NCBI RefSeq assembly: GCF_001908105.1
Contig: NZ_MKGQ01000025.1
Coordinates: 1-44,710, forward strand
Length of the DNA: 44,710 nucleotides
Direction: 5' to 3'
From: Xenorhabdus eapokensis
GTDB taxonomy: Bacteria > Pseudomonadota > Gammaproteobacteria > Enterobacterales > Enterobacteriaceae
Shown: positions 1-44,710 of the stretch, one piece after another
Layout of the letters: each line of letters starts with the position of its first letter
Numbering within the stretch: position 1 is the stretch's first letter
The notes under the pieces: generated by a model
What the model saw: only the letters and a program-made list of their open reading frames with translations
What the model was told of the DNA's origin: nothing
Databases searched by the model: none
Position numbers and translations under genes: made by a program

Positions 1-367
1 GTTCAGGTGGCAGGGCATCGCTGGGAAATTGAAAGTGGTTTTGAGGAAACGAAGGGGGAATGTGGCCTGGATCATTATGAAGTGCGGCAATGGCACAGTT
101 GGTATCGGCACATTACCTTATCGCTACTAGCTCATGCGGTGCTGGCGGTCTTGCGGATACGGGAGAAAAAAAACACCGACAGGATGGGTAGCCCTGAGTA
201 TCCCGGAACTGCGTAAGCTGTTGTCAAAATTGATGGAAAAAACGGGAGAGGCAGTCGAACAAATTTTACATTGGTCAGACTGGCGACGACGACACCAATA
301 CTATGCACAACAATGTCATTACCGTCGTCGGAATAACCCTATGGTGACAGAGCAATTACGGCTGTAG
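1..367 (+). pseudogene. IS701/IS4-like transposase, C-terminal fragment, frameshifted
   Basis: This is the 3' end of a DDE transposase that enters from the left edge. The first frame reads a typical C-terminal block ([14 protein letters not shown], then [10 protein letters not shown] and [13 protein letters not shown]), in which the Glu of ESGFEE is the likely third catalytic acidic residue. The frame changes at a run of eight A (166-173). The continuation is read in the next frame ([12 protein letters not shown] to the TAG at 365-367). The family assignment, IS701-like within the IS4 superfamily, is from motif memory. The shift at an A8 run could be a disabling mutation or a slippage site. 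No terminal inverted repeat could be delimited. Confidence 0.75.
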
Positions 368-414
368 TACTAAGATAATAAAAAACGTTCACCACTAATA
401 CAAAAGGAAAAGCT

Positions 415-1164
415 ATGTTCAATTTAGCAGGAAAAATTGCTTTTATTTCAGGTGGAACCAAAGGTATTGGCACGGGAATTGCCAAGGTATTGAAGCAAGC
501 TGGTGCTATTACCATCATTGCAGGTACAGATAAGGTGAGAGGGGAAGCCATTGCCAAAGAGCTGGATGTTGATTTCATACCTCTTGATGTGACTGATCAG
601 GCTGCATGTAAAAACGGGGTTGGTCAGATTGTTGAAAAATACGGCAGGCTCGATATTCTTTGTTCCAATGCAGGTATTTTTCCACAGCATTATTTGAAAG
701 ATATGACTGCGGAAGATTGGGATTTAGTGCACACCGTCAACCTTAAAGGGACATTTTTCCTGGTGCAAGCTGCGCTGAGTGTTATGGAAAAACAGCGTTA
801 CGGGCGTGTTGTTATCACTTCGTCAATAACGGGTGAGATAACGGGCATTCAGGGATACAGTCACTATGGTGCCAGTAAAGCTGGGCAACTCGGGTTTATG
901 CGTAGTGCTGCGTTGGAATATGCGGGGCAAGGTATCACCATTAATGCGGTTATGCCAGGCATGATCATGACGGAAGGCTTAAAGTCGTTTGGTGATGAAT
1001 TCCTCAGTTATGCGCAAGATATTACGCCAATGCGGGCTTTGGGTACGCCTGAAGATATTGGCTATGCTGCCTGTTTCCTGGCTTCCGATGAAGCGAAATA
1101 TATTACCGGACAAACGATTGTCGTTGATGGTGGGCAGGTTTTGCCAGAAGTACAGGAAGCCTGA
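415..1164 (+). CDS. SDR family NAD(P)-dependent oxidoreductase, UcpA-like
   Basis: A classical short-chain dehydrogenase/reductase of 249 residues, the usual length. Visible family marks are the glycine-rich cofactor motif GGTKGIG near residue 14, SNAG near 85, the catalytic Ser in ITSSITG, the YxxxK pair in SHYGASK, and the C-terminal TGQTIVVDGGQ. The ending VVDGGQVLPE resembles E. coli UcpA and FabG-like enzymes, but the substrate cannot be read from sequence. The start is supported by AAGGAAAAG just upstream of the ATG. It stands alone between the transposase remnant and queH, so an operon partner is unlikely. Confidence 0.85.
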   Translation: MFNLAGKIAFISGGTKGIGTGIAKVLKQAGAITIIAGTDKVRGEAIAKELDVDFIPLDVTDQAACKNGVGQIVEKYGRLDILCSNAGIFPQHYLKDMTAEDWDLVHTVNLKGTFFLVQAALSVMEKQRYGRVVITSSITGEITGIQGYSHYGASKAGQLGFMRSAALEYAGQGITINAVMPGMIMTEGLKSFGDEFLSYAQDITPMRALGTPEDIGYAACFLASDEAKYITGQTIVVDGGQVLPEVQEA

Positions 1165-1284
1165 TTATTTTGCAAAGATTGTCGTAAGGCTGTAGAAAAA
1201 GGTAAAATATCAATCCAGTAAACACAGGGAGGGGGATTTGTTCTCTTCCTGATTTTTTATTGTCTGAATCAGGTAAGAAATATT

Positions 1285-1953
1285 ATGTCACTGAATTATG
1301 AACGTAAATCTCTTCCACTGCCAAGCGGACACACAAAAGTGCTATTGCACTCATGTTGTGCGCCATGTTCTGGGGAAGTGATGGAAGCAATGTTGGCTTC
1401 AGGAATTGATTTCACAATATTTTTCTATAACCCCAATATTCATCCCCTGAAAGAATACGAACTGCGTAAAGATGAAAATATCCGTTTTGCGCAGGAAATG
1501 GGCATTCCTTTTATTGATGCAGACTACGACCGTGATAATTGGTTTGAACGTGCAAAGGGAATGGAAAATGAGCCTGAACGTGGCATTCGTTGCACAATGT
1601 GTTTTGATATGCGTTTCGAACGAACAGCACTTTATGCCTACGAACATGGTTTCCCTGTGATTACCAGTTCACTCGGTATTTCACGTTGGAAAAATATGCA
1701 ACAGATCAATGAATGTGGGGTTCGTGCCGCTTCCCGCTATCCTGGCTTAATGTATTGGGAATATAACTGGCGCAAAGGGGGCGGCTCTGCTCGTATGATA
1801 GAAATCAGTAAACGTGAAGAGTTCTATCAGCAGGAATATTGTGGCTGTATCTACTCGCTGCGGGATACTAATCGCCATCGCCTGGCTACCGGCCGTGAAA
1901 GAATTAAATTAGGTACAGTCTTTTATAGTGCAGATAGCAAGAAAAAAGAATAA
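1285..1953 (+). CDS. queH: Epoxyqueuosine reductase QueH
   Basis: QueH (DUF208) reduces epoxyqueuosine to queuosine in tRNA, the last step of queuosine synthesis, and does the job of the unrelated QueG. The protein has 222 residues. The metal-binding cysteines are obvious: HSCCAPC at residues 22-28, RCTMC in the middle and YCGC near the C-terminus. The motifs FYNPNIHP and [10 protein letters not shown] are characteristic of the family. The enzyme is cytosolic and binds a 4Fe-4S cluster. Nothing next to it belongs to the same pathway. Confidence 0.92.
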
Positions 1954-1978
1954 AAAAAGCCTGCACGGAAGGCAGGCT
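1952..1978 (-). terminator. Rho-independent terminator, minus-strand polarity
   Basis: The 7-bp stem AGCCTGC/GCAGGCT (1958-1964 with 1972-1978) is preceded on the plus strand by seven A, which read as a U-tract on the minus strand. It would end transcription coming from the exsA-like gene, whose stop is about 280 bases away. It directly abuts the queH stop codon, so it may also slow plus-strand transcription. Confidence 0.6.
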
Positions 1979-2254
1979 AAAGATACGGCAAATATAAAAA
2001 TCCCTGGTGGTGACTTAGAGCTTAGTCGGATTAGCTCTAAACAGTGATGAGTCACCATGACTATAAGTGAGATGAGATACCGCCGTCCAATGGATTGCAC
2101 AGATCAATAAGGAGAGATTGATCGATAAAAACGATCATACATGATTTGGGTGATATCTTAGGCTAATTGTGGTTGCGGCTTTTCAGTTTGATTTAAAACT
2201 GGAAAGCCTTGATTTATGGGATATAGTACTAACTATTAGTTATTAAATGAATGA
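1979..2254. other. Intergenic stretch with a 13-bp hairpin
   Basis: This is a gene-free gap between queH and the convergent exsA-like gene. The one clear structure is a 13-bp hairpin, arms 2177-2189 and 2196-2208, with one T/G wobble and a 6-base loop. It carries no long T-tract on either strand, so it is a stem-loop of uncertain role. I see no ORF with a credible start. Confidence 0.4.
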
Positions 2255-3070
2255 TTAATCTTTGCCGTATCTGGAGCGGTTCGGTGTACAGCCAAAGCGT
2301 CGGCGATAGCTTTGGGTGAAATAGGATTGGCTGGAAAAACCCGATTCCAATGAAATATCGGCGATATTCATTTCGCTATTTAGTAATAATTGATGTGCAT
2401 AAAGAATACGCTGTTCACTGATCCAGGCTTTGGGTGAAGTGCCATAGACACTGCTAAAAAGCTCCTTAAAAGAAGTTAATCCCATACCGAATTCACGGGC
2501 GAAGTCATTCAATTTCCATTCTTTGAGGTAGTGAGCCTCCATAAATGTTTGCAGGCGTTCTACCTGACGGTTACTTAATTTTCGTAGAATAGACATTAAC
2601 AATGTTCCCTGTTTACCCAAGGAAAGCAGCAATAGTAACTCCTCAACCCTTAGTTGAACCAACGCAGGCGGGGAATCATGCGCCAGTAAGTTCGCCAGCC
2701 CGCGAATGCTTTCTGTTAACAAGGGAAACTGGTCAAATGGAATCAACCGATAAGCAGGAAATGCCTGTCGCTCTAACTGACTTAATAATGATCCGAAACG
2801 CTGTAAAAAACTACGTAAAAACTCCATGTGTAAGGGTAACCATAATAGCTGACAATTTTCCGTATTGGTTTTAGCTGCATAACTTCCGGGGTGGGTAAAA
2901 AGGATCTGATTCGATTTAATGTGATGAGTGTTTATACAATCTTTCCACACCATTTCGCCATCGAGTAAAATATATAGCCCTCTTTGTTTATGTTCCAGAA
3001 TATTGAAATCCGGCATAGTTAATGGGATCGTGCAAATATTCTTTTGATTTAAGCCCGTCGTCCTTTTCAT
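2255..3070 (-). CDS. exsA: AraC/XylS-family activator, ExsA/LcrF-like
   Basis: A 271-residue regulator with an N-terminal ligand/partner domain (about residues 1-160) and a C-terminal AraC double helix-turn-helix (about 170-268). The C-terminal half is strikingly like the type III secretion activator ExsA of Pseudomonas as I recall it: HYLKEWKLNDFAREFGMG, TSFKELFSSVYG, RILYAHQLLLNSEMNIADIS and FSSQSYFTQSYRRRFGCTP all match nearly residue for residue. The N-terminal part also follows ExsA (LLWLPL, SFLQRFGSLLS, RVEELLLLL). ExsA normally activates an injectisome regulon and is held by the anti-activator ExsD. No secretion gene, exsC, exsD or exsE lies in this window, so here it stands alone. The long AT-rich gap upstream may hold its promoter. 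Orthology is inferred and the target genes are unknown. Confidence 0.85.
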   Translation of the reverse strand: MKRTTGLNQKNICTIPLTMPDFNILEHKQRGLYILLDGEMVWKDCINTHHIKSNQILFTHPGSYAAKTNTENCQLLWLPLHMEFLRSFLQRFGSLLSQLERQAFPAYRLIPFDQFPLLTESIRGLANLLAHDSPPALVQLRVEELLLLLSLGKQGTLLMSILRKLSNRQVERLQTFMEAHYLKEWKLNDFAREFGMGLTSFKELFSSVYGTSPKAWISEQRILYAHQLLLNSEMNIADISLESGFSSQSYFTQSYRRRFGCTPNRSRYGKD

Positions 3071-3895
3071 TTAATACTCCTAATTTTCCGTATCGTGAGT
3101 AATCATTTTTTGATGAGTGCATGAAGTGTTTTTATTATTAAATAACCGCTGGCATTATATAGCTAAATAAATATTTGTGTTAGATTTAAGTGTGTTTTTT
3201 TTACGACTGAAAATTATTTGTCTGTTTTTTACCTTAATTTGATTGATATTTGTATGATTGTTTTTAAGGTTTTGTTAATATTGAAGTGATTTATATTTAT
3301 CTATGATTGTATTTATTAAAGTACTTGTTATTAAAAATATCAACAATACTATAGGTTTGTTTTTTATTATTTTTATTTGCAAATGTCATTTTATTTAATT
3401 GTTTGTATTATAATATGATGGAATCATTGTTCATTAATGAGAGATGAAACGTTGACTCATTATGCAAATGAATACTGCTATTGAAATAGAAATTCCGTAT
3501 TAAAAAATATCAATTCCGGTTGATCTATATAATTTAAATAATGTGAGATTAACCCATTTAGTTTTGGTTATTACATAACTTATAGATTAAATATCCATAA
3601 TTCAAATAGCTATGAAGCATAATGTGTTTTCATGATTCTAAATATAATGTATTTTTGTTTATAGATTTTTCTTATTGTTAATGGATTGTGAATTTGCGTG
3701 ATTGGTATAATATGAAATGCTTTATCCGTGTAATAACGCTATAAATCCCTTCGTTATAGCTTCGTAGATTGTTTTTTATACTTGTACAATGGTAGGATGT
3801 GTTTCCACTGCCTGTTTCTATTACCTGCTAAGGCATATGTATAGATATATTTTGCTGATGATATATAAGAAAAAACCACAAAAACGAGAACACAT
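3071..3895. other. 825-base AT-rich intergenic region
   Basis: This is an unusually long and very AT-rich gap between the divergent exsA-like gene and the bactofilin gene. It must contain both promoters. I find no ORF with a ribosome binding site and no tRNA-like fold. Such AT-rich stretches are typical H-NS targets and often mark acquired or decayed DNA. That role is inference. Confidence 0.5.
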
Positions 3896-4564
3896 ATGAA
3901 AATGTATCGTTTTTCAGACAACACTTTTTTATGCAGTGTATGGCTCCTTTGGGGAATTGCATTGGGACTATATCTGTATGGTGCTCATTTTAGTTGCACC
4001 ATAACAGCAATTTTATCTCTTTTAGCTTTAGTGTTTTACTTTATGAAAATGAAATTGAGAATCAACGCTATGTTTGGAAAAAAAACAACCGAGGCAGCTA
4101 TTGCCAGCTCTACGATACCTGCTATGAGTGTCAAGCCTGAAGAGAAAAAATTACCTGAAGCTGAGATCCGCCCTAATACTATTATTGCAAAAAACTCTGT
4201 CTTTAAGGGGGATGTCGAAATGGAAGGGGATATCCAAATCTGGGGGAAAGTCATTGGCAATATCCGTGTAAAAGGTGGTGCCATTCGGATTATGCATGCT
4301 GGAAAAGTGGAAGGTGAGCTGAATGCACCTGAAATTATCATTGATGGCCATGTTGAAGGCACGTGCTGTGCGGAAACACTAGATATCCTGGAACATGGTG
4401 AGTTACGGGGCATTAGCCGTTGCGGCAGTATGTCAATTCGACGTGGTGGATTGTTTTTTGGTCAGTCTGAACAGGTTGATAATAAGAAAAAGTCAGAAAT
4501 GGAACGCGTTGTTTCCATTAAAGAAAATCAGGGTGATAAACCAAAAGTGAAAAGCAACGCTTGA
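3896..4564 (+). CDS. Bactofilin family polymer-forming protein (CcmA-like)
   Basis: A 222-residue protein with two N-terminal hydrophobic segments (about residues 12-28 and 32-50), a charged linker, and then a bactofilin beta-helix domain (about 95-190). The repeats in that domain appear as short beta strands with conserved glycines: GDVEMEGDIQIWGKVIGNI, then GKVEGELNAPEIIIDGHVEG. It resembles Proteus CcmA, which affects cell curvature. The membrane anchors suggest it polymerises on the inner face of the membrane and influences cell shape. The C-terminal 35 residues are lysine-rich. No partner peptidase is adjacent. The start is the second-frame ATG after GAGAAC. Confidence 0.82.
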   Translation: MKMYRFSDNTFLCSVWLLWGIALGLYLYGAHFSCTITAILSLLALVFYFMKMKLRINAMFGKKTTEAAIASSTIPAMSVKPEEKKLPEAEIRPNTIIAKNSVFKGDVEMEGDIQIWGKVIGNIRVKGGAIRIMHAGKVEGELNAPEIIIDGHVEGTCCAETLDILEHGELRGISRCGSMSIRRGGLFFGQSEQVDNKKKSEMERVVSIKENQGDKPKVKSNA

Positions 4565-4580
4565 GAATCAAGGAGGCGTT

Positions 4581-4909
4581 GTGGTTATCGAATTGGAAAC
4601 AGAAAGGTTGTGGCTCCGTGCCTTCCATTCTCGCCTTTTGTTGAAATTGGCTGGCGTTTGGATAAGCCATTTTGGGGACAAGGCTATACTTGTGAAGCCG
4701 CCCACAGAATTTTTGACTGCGCATTTACAGAAATCGGGTTGGAGGAGATTGTCGCTTTTACTACGGTTTCTAATTACCGCTCTGAAAGGGTCATGAAAAA
4801 ATTGGATATGGTCAGGGATGAAAAAACATTTCTCCATCCTGGGCTGGAAGCAGATCACCCATTAAGGGAACATGTTCTGTACCGGCTTAAGCGTTCAGAT
4901 TTTGTATGA
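4581..4909 (+). pseudogene. GNAT N-acetyltransferase remnant (internal deletion, frameshift)
   Basis: The opening residues ELETERLWLRAF are the usual N-terminus of RimJ/RimL-type GNAT enzymes. They are followed, in a different frame from about 4625, by the C-terminal half: FSPFVEIGWRLDKPFWGQGY (the acetyl-CoA-binding region), then NYRSERVMKKLDM and EHVLYRL. About 70 residues that normally separate these blocks are missing and the frame is broken, so no intact enzyme is made. The C-terminal part alone could be read from 4610 as a 99-residue peptide, but it lacks the N-terminal strands. Confidence 0.78.
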
Positions 4910-4922
4910 TAATGGTTAAACA

Positions 4923-4962
4923 CCATCAAGGTTATCCTAATGGATGGAGATAACCTTGATGG
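4923..4962. terminator. 14-bp perfect hairpin between convergent genes
   Basis: The arms 4923-4936 and 4949-4962 are perfectly complementary around a 12-base loop. It lies between the GNAT remnant and the convergent repressor gene and follows them closely on both sides, which fits a bidirectional terminator. T-tracts are weak on both strands. It also marks the left edge of the prophage-like region. Confidence 0.55.
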
Positions 4963-4983
4963 AAACTGTTTTATGCCGAATTA

Positions 4984-5604
4984 CTATTGTCTGGATATGA
5001 CCAGAGCAACGCGGCCGATAAACCTGATGTCACTGATAGCACAATCAAAAGTGACGTCGCTATCGCTGACCCGAATCTTGCTGATTGGGATTTTGGCAAT
5101 CTTTTTGATACTGTGCATACCTTCAATATCCACCAGCCATAAGCCATCTTGAATATTACCTTCCTGAGTATCCAGCAGATACCATGAAGCACCATCATCA
5201 ATAATCAGCGGATTTTTCAGTTCTTTGGAAACCAATTCACTGTCCAAAATCACAGGGTTAGCTTCATTGAGCTTACCACCCGACAGTTTTACACGAGAGA
5301 TGGATGGGGCAATGATATCTGCCAACCGTTCCGCTTTTTTGCTGCTTTCTCCATCTGGAAATATTTCTCCCTGACCCGTGCTCAGCCACAGCAGTGAAGC
5401 ACCAGTTTCGAGATTGCACTGGATGATCCAATCCGCTGGAAAGCTATCACGAAGGTAGCGGTTTGCCATCGTGCTTTTGGAAACGCCCAAATGGTCACTT
5501 AGGGCCTGACGTGATTTAAATCCATATGCGCGGACAAGACGTTCAATAGCAGGTCTTCCCCCACTATCGGCCCCCATTTTGATCTCAATATTGGTATTTT
5601 TCAT
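4984..5604 (-). CDS. Phage CI-type repressor (P2/186-like)
   Basis: A 206-residue repressor with an N-terminal helix-turn-helix (about residues 18-65: AIERLVRAYG, QALSDHLGVSKSTMANR) followed by WIIQCNLETGASLLWLSTG, which is typical of the Phage_CI_repr family. The C-terminal 100 residues match the oligomerisation domain of 186-type CI and show no S24 protease Ser-Lys catalytic dyad. Like 186 CI, it is therefore probably inactivated by an SOS-induced antirepressor rather than by RecA-stimulated self-cleavage. It is divergent from the early genes, as in P2-like lysis/lysogeny switches. The nearby LexA-controlled operon is the likely source of induction. Confidence 0.85.
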   Translation of the reverse strand: MKNTNIEIKMGADSGGRPAIERLVRAYGFKSRQALSDHLGVSKSTMANRYLRDSFPADWIIQCNLETGASLLWLSTGQGEIFPDGESSKKAERLADIIAPSISRVKLSGGKLNEANPVILDSELVSKELKNPLIIDDGASWYLLDTQEGNIQDGLWLVDIEGMHSIKKIAKIPISKIRVSDSDVTFDCAISDIRFIGRVALVISRQ

Positions 5605-5777
5605 TGACAGTACAGATAAGAGCTATTAGTATCCCATCAAAGTTCTCGATGTGAGATCACTGATGAGCCCGAACTGGTTAAGCTGAAAACCATTGAGAGA
5701 TATTGCATCATGAACGCCCAGATTTCAATCTTTATGCCTGATATCGAAATATTTCAAGAATACTATTGAGGGAAAAT
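5605..5777. promoter_or_regulatory. Divergent early control region between repressor and early genes
   Basis: This 173-base gap separates the minus-strand repressor gene from the plus-strand early operon, the position of the switch promoters in P2-like phages. I could not identify a convincing pair of repeated operator sequences by eye. The region is assigned from position only. Confidence 0.4.
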
Positions 5778-6116
5778 ATGGCGAATACTGAGAACGAAAA
5801 GTTTGCCCAAATTAACCTCGGTCAGCGGCTGGCAGGATTGAATCACCTGTCGAAGATTAGGGCGACATATTGGGGTGACAATGAAAAGGAGTTAAATCGG
5901 TTTTTTGCTGATATGCGTGATAAAAGAGATGCTTACTACGAAGAGAATAAACGAGCGTTATCTGCCATTTTTTATTTGGCGAATATCCCGCGTGCGCGCC
6001 ACGATAGTGAATTCAACCATTTTACCCAAGAGGAAAAACAGGCGCTGATCAAGGCGATGAATCATATCAAGGTTGTTGTTAGCCAATTTCCGAAGTACCT
6101 GACACTGCCTAATTAA
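5778..6116 (+). CDS. DUF5347 family phage protein
   Basis: A 112-residue soluble charged protein of a family (DUF5347) that I recognise from prophages of Xenorhabdus, Photorhabdus and Providencia. It sits first in the early operon, where P2/186 carry the cII or cox-like regulator. The ATG at 5778 is chosen because GAGGGA lies 5 bases upstream. A TTG at 5766 would add MREN but has no binding site. The central part (ELNRFFADMRDKRDAYYEENKRALSAIFYLA) is helical, and no DNA-binding motif is evident. Function unknown. Confidence 0.75.
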   Translation: MANTENEKFAQINLGQRLAGLNHLSKIRATYWGDNEKELNRFFADMRDKRDAYYEENKRALSAIFYLANIPRARHDSEFNHFTQEEKQALIKAMNHIKVVVSQFPKYLTLPN

Positions 6117-6204
6117 TGGTAGTTTTCTAAACACGTTATCTCTTTTTTTGAATAAATGGCATGAATACGCCAGGCTCTTGCTCGTCTTTTATATGGTGAA
6201 ATTG

Positions 6205-8091
6205 ATGAATAGTAACGTTATTACTTATGAACAAAACATGCCGCAAGGTGTTTCAATGGCGGAACGCCTGTTATGGAAAGTTAATGCGGAAGATCATCAA
6301 TGGCGTCACCAATATATAGGACAAATGCCGGATTTTCTGGCGAAATACTTTAGCCGACGTTATATCGATATCTTTAATCGCTCAGGTCGCCGTGATGCAA
6401 ATTCTTTTTTAAGAAAAACGGTTGGACGGAATGTCTTGCCAAGATTGCAGTTAGTAAAAGAAAGATATCAGTTTAGTCATTATATTTCTGGTATGACGCC
6501 TTTTCCTTTTATTGAACAATTGGAAAATATGGCAACGTATGATCGCAAACAACTTTTGCAACTTGCCCACGACATTTCCGTTTTTATTTCTGATAATTAT
6601 GAGCACTATTCTTTGCAAGTTTCCCAAAAACATTCATCAACTTCTGTTGGTTGCAAAGATGAGTCATTTTCCCGTGTCGCTAAATTGTACCAATTACTGG
6701 CAAAGCTGACTTTGCAATGTGGCACTCATCCCCCTTATTGGCAGCGTTTTAATCGTGGCCGCAAAATGCTATCTGTTGATCAACTCTGTTCGGGTATGTT
6801 GCGCATGATGTCTGCCCGTTGGTGGTATTTTCGTTTAAAGCATTTACGGGATATCCAATCTGAACATATGGCCATTGCCGTTGGGCAGGTACAGCAAGTT
6901 GCTTCTCCTTATGTTTCACGTCAGGCATTGCGGGAATGGCTGGAACAAAAACGGCGCAATCGTGAATTTTTCAAGCATTTCGAGTTGGAAAATGAAAAAG
7001 GGGAACGAATTTCACTGGCAGAGACCGTGATTCATAGCAACGCGAATCCAGCGATCCGACGTTGTGAATTGATGGTCAGAATGCGCGGTTTCGAAGATAT
7101 TGCCGACAAGATGGGTTGTGTTGGGGAATTTTATACCATCACGGCTCCTGCAAAATATCATGCTGTCCAGCACAAGGGTGGGTTTGTCAAATCCTGGAAT
7201 GGCGCAACGCCACGTGATACCCAGCGTTATTTATGTCGTGTTTGGGCAAAAGCCAGGGCTGCGTTGGCACGGGCGGAAATTGACCTATTTGGTTTCCGTG
7301 TGGTGGAACCACATCATGATGGCACTCCTCATTGGCATCTGGTGCTGTTTATGTTGCCGGAGCATTTGCAGCAAGTCAGAAAAATCCTTGGGCATTATGC
7401 CTGTCAGGAAGAGCAGGGAGAATTGCAGGATGATGAAGCCAAAAAAGCGCGTTTTCATTATCGGGCGATCGATCCCAATAAAGGCAGTGCAACCGGTTAT
7501 ATTGCCAAGTACATTTCCAAAAATATTGATGGATATGCGCTGGAAGAGGAAAAAGACCATGAAACCGGTGAATCCCTGCGCGATATGGCAAAATCAGTAA
7601 CTGCTTGGGCGAGTCGCTGGCGTATTCGTCAGTTTCAACAAATTGGTGGCGCTCCCGTTTCGGTTTGGCGCGAATTGCGTCGGCTCAGGCAAACACGCCT
7701 GTCTGACCAAAAAATAAACGCAGTGTTGCAGGCGGCAGATGAGGGAAATTGGGCTGCTTATACCCAAGCACAGGGCGGACCTTGGGTTTCACGTTGTGAT
7801 TTAGTTATTCGCTTATCTTACAAAAATATCCCTTTTGGCAGCCCTTATGGCGAAGATGTTCAATCCATACAAGGCGTGACTTCACCATTTTTGCCCTATG
7901 CGGAATTTATTTGTACACGAATCCATCAGTGGAGCATTGTGCCGAAATCAGACCCCGCTATTACATCCGAACAAATTGCTTATAAAATGAGCAGGAAATT
8001 TCCCTCTTGGAGTTCTGTCAATAACTGTACGGATGAACAGGAAAGTAGCAAGATACCGTATTCTACAGACTGTAGAATTGCCATAGCATGA
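6205..8091 (+). CDS. Rolling-circle replication initiator, P2 gpA-like
   Basis: An HUH endonuclease of the phage P2 A family, which nicks the phage origin and starts rolling-circle replication. The metal-binding motif is PHHDGTPHWHLVL with the paired histidines at residues 376 and 378. The two catalytic tyrosines appear in YIAKY (residues 432 and 436), the same Y-x3-Y spacing as in P2 A. Length is 628 residues from ATG 6205, which has GGTGA upstream; the frame is open back to a TTG at 6148 with no binding site. P2 A is larger, about 760 residues, so the C-terminus here is shorter. The origin in P2 lies inside this gene. It is odd to find it kept in an element with no capsid genes. Confidence 0.88.
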   Translation: MNSNVITYEQNMPQGVSMAERLLWKVNAEDHQWRHQYIGQMPDFLAKYFSRRYIDIFNRSGRRDANSFLRKTVGRNVLPRLQLVKERYQFSHYISGMTPFPFIEQLENMATYDRKQLLQLAHDISVFISDNYEHYSLQVSQKHSSTSVGCKDESFSRVAKLYQLLAKLTLQCGTHPPYWQRFNRGRKMLSVDQLCSGMLRMMSARWWYFRLKHLRDIQSEHMAIAVGQVQQVASPYVSRQALREWLEQKRRNREFFKHFELENEKGERISLAETVIHSNANPAIRRCELMVRMRGFEDIADKMGCVGEFYTITAPAKYHAVQHKGGFVKSWNGATPRDTQRYLCRVWAKARAALARAEIDLFGFRVVEPHHDGTPHWHLVLFMLPEHLQQVRKILGHYACQEEQGELQDDEAKKARFHYRAIDPNKGSATGYIAKYISKNIDGYALEEEKDHETGESLRDMAKSVTAWASRWRIRQFQQIGGAPVSVWRELRRLRQTRLSDQKINAVLQAADEGNWAAYTQAQGGPWVSRCDLVIRLSYKNIPFGSPYGEDVQSIQGVTSPFLPYAEFICTRIHQWSIVPKSDPAITSEQIAYKMSRKFPSWSSVNNCTDEQESSKIPYSTDCRIAIA

Positions 8092-8206
8092 AAATCAATC
8101 AAATTAGCAAATATTTCTGCTAAAACAACAGGCAATAGTGACTAACTAGCAAATTTAATGACTAAAACAGGTAAAAACTACTTTAATTTTAGTCTTATTA
8201 CGTGTA

Positions 8207-8222
8207 CTGTATATATATACAG
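8207..8222. promoter_or_regulatory. Perfect LexA (SOS) box
   Basis: The sequence CTGTATATATATACAG matches the consensus CTGT-(AT)4-ACAG exactly and is a full palindrome, flanked by TA and T as in the strongest E. coli SOS boxes. It lies 8 bases before the ATG at 8231 and overlaps the probable promoter -10, so LexA would block the downstream two-gene operon until DNA damage. Confidence 0.92.
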
Positions 8223-8230
8223 TTTCTTAT

Positions 8231-8488
8231 ATGGAGGCAGATAGATCAGTGGAATCTCTTATAGAATCATTGGTAGCGCAACGTATCAATTTCATTGCTC
8301 GGATGGCAACAAGTTGCGAATGCAATCATGCAGAAGACAAAGAGCTGGCACTGGTTTGGATAGCAGAGCTATCTGCACCTTATGAAAAAAGGTTTAACAG
8401 TTACCAGAGTAAACAGGAGAGCAATCTGTTAGGTAATGAGGTGAGCGGCAACAAAATATTAGGGAATTCGGGTTCAATAGAAGAATAG
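8231..8488 (+). CDS. Small SOS-controlled protein of unknown function
   Basis: A predicted 85-residue protein directly behind the LexA box and before the DinI-like gene. I do not recognise the family. The N-terminal half looks helical (SVESLIESLVAQRINFIARMATS), with two close cysteines (CEC). The C-terminal 25 residues are Asn/Gly/Ser-rich and probably disordered. The ATG at 8231 has no binding site upstream. GGAGG at 8233-8237 would instead serve a GTG at 8249, giving a protein of 79 residues. Position suggests an induction role such as the Tum antirepressor of phage 186, but there is no sequence evidence for that. Confidence 0.6.
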   Translation: MEADRSVESLIESLVAQRINFIARMATSCECNHAEDKELALVWIAELSAPYEKRFNSYQSKQESNLLGNEVSGNKILGNSGSIEE

Positions 8489-8506
8489 GTTTGGCGGGGG
8501 AAAAGG

Positions 8507-8653
8507 ATGCGAGTAGAGATACTTTTCGATAAACAAGCTAAGGTTTCTGAATCAGTCATATCTTCATTAGAAAGTGAACTAAAAAAAAGAATATTACCAC
8601 ACTATCCTGATACAAATTTTAGCATTGGAATTAGTAGTAGCATTTCATTGTAA
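8507..8653 (+). CDS. DinI-like protein, short
   Basis: A 48-residue ORF starting MRVEILFDKQAKVSESV, which matches the first strand and helix of DinI (E. coli MRIEVTIAKTS...). It continues LESELKKRILPHYPDTNFSI, the second part of the same fold. Full DinI proteins have about 80 residues, so the C-terminal helix is missing and the gene may be truncated. DinI modulates RecA filaments, and phage DinI/Tum proteins link SOS to prophage induction. AAAAGG precedes the ATG. It lies 18 bases after the unknown small gene under the same LexA box and is followed at once by a strong hairpin. Confidence 0.7.
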   Translation: MRVEILFDKQAKVSESVISSLESELKKRILPHYPDTNFSIGISSSISL

Positions 8654-8664
8654 TAAGAGATAAT

Positions 8665-8699
8665 AGCCAAGGGCAGGAAATGGTTTCCTGCCCTTGGCT
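8665..8699 (+). terminator. Strong 16-bp hairpin ending the SOS operon
   Basis: The perfect arms 8665-8680 and 8684-8699 surround a 3-base loop and are followed by TTATTT. Position 11 bases after the DinI-like stop codon fits a terminator that separates the SOS operon from the late genes. Confidence 0.75.
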
Positions 8700-8724
8700 T
8701 ATTTGGATTAAATTGTTCTTCATT

Positions 8725-8742
8725 TGTACTACTTACCTCACA
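8725..8742 (+). promoter_or_regulatory. Candidate Ogr-type late promoter site upstream of X
   Basis: TGT-N12-ACA (TGT 8725-8727, ACA 8740-8742) is the dyad recognised by the P2 Ogr/Delta activators, normally centred near -55. A start would then fall near 8788-8791, ahead of gene X, with CATAAC as a possible -10. Two similar sites occur at 9687 and 16272. Confidence 0.5.
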
Positions 8743-8829
8743 ATCTCACCCCATTGAGGCATTTCGCTAATTATTTGATCATAACTCTCCAATTTATTAA
8801 CTGACTTTTGCAAAGAAAAAGGAGAGTGT

Positions 8830-9033
8830 ATGCAAATTATCACACAACAAAATGAGACCGTAGATGCTATTTGCTGGCGTCATTATGGCCGTACATTGGG
8901 AATGACTGAGCGTGTGTTGCAGGCAAACCCTGGATTAGCTGATTTTGGCGCGGTACTGCCTCATGGAACGAAAGTTGAAATGCCTGAATTTATGCCTGCC
9001 GCCAGCAAACCTATTATCCAACTGTGGGATTAA
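8830..9033 (+). CDS. X: Tail protein X (P2 gpX)
   Basis: 67 residues, the same length as P2 gpX. This small LysM-like protein is needed for tail assembly and is thought to bind near the baseplate hub. The motifs DAICWRHYGRT, VLQANPGLADFG and LPHGTKVEMP are the standard family signature. AAAAAGGAGAGTGT precedes the ATG. In P2 the X gene follows the head genes and precedes the lysis genes. Here the head genes are absent and it opens the late region. Confidence 0.9.
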   Translation: MQIITQQNETVDAICWRHYGRTLGMTERVLQANPGLADFGAVLPHGTKVEMPEFMPAASKPIIQLWD

Positions 9034-9050
9034 AGGGAGGCTGAGCGGGA

Positions 9051-9572
9051 TTGTTGGGAATTAATGCAATAAAAAAGATGTCGTTAATTGTGAGCTTGGT
9101 CGTTGGCGGAAGCCTTGGTTGGTGGGGACATCGTTCTCTGTCTCTCAGCGAAGTGGCGAGTTTGAAACAGCAACATGCTGCACAGCTTGTTGTCATCAAC
9201 CAAAAAGCCCGTTCAGAAATGTTGGCGACTATTCAGCAAATGAAAGATGCACAAAATCGGGCTGCACAATTAGATGAATACTATTCAGGAAAATTAGCTC
9301 ATGTCACCGAAGAAAATGCAGCTTTGCGTACTGACATTATTGCTGGTCATCGGCGGGTGCAAATCGCCGCCGCCAACCTTGCTACCTGTCAGCTCACCCA
9401 AAACCGAGATACCGCCCCCCGCCGCATGGGCAATGGAACCCAAATCGAACTCACTGCAAAAGCTGGACGCGCTATTTACGATATCCGAACCGGCATCATC
9501 AAAGATCAAGCCAAATTAGACTATTTACAACACTATGTCCGTGGTGTGGTTCGGCAGTGTAAATCAGAATAA
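9051..9572 (+). CDS. Rz-like inner-membrane spanin
   Basis: An i-spanin: one N-terminal transmembrane helix (MSLIVSLVVGGSLGWWG) followed by a long periplasmic coiled-coil-like domain rich in Lys, Gln and Ala. Rz pairs with the lipoprotein Rz1 to fuse the inner and outer membranes in the last lysis step. The complete Rz1 gene is embedded in another frame at 9301. The start is uncertain: TTG 9051 follows GGGAGG at some distance, and ATG 9078 lies just before the membrane helix. No holin or endolysin gene lies beside it, unlike P2 where Y and K come first. Confidence 0.82.
   Translation: MLGINAIKKMSLIVSLVVGGSLGWWGHRSLSLSEVASLKQQHAAQLVVINQKARSEMLATIQQMKDAQNRAAQLDEYYSGKLAHVTEENAALRTDIIAGHRRVQIAAANLATCQLTQNRDTAPRRMGNGTQIELTAKAGRAIYDIRTGIIKDQAKLDYLQHYVRGVVRQCKSE
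9301..9519 (+). CDS. Rz1-like outer-membrane spanin lipoprotein, nested in Rz
   Basis: A 72-residue ORF lying wholly inside the Rz gene in the +1 frame, the classical nested Rz/Rz1 arrangement. The N-terminus has a charged start, a hydrophobic core and a lipobox (LLVIGGC, lipid Cys at residue 20). The mature part begins KSPPPTLLPV and is proline-rich like other Rz1 proteins. The mature lipoprotein of about 53 residues would sit in the outer membrane and bind Rz across the periplasm. Confidence 0.8.
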   Translation: MSPKKMQLCVLTLLLVIGGCKSPPPTLLPVSSPKTEIPPPAAWAMEPKSNSLQKLDALFTISEPASSKIKPN

Positions 9573-9617
9573 TGGCTTGTTATTGCAATGCTGTTTAACA
9601 CGATACAAAAAACCATC

Positions 9618-9656
9618 AAAGGCCTTCTTTTATTCCTGAGAAGGCCTTTTTATTTC
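9618..9656 (+). terminator. Rho-independent terminator after the spanin genes
   Basis: The stem AAAGGCCTTCT/AGAAGGCCTTT (9618-9628 with 9639-9649) is followed by TTATTTCTTT. It ends the X-Rz operon and isolates the V operon behind it. Confidence 0.8.
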
Positions 9657-9686
9657 TTTGATTAAAAAGGATTTTTATTCTGGATT

Positions 9687-9704
9687 TGTATACTGTTTCC
9701 TACA
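9687..9704 (+). promoter_or_regulatory. Candidate Ogr-type site upstream of V
   Basis: TTTGT-N12-ACAAA (TGT 9687-9689, ACA 9702-9704) is a good Ogr dyad between the spanin terminator and gene V, where P2 has its late promoter PV. Its centre is only 55 bases before the V start codon, so a start at the usual distance leaves almost no leader. The site is therefore a candidate, not a firm promoter. Confidence 0.45.
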
Positions 9705-9750
9705 AACCCCGTTTAATGTCCGGCCTGCTGTTTCATGGCATTCTTACGGC

Positions 9751-10386
9751 ATGAACATACAACTCACTGAACTGATGCGCTTATTGCGCAACCTGATCCG
9801 AACAGGCGTCATTACCCAAGTGGATACCACAAAAGGAATGTGTCGGGTCGCGACAGGCAATCTTGAAACCAACTGGCTGCACTGGTTGACATCCAGAGCG
9901 GGAAATTCCCGCACATGGTGGGCGCCCAGTGTCGGTGAGCAGGTTTTATTACTGTCCATAGGCGGAGAGCTGACCACCGCCTTTGTATTGCCTGCGATTT
10001 TTTCAGATGAGTTTCCGGCGCCATCAACATCACCAGAAGCAACACATATTACGTTTTCGGATGGTGCTGTGATGGAGTATGAACCGCAATCTGGCGCATT
10101 AACTGTGACTGGCATCAAAACCGCGACAGTGACTGCTTCGGATTTCGTCCATATTACCGCGCCGGAAATCACCTGTGTCGCCAGTACCCGAATTACGCTG
10201 GATACACCGGAAGTCATCTGTACGCAGCTAATGAGCACAGGCAACTTAATTGTGCGCAACGGCGGCAAAATGACGGGCAATATTGAACACACCGGAGGCA
10301 CATTCAGTTCCAACGGCGTGGTCGTGGATTCCCATAAACACACCGGCATCAGGTCAGGCGGTGACACATCAGGAGGCCCCGTATGA
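9751..10386 (+). CDS. V: Baseplate spike protein V (P2 gpV)
   Basis: The central membrane-piercing spike of the baseplate. Starting at ATG 9751 gives 211 residues, exactly the length of P2 gpV, with the matching N-terminus LTELMRLLRNLIRTG. The frame is open further upstream but that part is not conserved. An OB-fold-like N-terminal domain (TWWAPSVGEQVLLLSIGGE, TAFVLPAI) is followed by a triple beta-helix. The tip carries SHKHTG, the His-x-His motif that binds iron in this family. The stop overlaps the W start by 4 bases (ATGA), so V and W are translationally coupled. Confidence 0.93.
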   Translation: MNIQLTELMRLLRNLIRTGVITQVDTTKGMCRVATGNLETNWLHWLTSRAGNSRTWWAPSVGEQVLLLSIGGELTTAFVLPAIFSDEFPAPSTSPEATHITFSDGAVMEYEPQSGALTVTGIKTATVTASDFVHITAPEITCVASTRITLDTPEVICTQLMSTGNLIVRNGGKMTGNIEHTGGTFSSNGVVVDSHKHTGIRSGGDTSGGPV

Positions 10387-10733
10387 TATATCTGGGAATG
10401 AATCGGCAAACGGGACGAGAGTTGACAGATTTGGCGCATATCCGGCAATCCGTCAGCGATATTTTGTTAACCCCCGTGGGCAGCCGTATCGCGCGTCGTA
10501 CCTACGGCTCTTTACTGCCAGAACTGATTGATTGGCCACAAAACTCAGCGCTTCGGCTTCAGGTCATGGCGGCCTGCTATACCGCCATCAGCCGTTGGGA
10601 GCCACGTGTGACGCTGATCGCCATCACGATGGATACCCTACCGGATGGCAAGATGGTGGTGGATATTACGGGTGCTTATCATCAATCCGCCAAGGAATTT
10701 TCACTTTCTATTCCGGTGAGCCATTCCCGGTGA
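10383..10733 (+). CDS. W: Baseplate protein W (P2 gpW, T4 gp25-like)
   Basis: A 116-residue GPW/gp25 family wedge protein of the baseplate, nearly the length of P2 gpW. Family marks are the N-terminal GMNRQTGRELTDLAHIRQSVSDIL, TPVGSRIARRTYGS (with the conserved Arg-x-x-Tyr-Gly) and a short beta-rich end. It starts inside the V stop codon and is followed 11 bases later by J, all in one operon. Confidence 0.93.
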   Translation: MIYLGMNRQTGRELTDLAHIRQSVSDILLTPVGSRIARRTYGSLLPELIDWPQNSALRLQVMAACYTAISRWEPRVTLIAITMDTLPDGKMVVDITGAYHQSAKEFSLSIPVSHSR

Positions 10734-10744
10734 GGTAATAAGTC

Positions 10745-11653
10745 ATGCCAACAATCGATTTAAGCCAGTTGCCGCCACCGGATGTGGTTGAGTTACTGGA
10801 TTATGAACAACTGCTGGAAGAGCGCAAAAAAGGTCTGATATCGCTCTATCCAGAAGATCAACAAGAAGCCATTGCCCGTACTTTGCAACTGGAATCTGAA
10901 CCTTTGGTCAAGTTGCTGGAAGAGAATGTTTATCGCGAATTGCTCTTACGTCAACGGGTTAACGAAGCTGCACGGGCGGTGATGGTAGCCTATTCAACAG
11001 GCAGAGATTTGGATCAGTTGGGAGCGAACAACAACGTATCCCGTATGGTTCTACATCCTGCGGATAATTCTACCGTGCCACCGACACCGGCGGTGATGGA
11101 ATCTGACAACGACTACCGCGTGCGCATTCCACAGGCTTTTGAAGGCTTGAGTGTTGCCGGTCCAGTCGGTGCGTATGAATACCATGCCCGCAGTGCGGAT
11201 GGTCGTGTCGCTGACGCTTCGGCAATCAGCCCGTCGCCAGCTAACGTTACCGTGACCATTATGTCGCGGGAAGATAAAGGTGTTGCTTCCAAAGAGTTGC
11301 TGGAACTCGTTGAAAAAGCGCTGAACGACGAAAACGTGCGTCCAGTGGCGGATCGTCTGAAAGTCCAGTCTGCGAACATTGTGGAATATGAGATTGATGC
11401 GGTGCTGTACATCTTCCCAACACCAGAATCAGAACCTATCCGCAAGGCAGCAGAACAGCGCCTGAAACACTATGTTGAAGCGCAGCACCGTCTGGGGCGT
11501 GACATTCGTTTGTCAGCAATTTATGCCGCACTGCATGTGGAAGGTGTCCAGCGTGTGGAATTGAAAGCGCCGTTGAAAGACGTTGTTTTGGATAAAACTC
11601 AGGCATCTTACTGCACTAAAACCACCCTGACGATGGGAGGTTCGGATGAGTGA
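10745..11653 (+). CDS. J: Baseplate protein J (P2 gpJ)
   Basis: A 302-residue baseplate J-like protein, the same length as P2 gpJ. It forms the baseplate wedges with W and I. The opening SQLPPPDVVELLDYEQLLEE and the central GRDLDQLGANNNVSR are typical. GGTAATAAGTC precedes the ATG. The stop overlaps the start of I by 8 bases, indicating coupled translation. Confidence 0.94.
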   Translation: MPTIDLSQLPPPDVVELLDYEQLLEERKKGLISLYPEDQQEAIARTLQLESEPLVKLLEENVYRELLLRQRVNEAARAVMVAYSTGRDLDQLGANNNVSRMVLHPADNSTVPPTPAVMESDNDYRVRIPQAFEGLSVAGPVGAYEYHARSADGRVADASAISPSPANVTVTIMSREDKGVASKELLELVEKALNDENVRPVADRLKVQSANIVEYEIDAVLYIFPTPESEPIRKAAEQRLKHYVEAQHRLGRDIRLSAIYAALHVEGVQRVELKAPLKDVVLDKTQASYCTKTTLTMGGSDE

Positions 11654-12254
11654 TCGTCTCCTACCGATGGGCTCGACTCAGCTAGAACTTGCGGCGGCCA
11701 AAGCCTGCGCTGAATTACAGAAGGTCAAGGTTCCGTTACGCGAGCTGTGGAACCCAGATACTTGTCCGGCATCACTGCTGCCTTATCTGGCCTGGGCGTG
11801 GTCAGTCGATCGCTGGGACGAACGTTGGTCTGAGAGCACCAAAAGGGAAGTGATCAAAAGCTCGCTATTCCTGCATAAACATAAAGGAACAATTGGTGCG
11901 ATTCGGCGAGTTGTCGAACCATTGGGTTATCTCATCCGTGTAAAAGAGTGGTGGCAAACCAACGATACCCCAGGCACTTTCCGGCTGGATATCGGTGTAC
12001 TGGAAAACGGCATCACCCATGAAATGTTCGAGGAGCTGGAAAACCTGATCTTTGATGCCAAGCCAGTAAGCCGACATTTGATTGGGTTGGACATCAATTT
12101 GGATACACGTGGCGAATATCACTACTCGGCGGCGACTTACAGTGGTGACGAACTGACGGTTTACCCTTATTTCCCGGAACAAGTAACAATCTCCGGCTCA
12201 GAAGTTGTGGGCGCGGGCATACATATTATTGATGACATGAGGATTAGATCATGA
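11646..12254 (+). CDS. I: Baseplate/tail protein I (P2 gpI)
   Basis: A 202-residue phage tail protein I, somewhat longer than P2 gpI (176). It connects the baseplate wedge to the tail fibre. Visible family blocks are LWNPDTCPASLLPYLAWAWSVD, the SLFLHKHKGTIGAIRR segment and DAKPVSRHL near the end. The stop overlaps the H start by 4 bases (ATGA), so fibre production is coupled to wedge production. Confidence 0.92.
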   Translation: MSDRLLPMGSTQLELAAAKACAELQKVKVPLRELWNPDTCPASLLPYLAWAWSVDRWDERWSESTKREVIKSSLFLHKHKGTIGAIRRVVEPLGYLIRVKEWWQTNDTPGTFRLDIGVLENGITHEMFEELENLIFDAKPVSRHLIGLDINLDTRGEYHYSAATYSGDELTVYPYFPEQVTISGSEVVGAGIHIIDDMRIRS

Positions 12255-14272
12255 GTACCAAATATTTTGCGCTGCTGACGCAGTTAGGCGCAGATAAATT
12301 AGCAAATGCTGCGGCATTGGGTACTAAAATTGAAATTACCCATATGGCCGTTGGTGATGGTGGTGGCAAGTTGCCGACACCGGACACTAAACAAGCCAAA
12401 TTGATTAATGAAAAGCGTCGTGCAGCGATTAACACGCTGAGCATTGATCCGAAAAACACCAACCAAATCATTGCGGAACAGGTTATTCCTGAAAACGAAG
12501 GTGGCTGGTGGATCCGTGAAATCGGCCTGTATGACAAAGACGGTGTTTTGATCGCAGTGGGTAACTGTGCGGAAACCTACAAACCCCAATTGCAGGAAGG
12601 TTCCGGCCGTACCCAGACAATCCGTATGATCCTGATTGTCAGCAGCGCTAACGCGGTGACACTGAAAGTTGACCCGTCAGTAGTTTTGGCGACGCGTGAG
12701 TATGTTGATGATTCTATTAAGAAACATGCCAATAGCCGTAACCATCCTGACGCAACGCTGAAAGAGAAGGGATTTGTGATCCTGAGCAGCGCGGTGGACA
12801 GCAATAGCGAAATTCATGCGGCAACACCGAAGGCGGTGAAGACGGCATATGATTTGGCTAAGGCGGCGGATAATAATGCCAATGGCCGCGTTCCAGCAGG
12901 GCGTAAGGTAAATGGTAAGGCGCTGTCGGCGGATATTGCTCTGAATGCAGGTGATGTTGGTGCGTATAACACAGCCCAAACTGACGCTAAAGTGAATGAG
13001 GTTAGATCCTTAGCTAACACTGCGAACCAAAATGCGGCTAATGCAAATAATAATGCCAACACTCGTTTGGAGAAAAATAAGAACGGTGCGGATATTCCAA
13101 ACAAAGATGAGTTTGTGAAAAACCTCGGTTTGGTGGGAACCGTAGATCTCGCAAAAAATGCCGTGCCGAATTCACGGAAAATTAATGGCAAGGTGTTAAC
13201 GGGGGATGTAACCATAAATTCAGAGGATGTTGGCGCATTTTCCAGAGGAGCTACCACTTCTGTTCAAGGAGAAAATGGCGTGCCGTGGGATGCAGCATCC
13301 GGTTCTTATATTGCCCAAAGAAATGGAGACTCCCAGCTTGTCATACATTTTAATGTGGATGCTGGTAGTACCCCAGCTTTACAATTAAAGACTATGTATC
13401 GGAACAATGGCATTGCTTATCGTTCAGCCAGAGATAGATATGGATTTGAAGAGCCGTGGACAGAGTTTTATACCACTAAAAATAGACCAACAGCTGTTGA
13501 TGTTGATGCTGTTTCTTCATTACATGGAGGAACATTTCATGAGCATGTCCGTTTTGACAAAAACATTATTGTAGGCAACAACGATAATTCAGTCATGAAA
13601 TTTAGTTCTAATGGATCAGCAGTATCACCAGTCCATATTCAAACATGGGGTAATGCTATACAAGGTGGGAATAGATACACGGTATTGGAAGCTGGGGACA
13701 ATCAAGGATGGTTGTGGTATAGCCAAAGGATAGACAATGGAGAGGTATCTTTTGCAGTAAATGGAAAAATGTTGCCTAACAATTATAATAATTTCGACAA
13801 TCGCTACCTACAGCATAATCAACAAAATATCCCTGTAGGTGTACCATTACCTTGGCCCCATTCAAACCCACCTGATGGTTATTTTGAATGTAATGGACAA
13901 AAATTTGATAAATATAAATATCCAAAATTAGCAATGGCGTATCCCTCCGGTATTATACCAGATCTACGTGGTGAATTTATTCGTGGGCTAGATAACGGGC
14001 GCGGAGTGGATCCAAATAGGAAAATATTAACACATCAAGAGGGAACAATAATATCGGGATTTGATGATAACGATACAGGCGATATAAGCTTTCTTGGCGA
14101 ACCAAGCTGTGCATTTGGTGATCCAATGACAAATATACAATGGGAAAATACTAAAGATAAAAGATGGATATATTGGAATAGCCAGGGTATGGCGGAACGC
14201 TATAACTGGTGGGCTTATGTATCGGCCCGTCCCCGTAACGTAGCATTTTTATATATAGTGAGAGCAGCATAA
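12251..14272 (+). CDS. H: Tail fibre protein H with switchable C-terminus
   Basis: The receptor-binding tail fibre, 673 residues, like P2 gpH in size. Residues 1-160 are the conserved attachment domain (KYFALLTQLGADKLANA, WWIREIGLYD). Residues 165-205 contain a phage fibre repeat (HPDATLKEKGFVILS). A low-complexity Asn/Ala stretch follows (ANQNAANANNNANT). Residues 288-306 (KNLGLVGTVDLAKNAVP) are encoded by one copy of a 55-bp inverted repeat with a Hin-type crossover core. Everything after that is the variable half, ending in a tail-collar domain (PPDGYFECNGQKF, PDLRGEFIRG). The base composition changes after about 13250 to more AT-rich, marking the variable C-terminus as acquired. The stop TAATG overlaps the tfa start. 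Confidence 0.93.
   Translation: MSTKYFALLTQLGADKLANAAALGTKIEITHMAVGDGGGKLPTPDTKQAKLINEKRRAAINTLSIDPKNTNQIIAEQVIPENEGGWWIREIGLYDKDGVLIAVGNCAETYKPQLQEGSGRTQTIRMILIVSSANAVTLKVDPSVVLATREYVDDSIKKHANSRNHPDATLKEKGFVILSSAVDSNSEIHAATPKAVKTAYDLAKAADNNANGRVPAGRKVNGKALSADIALNAGDVGAYNTAQTDAKVNEVRSLANTANQNAANANNNANTRLEKNKNGADIPNKDEFVKNLGLVGTVDLAKNAVPNSRKINGKVLTGDVTINSEDVGAFSRGATTSVQGENGVPWDAASGSYIAQRNGDSQLVIHFNVDAGSTPALQLKTMYRNNGIAYRSARDRYGFEEPWTEFYTTKNRPTAVDVDAVSSLHGGTFHEHVRFDKNIIVGNNDNSVMKFSSNGSAVSPVHIQTWGNAIQGGNRYTVLEAGDNQGWLWYSQRIDNGEVSFAVNGKMLPNNYNNFDNRYLQHNQQNIPVGVPLPWPHSNPPDGYFECNGQKFDKYKYPKLAMAYPSGIIPDLRGEFIRGLDNGRGVDPNRKILTHQEGTIISGFDDNDTGDISFLGEPSCAFGDPMTNIQWENTKDKRWIYWNSQGMAERYNWWAYVSARPRNVAFLYIVRAA
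13113..13167 (+). repeat. 55-bp inverted repeat, left copy, with Hin/Gin-like crossover core
   Basis: Identical, in opposite orientation, to 15915-15969. The first 26 bases include AAACCTCGGTTT (13120-13131), the palindromic core of gix/hix/cix-type sites with the dinucleotide TC at 13125-13126, flanked by TTGTGAA, close to the consensus half-site. Both copies are read in the same protein frame (KNLGLVGTVDLAKNAVP), so recombination here keeps H open. Confidence 0.88.
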
Positions 14273-14889
14273 TGAAATATACAACAGATATTAAAACACC
14301 AAAATTTAATGAAAATGGCTTTGCAACTTCTAATAGTTGGGTGATGGTTTATCGGGCTAATACCGAGACAAGAGAATATATTTGTGCAGATATGGAACGC
14401 ACTGTTATTGGTGTTAGTCTGTCTGCCGGGGCTTATTTAGATGCACCTGAATTACCCGATTCTTTTGATATTGCTGTTTGTCGTAGTGAGGATGAAAAGT
14501 CATGGGTTCATATACCAGATTATCGTGGAAAAATTGCTTATCATATTAAAACCCGAGAATCTCGAAAAATACAATCAATTGGTGAATTATCTTCTGAATT
14601 GACTTTATTAGAACCTAAGACTTCATTTGATAAATGGGATGGGAAACAATGGGTAACAGATTTTGATGAACAAAAAAAATATGATTTACAACAAGTAGAA
14701 AGCCAAAAACAATCTCTGTTACATGAAGCTGAACGAAAAATTATTCAATTAGAGCGTAAAGTTCGGCTTGAGATGGCTTCAAAAGAGGAAGTTTCACTAT
14801 TACGTGAATGGGAAATCTATAGTGTTAAGTTAGTTGAACTTGATATTTCAGACATCAAAAAAAATGATTGGCCCCAAAAACCAGAATAA
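14272..14889 (+). CDS. Tail fibre assembly protein (Tfa, P2 gpG-like)
   Basis: A 205-residue chaperone that folds and trimerises the C-terminus of the tail fibre. The C-terminal part has the usual caudal Tfa features: WDGKQWVTD, then a long charged helix (LLHEAERKIIQLERKV), then WEIYSVKLVELDIS and WPQKPE. It starts at the last base of the H stop codon. Like the variable half of H it is more AT-rich than the baseplate genes, so fibre tip and chaperone have probably been exchanged together. It lies inside the invertible segment. Confidence 0.9.
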   Translation: MKYTTDIKTPKFNENGFATSNSWVMVYRANTETREYICADMERTVIGVSLSAGAYLDAPELPDSFDIAVCRSEDEKSWVHIPDYRGKIAYHIKTRESRKIQSIGELSSELTLLEPKTSFDKWDGKQWVTDFDEQKKYDLQQVESQKQSLLHEAERKIIQLERKVRLEMASKEEVSLLREWEIYSVKLVELDISDIKKNDWPQKPE

Positions 14890-14893
14890 TAAT

Positions 14894-14912
14894 CAGGGGC
14901 ATTATGCCCCTG
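14894..14912. terminator. Hairpin between tfa and the inverted fibre cassette
   Basis: The stem CAGGGGCA/TGCCCCTG (14894-14901 with 14905-14912) has a 3-base loop. AT-rich sequence follows on both sides, so it could stop transcription in either direction. That suits a segment that can invert. Confidence 0.65.
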
Positions 14913-14974
14913 TAATTATTTATATTTTACAATTTTTATAAAACAGATATTAATCTATTATATCAGTTAATGGA

Positions 14975-15991
14975 TTATTCCTCAGAATTTTCTATTTTTT
15001 TATGCAATTTATTTTGTTTTAAATTCCAAACGGAATCTTTAGGCATCTGTACACGAACGTCCAAGCGACAACCGTCAGGAATATCGCAAGGCTCACCCTC
15101 TGCATAATAAATCAACTTACCTTCAAACATGGTTTTTATTCGCTTATTTTGGAATTGTTCAGGTAGATGTAAATGTTGCCTATGGAAAGTTTCAATTATA
15201 ATACTACCATCTTTTTGCACTTTGTCAGAAATGTAAATTAACTCTAATCCATTATTATTCTTTGGTGATGAAATACCACCATGAATTCCCCAAGCACCAT
15301 CAGAATTATATCCCATAATTCCAGTAACTTTGTATTGGCCAATATCTATTCTTGAAACACTTGCCCCCTCTGATTCGTCATTGGTGATAAATGTACCTGT
15401 AGGATATACTTGAATAATTGGTGAAGATTGTCTTAAATTTCCGTTAACATCAGAAATAACCCCGCTGATATTTTCGGAAGTCATCAAATAACGTTTCCAT
15501 TCAGTAGCAGCAACCAGATCTTTGCTCTGATCATTTTTTATAATTTTTCTAACATACGTATTTAAACTATGCCCAGCTGTAAATCGTTGAACAAACCAAG
15601 TGTCGTAGCTATCACTGGGCAGAACTTCTAACATTCCAAACTCTTGAATTGGATAGTTCCTCTCAGGAGTAGAGTTTACAGACCACCTTTGACAGTACCA
15701 TCCTTGTTCCAAAACATCTTGAAGATTTATGTCTTCTAACTCTTTTGGATTTTTTTCTAAAAAGTTTTTGTTTATCCAACCAGTTTCAACTTTTGTATTA
15801 AGTAATTTTTGAAACTCAGTTTTAGTAACTCGTTCATCGATCAAAGATGTTACAACCTGCTGGCTCATGAGCAGCTTATCCGAATTCCCTGAATATTGGG
15901 TAATAGAGGATTTTGGCACGGCATTTTTTGCGAGATCTACGGTTCCCACCAAACCGAGGTTTTTCACAATACATGGATCCTTACGATCCAA
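14975..15991 (-). CDS. Silent alternative tail-fibre C-terminal cassette (H')
   Basis: The frame encodes the distal half of a different tail fibre on the strand opposite to H. After KNLGLVGTVDLAKNAVP, shared with H, it continues with unrelated sequence: VLEQGWYCQRW, a segment SPIIQVYPTGTFITND, GAWGIHGGISSPKNNNG and the fibre-end motif PDGCRLDVRVQMPKDSVWN. No fibre N-terminal domain precedes it. The TTG at 15991 has no convincing binding site, so alone it is silent. Inversion between the 55-bp repeats would join it in frame after H residue 291, giving a fibre of about 618 residues. It resembles the S'/Sc' type reserve ends of Mu, P1 and e14. No tfa follows it. Confidence 0.82.
   Translation of the reverse strand: MDRKDPCIVKNLGLVGTVDLAKNAVPKSSITQYSGNSDKLLMSQQVVTSLIDERVTKTEFQKLLNTKVETGWINKNFLEKNPKELEDINLQDVLEQGWYCQRWSVNSTPERNYPIQEFGMLEVLPSDSYDTWFVQRFTAGHSLNTYVRKIIKNDQSKDLVAATEWKRYLMTSENISGVISDVNGNLRQSSPIIQVYPTGTFITNDESEGASVSRIDIGQYKVTGIMGYNSDGAWGIHGGISSPKNNNGLELIYISDKVQKDGSIIIETFHRQHLHLPEQFQNKRIKTMFEGKLIYYAEGEPCDIPDGCRLDVRVQMPKDSVWNLKQNKLHKKIENSEE
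15915..15969 (-). repeat. 55-bp inverted repeat, right copy
   Basis: Reverse complement of 13113-13167 without a mismatch. The crossover-like core lies at 15951-15962. The two copies bracket 2.75 kb holding the H 3' half, tfa and the H' cassette. Confidence 0.88.
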
Positions 15992-16145
15992 GTCAGGATC
16001 CCACTCCTTAAACCCTGAAAACCAAAACCCAATGACAAAAACAAGCCATTTTAAGATATCAAAAAATAACCAAAAACCAGAATCATACTGAATAATACCG
16101 AAAAGGATAAATTTTAACCAAAATAAAGCCCGATAAATAATCAGT
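15970..16145 (-). pseudogene. Start-less hydrophobic reading frame fused to the H' cassette
   Basis: Reading the minus strand upstream of H', the same frame stays open from just after a TAA at about 16146 and encodes a strongly hydrophobic, aromatic-rich stretch: FWLFFDILKWLVFVIGFWF, then SGFKEWDPDLDRKDP, running straight into the cassette. There is no ATG or GTG start. It looks like the broken end of a small membrane protein gene trapped at the outer edge of the invertible segment. I do not recognise the family. Confidence 0.4.
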
Positions 16146-16271
16146 TATGGCTTATTATTTAACCTAAGTGGATTCGCTCCAACCAAACTACCTAATTTCC
16201 CCAACCTAACCAAAAATCAATTAAAAACAAATTCAACAAATTGATTATAAAGGAAAATATAAAACCACATT

Positions 16272-16289
16272 TGTACCACCCCCCATACA
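16272..16289 (+). promoter_or_regulatory. Candidate Ogr-type late promoter site upstream of FI
   Basis: TTTGT-N12-ACA (TGT 16272-16274, ACA 16287-16289), centre 16280. A TATAT -10 candidate near 16325-16331 puts the start about 55 bases from the centre, the classical Ogr geometry. It would drive FI through D. This is the best of the three sites in the window. Confidence 0.6.
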
Positions 16290-16361
16290 CCGCCAATCGA
16301 ATGATTTCCCCCGTCTAATCCGCCAATATATCAGCACACCTTAACAGGAGAGAACGCTAAT

Positions 16362-17534
16362 ATGGCACAAGATTATCATCACGGAGTCCGTGTACAGGAA
16401 ATTAACGAAGGTACACGTACCATCACTACCGTTAGCACCGCTATCGTTGGTATGGTCTGTACTGCACCTGACGCAGACGAAAAAACATTTCCATTAGACA
16501 CACCGGTATTACTGACTGACGTTATGAGCGCCATTGGTAAAGCTGGTGAAAAAGGTACTTTGGCCGCATCACTGAAAGCAATCGCAGCACAGGCACAACC
16601 TGTCACTGTCGTGGTTCGTGTGGCTGAGGGAGAAACTGAAGAAAAAACCAGTAGCAACATCATCGGTGGGGTTACGCCAGAAGGCAAGAAAACCGGTATG
16701 CAGGCACTGCTCGCTGCACAAAGCCAGCTCGGTGTTAAACCACGTATTCTGGGTGTTCCGGGTCTGGATTCAAAAGCTGTGGCTACTGAATTGGCCTCTA
16801 TTGCCGAGAAGCTGAAAGCAATGGCGTATGTCAGTGCTTATGGCTGTAAAAAAATCGAAGAAGTCATCAAATATCGTGAAAACTTCAAGCATCGTGAGCT
16901 GATGCTGATTTGGCCTGACTTCCTGAGCTGGGATACCGTCACCAACAGCGAAGCGACTGCTTTCGCAACTGCTTATGCACTGGGCTTGCGTGCCAAAATC
17001 GACGAAGAAACCGGCTGGCACAAAACCCTGTCCAATGTGGGTGTTAACGGCGTAACGGGTCTGTCTGCCGATGTCTTCTGGGATCTACAAGCGACTGGAA
17101 CCGACGCTGATCTGCTGAACAAAGCAAGCATCACAACTCTGATCCGTAAAAACGGCTTCCGTTTCTGGGGTTCACGCACTTGTTCTGATGATCCACTGTT
17201 CCAGTTCGAAAGCTACACCCGTACCGCTCAGGTTCTGGCTGACACTATGGCTGAAGCACACATGTGGGCTATCGATAAACCGCTGACTCCATCACTGGTG
17301 CGCGACATTATTGAAGGTATCAATGCCAAGTTCCGCGAGCTGAAAGCCGGTGGTTACATCATTGATGGTCGTTGTTGGTATGACGACAAAATCAACGATA
17401 AAGACACCTTGAAAGCCGGCAAACTGACCATCGATTATGACTATACACCTGTACCGCCACTGGAAAACATGATGTTACGCCAGCGCATTACAGATAGTTA
17501 CCTGATGGATTTCGCGAAAAGTATCAATAAATAA
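16362..17534 (+). CDS. FI: Contractile tail sheath protein FI
   Basis: A 390-residue sheath subunit, close to P2 FI (396). It forms the contractile outer tube that drives the spike through the target envelope. Markers are the N-terminal [26 protein letters not shown], the [18 protein letters not shown] turn and the C-terminal [31 protein letters not shown] precedes the ATG. Codon use is noticeably more even and GC-rich than in the fibre tip, as expected for a highly expressed structural gene. Confidence 0.95.
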
Positions 17535-17545
17535 GGGGCTAACTG

Positions 17546-18064
17546 ATGGCATTACCTCGCAAACTTAAATACCTGAACTTGTTCAATGATGGCAACAACT
17601 ATCAGGGGATCGTGGAAGAACTGACGCTTCCTAAGTTGAGCCGCAAGCTGGAAGCCTATCGCGGTGCTGGCATGAATGGCAGCGCAATGGTGGATTTAGG
17701 TCTGGATGAAGGCGCACTGGATGCTGAATTCACTCTGGGTGGCGTTGAAGCTCAACTGTACAAACAGTGGGGCATCGCGAAAGCCGATGGTGTCATGCTG
17801 CGCTTTGCCGGTTCGTTTGAGAGTGAAGATAACGGTGAAGTGGTTGCAGTCGAAGTTGTGATGCGTGGTCGTTTCCAGGAGTTCGATCACGGCACTTATA
17901 AACAAGGTGATAACACCCAGACCAAAATCACTGCCAAAAATACTTATTTCAAACTGACATGGAATGGTGAAGAACTGATTGAAATCGACACCATCAACAT
18001 GGTTGAAAAAGTAGGTGGGGAAGATCGTCTGGAGCAGCATCGCCGCGCTATCGGTCTTTTTTAA
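17546..18064 (+). CDS. FII: Tail tube protein FII
   Basis: 172 residues, the same length as P2 FII, the inner tube protein that stacks on the tape measure inside the sheath. Typical blocks are LPRKLKYLNLFNDGNNYQG, PKLSRKLEAYRGAGM and YFKLTWNGEELIEIDTINM. It starts 11 bases after FI with GGGGCTAACTG upstream and is co-transcribed with it. Confidence 0.95.
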   Translation: MALPRKLKYLNLFNDGNNYQGIVEELTLPKLSRKLEAYRGAGMNGSAMVDLGLDEGALDAEFTLGGVEAQLYKQWGIAKADGVMLRFAGSFESEDNGEVVAVEVVMRGRFQEFDHGTYKQGDNTQTKITAKNTYFKLTWNGEELIEIDTINMVEKVGGEDRLEQHRRAIGLF

Positions 18065-18102
18065 TCGCTTCTTTTAGCAATTAACTTTTTTAAAACTTAT
18101 TT

Positions 18103-18142
18103 CCTGTCTCATCAGTGTATTAATCGTGCCTGTTGAGACAGG
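18103..18142 (+). terminator. Hairpin between FII and E (possible attenuating element)
   Basis: CCTGTCTC (18103-18110) pairs with GAGACAGG (18135-18142) across a 24-base loop. A T-tract is absent afterwards. In P2 the FI-FII genes are made far more than E and T, so a partial stop or processing site here would make sense. The role is inference. Confidence 0.4.
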
Positions 18143-18170
18143 TCTCTAATCGGATAAACAAGGTTGAACC

Positions 18171-18488
18171 ATGACAGAAACACTGAATACTCAAAATGAC
18201 GATCTGCGCACCATTGAATTGGAAGCACCACTGGCGCGAGGCAACGGCGAAATCACGGAAGTGATGGTACGCAAACCTAACAGCGGTGCGTTGCGCGGTG
18301 CACGTTTACAGGCACTGCTGGAAATGGATGTGGATTCTATGCTGCTTGTCCTGCCGCGTGTTACCACCCCTGCATTGACCAAAAATGACCTGATAATGAT
18401 GTCACCTGGTGATCTGATTAATCTCAGTGTGGAGGTGGTCAATTTTTTGTTGCCGAAGTCGGTCAAGTCCGATTCCCAGAACGATTAA
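18171..18488 (+). CDS. E: Tail assembly chaperone E
   Basis: A 105-residue P2 gpE-type chaperone that coats the tape measure before tube assembly. The conserved pattern is a beta-rich start (RTIELEAPLARGNGEITEVMVRKP), then GALRGARLQALLEMD and LINLSVEVVNFLLPKS. A slippery T-TTT-TTG at 18443-18449 in frame NFLL allows a -1 frameshift into E'. The start follows AAGGTTGAACC. Confidence 0.9.
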   Translation: MTETLNTQNDDLRTIELEAPLARGNGEITEVMVRKPNSGALRGARLQALLEMDVDSMLLVLPRVTTPALTKNDLIMMSPGDLINLSVEVVNFLLPKSVKSDSQND

Positions 18489-18622
18489 CCGTTGATGAAT
18501 TGGTGGCAGATATCGCCACCGTTTTTCACTGGACTCCGGCAGACACAGACGCAATGTCACTGCCGGAATTATTGGACTGGCGACATCGGGCCATTTTAAG
18601 AAGTGGTGCAGAAAATGAGTAA
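18171..18622 (+). CDS. Tail assembly chaperone fusion E-E' made by -1 frameshift
   Basis: After slippage at the heptamer T-TTT-TTG (18443-18449), the -1 frame reads VAEVGQVRFPERLTVDELVADIATVFHW, then MSLPELLDWRHRAILRSGAENE and stops at 18620-18622. This matches P2 E' (DIAxxFHWxP and the SLxELLxWRxRA block). A small hairpin (AGTCGG 18457-18462 with CCGATT 18469-18474) lies 7 bases after the slip site, the usual distance for a frameshift stimulator. The product is about 149 residues. The E' end overlaps the T start. Confidence 0.85.
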
Positions 18623-21600
18623 TATACAGTCACAGCTTAACAAGGTACTGAGTACTGTTGGTAAGCTGACCAGTTCCTTTAAATCTTTTCAACAGCATCA
18701 GAAAAAACTGGTAGGTTCAGTTGATAAAATTTATAACCAGTTTAAAAAACTTAATAAGACTGTTGAAGGATTAAAACCCATTGTAGGTTATGCGCAGGAA
18801 ACTGCGCGTATGCGTGCCGATCTTAAGGCCTATAATCAAACCATTAAACAATCTTTCTCTGCGCGGCAGAATCCCTCAAAAATAATGCAGGTAGGTGCTG
18901 CCAGCCAATCAGATAATATTGTTCAAATAAACCAGAATGTCAGACAGGAAAACTCATCCAGTAAAAAGAATGAATTTAATCTTGGTGTGACGGGTAATAT
19001 GACTAACAATTTTAAATTGTTAGATAAATTGGTTATTAATATTAATCCTCAGATAACAATTTTATTTAGTATGCTGAATAAAATTAATGGGGTTTTGAAT
19101 TTAACTGCTGGTTTTGTAAAAGTCACATTCCAGACTTTAATTAATCATACACAAGTATTTGGCAATGTTGGTATAAAAACATTTGATTCTTTAAGAGTTA
19201 AATTAAATATATTTGCCTTATTAGGAATTCAAGCTTTTATTGAATTGAGAGCCAGCCTGAACTTTTTTGTGCAATTGGGAGTTCGAGCTTTTATTGAGCT
19301 AAGAGCCAGCCTGAACTTTTTTGTGCAATTGGGAATTAGGGCTTTTGTTGAATTGAGAGCCAGCCTGAACTTCTTTGTGCAACTGGGAGTTCGAGCTTTT
19401 GTAGCGCTAAGAGCCAGCCTGAACTTTTTTGTACAGTTGGGAATTAGGGCTTTTGTTGAGCTAAGAGCCAGCCTGAACTTCTTTGTGCAATTGGGAGTTA
19501 GGGCTTTTGTTGAGCTAAGAGCCAGCCTGAACTTCTTTGTGCAATTGGGAGTTCGAGCTTTTGTTGAATTGAGAGCCAGCCTGAACTTTTTTGTGCAGTT
19601 GGGCGTTCGGGCTTTTGTAGCGCTAAGAGCCAGTCTGAACTTCTTTGTGCAGTTGGGCGTACGGGCTTTTGTTGAATTGAGAGCCAGCCTGAACTTCTTT
19701 GTGCAGTTGGGCGTTCGGGCTTTTGTTGAGCTAAGAGCCAGTCTGAATATTTTTGCTCAGGTTGGGATCCAAGTTTTTATTCAGCTAAAAGTCAGTTTTG
19801 GTGCATTTGCTGAGCTGGGTCGTCGAGCTTTGGAAACATTAAAATCCAGCCTGAATGCATTTGCACAGTTGGGTATTCAAGCTTTGGATGCATTAAAAGC
19901 CAGTCTGAATTTCTTTGCCCAAATAGGGGTTCAGGCGCTGGATAAATTAAAATCCAACCTGGATGCATTTGTGCAATTAGGGCTTAATGCTTTTGAAGAA
20001 TTAAAATCCAGTCTGAGTCTCTTTGCCCAAATAGGGGTTCAGGCACTGGACAAATTAAAATCCACCTTGGATGCATTTGTGCAATTGGGGCTTAATGCTT
20101 TTGAAGAGTTAAAAGCCAGCCTGAATTTCTTTGCCCAAATAGGGGTTCAGGCACTGGATAAATTAAAATCCACTTTGGATGCATTTGTGCAATTGGGTGT
20201 TCAGGCTCTGAATAAATTAACGGCACCTTTGGATATATTTTCCCAATTGGGAATTCAGGCGTTAGATAAATTAAAATCCACCTTGGATGCGTTCGTGCAA
20301 TTAGGGCTTAATGCTTTTGAAGAGTTAAAAGCCAGCCTGAATTTTTTTGCCCAAATAGGGGTTCAGGCACTGGATAAATTAAAATCCACGCTGGATGCAT
20401 TTGTACAATTGGGTATTCAGGCCCTGAATAAATTAACGGCGCCTTTGGATATATTTGCCCAATTGGGAACTCAGGCATTGGATAAATTAAAGTCCACGCT
20501 GGATGCATTTGTGCAATTGGGTGTTCAGGCCCTGAATAAATTAACATCTCCCCTAGATGTATTTGCTAAATTGGGTATGCAGGCTTTCGAAGAGTTAAAA
20601 TCCAGTCTGAATTTCTTTGCACAGTTGGGTGTTCAGGCACTGGACAAATTAAAATCGAGTCTGGATATATTTACTCAGATTGGAGTTCAGGGACTGGAAG
20701 AATTAAGAGCCAATCTGAATAGATTTGCGCAGGTGGGTATTCAGGCCATGGAGAATTTAAGAGATGGCTTGAAGGCATTTGCACAATTCGGAACCGAGGC
20801 TTTGGAAGCGCTAAGAGCTGCCATGGACTTTTTTGGTAAAACCGGAAACAAGGTTTTTGGCTCACTTAATGATGGAGCTGATTTGCTGTCTAATAAAGGA
20901 GGTAAAGATACTTTTGGAAGACAACGAAAGGGCTTGGGGGCATTAGGGAATATTGGTCAAAAAGTTTTTGGTGTTTTGGGTAATGGCATAAATATTCTGG
21001 CAAGTGTTGGTGTAAAAGGCCTGTCTTTTTTAAGTAGTGCTTTTAGTGTATTAGGTAAAGCAATACTGTTTATTGGCCGAGCTATGATGGCGAATCCTAT
21101 TCTTGCCATTATTGGTGTTATCGCAATGGCTGCTATTTATATTTGGCAGAATTGGGAAACATTAGGACCTAAATTTACTGCGCTGTGGGAAAACATCAAA
21201 AATGTTTGTAGCAATGCATGGCAGGGAATTAAAGACCGAGTCAGTGCTGCTTGGGAAGGTATTAAAAGTTATTTCATGAATGGGGGATTAATCGGCCTTA
21301 TTTACCAAAATTGGGACACGATTAAACAAAGCACCTCAGAAGCTTGGGAATCCGTTAAAGCTAAAATAGGTGAAGTTTGGGGATCCGTTAAACAGAATAC
21401 CTTAGAAATTTGGGAGAGCGTAAAAAAATCAATTTCAGATAAATGGAATGAAATTGTTGCTGATGTTCAGGCTATTCCTGAAAAATTAAAAGCGGCTGGC
21501 TCAGCAATGATCGATAGTTTGCTAATTGGTATTCAGGAAAAATGGGAAAGCCTGAAAAATAAATTCGCCTCTATTACTGATTGGTTTAAATCGTGGTGGT

Positions 21601-22103
21601 CTGGTGATGATAACAAGGAAGTTACCGTAAAAACATCCCAGGAAATTACCAAGAGTGACACATCTCAGCAGGCAAAACAGATTACTCAACATGATAAAGG
21701 AGGATTTATTCCTGCTGGAAAACAAGGCCTTGTAGGAGAATATGGCCCTGAAATTATCAATGGCCCAGCTAATGTTACCAGCCGGAAAAATACCGCGAAA
21801 TTCGCTGCTTTGGGTCTTGCCGTTAGCTCAATGTCACTGCCGATTGCGGCGCAGGATGCACCATTACACGCGCAGAGTTTACCTGCCCACGCTTATGAGG
21901 AAGTGCAGGCGAAACGAGAGCGGAGCCAGCCACAGCAATACGGTGGCGCAGCACCGCAATATAACATCTATGTCTATGGCGCCCAGGGACAATCCGCGCA
22001 GGATATTGCCCGTGTGGTCAGGCAGGAATTGGAACAAAGAGAACGTATGCACCAGGCGCGTATGCGTAGCTCACTTTCAGACAGAGGAGAAGATTTCTCA
22101 TGA
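18615..22103 (+). CDS. T: Tape measure protein T with 30 tandem 18-residue repeats
   Basis: This protein sets tail length and is 1162 residues from ATG 18615, against about 815 in P2. The first 180 residues are polar and coiled-coil-like. From 19203 to 20822 come 30 uninterrupted 18-residue (54-bp) units of the pattern LNxFxQLGxxAxxxLxxS, with degenerate units on both sides. Eighteen residues are five helical turns, so the array should form one long amphipathic helix. Units 3-11 are almost identical. Units 15-26 show a second-order 36-residue period. After the array come hydrophobic segments (ILFIGRAMMANPILAIIGVIAMAAIYIW) and a Trp-rich helical tail domain (NWETLGPKFTALWENIK). The start overlaps the E' stop, and the stop overlaps U. 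Confidence 0.92.
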   Translation: MSNIQSQLNKVLSTVGKLTSSFKSFQQHQKKLVGSVDKIYNQFKKLNKTVEGLKPIVGYAQETARMRADLKAYNQTIKQSFSARQNPSKIMQVGAASQSDNIVQINQNVRQENSSSKKNEFNLGVTGNMTNNFKLLDKLVININPQITILFSMLNKINGVLNLTAGFVKVTFQTLINHTQVFGNVGIKTFDSLRVKLNIFALLGIQAFIELRASLNFFVQLGVRAFIELRASLNFFVQLGIRAFVELRASLNFFVQLGVRAFVALRASLNFFVQLGIRAFVELRASLNFFVQLGVRAFVELRASLNFFVQLGVRAFVELRASLNFFVQLGVRAFVALRASLNFFVQLGVRAFVELRASLNFFVQLGVRAFVELRASLNIFAQVGIQVFIQLKVSFGAFAELGRRALETLKSSLNAFAQLGIQALDALKASLNFFAQIGVQALDKLKSNLDAFVQLGLNAFEELKSSLSLFAQIGVQALDKLKSTLDAFVQLGLNAFEELKASLNFFAQIGVQALDKLKSTLDAFVQLGVQALNKLTAPLDIFSQLGIQALDKLKSTLDAFVQLGLNAFEELKASLNFFAQIGVQALDKLKSTLDAFVQLGIQALNKLTAPLDIFAQLGTQALDKLKSTLDAFVQLGVQALNKLTSPLDVFAKLGMQAFEELKSSLNFFAQLGVQALDKLKSSLDIFTQIGVQGLEELRANLNRFAQVGIQAMENLRDGLKAFAQFGTEALEALRAAMDFFGKTGNKVFGSLNDGADLLSNKGGKDTFGRQRKGLGALGNIGQKVFGVLGNGINILASVGVKGLSFLSSAFSVLGKAILFIGRAMMANPILAIIGVIAMAAIYIWQNWETLGPKFTALWENIKNVCSNAWQGIKDRVSAAWEGIKSYFMNGGLIGLIYQNWDTIKQSTSEAWESVKAKIGEVWGSVKQNTLEIWESVKKSISDKWNEIVADVQAIPEKLKAAGSAMIDSLLIGIQEKWESLKNKFASITDWFKSWWSGDDNKEVTVKTSQEITKSDTSQQAKQITQHDKGGFIPAGKQGLVGEYGPEIINGPANVTSRKNTAKFAALGLAVSSMSLPIAAQDAPLHAQSLPAHAYEEVQAKRERSQPQQYGGAAPQYNIYVYGAQGQSAQDIARVVRQELEQRERMHQARMRSSLSDRGEDFS
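19203..20822 (+). repeat. 54-bp tandem repeat array (30 units)
   Basis: Exact 54-bp periodicity without a single indel across 1620 bases. Units 3-11 (19257-19742) differ by only a few bases and encode LNFFVQLG(V/I)RAF(V/I)(E/A)LRAS. Units 15-26 alternate two types (FFAQIGVQALDKLKST and DAFVQLGLNAFEELKAS), giving a 108-bp higher-order period. The sequence shows expansion and homogenisation by unequal recombination or slippage. Confidence 0.92.
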
Positions 22104-22564
22104 TGGCTGCACTTGGTTTGTTTGTTTTTAGGCTGAAAACAACGCCCTATCAGACTTTTCAATATAAACAGAGTTGGCGACATGCCTTCAACAGCCGCGT
22201 GGGAGCGCGGCCTGCCTGGCAGTTTGTCGGTTCAGACAATGATACGATCACGCTATCAGGGGAGCTTTACCCTGAATTGACAGGTGGTTCACTTTCATTA
22301 ACTGCGTTGAAATTGATGGCAGATAGTGGCAAGGCATGGTCTTTTATTGATGGCAGTGGTGTCATTTACGGTATGTTCATTATCGAAAGCATTGATGAAA
22401 CTAAAACAGAATTTATGTCAGGCGGTGCAGCCAGAAAAATCAGTTTCACGCTGACTTTGCGACGGGTTGACAATAATTTACTCGAAATGTTGGGCGACTT
22501 GCAGGATCAGCTTTCTGATATCAAAGACGATGTTGTCGGTAAAGTCAGGGGAGTATTCTCATGA
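22100..22564 (+). CDS. U: Tail protein U (P2 gpU)
   Basis: A 154-residue tail terminator/tail-end protein of the gpU family (P2: 159). Marks are ALGLFVFRLKTTPYQ, SWRHAFNSRVGARPAWQFVG and the DDTITLSGELYPELTGG region. The ATG at 22100 overlaps the T stop, and a second ATG at 22103 would give one residue less; GAGGAGAAG lies upstream. The stop overlaps the D start by 4 bases. Confidence 0.93.
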   Translation: MMAALGLFVFRLKTTPYQTFQYKQSWRHAFNSRVGARPAWQFVGSDNDTITLSGELYPELTGGSLSLTALKLMADSGKAWSFIDGSGVIYGMFIIESIDETKTEFMSGGAARKISFTLTLRRVDNNLLEMLGDLQDQLSDIKDDVVGKVRGVFS

Positions 22565-24033
22565 GCGATTTTGAAAAGTGGATACCCGACACGGATTGGG
22601 TTCCCCAATTTGATTTGGTCATTGGAAAAGTCAATAAACCCGCTTTTCGTTTTGAAATCAACAATAAGGATATCAGTGGGAAGATCCAATCACGCCTGAT
22701 GTCATTAACATTGACGGATAATCGTGGTCTGGAATCAGACCAGCTCGATATTGAGTTGGATGATGCGGATGGCATGCTGGTGATGCCCCGTCGTGGCAAT
22801 ATTCTTACATTAGAACTGGGGTGGCATGGCCACTCCCTAACGCCGAAAGGAAAATTTGTTGTTGATGAAATTGAACATGTCGGTGCGCCAGATCGATTGA
22901 CCATTCGTGCCCGCAGTGCAGATTTTCGTGGTGATCTGAATGTGAAACGGGAGGCGTCTTACCATAAATGCACTTTAGGCAGTATTGTCAGTACCATCGC
23001 TGCCAGAAATAAATTGGCGTTTAAGATAAGCTCAGAGTTAGAAAATATTGCTATGCATATCGATCAAACAAATGAATCTGACGTCAGCTTTTTGACCCGA
23101 CTGGCAAAACAAGAAGGCGCAATCGCGTCAGTCAAAAATGGCGAATTATTGTTTGTTCAGCAGGGGCAGAATAAGACGGTGAATGGTAAGCATATTTCGC
23201 CTGTACTGATTACGCGTAAATCAGGGGATAATCACAGATTCTCTCTTTCCGATCGTGAGGCCTATACTGGTGTTGTTGCTCAATGGATGGACACACGTAC
23301 AGCAACTAAACAGACAGTTAAATTGAAGCGAATGGCATCAGAGGAAGGAAAAGTTGAACTTGCCGTTGAATATGAAAGTGGTAGTAGCCAATCATCAGAC
23401 AAGAATTCTTCTCAAACAAACAAAAAAACCACTAAAAAAGAGGATGCTTCTTCCGGGAAAAAGCAACCACAATCCTCTAAAAAGGAAAAAGATCTTAAAC
23501 CTAAACCACCTGCACCTGGCAAAGTTAATTTGGCGAAGAAAAACCCAAACACTAAAGGCCGTGGAAAGCCGGCTTATATTAAAAAGGGGAATAAAAACAA
23601 AAACAAAAACAAAGGTAATGGCAGTATCGAGATAGAAGCAGATCTCAATATTGAAGCCAGCTTATCGTATGAAGAACAGCGTGAATCAACGGTTGAACAT
23701 CATCAAACAACTACGGAACAGCAAGAATCTGCCAGCTATTTGGTGGGAACTCAGGAGAATATTCTGACGCTTTCGCGCATTTATTCTAACAAAGAAAGTG
23801 CAGAGCGTGCTGCTATCGCCGTGTGGAAAAAAATGCAACGAGGAGCTGCACAATTTTCTATCACATTAGCATTGGGGCGTGCTGATATTTATCCTGAAAC
23901 TCCCATCCAATTAGAGGGGTTTAAGCCAGAAATTGATGAAACTGACTGGACCTTGGTCAAAGTCACGCACACGCTCAATAACAGTGGTTTTACGACATCA
24001 TTAGATCTCGAAATAAAAATCGACGAATTTTAA
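22561..24033 (+). CDS. D: Baseplate hub protein D (P2 gpD) with a low-complexity insertion
   Basis: The baseplate hub that links tube and spike, 490 residues against 387 in P2. Conserved parts are PAFRFEINNKDISGKIQSRLMSLTL, then ESDQLDIELDD and LGWHG, and at the end RGAAQFSITLALGRADIYPETPIQLEG and WTLVKVTHTL. About 100 extra residues (roughly 275-390) sit in the middle: a Ser/Lys/Pro/Asn-rich disordered stretch including KKGNKNKNKNKGN, then a Glu/Gln/Thr stretch. This is probably a surface loop enlarged by short repeats. Confidence 0.92.
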   Translation: MSDFEKWIPDTDWVPQFDLVIGKVNKPAFRFEINNKDISGKIQSRLMSLTLTDNRGLESDQLDIELDDADGMLVMPRRGNILTLELGWHGHSLTPKGKFVVDEIEHVGAPDRLTIRARSADFRGDLNVKREASYHKCTLGSIVSTIAARNKLAFKISSELENIAMHIDQTNESDVSFLTRLAKQEGAIASVKNGELLFVQQGQNKTVNGKHISPVLITRKSGDNHRFSLSDREAYTGVVAQWMDTRTATKQTVKLKRMASEEGKVELAVEYESGSSQSSDKNSSQTNKKTTKKEDASSGKKQPQSSKKEKDLKPKPPAPGKVNLAKKNPNTKGRGKPAYIKKGNKNKNKNKGNGSIEIEADLNIEASLSYEEQRESTVEHHQTTTEQQESASYLVGTQENILTLSRIYSNKESAERAAIAVWKKMQRGAAQFSITLALGRADIYPETPIQLEGFKPEIDETDWTLVKVTHTLNNSGFTTSLDLEIKIDEF

Positions 24034-24143
24034 ACGAGCTGTTGATCTTGATGTGAGATCTTTGGTATATTGTTCACCAGACGAGATGATGTTATTTCAA
24101 GACAGTTATTTCAAGATAACGATTTCAGAAAGGTGAACAAAAT

Positions 24144-24380
24144 ATGATTAAGTGTCCTCTGTGTGGTCAGTCAGCGCATACTCGCAGCAGCTTTGAGCAT
24201 TCAAGCCAAACAAAGGAGCGCTATAACCAATGTCAGAATATCAATTGTGGAGCAACGTTCGTCAGCCATGAAACCTTTGTCCGTTTCATTTCTAAGCCAG
24301 GTGAAGTCCAGAATGTGACGCCACATCCAAGGGCAAAAACCAAGAGACAACCTCGCCAGAAAGTGGCTGCTGTACAATAA
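24144..24380 (+). CDS. ogr: Late gene activator Ogr (zinc finger)
   Basis: A 78-residue Ogr/Delta-family activator. The cysteines C4, C7, C30 and C35 give the family's CX2CX22CX4C zinc site exactly. Ogr binds TGT-N12-ACA dyads near -55 and contacts the RNA polymerase alpha subunit to switch on the late promoters. Candidate sites lie before X, V and FI in this window. The C-terminus is basic (PRAKTKRQPRQK). It follows D, as in P2. AAAGGTGAACAAAAT precedes the ATG. Confidence 0.92.
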   Translation: MIKCPLCGQSAHTRSSFEHSSQTKERYNQCQNINCGATFVSHETFVRFISKPGEVQNVTPHPRAKTKRQPRQKVAAVQ

Positions 24381-24410
24381 ATAACGAGAAAATCATTGCT
24401 CCAGTTTTTG

Positions 24411-24433
24411 CCACCGTTATGGTGGTTTTTTTT
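24411..24433 (+). terminator. Rho-independent terminator after ogr
   Basis: Stem CCACC/GGTGG (24411-24415 with 24421-24425) followed by eight T. It ends the tailocin region on the right. Confidence 0.8.
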
Positions 24434-24522
24434 GGATGTTGAATTGAAGGGGGTTCTCTATTTGAGAACTTCTTGTGACGCCCACTCGTCAACAAAGTAG
24501 GCGTCAAAACCATTTGGCTGAT

Positions 24523-24747
24523 TTACTTCTGGTTCTGATATTGTTCCTGCAAAATCCTTTGCATTTCATCTTTGATGTATAGTTTTTCTTTTTTCAGGCG
24601 TATAACTTTATCGTTGTAACCCGCCCCATTTGGGCCTTCAAGTTGGGTTATCTCGTGGTCAAGTCGGTTATGTTTTTCAAACAGGGATTGGAAGCGGGGA
24701 TGAGATTCTTTCAGGTTGGATACTAAGTCACGATATTCTGGAAACAT
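24523..24747 (-). CDS. ydcH: YdcH family protein (DUF465)
   Basis: A 74-residue helical protein matching E. coli YdcH (MFPEYRDLVSNLK, RFQSLFEKHNRLDHEI, GYNDKVIRLKKEKLYIKDEM). Function is unknown; the two helices form a hairpin. A good Shine-Dalgarno (AGGAGG) precedes the start. As an ordinary chromosomal gene it marks the right flank of the prophage remnant. Confidence 0.9.
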   Translation of the reverse strand: MFPEYRDLVSNLKESHPRFQSLFEKHNRLDHEITQLEGPNGAGYNDKVIRLKKEKLYIKDEMQRILQEQYQNQK

Positions 24748-25014
24748 AAGACCTCCTATACGAAATTCACTACCACACTTAGTGAGTGTAGCAGGTCATT
24801 TTAATATCAGATTTGAGAAATATCACATAAAAAAGAACTGGTAGAACCTGTTCAATGGTGAGCTATTAATAAAAATTAACATTGATGATGAGTGAATAGA
24901 TTTTTTCCTATCTAATGTTTTTAAGAATCAGTGCATTGCCAAAAAACATAATTTACCCCAATTTTTTTATTGTTATTATCTAGTCTCCTTTTTAATTATA
25001 TTCAGAGGTGATAT

Positions 25015-25491
25015 ATGAAAAAGTATTTATTCCCTTTAGCTGCATTGATGGTATCGACTTCGGTTTTTGCGGACAAAAAACTTGAAGATATTGCGCCTTA
25101 TCCTGCGCCTTCTGAGAACATGGCTCGTAGCGTGATTGAATTGCCTCAGAAAGAACATGAAAACAATTACATGGTTGAGTTGGTGGTTGGTAAGGATATG
25201 AAAGTGGATTGCAACCATCATTGGTTTGGCGGTAAGTTGGAGACTAAAACGCTGGAAGGATGGGGATATGACTATTATGTCCTCAATAATGTGACTGGTC
25301 CCGTTTCAACGAAAATGGCTTGTCCAAATCAAGAAGAAACCGTGCGTTTTGTTCAGGTTCAGTTAGGTAAAGAGGCTTTTATACGTTATAACAGTAAATT
25401 ACCTATCGTAGTATATACGCCAAAATCGATGACAGTTAAATATCGTATTTGGCAAGCTTCGGATGAGGTAAATAAAGCAGTTATTAAATAA
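25015..25491 (+). CDS. eco: Ecotin, periplasmic serine protease inhibitor (Lys at P1)
   Basis: Ecotin of 158 residues with a signal peptide cleaved after VFA (residue 19). The core matches E. coli ecotin: [19 protein letters not shown], then [13 protein letters not shown], and the two cysteines (66 and 103) of the inhibitory-loop disulphide. The reactive loop reads PVSTKMACP where E. coli has PVSTMMACP, so P1 is Lys100 (precursor numbering) instead of Met84 of mature E. coli ecotin. A basic P1 favours trypsin-like proteases. Ecotin dimers protect bacteria against host serine proteases, and in an insect pathogen a possible target is the prophenoloxidase cascade. GAGGTGATAT precedes the ATG. 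Confidence 0.93.
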
Positions 25492-25733
25492 GTTATTGGT
25501 TAAATAAACCAGCAGCCTGAGTTTTATATTAAACTCAGGTTGTTTAAGGAATCATTTCTTTGTTGTTATTGTTAAGTTAATAATAAAATAATCTGTAATA
25601 AACCAGTTTATATTGGTGGATATAGCTTTTCTTTAATTTTCTGTCTATGATTCCTTGCCCATAATTAAAAATATTAACTAAACTGTTTTTGGATTCTTTT
25701 GCATTCATGCAAATATCATTGAGGAATCGTAGC

Positions 25734-26441
25734 ATGTTTAAAAAATTATCGGCAGAGTTTTTGGGTACTTTTTGGTTGGTATTTGGTGGATGTGGTAGTG
25801 CTGTTTTAGCTGCGGCATTTCCACAGTTAGGGATTGGTTTTGTGGGGGTATCCCTGGCTTTTGGTTTAACTGTAGTAACGATGGCCTATGCGGTCGGGCA
25901 TATTTCAGGAGGGCATTTTAATCCGGCAGTCACATTAGGGTTGTTCGCTGGCGGGCGTATTCCTGCTAAAGAGGTTATTCCTTATATTATTGCCCAAGTG
26001 ATTGGCGGAATTGCGGCGGCAGCGGTACTTTACCTCATTGCCAGCGGTAAAAGTGGTTTTGATGCCACGGCAAGTGGTTTTGCGTCTAATGGCTATGGTG
26101 AACACTCTCCTGGTGGTTTTTCATTACGAGCTGCAATTATTATTGAATTAGTATTAACCGGATTTTTCTTGATTGTCATTCTTGGCGCAACAGATAAAAA
26201 TGCACCAGCAGGTTTTGCACCATTGGCTATCGGTTTGGCATTGACACTTATTCACTTAATCAGTATTCCGGTAACCAATACATCGGTTAACCCAGCAAGA
26301 AGTACTGCGGTCGCTATTTTCCAGGGGACCTGGGCCTTGGAGCAGCTTTGGGTATTTTGGTTGATTCCGTTAATTGGTGGTGCTATCGGTGGGTTGTTAT
26401 ACCGGACACTCTTACAGAAAGATGATTCATCCGTTAATTAA
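25734..26441 (+). CDS. aqpZ: Aquaporin Z
   Basis: A 235-residue water channel with six membrane segments and both NPA boxes (HFNPAVT and SVNPARS). The N-terminal [28 protein letters not shown] is typical of AqpZ. The ATG at 25734 is chosen because GAGGAA lies 8 bases upstream and the protein then begins as usual; an upstream in-frame start at 25689 would add 15 unlikely residues. Confidence 0.95.
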
Positions 26442-26460
26442 TATTTCCCTCATTTTGATA

Positions 26461-26486
26461 AGCCATGTTATAGCATGGCTTTTTTT
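26461..26486 (+). terminator. Rho-independent terminator after aqpZ
   Basis: Stem AGCCATG/CATGGCT (26461-26467 with 26474-26480) followed by a run of T. It lies 19 bases after the aqpZ stop. Confidence 0.85.
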
Positions 26487-26539
26487 ACTCCTTTTTATGG
26501 TAGATTTATTCACATTTCAATCCCTTCTTAAAAGGAAAA

Positions 26540-26820
26540 ATGATGGAGCAAAATATAACATGGGAACGAGGTGAATATTGGGTTACAACGGATAAGAGTA
26601 AAATTGATATTCATTTTGTGCATAGTGAATTAACGCAATTATTTTGGGCGCGTGGTGTTGGGTTTGATAAAGTCAAAACTGCAATAGGAAAGTAAAACAT
26701 GTGATGTTGGTGACTTCTAATGCAGGCTGGTTTTATCAGAAACTGGGATTTTCACCTGTCGTAGAGCAGGATTTTGTATGGACATTAGACAAAGAGAAAA
26801 TACTTAGAGTACCTCAATAA
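26540..26820 (+). pseudogene. GNAT acetyltransferase remnant
   Basis: A good start (AAAGGAAAA then ATG) opens MMEQNITWERGEYWVTTDKSKIDIHFVH, the N-terminus of a GNAT enzyme, ending with TAA at 26693-26695. A second frame from about 26701 reads NAGWFYQKLGFSPVV, the C-terminal GNAT motif, up to 26820. The acetyl-CoA-binding middle (about 50 residues) is gone and the frame changes, so the gene is dead. Confidence 0.75.
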
Positions 26821-26929
26821 ATGCTGAGAAAGCAGGCGGTTATTATTAGTATTTGGATAATTCCGCCCGCGTTGTTTATATTTACTCATTAGAAAGAAAA
26901 ATAAAAATTCAAGCTGAAACTAAATATCA

Positions 26930-28150
26930 TTATCTATTAGAAGTATTATTTTTTTTATACAAAGTACAAATATCAGGTAGTAAAGTTATTAAGCCAATGA
27001 AAGCCATAAGTCCGCCAACCCATAATGGTGCCCGCAATCCCCAGCCTAAATTAATACAAAATCCACCAAGAAAAGAGCCTATAACTACACCAAGAGTAAT
27101 TACGGAGGTGTGAATCGTATTAACCAGTGGACGACCGTTAGCCGTTCGCATAACTCGAGTCACCATAGCTGGGTTCATAGTTACTCCGACCAATCCGATA
27201 CCGATGAGGGATAAGGCAGAAAGTAATTTCTTATCTGCAAACAAGCCAAAGAGCAGGAGAAATAGGGTAAGAGAAATTAAGCCAATGGTTAAGGTTATGA
27301 TTGTATGGCGATCCGCTAGTTTGCCGACTACGGCATTACCCACTATTGTGGCGGCACCATAGAGAATCAGTAAACTGGCGATCATGTTATCACTATAACC
27401 GGTTATCTCTTTTAAGATTGGTGTGAAATAAGTAAATGCCGCAAAAGTTGCTCCTATAATCAGCAGGCTGGTGGAAAAAACACGCCATAATTCCAGATTT
27501 TTTAGCTCTCCCAGTTCCGCACGTAAACTAATAGTAGGGATCTTTGGAATAGAGGGAAGGTAAAATATACTGATAACACTCGCTATTGTAGCTAATATAC
27601 CAGTTGTCCAAAAACTTTCTCGCCAACCGACATGTGTGCCTATCAAATTAGCCATAGGTAATCCTAAAATCGTTCCTAACATAATGCCGAAAAGCACAAT
27701 AGAAATTGCCCATGCTCGCTGCTGTTCCTTTACGATTTCCACACAGATAGCCAATGCAACACCAAAGAAGGCTCCCGAAACCGCACCGGTGATAATCCTT
27801 GCGATCATTAACATGGGATATGAATTTGCAAGTGCACCAATGATTTCACCGGTAATGAAAGTCACGTATAGGATAATTAGTGCCGTTTTGGGTGGTGTTT
27901 TTAATAATCCTATAGCGAGAAGTGGGCCACCAAACGCCATAGCCAGAGCATATAAGGAAACAAGATAACCAATTTGAGAAATGGATACGCCTAGATCGTA
28001 AGCCATAATTGGTATCATACCTGTAACTTGAAATTCACTAGTTACTATAGCGAAGATACCGATGGTTAGTATGTAAATGGCCAGGGGAATCGATTTATGC
28101 TTTGCCGTAGTATGGCCATGATTAGCAGTATTGGTGCTTAAGTTTTCCAT
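26930..28150 (-). CDS. MFS transporter, DHA1 type
   Basis: A 406-residue inner-membrane exporter with 12 predicted helices. It resembles the AraJ/YdhP/Bcr drug-proton antiporter group: FAIVTSEFQVTGMIPIMAYDLGVSISQIGYLVSLYALAMAFGG and the GKLADR loop after helix 8. The substrate is unknown. It is divergent from a TetR regulator with shared palindromic operators, so it is probably induced by a small molecule bound by that repressor. Confidence 0.88.
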   Translation of the reverse strand: MENLSTNTANHGHTTAKHKSIPLAIYILTIGIFAIVTSEFQVTGMIPIMAYDLGVSISQIGYLVSLYALAMAFGGPLLAIGLLKTPPKTALIILYVTFITGEIIGALANSYPMLMIARIITGAVSGAFFGVALAICVEIVKEQQRAWAISIVLFGIMLGTILGLPMANLIGTHVGWRESFWTTGILATIASVISIFYLPSIPKIPTISLRAELGELKNLELWRVFSTSLLIIGATFAAFTYFTPILKEITGYSDNMIASLLILYGAATIVGNAVVGKLADRHTIITLTIGLISLTLFLLLFGLFADKKLLSALSLIGIGLVGVTMNPAMVTRVMRTANGRPLVNTIHTSVITLGVVIGSFLGGFCINLGWGLRAPLWVGGLMAFIGLITLLPDICTLYKKNNTSNR

Positions 28151-28177
28151 AATTAGTGCCTTTTATTCACTGATTAT

Positions 28178-28252
28178 TTTTGTAGTCATGATTACAAAAT
28201 TATCTGACTTGCGAAAATAGATCAATATATTTATGTTATAGTCACTACAAAA
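28178..28252. promoter_or_regulatory. Operator region shared by the MFS and TetR genes
   Basis: The 22-base palindrome TTTTGTAGTCATGATTACAAAA (28178-28199; one imperfect pair) and a second copy of the half-site, ACTACAAAA at 28244-28252, lie between the divergent genes. Shared half-sites over both promoters are what a TetR repressor that controls itself and its neighbour would use. Confidence 0.55.
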
Positions 28253-28258
28253 ATAACG

Positions 28259-28861
28259 ATGGTACATATGATGGCACAACGAGGACGCCCTTTAAGCTTT
28301 GATCGTGATACTGCTCTGCAACAAGCAATGGAGTTGTTTTGGGCTAAAGGTTATGAAGGTACACAACTTGTTGATCTCACGGTTGCGATGAATATTAATC
28401 CACCGAGTTTTTATTCGGCATTTGGCAGCAAGAAAAAAGCCTTTTATGCGGCGGTTGAACTCTATATTAAAACAGTCGGGGTTAAGACTATGGACAGGCT
28501 TAATGAGGCTAGTAATGTAAGGGAAGGTGTGCGAGCAATGTTAGCATGTTCTGTCGATGTGGCGACTTCGAACCGATCCGGTGGATGTTTGCTTATTTTA
28601 GGAATAGTTAACAATTCGCAAGAAAATAAAGATGTTCATGACTATCTTAAAACTGTACGCAAAAATACACTGGCATTAATTTATAATCGAATAGAAAAGG
28701 GAGTAAAGGATGGTGAATTACCCACTGATACTAATGTTGGAAAATTGGCATCATTTTTTTTGGGGATTATGCAGGCTATTTCATTGCAGGCACGTGATGG
28801 TGTGTCAAAAGATGAGCTTATGAGTTTGATTGAGCCGGCGATGGCTGCAATATCTTCTTAA
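28259..28861 (+). CDS. TetR/AcrR family transcriptional regulator
   Basis: About 200 residues, with an N-terminal helix-turn-helix (GRPLSFDRDTALQQAMELFWAKGYEGTQL, then NINPPSFYSAFGSKKKAFYAAV) and an all-helical ligand domain (residues 75-200). Three in-frame ATG codons (28259, 28268, 28271) compete; homologues usually begin close to the RGRP motif, so 28268 or 28271 is likely. It probably represses the divergent MFS exporter. Confidence 0.88.
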   Translation: MVHMMAQRGRPLSFDRDTALQQAMELFWAKGYEGTQLVDLTVAMNINPPSFYSAFGSKKKAFYAAVELYIKTVGVKTMDRLNEASNVREGVRAMLACSVDVATSNRSGGCLLILGIVNNSQENKDVHDYLKTVRKNTLALIYNRIEKGVKDGELPTDTNVGKLASFFLGIMQAISLQARDGVSKDELMSLIEPAMAAISS

Positions 28862-28914
28862 ATTAATTGATGTCAAAAATATTGCAACCTGATAAAAATA
28901 AATCTATAGAGTAA

Positions 28915-29250
28915 TTATTGCAATTCATCCCAATGATGAATGATCTGCCCAACAATACCGTAATCATGGGCTTCTTCTGGCTCCATCCAGTAATTCCGAT
29001 TAGTATCTTTTGCAACCTTATCAAGGGATTGATTGGTTGCTTGACTGATCAGCCGGTTTATCCGGTTGCGAATTTTTATTATTTCTTTGGCTTCGATTTC
29101 GATATCAGAAGCGCGTCCTTGAATATCTCCTTCTTGCAAAATTATCAGTTGTGTCATGACATTTTCAGCAAGTTGCTGATTAATTTCATCGTCAATAATG
29201 ACGGATCGTGATTTAATGAGTTGATTTTGAGTATATGAGATTATTATCAC
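28915..29250 (-). pseudogene. ClpP-like protease subunit lacking the catalytic core
   Basis: The C-terminal 70 residues are plainly ClpP: GDIQGRASDIEIEAKEIIKIRNRIN, then DTNRNYWMEPEEAHDYGIV, matching [24 protein letters not shown] and DTERDRFLSAPEAVEYGLV of E. coli. The first 40 residues resemble the ClpP N-terminal helix (RSVIIDDEINQQLAENVMTQLIILQ). About 80 residues between these, which hold the nucleophile Ser and the His, are missing, but the frame stays open (111 residues). It begins at a GTG. It is either a dead paralogue or a non-catalytic subunit; the housekeeping clpP should be elsewhere. Confidence 0.7.
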
Positions 29251-29694
29251 TTTTTTGTCGAATTTATTTGTAAATTCGCCGATACATTATTTTTCTTCTG
29301 TAATAAATAATGTTGGATGTATAAATAATATAGCTTTAAAGATAATATTTTCTAAAAACTTTGAACTTTATTTCGGTTTTGTAACACCATCAAAAAAATT
29401 GAATTATTTTTTTAAAAAAACTTAATTTCTTTGTGGGAATATAATGGCGTATATTTATGTTCATGATTTTTTTGGGTTTTGTGTTATGTATAATAAAATA
29501 AGATACAATGAAAAACTCAGTATATTTATAGTTGGGTTTGGTTGTATATTGTCACTTTCCTGCTGTAAGTTTTATTTCAATGTTTTTATATATCCAAAAG
29601 TATGTGAGTTAATGTTTTTATACTCAGCAATATCTGGAAATTGCTAATTGTATTAATTGGTTGTGATGTAAATGTAATAGATTAGGAATGAATT
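29251..29694. other. AT-rich leader region upstream of isnA
   Basis: This 444-base, very AT-rich gap precedes the rhabduscin genes and must contain their promoter. One possible short gene is given separately (29444-29647). No hairpin with a T-tract is seen close to isnA. Confidence 0.4.
29444..29647 (+). CDS. Doubtful short hydrophobic ORF upstream of isnA
   Basis: A 67-residue frame (MAYIYVHDFFGFCVMYN, then LSIFIVGFGCILSLSCC) in AT-rich DNA with only GGGAAT before the ATG. It is hydrophobic and Phe/Cys-rich, which random AT-rich sequence also produces. No family is recognised. It may be a chance frame. Confidence 0.2.
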   Translation: MAYIYVHDFFGFCVMYNKIRYNEKLSIFIVGFGCILSLSCCKFYFNVFIYPKVCELMFLYSAISGNC

Positions 29695-30693
29695 ATGGAA
29701 CGTTTTGACATAGAAGAAGTGTCTAACAAAATTCTACATGAATTATTGCAGTATCGACGTCGTTTTCCTGAGTCTGAACATACAGTTCAATATGAAGAAA
29801 AAAAGGTTTCTGAGGTTCAATTGCCACGTATTCGTGCATTTGTGGAACAGGGGAAACCTATCGAATGTATTTTACCTGCATTTCCGACAAAATCCCCCAA
29901 TCCCAGGAAAGTATTGGGTAAAATACCGGATATGGCAGAAAAATTATCACTGATTTTTCTAAATTCTCTTTGCCAGCGAATTCAGCTTTATTATCCACCT
30001 GGGGCAAATATTGTTATTTGTTCTGATGGGCATGTTTTTAGTGATCTTATTCTTGTCGATGATGACACAATTACCCATTATCAATTAGAAATTGAAAAGT
30101 TGTTGCATGAACTGGGTGCGACTCATCTTTCAGTTTTTAATCTTGGTAACGTTGAATCACTCACCCAATATACCAATGATTATGATCAACTGCGGGAATT
30201 ATTGGTCAGCCGTTATGCCTCTTCAATTGAGGAGATCAAGGAAGAACTCAAAAAAACCGAAGAAGGTGTTCAATTATATCGGGCGATTACTCGTTTTCTT
30301 TATGAAGATAGCTTATTGCCCGAATATACAGGTTCGAAAAATGCGTTGCAAAAAGATGCCCGCCAGCGCTCGGCTGGGGTTATCCAACGTAGTTGGGCGT
30401 GGGGTAATTTGCTGGCAGAGCAGTTCCCATTGGCGATCCGCCTTTCTATTCACCCGCAGCCCGTGGACAGTATCAAAATTGGTATTCATATGATGCCAAC
30501 TAGGGATGATTGGCTGACGCCGTGGCACGGTGTGGCGGCCAACATTAACGGTCAGTTCGTATTGATGAAAAGTGATGAAGTGAAAAAAAGGAATGGAAAG
30601 CTGATCGAAATTCGGGGTGTTCCAAGCCATTACTTGATTGAAATACCATCAGAGAAAAATCCGCAAACAGAATTCCAGACGGTGACAGCATAA
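29695..30693 (+). CDS. isnA: Isonitrile synthase IsnA (PvcA/DIT1 family), rhabduscin biosynthesis
   Basis: A 332-residue isocyanide synthase that converts the amino group of tyrosine to an isonitrile, using ribulose-5-phosphate as the carbon source. Family markers include LPAFPTKSPNPRKVLGKIPDMAEKLSL, then ICSDGHVFSDLILVDDD and SAGVIQRSWAWGNLLAEQFP. It is followed by isnB and a glycosyltransferase, the composition of the rhabduscin cluster of Xenorhabdus nematophila. Rhabduscin is shown on the cell surface and blocks insect phenoloxidase. GGAATGAATT precedes the ATG. Confidence 0.93.
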   Translation: MERFDIEEVSNKILHELLQYRRRFPESEHTVQYEEKKVSEVQLPRIRAFVEQGKPIECILPAFPTKSPNPRKVLGKIPDMAEKLSLIFLNSLCQRIQLYYPPGANIVICSDGHVFSDLILVDDDTITHYQLEIEKLLHELGATHLSVFNLGNVESLTQYTNDYDQLRELLVSRYASSIEEIKEELKKTEEGVQLYRAITRFLYEDSLLPEYTGSKNALQKDARQRSAGVIQRSWAWGNLLAEQFPLAIRLSIHPQPVDSIKIGIHMMPTRDDWLTPWHGVAANINGQFVLMKSDEVKKRNGKLIEIRGVPSHYLIEIPSEKNPQTEFQTVTA

Positions 30694-30735
30694 ACAGAAT
30701 AACCACGTGGTATACGTATCTTGGAGAGAAAAATC

Positions 30736-31608
30736 ATGAATACCTATGAACTTGATTGTCATATTGAGGTGATGAAACCTTTTGGTGTATTTATTACTCC
30801 CAATTACCCTAATCAGGATATTACTACACTGCCTGTTGATGCTTTGCGTGAATTAGCTCGTACTCACCTGCTGGTTGTATTGCGAGGCTTTCAATCCGGT
30901 TTTACCGATAAAGAAAAATTAGCGGAATATTCTGGTCGTTGGGGTGAAATCATGATGTGGCCATTTGGTGCTGTATTGGATGTTATGGAGCACCCAGAAC
31001 CGTCTGATCATGTTATGGACAGTGGTCATTTGCCGTTGCATTGGGATGGAATGTATAGAGAAACCATCCCTGAATTTCAGCTATTTCACTGTGTTTCTGC
31101 CCCTGAAGCGGCTCAAGGGGGGCGCACTACGTTTGTCAACACGGAACAATTAATTATCGATGCCAGTGATGAAGAGCGTAATACATGGAAAAATACCACC
31201 ATTACCTACCGAACAAGCCGAGTGACACATTATGGCGGGGAAGTGACTTCACCATTGGTTTGTTCTCACCCAGACGGCAAAAAATGGGTGATGCGTTACA
31301 ACGAACCGATGGGAAAAGAAGATGTGAAATATGCTGATCATCACGCTTTGAAGATAGAAGGTATGTCGCAGGAAGAGCAACAAGTTCTTGAGGAAACACT
31401 GTATAACCGATTGTATGATCCGCGTTATTTCTACGCTCATCAATGGCAGTCTGGTGATATTGCGATTTGCGATAATTTCACTCTATTACATGGCCGTGAA
31501 GCTTTTATTTCCCGTTCTCCTCGCCATATTCAACGGGTGCATATCCACGGCGTGCCTGTGTGTAACAATCACAGTTTCCGTACTATTTCTGTTTCCAGTG
31601 CCGATTGA
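30736..31608 (+). CDS. isnB: Fe(II)/2-oxoglutarate oxygenase IsnB, rhabduscin biosynthesis
   Basis: A 290-residue TauD/PvcB-type non-haem iron oxygenase that oxidatively decarboxylates the tyrosine isonitrile to the vinyl isonitrile. The iron-binding triad begins with H102-W-D104 in LHWDGMY; the distal His is in LLHGREAF, and the 2-oxoglutarate Arg probably lies in [11 protein letters not shown]. Start: ATG 30736 with GGAGAG 8 bases upstream. The TTG at 30721 would overlap the binding site and is rejected. It lies 42 bases after isnA. Confidence 0.92.
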
Positions 31609-31638
31609 GTAGAAGTTGCCTTGAAGGAGGCTTGATTA

Positions 31639-32802
31639 ATGTCTCGTATTGTTTTGGCGGCTGTTGCAACTCCTGTCCATGTTTTTCCCATGTTCACTAT
31701 TGCGGAACATTTAATAGGGCAGGGACATGATGTCACAATATTTAGTGGTTCTTTGTTTCAACAGCAAGCGGAAACATTGGGGGCTAATTTTGTTCCCTTT
31801 GATAAGCAAGTGGATATTGATTATCGCTGTCTGGAAAAATATTTTCCTGAACGGGCAGAACTTCCGCCGGGGAATGCCCAGATGGCACTGCCGTTATTGC
31901 AGAAACCGGCTGAAAAACGTATCCCTGTCATTGCTATTGGTGTTACTCCACTGGCGTGGTCAACAAAGGATGCCATATTCTGGGGGGCTAGAATTCCACC
32001 TGAATTATTGCCTGCTGATTTAACCCGTGATCAATTGATAGATAAGGAAACGCACCAGTTAATTGAACAGGTTAGGGAAGCATTCAATCGGTCGCTTGCT
32101 GCCGTGGGTTATCCCCCACTGACAGGGGATCACAATGATGTTTTGATGAGTCGGGTTGATCGTTTCTTGCAACTGGCAACTCAATCATTTGAATTTATTC
32201 GTGATGATTTACCTGAGACGGTGGATTTTATCGGCTCGCTGCCGGTAAAAGTTGAAGATGATAAAGCACAAATCAGTTGGCCAGATGAAAGCCTGCCGTT
32301 GATCCTGGTGACTCAGGGAACACTGGCAAATATTGATTTTAACCAATTGATATTACCCACATTGCGGGGGCTGGCAACTTTGCCGGTTCGGGTATTGGCA
32401 ATTACAGGCGGTCGTTCTATCAATATCCTGGGTGAAGATCTTCCAGAGAATGCCAGGGTAGTAGAGTATCTTAATTTTGAAGACTGGCTGCCCAGAGCAT
32501 CAATTTTTATTACCAATGGCGGTTACGGCTCTCTGAATTCAGCGATTCGTCACGGTGTACCTTTGGTGGTCGCGGGAACAGGTGATGGTAAATTGGAAGC
32601 TGTCGCCCGCGTTATCTGGTCACGTTGTGGTATCAGCTTGCATACTGATACACCAAATGAGCAGCAACTATATCAGGCAGTGACAAGGATATTATCTTCC
32701 CCGATATGGCGTCAGCAGTCACAGATCATTAAGGCAGATTATGATGCCCATAATGCTTTGGCATCAATAACGCGCCACATTAATGAATTAATTACTCAAT
32801 AG
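31639..32802 (+). CDS. UDP-glycosyltransferase of the rhabduscin cluster, probably shortened
   Basis: A GT1-family glycosyltransferase expected to add an amino-deoxy sugar to the aglycone made by IsnA and IsnB. The N-terminal half starts RIVLAAVATPVHVFPMFTIAEHL. The C-terminal UDP-sugar-binding half has ILVTQGTLAN, then YLNFEDWLPRASIFITNGGYGSLNSAIRHGVPLVVAGTGDGK. At 387 residues it is shorter than the usual 420-440. At about residue 82-84, NAQMA runs directly into LPLLQKPA, so about 40 residues of the acceptor-side domain seem to be missing in frame. Activity is therefore uncertain. GAAGGAGG precedes the ATG. Confidence 0.85.
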   Translation: MSRIVLAAVATPVHVFPMFTIAEHLIGQGHDVTIFSGSLFQQQAETLGANFVPFDKQVDIDYRCLEKYFPERAELPPGNAQMALPLLQKPAEKRIPVIAIGVTPLAWSTKDAIFWGARIPPELLPADLTRDQLIDKETHQLIEQVREAFNRSLAAVGYPPLTGDHNDVLMSRVDRFLQLATQSFEFIRDDLPETVDFIGSLPVKVEDDKAQISWPDESLPLILVTQGTLANIDFNQLILPTLRGLATLPVRVLAITGGRSINILGEDLPENARVVEYLNFEDWLPRASIFITNGGYGSLNSAIRHGVPLVVAGTGDGKLEAVARVIWSRCGISLHTDTPNEQQLYQAVTRILSSPIWRQQSQIIKADYDAHNALASITRHINELITQ

Positions 32803-32839
32803 ATACAAATCTGTTTAAAACAGATAAGGCCATAAAATG

Positions 32840-32872
32840 GAACGCGGTACGTTTTTTTACCGCGTTCTTTTA
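32840..32872. terminator. Terminator after the rhabduscin cluster, shared with yceI
   Basis: Stem GAACGCGGTA/TACCGCGTTC (32840-32849 with 32858-32866, closing base overlapping) followed by TTTTAT on the plus strand and ATTTTAT on the minus strand. It lies between convergent genes, so it may work in both directions. Confidence 0.75.
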
Positions 32873-32875
32873 TGA

Positions 32876-33457
32876 TTAGGCTTTTTCCCGCACGCCTTCA
32901 ACGGAAATGATAAGTTCGACTTCCTGAGATTTTGGCCCTAGATCTTCTTTGATATTAAAGTCTTTTAATTTGAGTTTACCTGTAGCTTCGAAACCAGCAC
33001 GGTATCCACCCCACGGGTCGTTTCCTGCATTGATTAATTTTGCATCCAGTGTGACAGGCTTGGTCACACCATTTAATGTGAGATCTCCGGTAATAACGTA
33101 ATGTTCACCTTCTTTCTTAACATTCGTTGATGTGAATTTAGCTTCAGGATATTTATTACTGTTCAAAAAGTTAGCACCACGTAAATGCTTATCTCGTTCG
33201 GCATGTTTGGTATCTACACTATCGGTTTTGATGACTACACTCACTTTATCGTTTGCTGGATTTTGCGGGTCAAAAGTAAAATTACCATCGAAATCCCTAA
33301 AACCACCATAAAGCCAGCTAAATCCCAAATGCTGAATACGAAATTCAATGAAGGCGTGTTGGCCTATTTTATCGAATTTATAATCAGCGGCGAGTGCGCT
33401 TCCTGTACTTATAAGCCATCCCCCTACGGTCAGGGCTATTAGCGTCTTTTTCAGCAT
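32876..33457 (-). CDS. yceI: YceI family periplasmic lipid-binding protein
   Basis: A 193-residue lipocalin-like protein with a signal peptide ending ALA (residue 23). The family binds polyisoprenoids such as ubiquinone precursors. The pattern [29 protein letters not shown], then [16 protein letters not shown] and [16 protein letters not shown] is that of E. coli YceI. It is downstream of yceJ (21 bases), the usual two-gene operon. Confidence 0.93.
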
Positions 33458-33478
33458 AATAATTCTCCAAAGGTCATT

Positions 33479-34033
33479 TTAATCTGGTTTGTAACCAAGC
33501 ATTCTTTTTAGGGTGGTATCACGATCAATAAAGTGGTGTTTCAGTGCAGCAAGCCCATGTAATAGGGAGAGCAAAACAACAGTCCAGGCAAGATAAAGAT
33601 GAATAACGCCCGCCGTATCAGCCTGTATGCCCTGACCTGTTAAAATTGCAGGGATTTCAAACCAGCCAAAAATGCTGATAGGTTGCCCATCGGCTGTGGA
33701 AATGAGATATCCACTAAATAGAATACCAAATAAGGCGATATAGAGAGTGAATTGCATCAGTTGTGAACTGATGTGTATAAAAAGGCTGTAGCTTGCCAAG
33801 GGTTTTGGTGGTGGTGAAATAAATCGCCATATTACCCGAATAACCATGACAATAAATAGTAAACTACCTATACTTTTATGCAATTCAGGGGCACGATGAT
33901 ACCAATTATCATAATAACTTAATGTGACCATCCATAATCCCAGTGCAAACATTCCATAAACTGCAAGTGCTGCTAGCCAATGAATTAAAATAGAAATATG
34001 ACCAAAGCTGGTGGAAGTGTTTTTGAGTGGCAT
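33479..34033 (-). CDS. yceJ: Cytochrome b561 family protein YceJ
   Basis: A 184-residue membrane protein with four transmembrane helices and haem-ligand histidines in the helices (ILIHWLAALAVY, APELHKSIG, LYLAWTVVLLSLLHGLAALKHHF). It is expected to pass electrons between quinol and a periplasmic partner, here probably linked to YceI. The ending TTLKRMLGYKPD is typical of the family. It is first in the yceJ-yceI operon. Confidence 0.92.
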   Translation of the reverse strand: MPLKNTSTSFGHISILIHWLAALAVYGMFALGLWMVTLSYYDNWYHRAPELHKSIGSLLFIVMVIRVIWRFISPPPKPLASYSLFIHISSQLMQFTLYIALFGILFSGYLISTADGQPISIFGWFEIPAILTGQGIQADTAGVIHLYLAWTVVLLSLLHGLAALKHHFIDRDTTLKRMLGYKPD

Positions 34034-34367
34034 ATTATATCCCTATTTTTAATATAAAGATGTTTTTACAATATAGGCGAGAGTTTTTAAAGTGCATAGT
34101 GAATTAATTTCTTTATTTTGTGTGTTATTTTGTTTTTTTATGGGGTGTTATGCTAATGATATGGTGATTTATAATGGATGGCCATAATTCCCATAAGGGT
34201 AAATGATTTAAATAAATTAGCTGATTTACTATTCTGATTTAATAATTAATAGATCTATCATAGTCGTTAACCTTTTGTTCATTCATGTTAGCCGTTGTCT
34301 AATCAAATTTAACGACCATTGCATTTTAAAAATCAACAAACAAAAACGCTAATCTATTTATTTGGAT
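34034..34367. other. Gene-free AT-rich region upstream of yceJ
   Basis: These 334 bases must hold the yceJ promoter, read to the left. They contain runs of A and T and no ORF with a start signal. Nothing else is recognised. Confidence 0.4.
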
Positions 34368-34395
34368 AAAAAAAAGCTCCGTGTAGGAACGGAGC
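34368..34395 (-). terminator. Rho-independent terminator of the prpBCDE operon
   Basis: On the minus strand the stem GCTCCGT/ACGGAGC (34389-34395 with 34376-34382) is followed by eight T (34368-34375). It lies about 105 bases after the prpE stop. Confidence 0.85.
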
Positions 34396-34498
34396 GAGAA
34401 TGGGTAAAAGTAGCTGAGAAAAATGTAGTACAGGAATATCATAACTCTGCGACATTAAATACGGATTAAACAAAGAAGAGATGAGTATATGATTTTGC

Positions 34499-36391
34499 TT
34501 AATGGGAAATTGCATCTCGAATCGCTTCCAATGAAGCAGGGTTTTCAATCAGGGCAATATCGCCTGGCTCACGTCCTTCACAAATGGCTTGCATAGTACG
34601 GCGCAACATTTTCCCTGAGCGGGTTTTCGGTAATTGCGTCACAAAATAGACACGTGCCGGACGTCCAACGCTGCCGATTTTCTTATCGACCAATTCCATC
34701 AATGCCTTTTCCAGTGTGGCAAAATGGTCAGCACTCTGAATTTCTCGTCCTTCTTTGAGGACAGCAAAAGCTACTGCGGCTTGCCCTTTGACTTCATCTT
34801 TGATACCAATGACGGCCACTTCGGCAACATCTGCGTGGCTGGCGATGCACTCTTCAATCTCCCGCGTTCCTAAACGGTGGCCGGAAACATTAATCACATC
34901 ATCCGAACGTCCCAGAATAAAATAATAACCATCGCTGTCACGTATTCCCCAGTCAAATGTCGAATAGACTTGCTGGTCAAAGTGACGCCAGTAAGTATTA
35001 ATGAAACGGTGATCGTCACCATAGATAGTCTGGATACACCCTGGAGGCAAAGGGCCTTTGATGACCAACATGCCCTTTTCATTATCACCACATTCCTGGC
35101 CGGTCAGCTCGTTGAGCAGTTTGACGTTAAAGCCATACATGGGAAAGCCTGTGCTACCAAAACGGCTTGGCCTGTCATCCAGACTACGTGCAATTGCCAT
35201 AATGGGCCAGCCGGTTTCAGTTTGCCAGTAATTATCAATGACCGGCACATGAATGGCTTCGGCAACCCAACGGGCTGTATGCTCATCAAGGGGTTCTCCC
35301 GCTAAATAGAGTGTTTCAAGCGATGAGATATCATATTTGGCGATACAATCCGTAGGATATTTTTTCAAGACGCGGATTGCCGTAGGGGCAGAAAACATTC
35401 TGGTGACACGGTATTTTTCGACAATTTGCCACCAAATGCCAGCGTCTGGGCGTATCGGGAGACCTTCATACATGATCGTTGCCATGCCGGCGATCAAGGG
35501 CGCATAGACAATATAAGAGTGTCCGACAACCCAGCCAATATCCGATGTACAGAAAAAAACGCCACCGGCCTTACCACCAAAAATAACGTCCATTGATGTC
35601 GCCAGCGCCACGGCATAACCGCCGACATCACGTTGAACCCCTTTCGGGGTTCCGGTTGTGCCTGATGTATAGAGCACACAAGAAGTTTCATTGGATTCGA
35701 GCCATGTGACAGGAACTTCTGCATCAAGATGCTTCTGCCGTAATGTAGCAAAATCGACGTCCCTGCCATTTACCCAATTAATATCGGACAGCCCGCGATC
35801 GACCATTAAAACATGGCGTGGCTTGTGTTTGGCTAACCCAATCGCTTCATCAAGCAGTGGCTTATAGGGGATGATTTTTCCCCCACGCGAACCCGCATCC
35901 GCTGAGACGACTAAAACCGGTTCAGCGTTATCCAGTCGGGTAGCGAGGCTGTGGGAAGCAAAACCCCCAAATACGACGGAATGGATGGCGCCAATACGGG
36001 CGCAGGCCAGTAAAATAAACAGGGCTTCGGCCACCATTGGCATATAAATAACAACCCGATCGCCTTTTTTTACGCCGAGCGACAACATGATAGCGGCGGC
36101 TCGATTCACTTCCCGATGTAGTGCTTTATAGGTGAAAACTCGCTCGCTATTGGTTTTAGTTTCCGTTGAAATGGCAATCAGTGCCTTGGCATCGGGTTGG
36201 CTTTCCAGCCAGCGGTCTAGTGCGTTGTAGCAGAGATTGGTTTTTCCCCCACAGAACCAACGGGTAAAAGGCGGATTGCGATGATCTAAGATCTGTTCAA
36301 AAGGCTGTTGCCAGTGAATGCGTTTGGCCTGTTTTGCCCAGAAAGTATCGGGATCATCAATTGAATGCTGATAGAAATTTTGGAATGACAT
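34499..36391 (-). CDS. prpE: Propionyl-CoA synthetase PrpE
   Basis: A 630-residue acyl-CoA synthetase (E. coli 628) that activates propionate with ATP and CoA. The AMP-binding core VLYTSGTTGTPKGVQRDVGG is intact. YWQTETGWP and the hinge region GYYFILGRSDDVINVSGHRLGTREIE follow, then the C-terminal LPKTRSGKMLRR with the catalytic Lys that can be acetylated. Start: ATG 36391 with GGAGAG upstream. Last gene of prpBCDE. Confidence 0.95.
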   Translation of the reverse strand: MSFQNFYQHSIDDPDTFWAKQAKRIHWQQPFEQILDHRNPPFTRWFCGGKTNLCYNALDRWLESQPDAKALIAISTETKTNSERVFTYKALHREVNRAAAIMLSLGVKKGDRVVIYMPMVAEALFILLACARIGAIHSVVFGGFASHSLATRLDNAEPVLVVSADAGSRGGKIIPYKPLLDEAIGLAKHKPRHVLMVDRGLSDINWVNGRDVDFATLRQKHLDAEVPVTWLESNETSCVLYTSGTTGTPKGVQRDVGGYAVALATSMDVIFGGKAGGVFFCTSDIGWVVGHSYIVYAPLIAGMATIMYEGLPIRPDAGIWWQIVEKYRVTRMFSAPTAIRVLKKYPTDCIAKYDISSLETLYLAGEPLDEHTARWVAEAIHVPVIDNYWQTETGWPIMAIARSLDDRPSRFGSTGFPMYGFNVKLLNELTGQECGDNEKGMLVIKGPLPPGCIQTIYGDDHRFINTYWRHFDQQVYSTFDWGIRDSDGYYFILGRSDDVINVSGHRLGTREIEECIASHADVAEVAVIGIKDEVKGQAAVAFAVLKEGREIQSADHFATLEKALMELVDKKIGSVGRPARVYFVTQLPKTRSGKMLRRTMQAICEGREPGDIALIENPASLEAIRDAISH

Positions 36392-36427
36392 AATCTCTCC
36401 TACATTCATCTCTCAAGGGTATACAAA

Positions 36428-37879
36428 TTATATAACATATAAATCGAGGTATTCGTTTACGGGGATGTCTCTTAATGACATCAGGTCAAGGGATATTGCT
36501 AAAATTTTTTGTTGTTGCTCTTGCGGGAAGCGACGCGCCAGATTGATTTTGAATTTATCCTCTAATAGCGGAATGCCATCTTTACGGCGACGGGTGTGTC
36601 CAATCGGGAATTCGATTTTAACTTCGTCCAATTGAGTGCCATCGGTGAATGTCAAAGTCAGCGCATTGGCGATGGCGCGTTTTTCGGGGTCATGATAGTC
36701 ACGGGTGAAATCGGGATCTTCGACGCAAACTACCTTTTCCCGCAAGGCGTCAATGCGTGGATCGGCAGCGATATCATCTTCATAATCCGCAGCCGTCAGA
36801 CGACCAAAAATCAGTGGAATGGCAACCATATATTGGATGCAGTGATCCCTGTCTGCGGGATTATTCAATGGTCCCTGTTTATCAATGATTCTGATACAGG
36901 CTTCGTGGGTACGGATAGTGATTTGGGCAATATCTTCAATACGCTTGCCGTGCTCTTTTAATTGCTGGTGCAAGATCATTGCCGCTTCTACGGCCGTTTG
37001 TGAATGGAATTCTGCTGGAAAAGAGATTTTGAACAGCACATTTTCCATGACATAAGAACCATAAGGGCGCTGGAATTTGAAGGGCTGACCATTGAACAGG
37101 ACGTCGTAAAATCCCCAGGTTTTGGCAGTCAATACGGAGGGATAGCCCATTTCGCCTGTCTGGGCTATCAGAGCCAGACGTACAGCACGGGAAGTTGCAT
37201 CTCCCGCAGCCCAGGATTTGCGAGAGCCGGTATTGGGGGCATGGCGATAAGTTCTCAAGGATTGTCCGTCAACCCAAGCCAATGAAACCGCACTTAATAT
37301 CTCTTCACGTTTCAGCCCTAACAGTTGGGCAACAACCGCTGTAGAAGCCACTTTGACTAAAACGACGTGATCCAAACCAACTTTATTGAACGCATTTTCC
37401 AATGCCAGACAGCCCTGAATTTCATGTGCCTTAATCATTGCTGTCAGAACATCCCACATGAGAAGGGGTTTTTCTCCGCGGGCAATCGCATTTCTTGACA
37501 ACCAGTCGGCGGTGGCAAGTATTCCGCCAAGATTATCAGAAGGATGTCCCCATTCAGCTGCTAGCCAGGTGTCATTGAAATCAAGCCAGCGAATCATGGC
37601 ACCAATGTTGAATGCAGCCTGAACAGGATCGAGTTGGAATTGGGTTCCTGGTACGCGCGCGCCATTAAGCACTGTTGTGCCCGACACAATTGGCCCTAAC
37701 AGTTTTGTGCAGGCTGGGTATTCGAGTGCCTCTAATCCACAACCCAAGGTATCTATCAGGCAGTGGTGGGCGGTGGCGTAGGCAATGGGGGATGTTATGG
37801 TGTAGTCCATGACATAATCCACAATATCTACAATCACCTGATCGTAATCAGGGCGTTTGTTAACAGCAGAGGTAGACAT
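36428..37879 (-). CDS. prpD: 2-methylcitrate dehydratase PrpD
   Basis: A 483-residue iron-sulphur-free MmgE/PrpD dehydratase, exactly the E. coli length, which turns 2-methylcitrate into 2-methyl-cis-aconitate. Typical blocks are [26 protein letters not shown], then [17 protein letters not shown] and the C-terminal [18 protein letters not shown] 37879 follows AAGGATTGATT. No acnD or prpF is present, which fits use of the PrpD route. Confidence 0.95.
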
Positions 37880-37917
37880 AATCAATCCTTAAATCGTGTT
37901 ATTTGTAAATCGGACTA

Positions 37918-39090
37918 TTAACGTTGTTCAATCGGTATAAATGCCAAATTTTCAGGGCCAATATAGTTAGCTGATGGACGGATAATTTTATTATCAACGC
38001 GTTGTTCAATAATGTGGGCTGCCCAACCAGAAGTACGGGCAATCACAAACAGTGGGGTAAACATGGCAGTAGGTACTCCCATCATGTGATAGGAAACCGC
38101 AGAGAACCAATCGAGATTCGGGAACATTTTCTTGTTATCCCACATTACGGATTCAATTCGATCGGCAATGTCATACATTTGGGTTGTACCTGCTTCTTGG
38201 GAAAGTTGCAGGGCAATTTCTTTAATGACTTTATGGCGGGGATCGGAGACGGTATAAACCGGATGACCAAAACCAATGATGACTTCTTTTCTTTCCAAAC
38301 GGGTCAGAATATCGGCCTCAGCTTGCGCAGGGGTGTCATAGCGTTGCTGGATTTCGAATGAAACTTCATTGGCACCACCATGCTTCGGTCCACGCAAGGC
38401 ACCAATCCCTCCGATAATGGCGGAGTAAATATCCGATCCCGTACCTGAGATTACTCGGCTGGTAAAGGTAGAAGCATTAAATTCATGCTCGGCATACAGG
38501 ATCAGGGAAGTTTGCATGGCTTTTTCCCATGATCCCCGTGGCTTTTGACCATGCAAGAGATGGAGAAAGTGCCCGCCAATGGAATCATCATCAGTTTCAA
38601 CTTCAATGCGGCGGCCATTATGGCTGTAGTGATACCAATAAAGCAGTATTGAACCGAGAGAAGCGAGTAAGCGATCAGCAATATCGCGGGCACCGGCCAG
38701 GTTATGATCTTCTTTTTCTGGCAACGTACAACCCAGTACAGAAACGCCAGTACGCATGACATCCATAGGATGCGCTATCGCAGGCAGTGATTCCAACGCG
38801 GCTTTGACACTGCTGGGCAGGCCACGTAAGGATTTCAATTTGTTTTTGTAGGAGGCTAGTTCTGCGTGGGAAGGGAGCTTGCCATAGATGAGAAGATAAG
38901 CTACCTCTTCAAACTCGCAATGGGCAGCCAAATCGAGAATATCATAGCCACGGTAATGTAAATCATTGCCATTTTTGCCAACGGTACAGAGCGCTGTATT
39001 GCCTGCTGTAACACCGGACAGGGCAACTGATTTTTTGGGTTTAAATGGTGTAGGTTCAGAGACTCTCGTTGCCGTATTCTGCTTACTCAT
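37918..39090 (-). CDS. prpC: 2-methylcitrate synthase PrpC
   Basis: A 390-residue citrate-synthase-family enzyme that joins propionyl-CoA and oxaloacetate. Catalytic regions include [14 protein letters not shown] (His), [13 protein letters not shown] and [15 protein letters not shown]. The true start is ATG 39090 ([10 protein letters not shown]), preceded by AGAGGTGATACTC. It overlaps the prpB stop by 8 bases, so the two are translationally coupled. The frame upstream of this start overlaps prpB and is not conserved. Confidence 0.95.
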
Positions 39091-39988
39091 GAGTATCACC
39101 TCTGCTAGTTTTCTGGGAAAACAGGGCATCCAGTTTTCGTTCAAAATCGTAGTAGTTGATGCTTTCATAAAGTTCATTACGGGTTTGCATCGTATTGATG
39201 ACATTTTTCTGTGTGCCATCTCGGCGCAAAGCGGTATAGACCTGTTCGGCAGCTTTATTCATAGCCCGAAATGCCGATAGAGGGTAAAGGGCAATGGCGA
39301 CGTTTACGCTCCTTAATTCTTCGGTTGTAAACAGCGGTGTCGCACCGAACTCGGTAATATTCGCTAAAACAGGAACTTGCGTTTTGGCGGCGAATGCCTG
39401 ATACATAGGCAGCTCTGTGATCGCTTCAGGGAACAGCATATCGGCGCCGGCTTCGATGTAAGCTGCGGCTCTGTCTAGTGCAGCATTTAATCCTTCTACC
39501 GCCAGTGCGTCCGTGCGAGCCATAATGACAAAATTCTCATCGGTACGGGCGTCAACAGCAGCCTTGATGCGGTCTGCCATTTCCTGTTTGGAAACAATTT
39601 CTTTATTTGGACGATGACCACAACGTTTGGCACCGACTTGATCTTCAATATGAACACCTGCGGCTCCTGCTTTAATCATAGAACGAATTGTGCGAGCGAC
39701 ATTAAACGCTGAGGAACCGAATCCAATATCGGCATCGACAAGCAGCGGTAAATCACAGACGTCAGTAATGCGGCGGACATCAATCAACACATCATCCAGC
39801 GTAGAGATCCCCAAATCGGGTAACCCCAGCGAACCCGCAGCAACCCCCCCGCCTGAAAGGTAAATGGCCTTGTAGCCTGCCCGTTTTGCCAGCAATGCAT
39901 GGTTTGCATTGATGGTTCCGACAACTTGTAACGGAAATTCAGTCTTTATTGCCTGACGGAAAGCCAAACCAGCGGAAGAAAATGCCAT
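39083..39988 (-). CDS. prpB: 2-methylisocitrate lyase PrpB
   Basis: A 301-residue isocitrate-lyase-superfamily enzyme that splits 2-methylisocitrate into pyruvate and succinate. The active-site motif is GAKRCGH, with [10 protein letters not shown] for metal binding. The Mg-binding and product region [10 protein letters not shown] and the N-terminal [21 protein letters not shown] are as in E. coli PrpB. Start: ATG 39988 (MAFSSAG) after GAGGTTATGT. First gene behind the sigma-54 promoter. Confidence 0.95.
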
Positions 39989-40051
39989 ACATAACCTCGT
40001 TGTTACTAAAATGAAATCGATTTGTGTTTTATTGTTACTATGGAAAGGTTT

Positions 40052-40070
40052 ATAGCAAGGTCTATGCCAA
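40052..40070 (-). promoter_or_regulatory. Sigma-54 (-24/-12) promoter of prpBCDE
   Basis: On the minus strand the sequence TTGGCATAGACCTTGCTAT has GG (40067-40068) and GC (40055-40056) separated by exactly 10 bases, the sigma-54 pattern TGGCA-N-TTGC. It is 64-82 bases before the prpB start codon. PrpR, encoded divergently, is a sigma-54 activator, which supports the call. Confidence 0.8.
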
Positions 40071-40200
40071 TACTTAAAAAGTGGCAAGGTGAGCCTGTGG
40101 GGATATAACAAGTGTATTGTTTTTATTATCTAAATTAATTTGGTAGATAGGTTTTGGTTGATGAGTGGTTACTGTTTAGCTATTGGCTATAATGTATATT

Positions 40201-40257
40201 TGTTTCATTTTGAATCAACTGTGTTTCATTTTTGTTTCATTTTTTAGTGATGAAACA
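40201..40257. promoter_or_regulatory. Four TGTTTCAT boxes, probable PrpR binding region
   Basis: TGTTTCAT occurs at 40201-40208, 40222-40229 and 40233-40240 in direct orientation and once inverted (ATGAAACA 40250-40257). The last pair makes an 8-bp inverted repeat. They lie 130-190 bases upstream of the sigma-54 promoter, the right distance for an activator, and just before prpR, so they may also control prpR itself. Confidence 0.6.
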
Positions 40258-40281
40258 ACCTACAAGAAATAGGGAGGAGAT

Positions 40282-41928
40282 ATGGCATCAGCACTCGCAG
40301 GGGAACGTGCTAACAATAACCCCGTCATTTGGACAGTCTCTGTGTCCCGGCTTTTTGATCTTTTTCGTGATATTACGCCGGAATTTGATCACCAAGCTAA
40401 TATCACACCGATTCAGTTGGGTTTTGAGCGTGCGGTTCAACATATTCGCAAGCGGCTAGAAACCGAACATTGTGATGCTGTGATTTGTGCGGGGTCTAAT
40501 GGAGCTTATTTAAAAAGCCGTTTATCGGTGCCGGTGATTATTGCTAAAGCCAGTGGATTTGATTTTATGCAGGCACTGGCTCGTGCCCGCCAAATCAGTT
40601 CCCGAATTGGTGTCATCACCTATCAGAATACTCTGCCTGTATTAGAAGAATTTCAGCAGCGTTTCAATTTGCGCATTGAACAACGCAGTTATGTCACAGA
40701 GGAAGACGCCAGGACGCAGGTCAATGCCTTGAAGGCAATGGGTATCAAAGTGATTGTAGGGGCAGGATTGATTACCGATCTTACTTATGAATCTGAGTTA
40801 GTTGGGGTTTTTGTCTATTCAGCGGATTCGATTCGACAGGCATTTCAAGATGCTTTGGAGATGGCTCGAATGAGCAAACTTAATCAGGCTGTGATTTCTC
40901 CTTATCCTACAGAAGACAAATTACGCACACGGCATACCATCAACGATATTAGAGGCAATTCTGCTGCGGTAGAACATGTGCGCAATACCATTATGCTGTA
41001 CTCCCGCTCGACGGCTACGGTTTTAATTCAGGGAGAAAGTGGTACAGGAAAGGAGCTGGTGGCGCAGGCTATTCATCATGAATATACCTTGCGATATGGG
41101 CCGTTAGCGGGTAAACATCCACGGCCGTTTGTGGCGGTTAACTGTGGCGCGATTACCGAGTCTTTGCTGGAGGCCGAACTATTTGGTTATGAGGAAGGTG
41201 CCTTCACAGGTTCACGGCGTGGTGGGCGTGCGGGGTTATTTGAAATTGCACACAGGGGAACGTTATTTCTGGACGAAATCGGTGAAATGCCGTTACCTTT
41301 GCAAACGCGGTTATTAAGGGTATTGGAAGAAAAATCTGTTGTCAGGGTTGGTGGATATCGTCCAATTGCCGTCGATGTGCGGATCATCTGTGCTACACAT
41401 TGTGATTTGGATACCTGGGTCAGGGAAGGGCGTTTTCGGGCAGATTTGTTCTACCGTTTAAGTGTATTGCGGATCAACATACCCGCATTAAGGGAGAGGG
41501 GAAATGATATTGGTTTGTTGGCGATAGAGTACTTACAACGGGCTTTTGCGGTACTTAACTTACCCGTTTCTGCATTAAGGATACAGGAACTGGCTGGGTG
41601 TCATGATGTGTTGCACACCTATCATTGGCCAGGAAATGTGCGTGAACTACGTAACTTAATGGAACGGGTAGCACTTTATTTGAGTGCACATCCAGAACAG
41701 GCGTTAACCTCTGCATTGATATTGTCACTTTCGCCTGAACGCCAGACTGAGACAGTTTCTTTTATCGAAAACACATTTCCAGCGCATGATATTTCAGTAC
41801 ACGATATTTCAGTACACGATATTGTGGCGCGGTTTTCTGGTAATCGCCGTGCGGCAGCAGAATATCTGGGAATTAGCCGCACGACGTTATGGCGGAGGTT
41901 AAAGCAGGAGCAGAAAAAAGTTAAGTAG
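40282..41928 (+). CDS. prpR: Propionate catabolism activator PrpR (sigma-54 dependent)
   Basis: A 548-residue enhancer-binding protein that senses 2-methylcitrate. Order: PrpR_N effector domain (residues 1-195); AAA+ domain (about 215-445) with Walker A GESGTGKE, the sigma-54 loop [10 protein letters not shown], Walker [13 protein letters not shown] and arginine-rich [13 protein letters not shown]; then a C-terminal Fis-type helix-turn-helix ([20 protein letters not shown]). The linker before this helix contains a tandem repeat [13 protein letters not shown] encoded by 15-base units. The ATG follows AGGGAGGAGAT. It is divergent from prpBCDE. Confidence 0.95.
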
Positions 41929-41957
41929 AAACATTTTTCACGTTTTTATCATGCTAA

Positions 41958-42926
41958 TTAGATCTTGTTTGCTAACAAATGTGCATATCGTTTTATATCG
42001 ATATTTCCGCCACTCAAGATAATTCCGATACGTTGCCCTTTCAATTGTTCCCGCATGGCTTTTGCCGCAGCAAATCCCAAACAACCGGTAGGTTCGACAA
42101 TGGTTTTCATTCGCTCTGCCAAAAAGTACATAGCATCAATTAATTGGTCTTCTGACGCAATAAGAATGTCTTTGACAAGGTGACGAATGATAGCAAAAGT
42201 AAGTTGCCCCAAGTGCTGTGTTTGAGCACCATCGGCAATTGTTTTTGGGGTATCTATATGGACTATTACACCTTTTTTAAACGATTGCTGACCATCATTA
42301 CCGGCTGCTGGCTCGACACCAAAAACCTGACATTTAGGAGCTAAATGAGCAGCGGCCAGTGCAGAGCCAGATAATAAACCACCACCACCAAGGGGTACAA
42401 ATAGCGCATCCAACTCGCCGATTTCTTCCAGCAACTCCTTAGCAGCAGTGCCTTGACCAGCAATGATATGTGGATGATCAAAAGGTGGGATGAGTGTCAT
42501 GCCGTGTTTTTCTGCTAATTGCCGCCCGATTTCTTCGCGATCTTCAGTATATCTATCATAAAAAATGACTTTACCACCATAGCCTTTGGTTGCTGTTATC
42601 TTCGCCTGGGGAGCATCGTGTGGCATGATAATGGTGGCAGAAATATTCAGCAACTTAGCTGCCAGTGCAATTGCTTGTGCATGATTGCCTGATGAAAAAG
42701 CAATAACCCCTGCTTTTTTCTGCGCATCACTAAACTGACATAGGGCATTCATGGCTCCACGGAATTTGAATGCACCCATTTTTTGATAATTTTCACACTT
42801 GAAATAGACTTGAGCATCAAAGAGTTCATTGACCGTTGTTGATGTGAATATAGGCGTTTTATTGATATAGGGCTTAATACGAGAATGGGCTTCATGGATA
42901 TGATTATAATTGGGAATAAACTTCAT
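41958..42926 (-). CDS. PLP-dependent hydroxyaspartate/serine/threonine ammonia-lyase
   Basis: A 322-residue fold-type II PLP enzyme. The PLP lysine is K54 in GAFKFRGA, the substrate loop is SSGNHAQ and the phosphate-binding loop is GGGGLLSG. The length and the sequence match the threo-3-hydroxyaspartate ammonia-lyase / serine racemase group rather than biosynthetic IlvA, as there is no regulatory domain. Substrate choice between threonine, serine and hydroxyaspartate cannot be settled from sequence. A strong AAGGAGG precedes the ATG. Confidence 0.87.
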   Translation of the reverse strand: MKFIPNYNHIHEAHSRIKPYINKTPIFTSTTVNELFDAQVYFKCENYQKMGAFKFRGAMNALCQFSDAQKKAGVIAFSSGNHAQAIALAAKLLNISATIIMPHDAPQAKITATKGYGGKVIFYDRYTEDREEIGRQLAEKHGMTLIPPFDHPHIIAGQGTAAKELLEEIGELDALFVPLGGGGLLSGSALAAAHLAPKCQVFGVEPAAGNDGQQSFKKGVIVHIDTPKTIADGAQTQHLGQLTFAIIRHLVKDILIASEDQLIDAMYFLAERMKTIVEPTGCLGFAAAKAMREQLKGQRIGIILSGGNIDIKRYAHLLANKI

Positions 42927-43038
42927 TACTTTGGCCTCCTTCGTGCAGTAACATATCTCATCAAACTTATTGAATACCTTGATAATAAGGAGGCAGTATA
43001 ATCACAATATTGTGGCTAATACTGGGATGACTGTATCA

Positions 43039-43290
43039 TTATGGTATATTAGAATTTATATATTCCAGAGGTATCCAGCCTGCATCCCCTGATTCTTTAT
43101 ATGCCCAATACCAACCATTTAATACTCGATCCAGAGACAGAGATTCTCCCGCTTTTACTGTTAACTCGTGAGCCGTGTAGTTTTCCTTACAGATTGCTTT
43201 ATCAGGATAAATGAGATCCAGAATTTGTTGAGGAACCCAGCCACTGATATTTAAAGAGTTTGTCGTCCAAATCCAGTAAGGATACTCAAT
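43039..43290 (-). pseudogene. SH3-domain protein, N-terminally truncated
   Basis: The minus strand is open for 83 residues (WIWTTNSLNISGWVPQQILDL, then NYTAHELTVKAGESLSL, LNGWYWAYKESGDAGWIPLEYI) up to a TAA at 43039-43041. This is the typical two-lobe pattern of small bacterial variant-SH3 proteins of about 115 residues. The first 30 or so residues and the start codon are missing; a stop occurs a few codons upstream. The gene is probably dead. Confidence 0.6.
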
Positions 43291-43388
43291 CTGATTTCTT
43301 TATTGGTAGTGAATTTTTCTAATAAAATAATGTAGACATCCTTCGATGATTACACTACCAATATTGTTGTTGTAATACTGATTTGTAG

Positions 43389-43952
43389 TCATTCAGACAT
43401 AGCAATATCTGACAGGCATTCCCGCAACAGTAACAAAACTTCATCACTATGCTCAGTGCGTTGCATCATAATGATGGCACCTTCGATAAGTAAGGCAAAT
43501 TTCTGCGCCAGACGTTTTCCGTTAAGTTCTGAGGGTAGAGAAGATGCAATGACCTGTTCCATTTGCTTTTTATGCTCCTGAATCAAGGGGATAATCTGTG
43601 GTTGCTCTTTTCCTATTTCGATGACTGTATTGATGAATGCACAACCTCTGAATTCATTAGAGTTAAACCACTCAGCTAACGTATCTGTCAGAGCTTCAAT
43701 TGGTGAGTTATAACGGTTTATGTTGGCTTGGAGGGATTCTTTAAACCACCGAATCCACAGTTCATGGCGATAATCAAGAAAGGCCAATATCAGGTCATTT
43801 TTGGATGGAAAGTGACGGTAGAACGTTACTTTCGCTACCTCAGATTCCTTAATGATGCGGTCAATACCCGTAGCTCGTATACCATCACGATAAAACAACA
43901 TATGGGATGTTTTTAGTATGCGCTCGCGAGCCTCGGATGCTTTTTTACTCAT
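43389..43952 (-). CDS. TetR/AcrR family transcriptional regulator
   Basis: 187 residues with the usual helix-turn-helix (ARERILKTSHMLFYRDGIRATGIDRIIKESEVAKVTFYRHFPSK) and a ligand domain with the C-terminal family block FRGCAFINTVIEIG. It is divergent from an NTF2-like gene; two palindromic operators sit between them. It probably represses both and answers to an unknown small molecule. Confidence 0.9.
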   Translation of the reverse strand: MSKKASEARERILKTSHMLFYRDGIRATGIDRIIKESEVAKVTFYRHFPSKNDLILAFLDYRHELWIRWFKESLQANINRYNSPIEALTDTLAEWFNSNEFRGCAFINTVIEIGKEQPQIIPLIQEHKKQMEQVIASSLPSELNGKRLAQKFALLIEGAIIMMQRTEHSDEVLLLLRECLSDIAMSE

Positions 43953-43979
43953 AATCTCTTTCTATGTAATGATTATTTT

Positions 43980-44031
43980 TGTAGACAGATAAGTCTACTT
44001 AATTTACCTTGTGTAGACAAATCTGTCTACA
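43980..44031. promoter_or_regulatory. Two palindromic TetR operators
   Basis: GTAGAC-N6-GTCTAC (43981-43998) and TGTAGACA-aatc-TGTCTACA (44012-44031, perfect 8-base arms) share the half-site GTAGAC. They are 31 bases apart, centre to centre, or about three helical turns, on one face between the divergent start codons. Confidence 0.8.
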
Positions 44032-44048
44032 TAAAATAGGGAGACATT

Positions 44049-44516
44049 ATGGAAATCAGACAACCTGTACCTCCATTTACATTTGAAACTGCTGAATTGA
44101 AAGTCCGTCTGGCAGAAGACGCTTGGAACACTCGGAACCCAGAAAAGGTTTCGCTAGTGTATACAAAAGATACATTGTGGCGTAACCGAACTGAATTTGT
44201 GGCAGGGCGTGAAGCAGTTGTCGACTTTTTGACGCGCAAATGGGATAGGGAGATTGATTATCGTCTTATCAAAGAGTTATGGGCATTTGATACAAATCGT
44301 ATTGCTGTACGTTTTGCCTATGAATGGCATGATGACTCAGATAATTGGTTCCGTAGTTTCGGCAATGAAAACTGGGTGTTTAATGGACAGGGTTTAATGA
44401 CACACCGTTTCGCATGTATCAATGATATGCTAATCAAAGAAACGGAAAGGTTTTTTTACTGGCCATTGGGGCGTCGCCCTGATGAACATAAGGGGCTAAG
44501 TGAATATGGTTTGTGA
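44049..44516 (+). CDS. NTF2-like/SnoaL family protein (DUF1348)
   Basis: A 155-residue cone-fold protein: [36 protein letters not shown], then [15 protein letters not shown] and a beta sheet ([33 protein letters not shown]). Members are small hydrolases, isomerases or binders; the substrate is unknown. GGGAGACATT precedes the ATG. It lies just behind the two TetR operators and should be derepressed by the TetR ligand. Confidence 0.88.
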
Positions 44517-44625
44517 ACTTTTGAGGGTGTCAACAGAGGGAAAAGGGTAATACTGTTTTTGGAAACTTCAATTTTGATATTCCGTTCTGTAGTAAACATT
44601 TTCATTATCCTTAGATGCTGTCGTC

Positions 44626-44710
44626 ATGAAATTTTCAGCCAAAGAACAAAGCAACGGATTTGCACAGCGGCAAGAAAAGACGCACTATTTTTTGCATAGC
44701 GAGTGGCTAT
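44626..44710 (+). CDS. Start of an unidentified gene, cut by the window edge
   Basis: An open frame starts at ATG 44626 (MKFSAKEQSNGFAQRQEKTHYFLHSEWL) and runs to the last base without a stop. No clear Shine-Dalgarno precedes it. Too short to classify; it could be a chance frame. Confidence 0.3.
   Translation, partial: MKFSAKEQSNGFAQRQEKTHYFLHSEWL

What the first reader, a model, noticed from the sequence alone, without database searches (positions are those of the whole stretch)
13113..15969. Invertible tail-fibre switch with a Hin/Gin-type crossover site
Seen: a 55-bp perfect inverted repeat (13113-13167 and 15915-15969) lies inside H and inside an opposite-strand fibre C-terminal cassette. 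It carries AAACC-TC-GGTTT, the core of gix/hix/cix sites, in the same protein frame in both copies. Inversion of 2.8 kb would replace H after residue 291 with the 327-residue H' end, keep the frame and move tfa to the other strand. Known: Mu Gin, P1 Cin and e14 Pin switch fibres this way. Inference: this tailocin can change its target range by DNA inversion, with an invertase supplied from outside the window.
Basis: partly seen in the sequence, partly recalled or inferred. Interest (0 to 1): 0.85.

Follow-up and report, generated by a model that had tools for sequence, protein, structure and literature searches.

The report
Tailocin fibre switch lacking its invertase
A Xenorhabdus phage-tail weapon carries two alternative tail-fibre ends on a DNA segment that appears able to flip; it keeps the crossover sites and helper sequence of a phage-type switch, although the flipping enzyme's gene seems to be gone from the locus and is probably supplied from a fixed place elsewhere in the chromosome.

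Summary
In detail: a perfect 55-bp inverted repeat carries AAACC-TC-GGTTT in the same coding frame in fibre gene H and in a start-less opposite-strand fibre-end cassette (H'). The window is a Xenorhabdus xenorhabdicin (P2-like tailocin) locus. The inverted site pair recurs across the genus; X. hominickii shows the flipped configuration; X. bovienii contigs put exchange at the core, twice exactly at the central TC. Inversion here was reported in 2026 (PMC13280938), naming no site in its main text and finding no invertase in any xenorhabdicin locus. I add two candidate parts. (1) A Fis-like pair spaced 48 bp, 108 and 156 bp beyond the partner site, in 20 of 20 tailocin loci and 0 of 60 control flanks; four of eight related loci with a local invertase have it at the same place, inside that gene. 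The gap thus looks like a dead invertase gene that kept its enhancer. (2) An orphan Gin/Hin-type invertase at a fixed place beside cheZ and/or the flhB-side symporter in 27 of 30 Xenorhabdus genomes (median dN/dS 0.03), the best candidate for acting in trans. Enzyme activity, Fis binding and both orientations in this strain are untested; its genome is not held.

The parts
12251..14272 (+). H, main tail-fibre gene (673 aa); residues 1-290 are the constant part, the rest is the end in use now
   Evidence: Phage_tail_fib 1-149, Phage_fiber_2, gp37_C, Collar
13113..13167 (+). arm 1 of the 55-bp perfect inverted repeat
13113..13138 (+). 26-bp crossover site 1, core 13120-13131, central TC 13125-13126
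   Evidence: exchange mapped to the TC in relatives
13120..15962 (.). invertible segment, 2843 bp core to core
14272..14889 (+). tfa, fibre assembly gene, inside the segment
   Evidence: Caudo_TAP
14975..15962 (-). H' cassette: silent alternative fibre end (328 residues from the site; nominal ORF runs to 15991)
   Evidence: Phage_tail_C_2; no in-frame ATG
15915..15969 (-). arm 2 of the 55-bp perfect inverted repeat
15944..15969 (-). 26-bp crossover site 2, core 15951-15962
15970..16361 (.). non-coding gap read as the decayed 5' part of a lost invertase gene (inference)
   Evidence: 44-48% identity at register to three invertase 5' ends, control maxima 37-41%; relative L214 has an invertase gene at this place
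16057..16071 (.). Fis-like box 1 of the proposed enhancer (one mismatch to the recalled consensus)
16105..16119 (.). Fis-like box 2 of the proposed enhancer, 48 bp from box 1, centre to centre (no mismatch)
16362..17534 (+). tail sheath gene, constant right flank
   Evidence: Phage_sheath_1

Best explanation
A tail-fibre inversion switch of a xenorhabdicin (P2-like R-type tailocin). A Gin/Hin-type serine invertase would pair the two inverted 26-bp sites, helped by Fis on an enhancer about 108 and 156 bp beyond the partner site, cut at the central TC and rejoin the 2.84-kb segment the other way round, so that the constant first 290 residues of H are followed by the H' end instead of the H end. 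The locus has lost its own invertase gene but kept that gene's enhancer. The enzyme is most probably the orphan invertase encoded beside cheZ and the flhB-side symporter, acting in trans. Shown by sequence: sites, frame, recurring pair, alternative configurations in relatives, junctions at the core and TC, the geometry of the Fis-like boxes, the orphan gene and its conservation. Inferred: that the orphan is present in this strain and acts on these sites, that Fis binds, that the switch works here, and that it changes the killing range.
For: Same frame and silent cassette. Exact inverted core pair in 15 of 58 genome-contig loci and 14 of 80 viral-contig loci (some are the same DNA; many loci end near the site). 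51 of 56 NLGL motifs use AAC CTC GGT where codon use predicts 0.9%. Core in 30 genomes: 117 matches against 32 for the reversed control pattern. Flipped configuration in X. hominickii L009. L102/L105: 413 bp at 100% in reverse, starting at the core. L105/L106: two junctions overlapping by exactly TC. Fis-like pair 48 bp apart at the outer flank of the partner site in 20 of 20 loci, 0 of 60 control flanks. Orphan invertase beside cheZ and/or the symporter in 27 of 30 genomes, median dN/dS 0.027 over 325 pairs of 26 genes, closest to Gin in the PDB (4m6f, E 2e-80); 22 of those 27 genomes have no second full match of 70% identity or more. Prophages with the same core site have an invertase gene (70-76%) next to it.
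Against: Only one orientation is known for this strain and its genome is not held. No invertase in the window. G014 (X. szentirmaii) has tailocin sites but no close invertase (best 50%); G015 and G022 have the orphan but no exact core beside the H found (G015's contig ends there); G019 has one site and no exact partner. Nearest genome G011 also holds 72% invertases next to prophage sites. In 4 of 8 loci with a local invertase the Fis-like pair is not at +113/+161. Box 1 misses the Fis consensus by one base in most loci. No Fis binding or activity data.
Confidence: 0.78

Rival explanations
1. The segment is flipped by general homologous recombination (RecA) between the repeats; the core is only a conserved coding motif.
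For: The window repeat is 55 bp; in L003 and L244 it is 336 and 668 bp.
Against: The exact repeat is 20 bp or shorter in 10 of 20 tailocin loci. Two L105 junctions share only TC with quasi-sites. Synonymous codons at the core are fixed.
Confidence: 0.07
2. Inversion is carried out by an invertase of another prophage in the same cell, not by the orphan.
For: Genomes G004, G005, G009, G011, G031 and G034 hold further invertases of 70% identity or more, several beside the same core. G011 is the nearest genome to the window.
Against: 22 of 27 orphan-bearing genomes have no second full match of 70% or more, yet most of these keep the tailocin site pair. The orphan is fixed in place and under purifying selection. 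Both enzymes could act; this rival overlaps the best explanation.
Confidence: 0.2
3. A frozen relic: inversions happened in the past, when the locus had its own invertase, and no longer happen in this lineage.
For: No invertase in any tailocin locus examined; one orientation only is known for this strain.
Against: Sites, frames and Fis-like boxes are still conserved. X. bovienii-like contigs 98.9-99.2% alike over 9 kb upstream differ in arrangement. PMC13280938 reports sister strains above 99.98% ANI in opposite orientation (passage).
Confidence: 0.1

Closest known systems
Inversions in xenorhabdicin loci of X. bovienii (PMC13280938, 2026; abstract, section 15 and passages seen)
   Same: Same tailocin locus; fibre C-terminal cassettes inverted between near-identical strains; no invertase in the locus
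   Different: Main text names no crossover site (terms searched: 0 hits), enhancer or particular enzyme; it suggests multi-site recombinases encoded elsewhere. Supplement not read
P2-like prophage L214 of X. kozodoii and L215 of genome G031
   Same: Same order H, site, cassette, inverted site, with the same core
   Different: Has an invertase gene (75% to the orphan) where the window has a non-coding gap; in L215 the sheath homologue lies elsewhere and is only 53% alike
Carotovoricin fibre switch with invertase Ein (PMC13195805, passages seen)
   Same: Tailocin fibre locus inverted behind a constant N-terminal part
   Different: Invertase gene lies in the tailocin cluster, in 172 of 365 carotovoricins by that paper
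Mu Gin, P1 Cin, e14 Pin, Salmonella Hin (recalled; e14 pinE also in passages of PMC4272514)
   Same: Inverted 26-bp sites with a 2-bp centre; fibre ends swapped in Mu, P1 and e14; Fis enhancer with boxes 48 bp apart (recalled)
   Different: There the invertase gene adjoins or lies in the segment; here it does not
Photorhabdus fibre loci L179 and L180
   Same: Invertase 84% to the orphan, with the Fis-like pair at +114/+162
   Different: Invertase is local and sites have a TT centre; the Photorhabdus tailocin-type core beside H is decayed

Membership tests
Gin/Hin-type DNA inversion system | Two inverted sites of about 26 bp with a shared 2-bp centre | tested here: met
   exchange at TC in relatives
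Gin/Hin-type DNA inversion system | Fis-bound enhancer, boxes 48 bp apart, in cis | tested here: inconclusive
   Sequence geometry met in 20 of 20 loci, 0 of 60 control flanks; binding and need not testable here; consensus recalled
Gin/Hin-type DNA inversion system | Serine invertase gene beside the sites | tested here: not met
   None in the window or in any of the xenorhabdicin loci; orphan elsewhere in 27 of 30 genomes
Gin/Hin-type DNA inversion system | Inversion occurs in cells | tested here: inconclusive
   Flipped configurations between strains and species, not within one culture
Serine invertase (the orphan) | Resolvase domain plus HTH_7, Gin-like over the full length | tested here: met
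   PF00239, PF02796; 4m6f and 3uj3, E about 1e-80
Xenorhabdicin (P2-like R-type tailocin) | P2-like spike, baseplate, fibre, sheath, tube and hub genes | tested here: met
Xenorhabdicin (P2-like R-type tailocin) | No capsid or terminase genes | tested here: met
   None of the 30 window ORFs scanned matched such a family; 77 ORFs of 80 aa or more were listed, not all scanned
Xenorhabdicin (P2-like R-type tailocin) | Kills related bacteria | not testable with these tools
   No activity data for this strain

The most novel reading that the evidence does not exclude
Xenorhabdus has split a phage fibre switch in two: the tailocin keeps the crossover sites and a Fis enhancer left over from a dead local invertase gene, while one domesticated invertase, fixed in the flagellar-chemotaxis region of the core genome, flips tailocin fibres in trans and so brings the choice of target under host control.
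Probability: 0.65. Interest if true: 0.8.

Novelty: new variant of a known kind. Interest (0 to 1): 0.72.

Why it matters
A 2026 study showed that xenorhabdicin fibre ends are inverted between near-identical strains and left open how. The sites, a proposed enhancer and one conserved candidate enzyme make that question testable with one gene deletion. If right, it is a case where a host kept a phage recombination enhancer in cis while the recombinase sits at a fixed chromosomal place, with consequences for which competitors an insect-pathogenic symbiont can kill.

Tried and rejected
Invertase in the window: none found by tblastn with the orphan. Flagellar phase switch as the orphan's job: no exact AAACCNNGGTTT in 10 of 10 orphan surroundings of 17-18 kb (L169-L178), one-mismatch matches in 5 of them. 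SOS control of the orphan: no CTG-N10-CAG in about 380 bp upstream in 26 of 26. BLASTN of the window gap against L214 found nothing beyond the core except a 21-bp match at E 0.006; the comparison at fixed register was needed and is weaker evidence. The Fis scan was begun with the 48-bp spacing in mind (recalled) and the positions were found by it; in Markov shuffles of three gaps about 13% held some such pair anywhere, so the case rests on the fixed position and the control flanks. Protein search with the L009 fibre end (best 120 of 1409 listed) showed no protein joining the constant H part to the window's own H' allele; the nearest of that build was P0045 of Xenorhabdus sp. PR6a (51% over 222 aa of H'). 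The L009 match to H' covers residues 173-325 of the cassette, not its middle. A site shared with Photorhabdus tailocins was dropped: beside H the core is two mismatches off in 3 of 5 loci and worse or absent in 2. Structure prediction and fold search were not used. Older xenorhabdicin and carotovoricin papers (2011, 2012, 2017, 2001) are not held, so an earlier naming of the site or enzyme cannot be excluded. Library searches for it in print.
Full report
What was checked. The 55-bp perfect inverted repeat is real and is the only inverted repeat of 25 bp or more that the repeat search found in the window. The core AAACCTCGGTTT occurs twice, once per arm. Both copies lie in the same reading frame (VKNLGL), one inside H, one inside an opposite-strand ORF without an in-frame ATG. 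H carries Phage_tail_fib, Phage_fiber_2, gp37_C and Collar; the opposite cassette ends in Phage_tail_C_2; tfa is Caudo_TAP. The neighbours are P2-like spike, baseplate, sheath, tube and hub genes. The DNA is Xenorhabdus: a 2,473-bp stretch outside the tail genes is 96% identical to G011, the genome of the X. thuongxuanensis locus L014, and 93% to G032. No genome is held for the window itself.

Relatives. One scan of genome contigs gave 58 loci and one of viral contigs kept the best 80 of 423. An exact inverted pair of the core is held by 15 of the 58 and 14 of the 80; some viral contigs are the same DNA as genome loci, many loci stop near the site, and many are not Xenorhabdus. In 30 Xenorhabdus genomes the exact core occurs 0 to 14 times, 2 or 3 times in 16 of them; the total is 117 against 32 for the pattern read backwards. 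An exact pair in the tailocin locus was read in 18 of the 27 orphan-bearing genomes, and G031 makes 19. In 30 sequences (the window and 29 loci) 51 of 56 NLGL motifs use AAC CTC GGT, where codon use predicts 0.9%; two exceptions are one-mismatch forms of the site (L014, L022) and three are motifs elsewhere. Relatedness inflates this count.

Alternative arrangements. In X. hominickii (L009) the H-type end and tfa lie on the opposite strand (58.5% and 74% protein identity) and an H'-like end follows the constant part of H (68.6% over residues 173-325 of the H' cassette). Among X. bovienii-like contigs (L105 is 99.1% identical to strain T228 over 8.3 kb), L102 carries behind its constant H part 413 bp that are 100% identical to a cassette of L105 in reverse, beginning at the core; upstream only 10 of 30 bases agree. 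L105 against L106 shows two more junctions, with quasi-sites; in each the match to one parent ends and the match to the other begins at the same TC. These are draft contigs and the whole rearrangement is complex, but a two-base overlap at the expected place of cleavage, twice, is hard to obtain from assembly error or homologous recombination. Of 22 pairs (from 36 distinct sequences) with at least 93% identity over 200 bp upstream, 20 fall below 75% downstream, first mismatch 7 to 27 bp after the core begins, and 2 lie between; many pairs share a member. The exact repeat around the core is 13 to 668 bp, and 20 bp or shorter in 10 of 20 tailocin loci.

The enzyme. No invertase was found in the window or in the xenorhabdicin loci, as the 2026 paper also states of its loci (passage). 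PF00239 is present in 27 of 27 Xenorhabdus and Photorhabdus genomes. A Gin-like invertase (4m6f, E 2e-80) at 87% identity or more is present in 28 of 30 Xenorhabdus genomes (in G004 as a part at a contig end). In 27 of them it lies beside cheZ and/or the Na/Ala symporter, with flhB and flhA beyond where the stretch reached them. G034 has its copies elsewhere and none at cheZ; G014 and G035 have none at cheZ. Twenty-six orthologues give a median dN/dS of 0.027 over 325 pairs, with a median dS of 1.12, so near saturation. Five of the 27 genomes (G004, G005, G009, G011, G031) also hold another invertase of 70% or more. Agreement between orphan and sites is good, not perfect: the H region of G034 shows no core even at two mismatches in the 3.7 kb read, but G014 has tailocin sites without a close invertase, and G015, G019 and G022 have the orphan without an exact pair in what is held.

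The enhancer. Related prophages have an invertase gene beginning within 100 bp of the partner site (L212, L214, L215); in L214 it lies just before the sheath gene. In the window that place is a 392-bp gap with no gene found. Scanning with a degenerate Fis consensus (recalled), a pair spaced exactly 48 bp has its centres at +112 to +115 and +160 to +163 from the core start in 25 of 25 tailocin flanks, two mismatches or fewer in all; L013 and L016, whose flank is otherwise strongly diverged, match without mismatch. In 4 of 8 loci with a local invertase (L179, L180, L214, L215) the pair is at the same place, within the first codons of the invertase gene; in the other 4 it is not. On 20 tailocin loci the outer flank of the partner site has the pair in 20 of 20 (19 of 20 at one mismatch), and three other flanks have it in 0 of 20 each. 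In 19 of these loci, read whole, there are 25 such pairs at the stricter setting, 18 of them these. Conservation is 0.956 and 0.90 in the boxes against 0.68 to 0.82 around them, in 18 sequences with L013 and L016 left out. The window gap is 44-48% identical at register to three invertase 5' ends, with control maxima of 37-41%. I read the gap as a decayed invertase gene of which the enhancer was kept. That fits an enzyme acting in trans, since the enhancer must lie in cis (recalled from Gin and Hin).

How it compares with what is known. Fibre inversion in tailocins is known for carotovoricin (PMC13195805, passages), and inversions in xenorhabdicin loci were shown in 2026 (PMC13280938: abstract, section 15 and passages). 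The main text of the latter holds none of the terms inverted repeat, crossover, hix, gix or recombination site, says the loci have no invertase and suggests multi-site recombinases from elsewhere. A 2010 paper lists cheZ, and also fis, as places where variable regions sit in Photorhabdus and Xenorhabdus (PMC3091717, passages). Older xenorhabdicin papers are not held. What is added here is the site, the proposed enhancer and the orphan enzyme as candidate parts; all of it rests on sequence.

Noticed in passing
window 19204-20853: The 1166-residue ORF at the tape-measure position (18603-22103) holds a long array of 54-bp (18-residue) repeats, 26 registered copies of the reference; it may bear on tail length.
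   Followed up: no
window 29695-32802: PvcA-like isonitrile synthase, TauD-type oxygenase and a glycosyltransferase in a row, like a rhabduscin-type cluster (name recalled).
   Followed up: no
window 2255-3070: ExsA-like AraC-family regulator on the minus strand next to the tailocin cluster.
   Followed up: no
L017 / L217 (X. szentirmaii): Two H N-termini in one tailocin locus, each with its own site, plus an inverted partner site, in a genome without the orphan invertase.
   Followed up: partly
G031, contig C1: Five inverted core pairs about 1.97 kb apart in one genome, one of them beside a local invertase (L215) and one beside the 94% H.
   Followed up: partly
L179 and L180 (Photorhabdus): Local invertase with TT-centre sites, one exact or near-exact site beside the gene and further ones up to 9.6 kb away in L180.
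   Followed up: partly
L211 and L213 (G034): Two further invertases of 87% identity next to single or paired sites, the pair in L213 with a TT centre.
   Followed up: no
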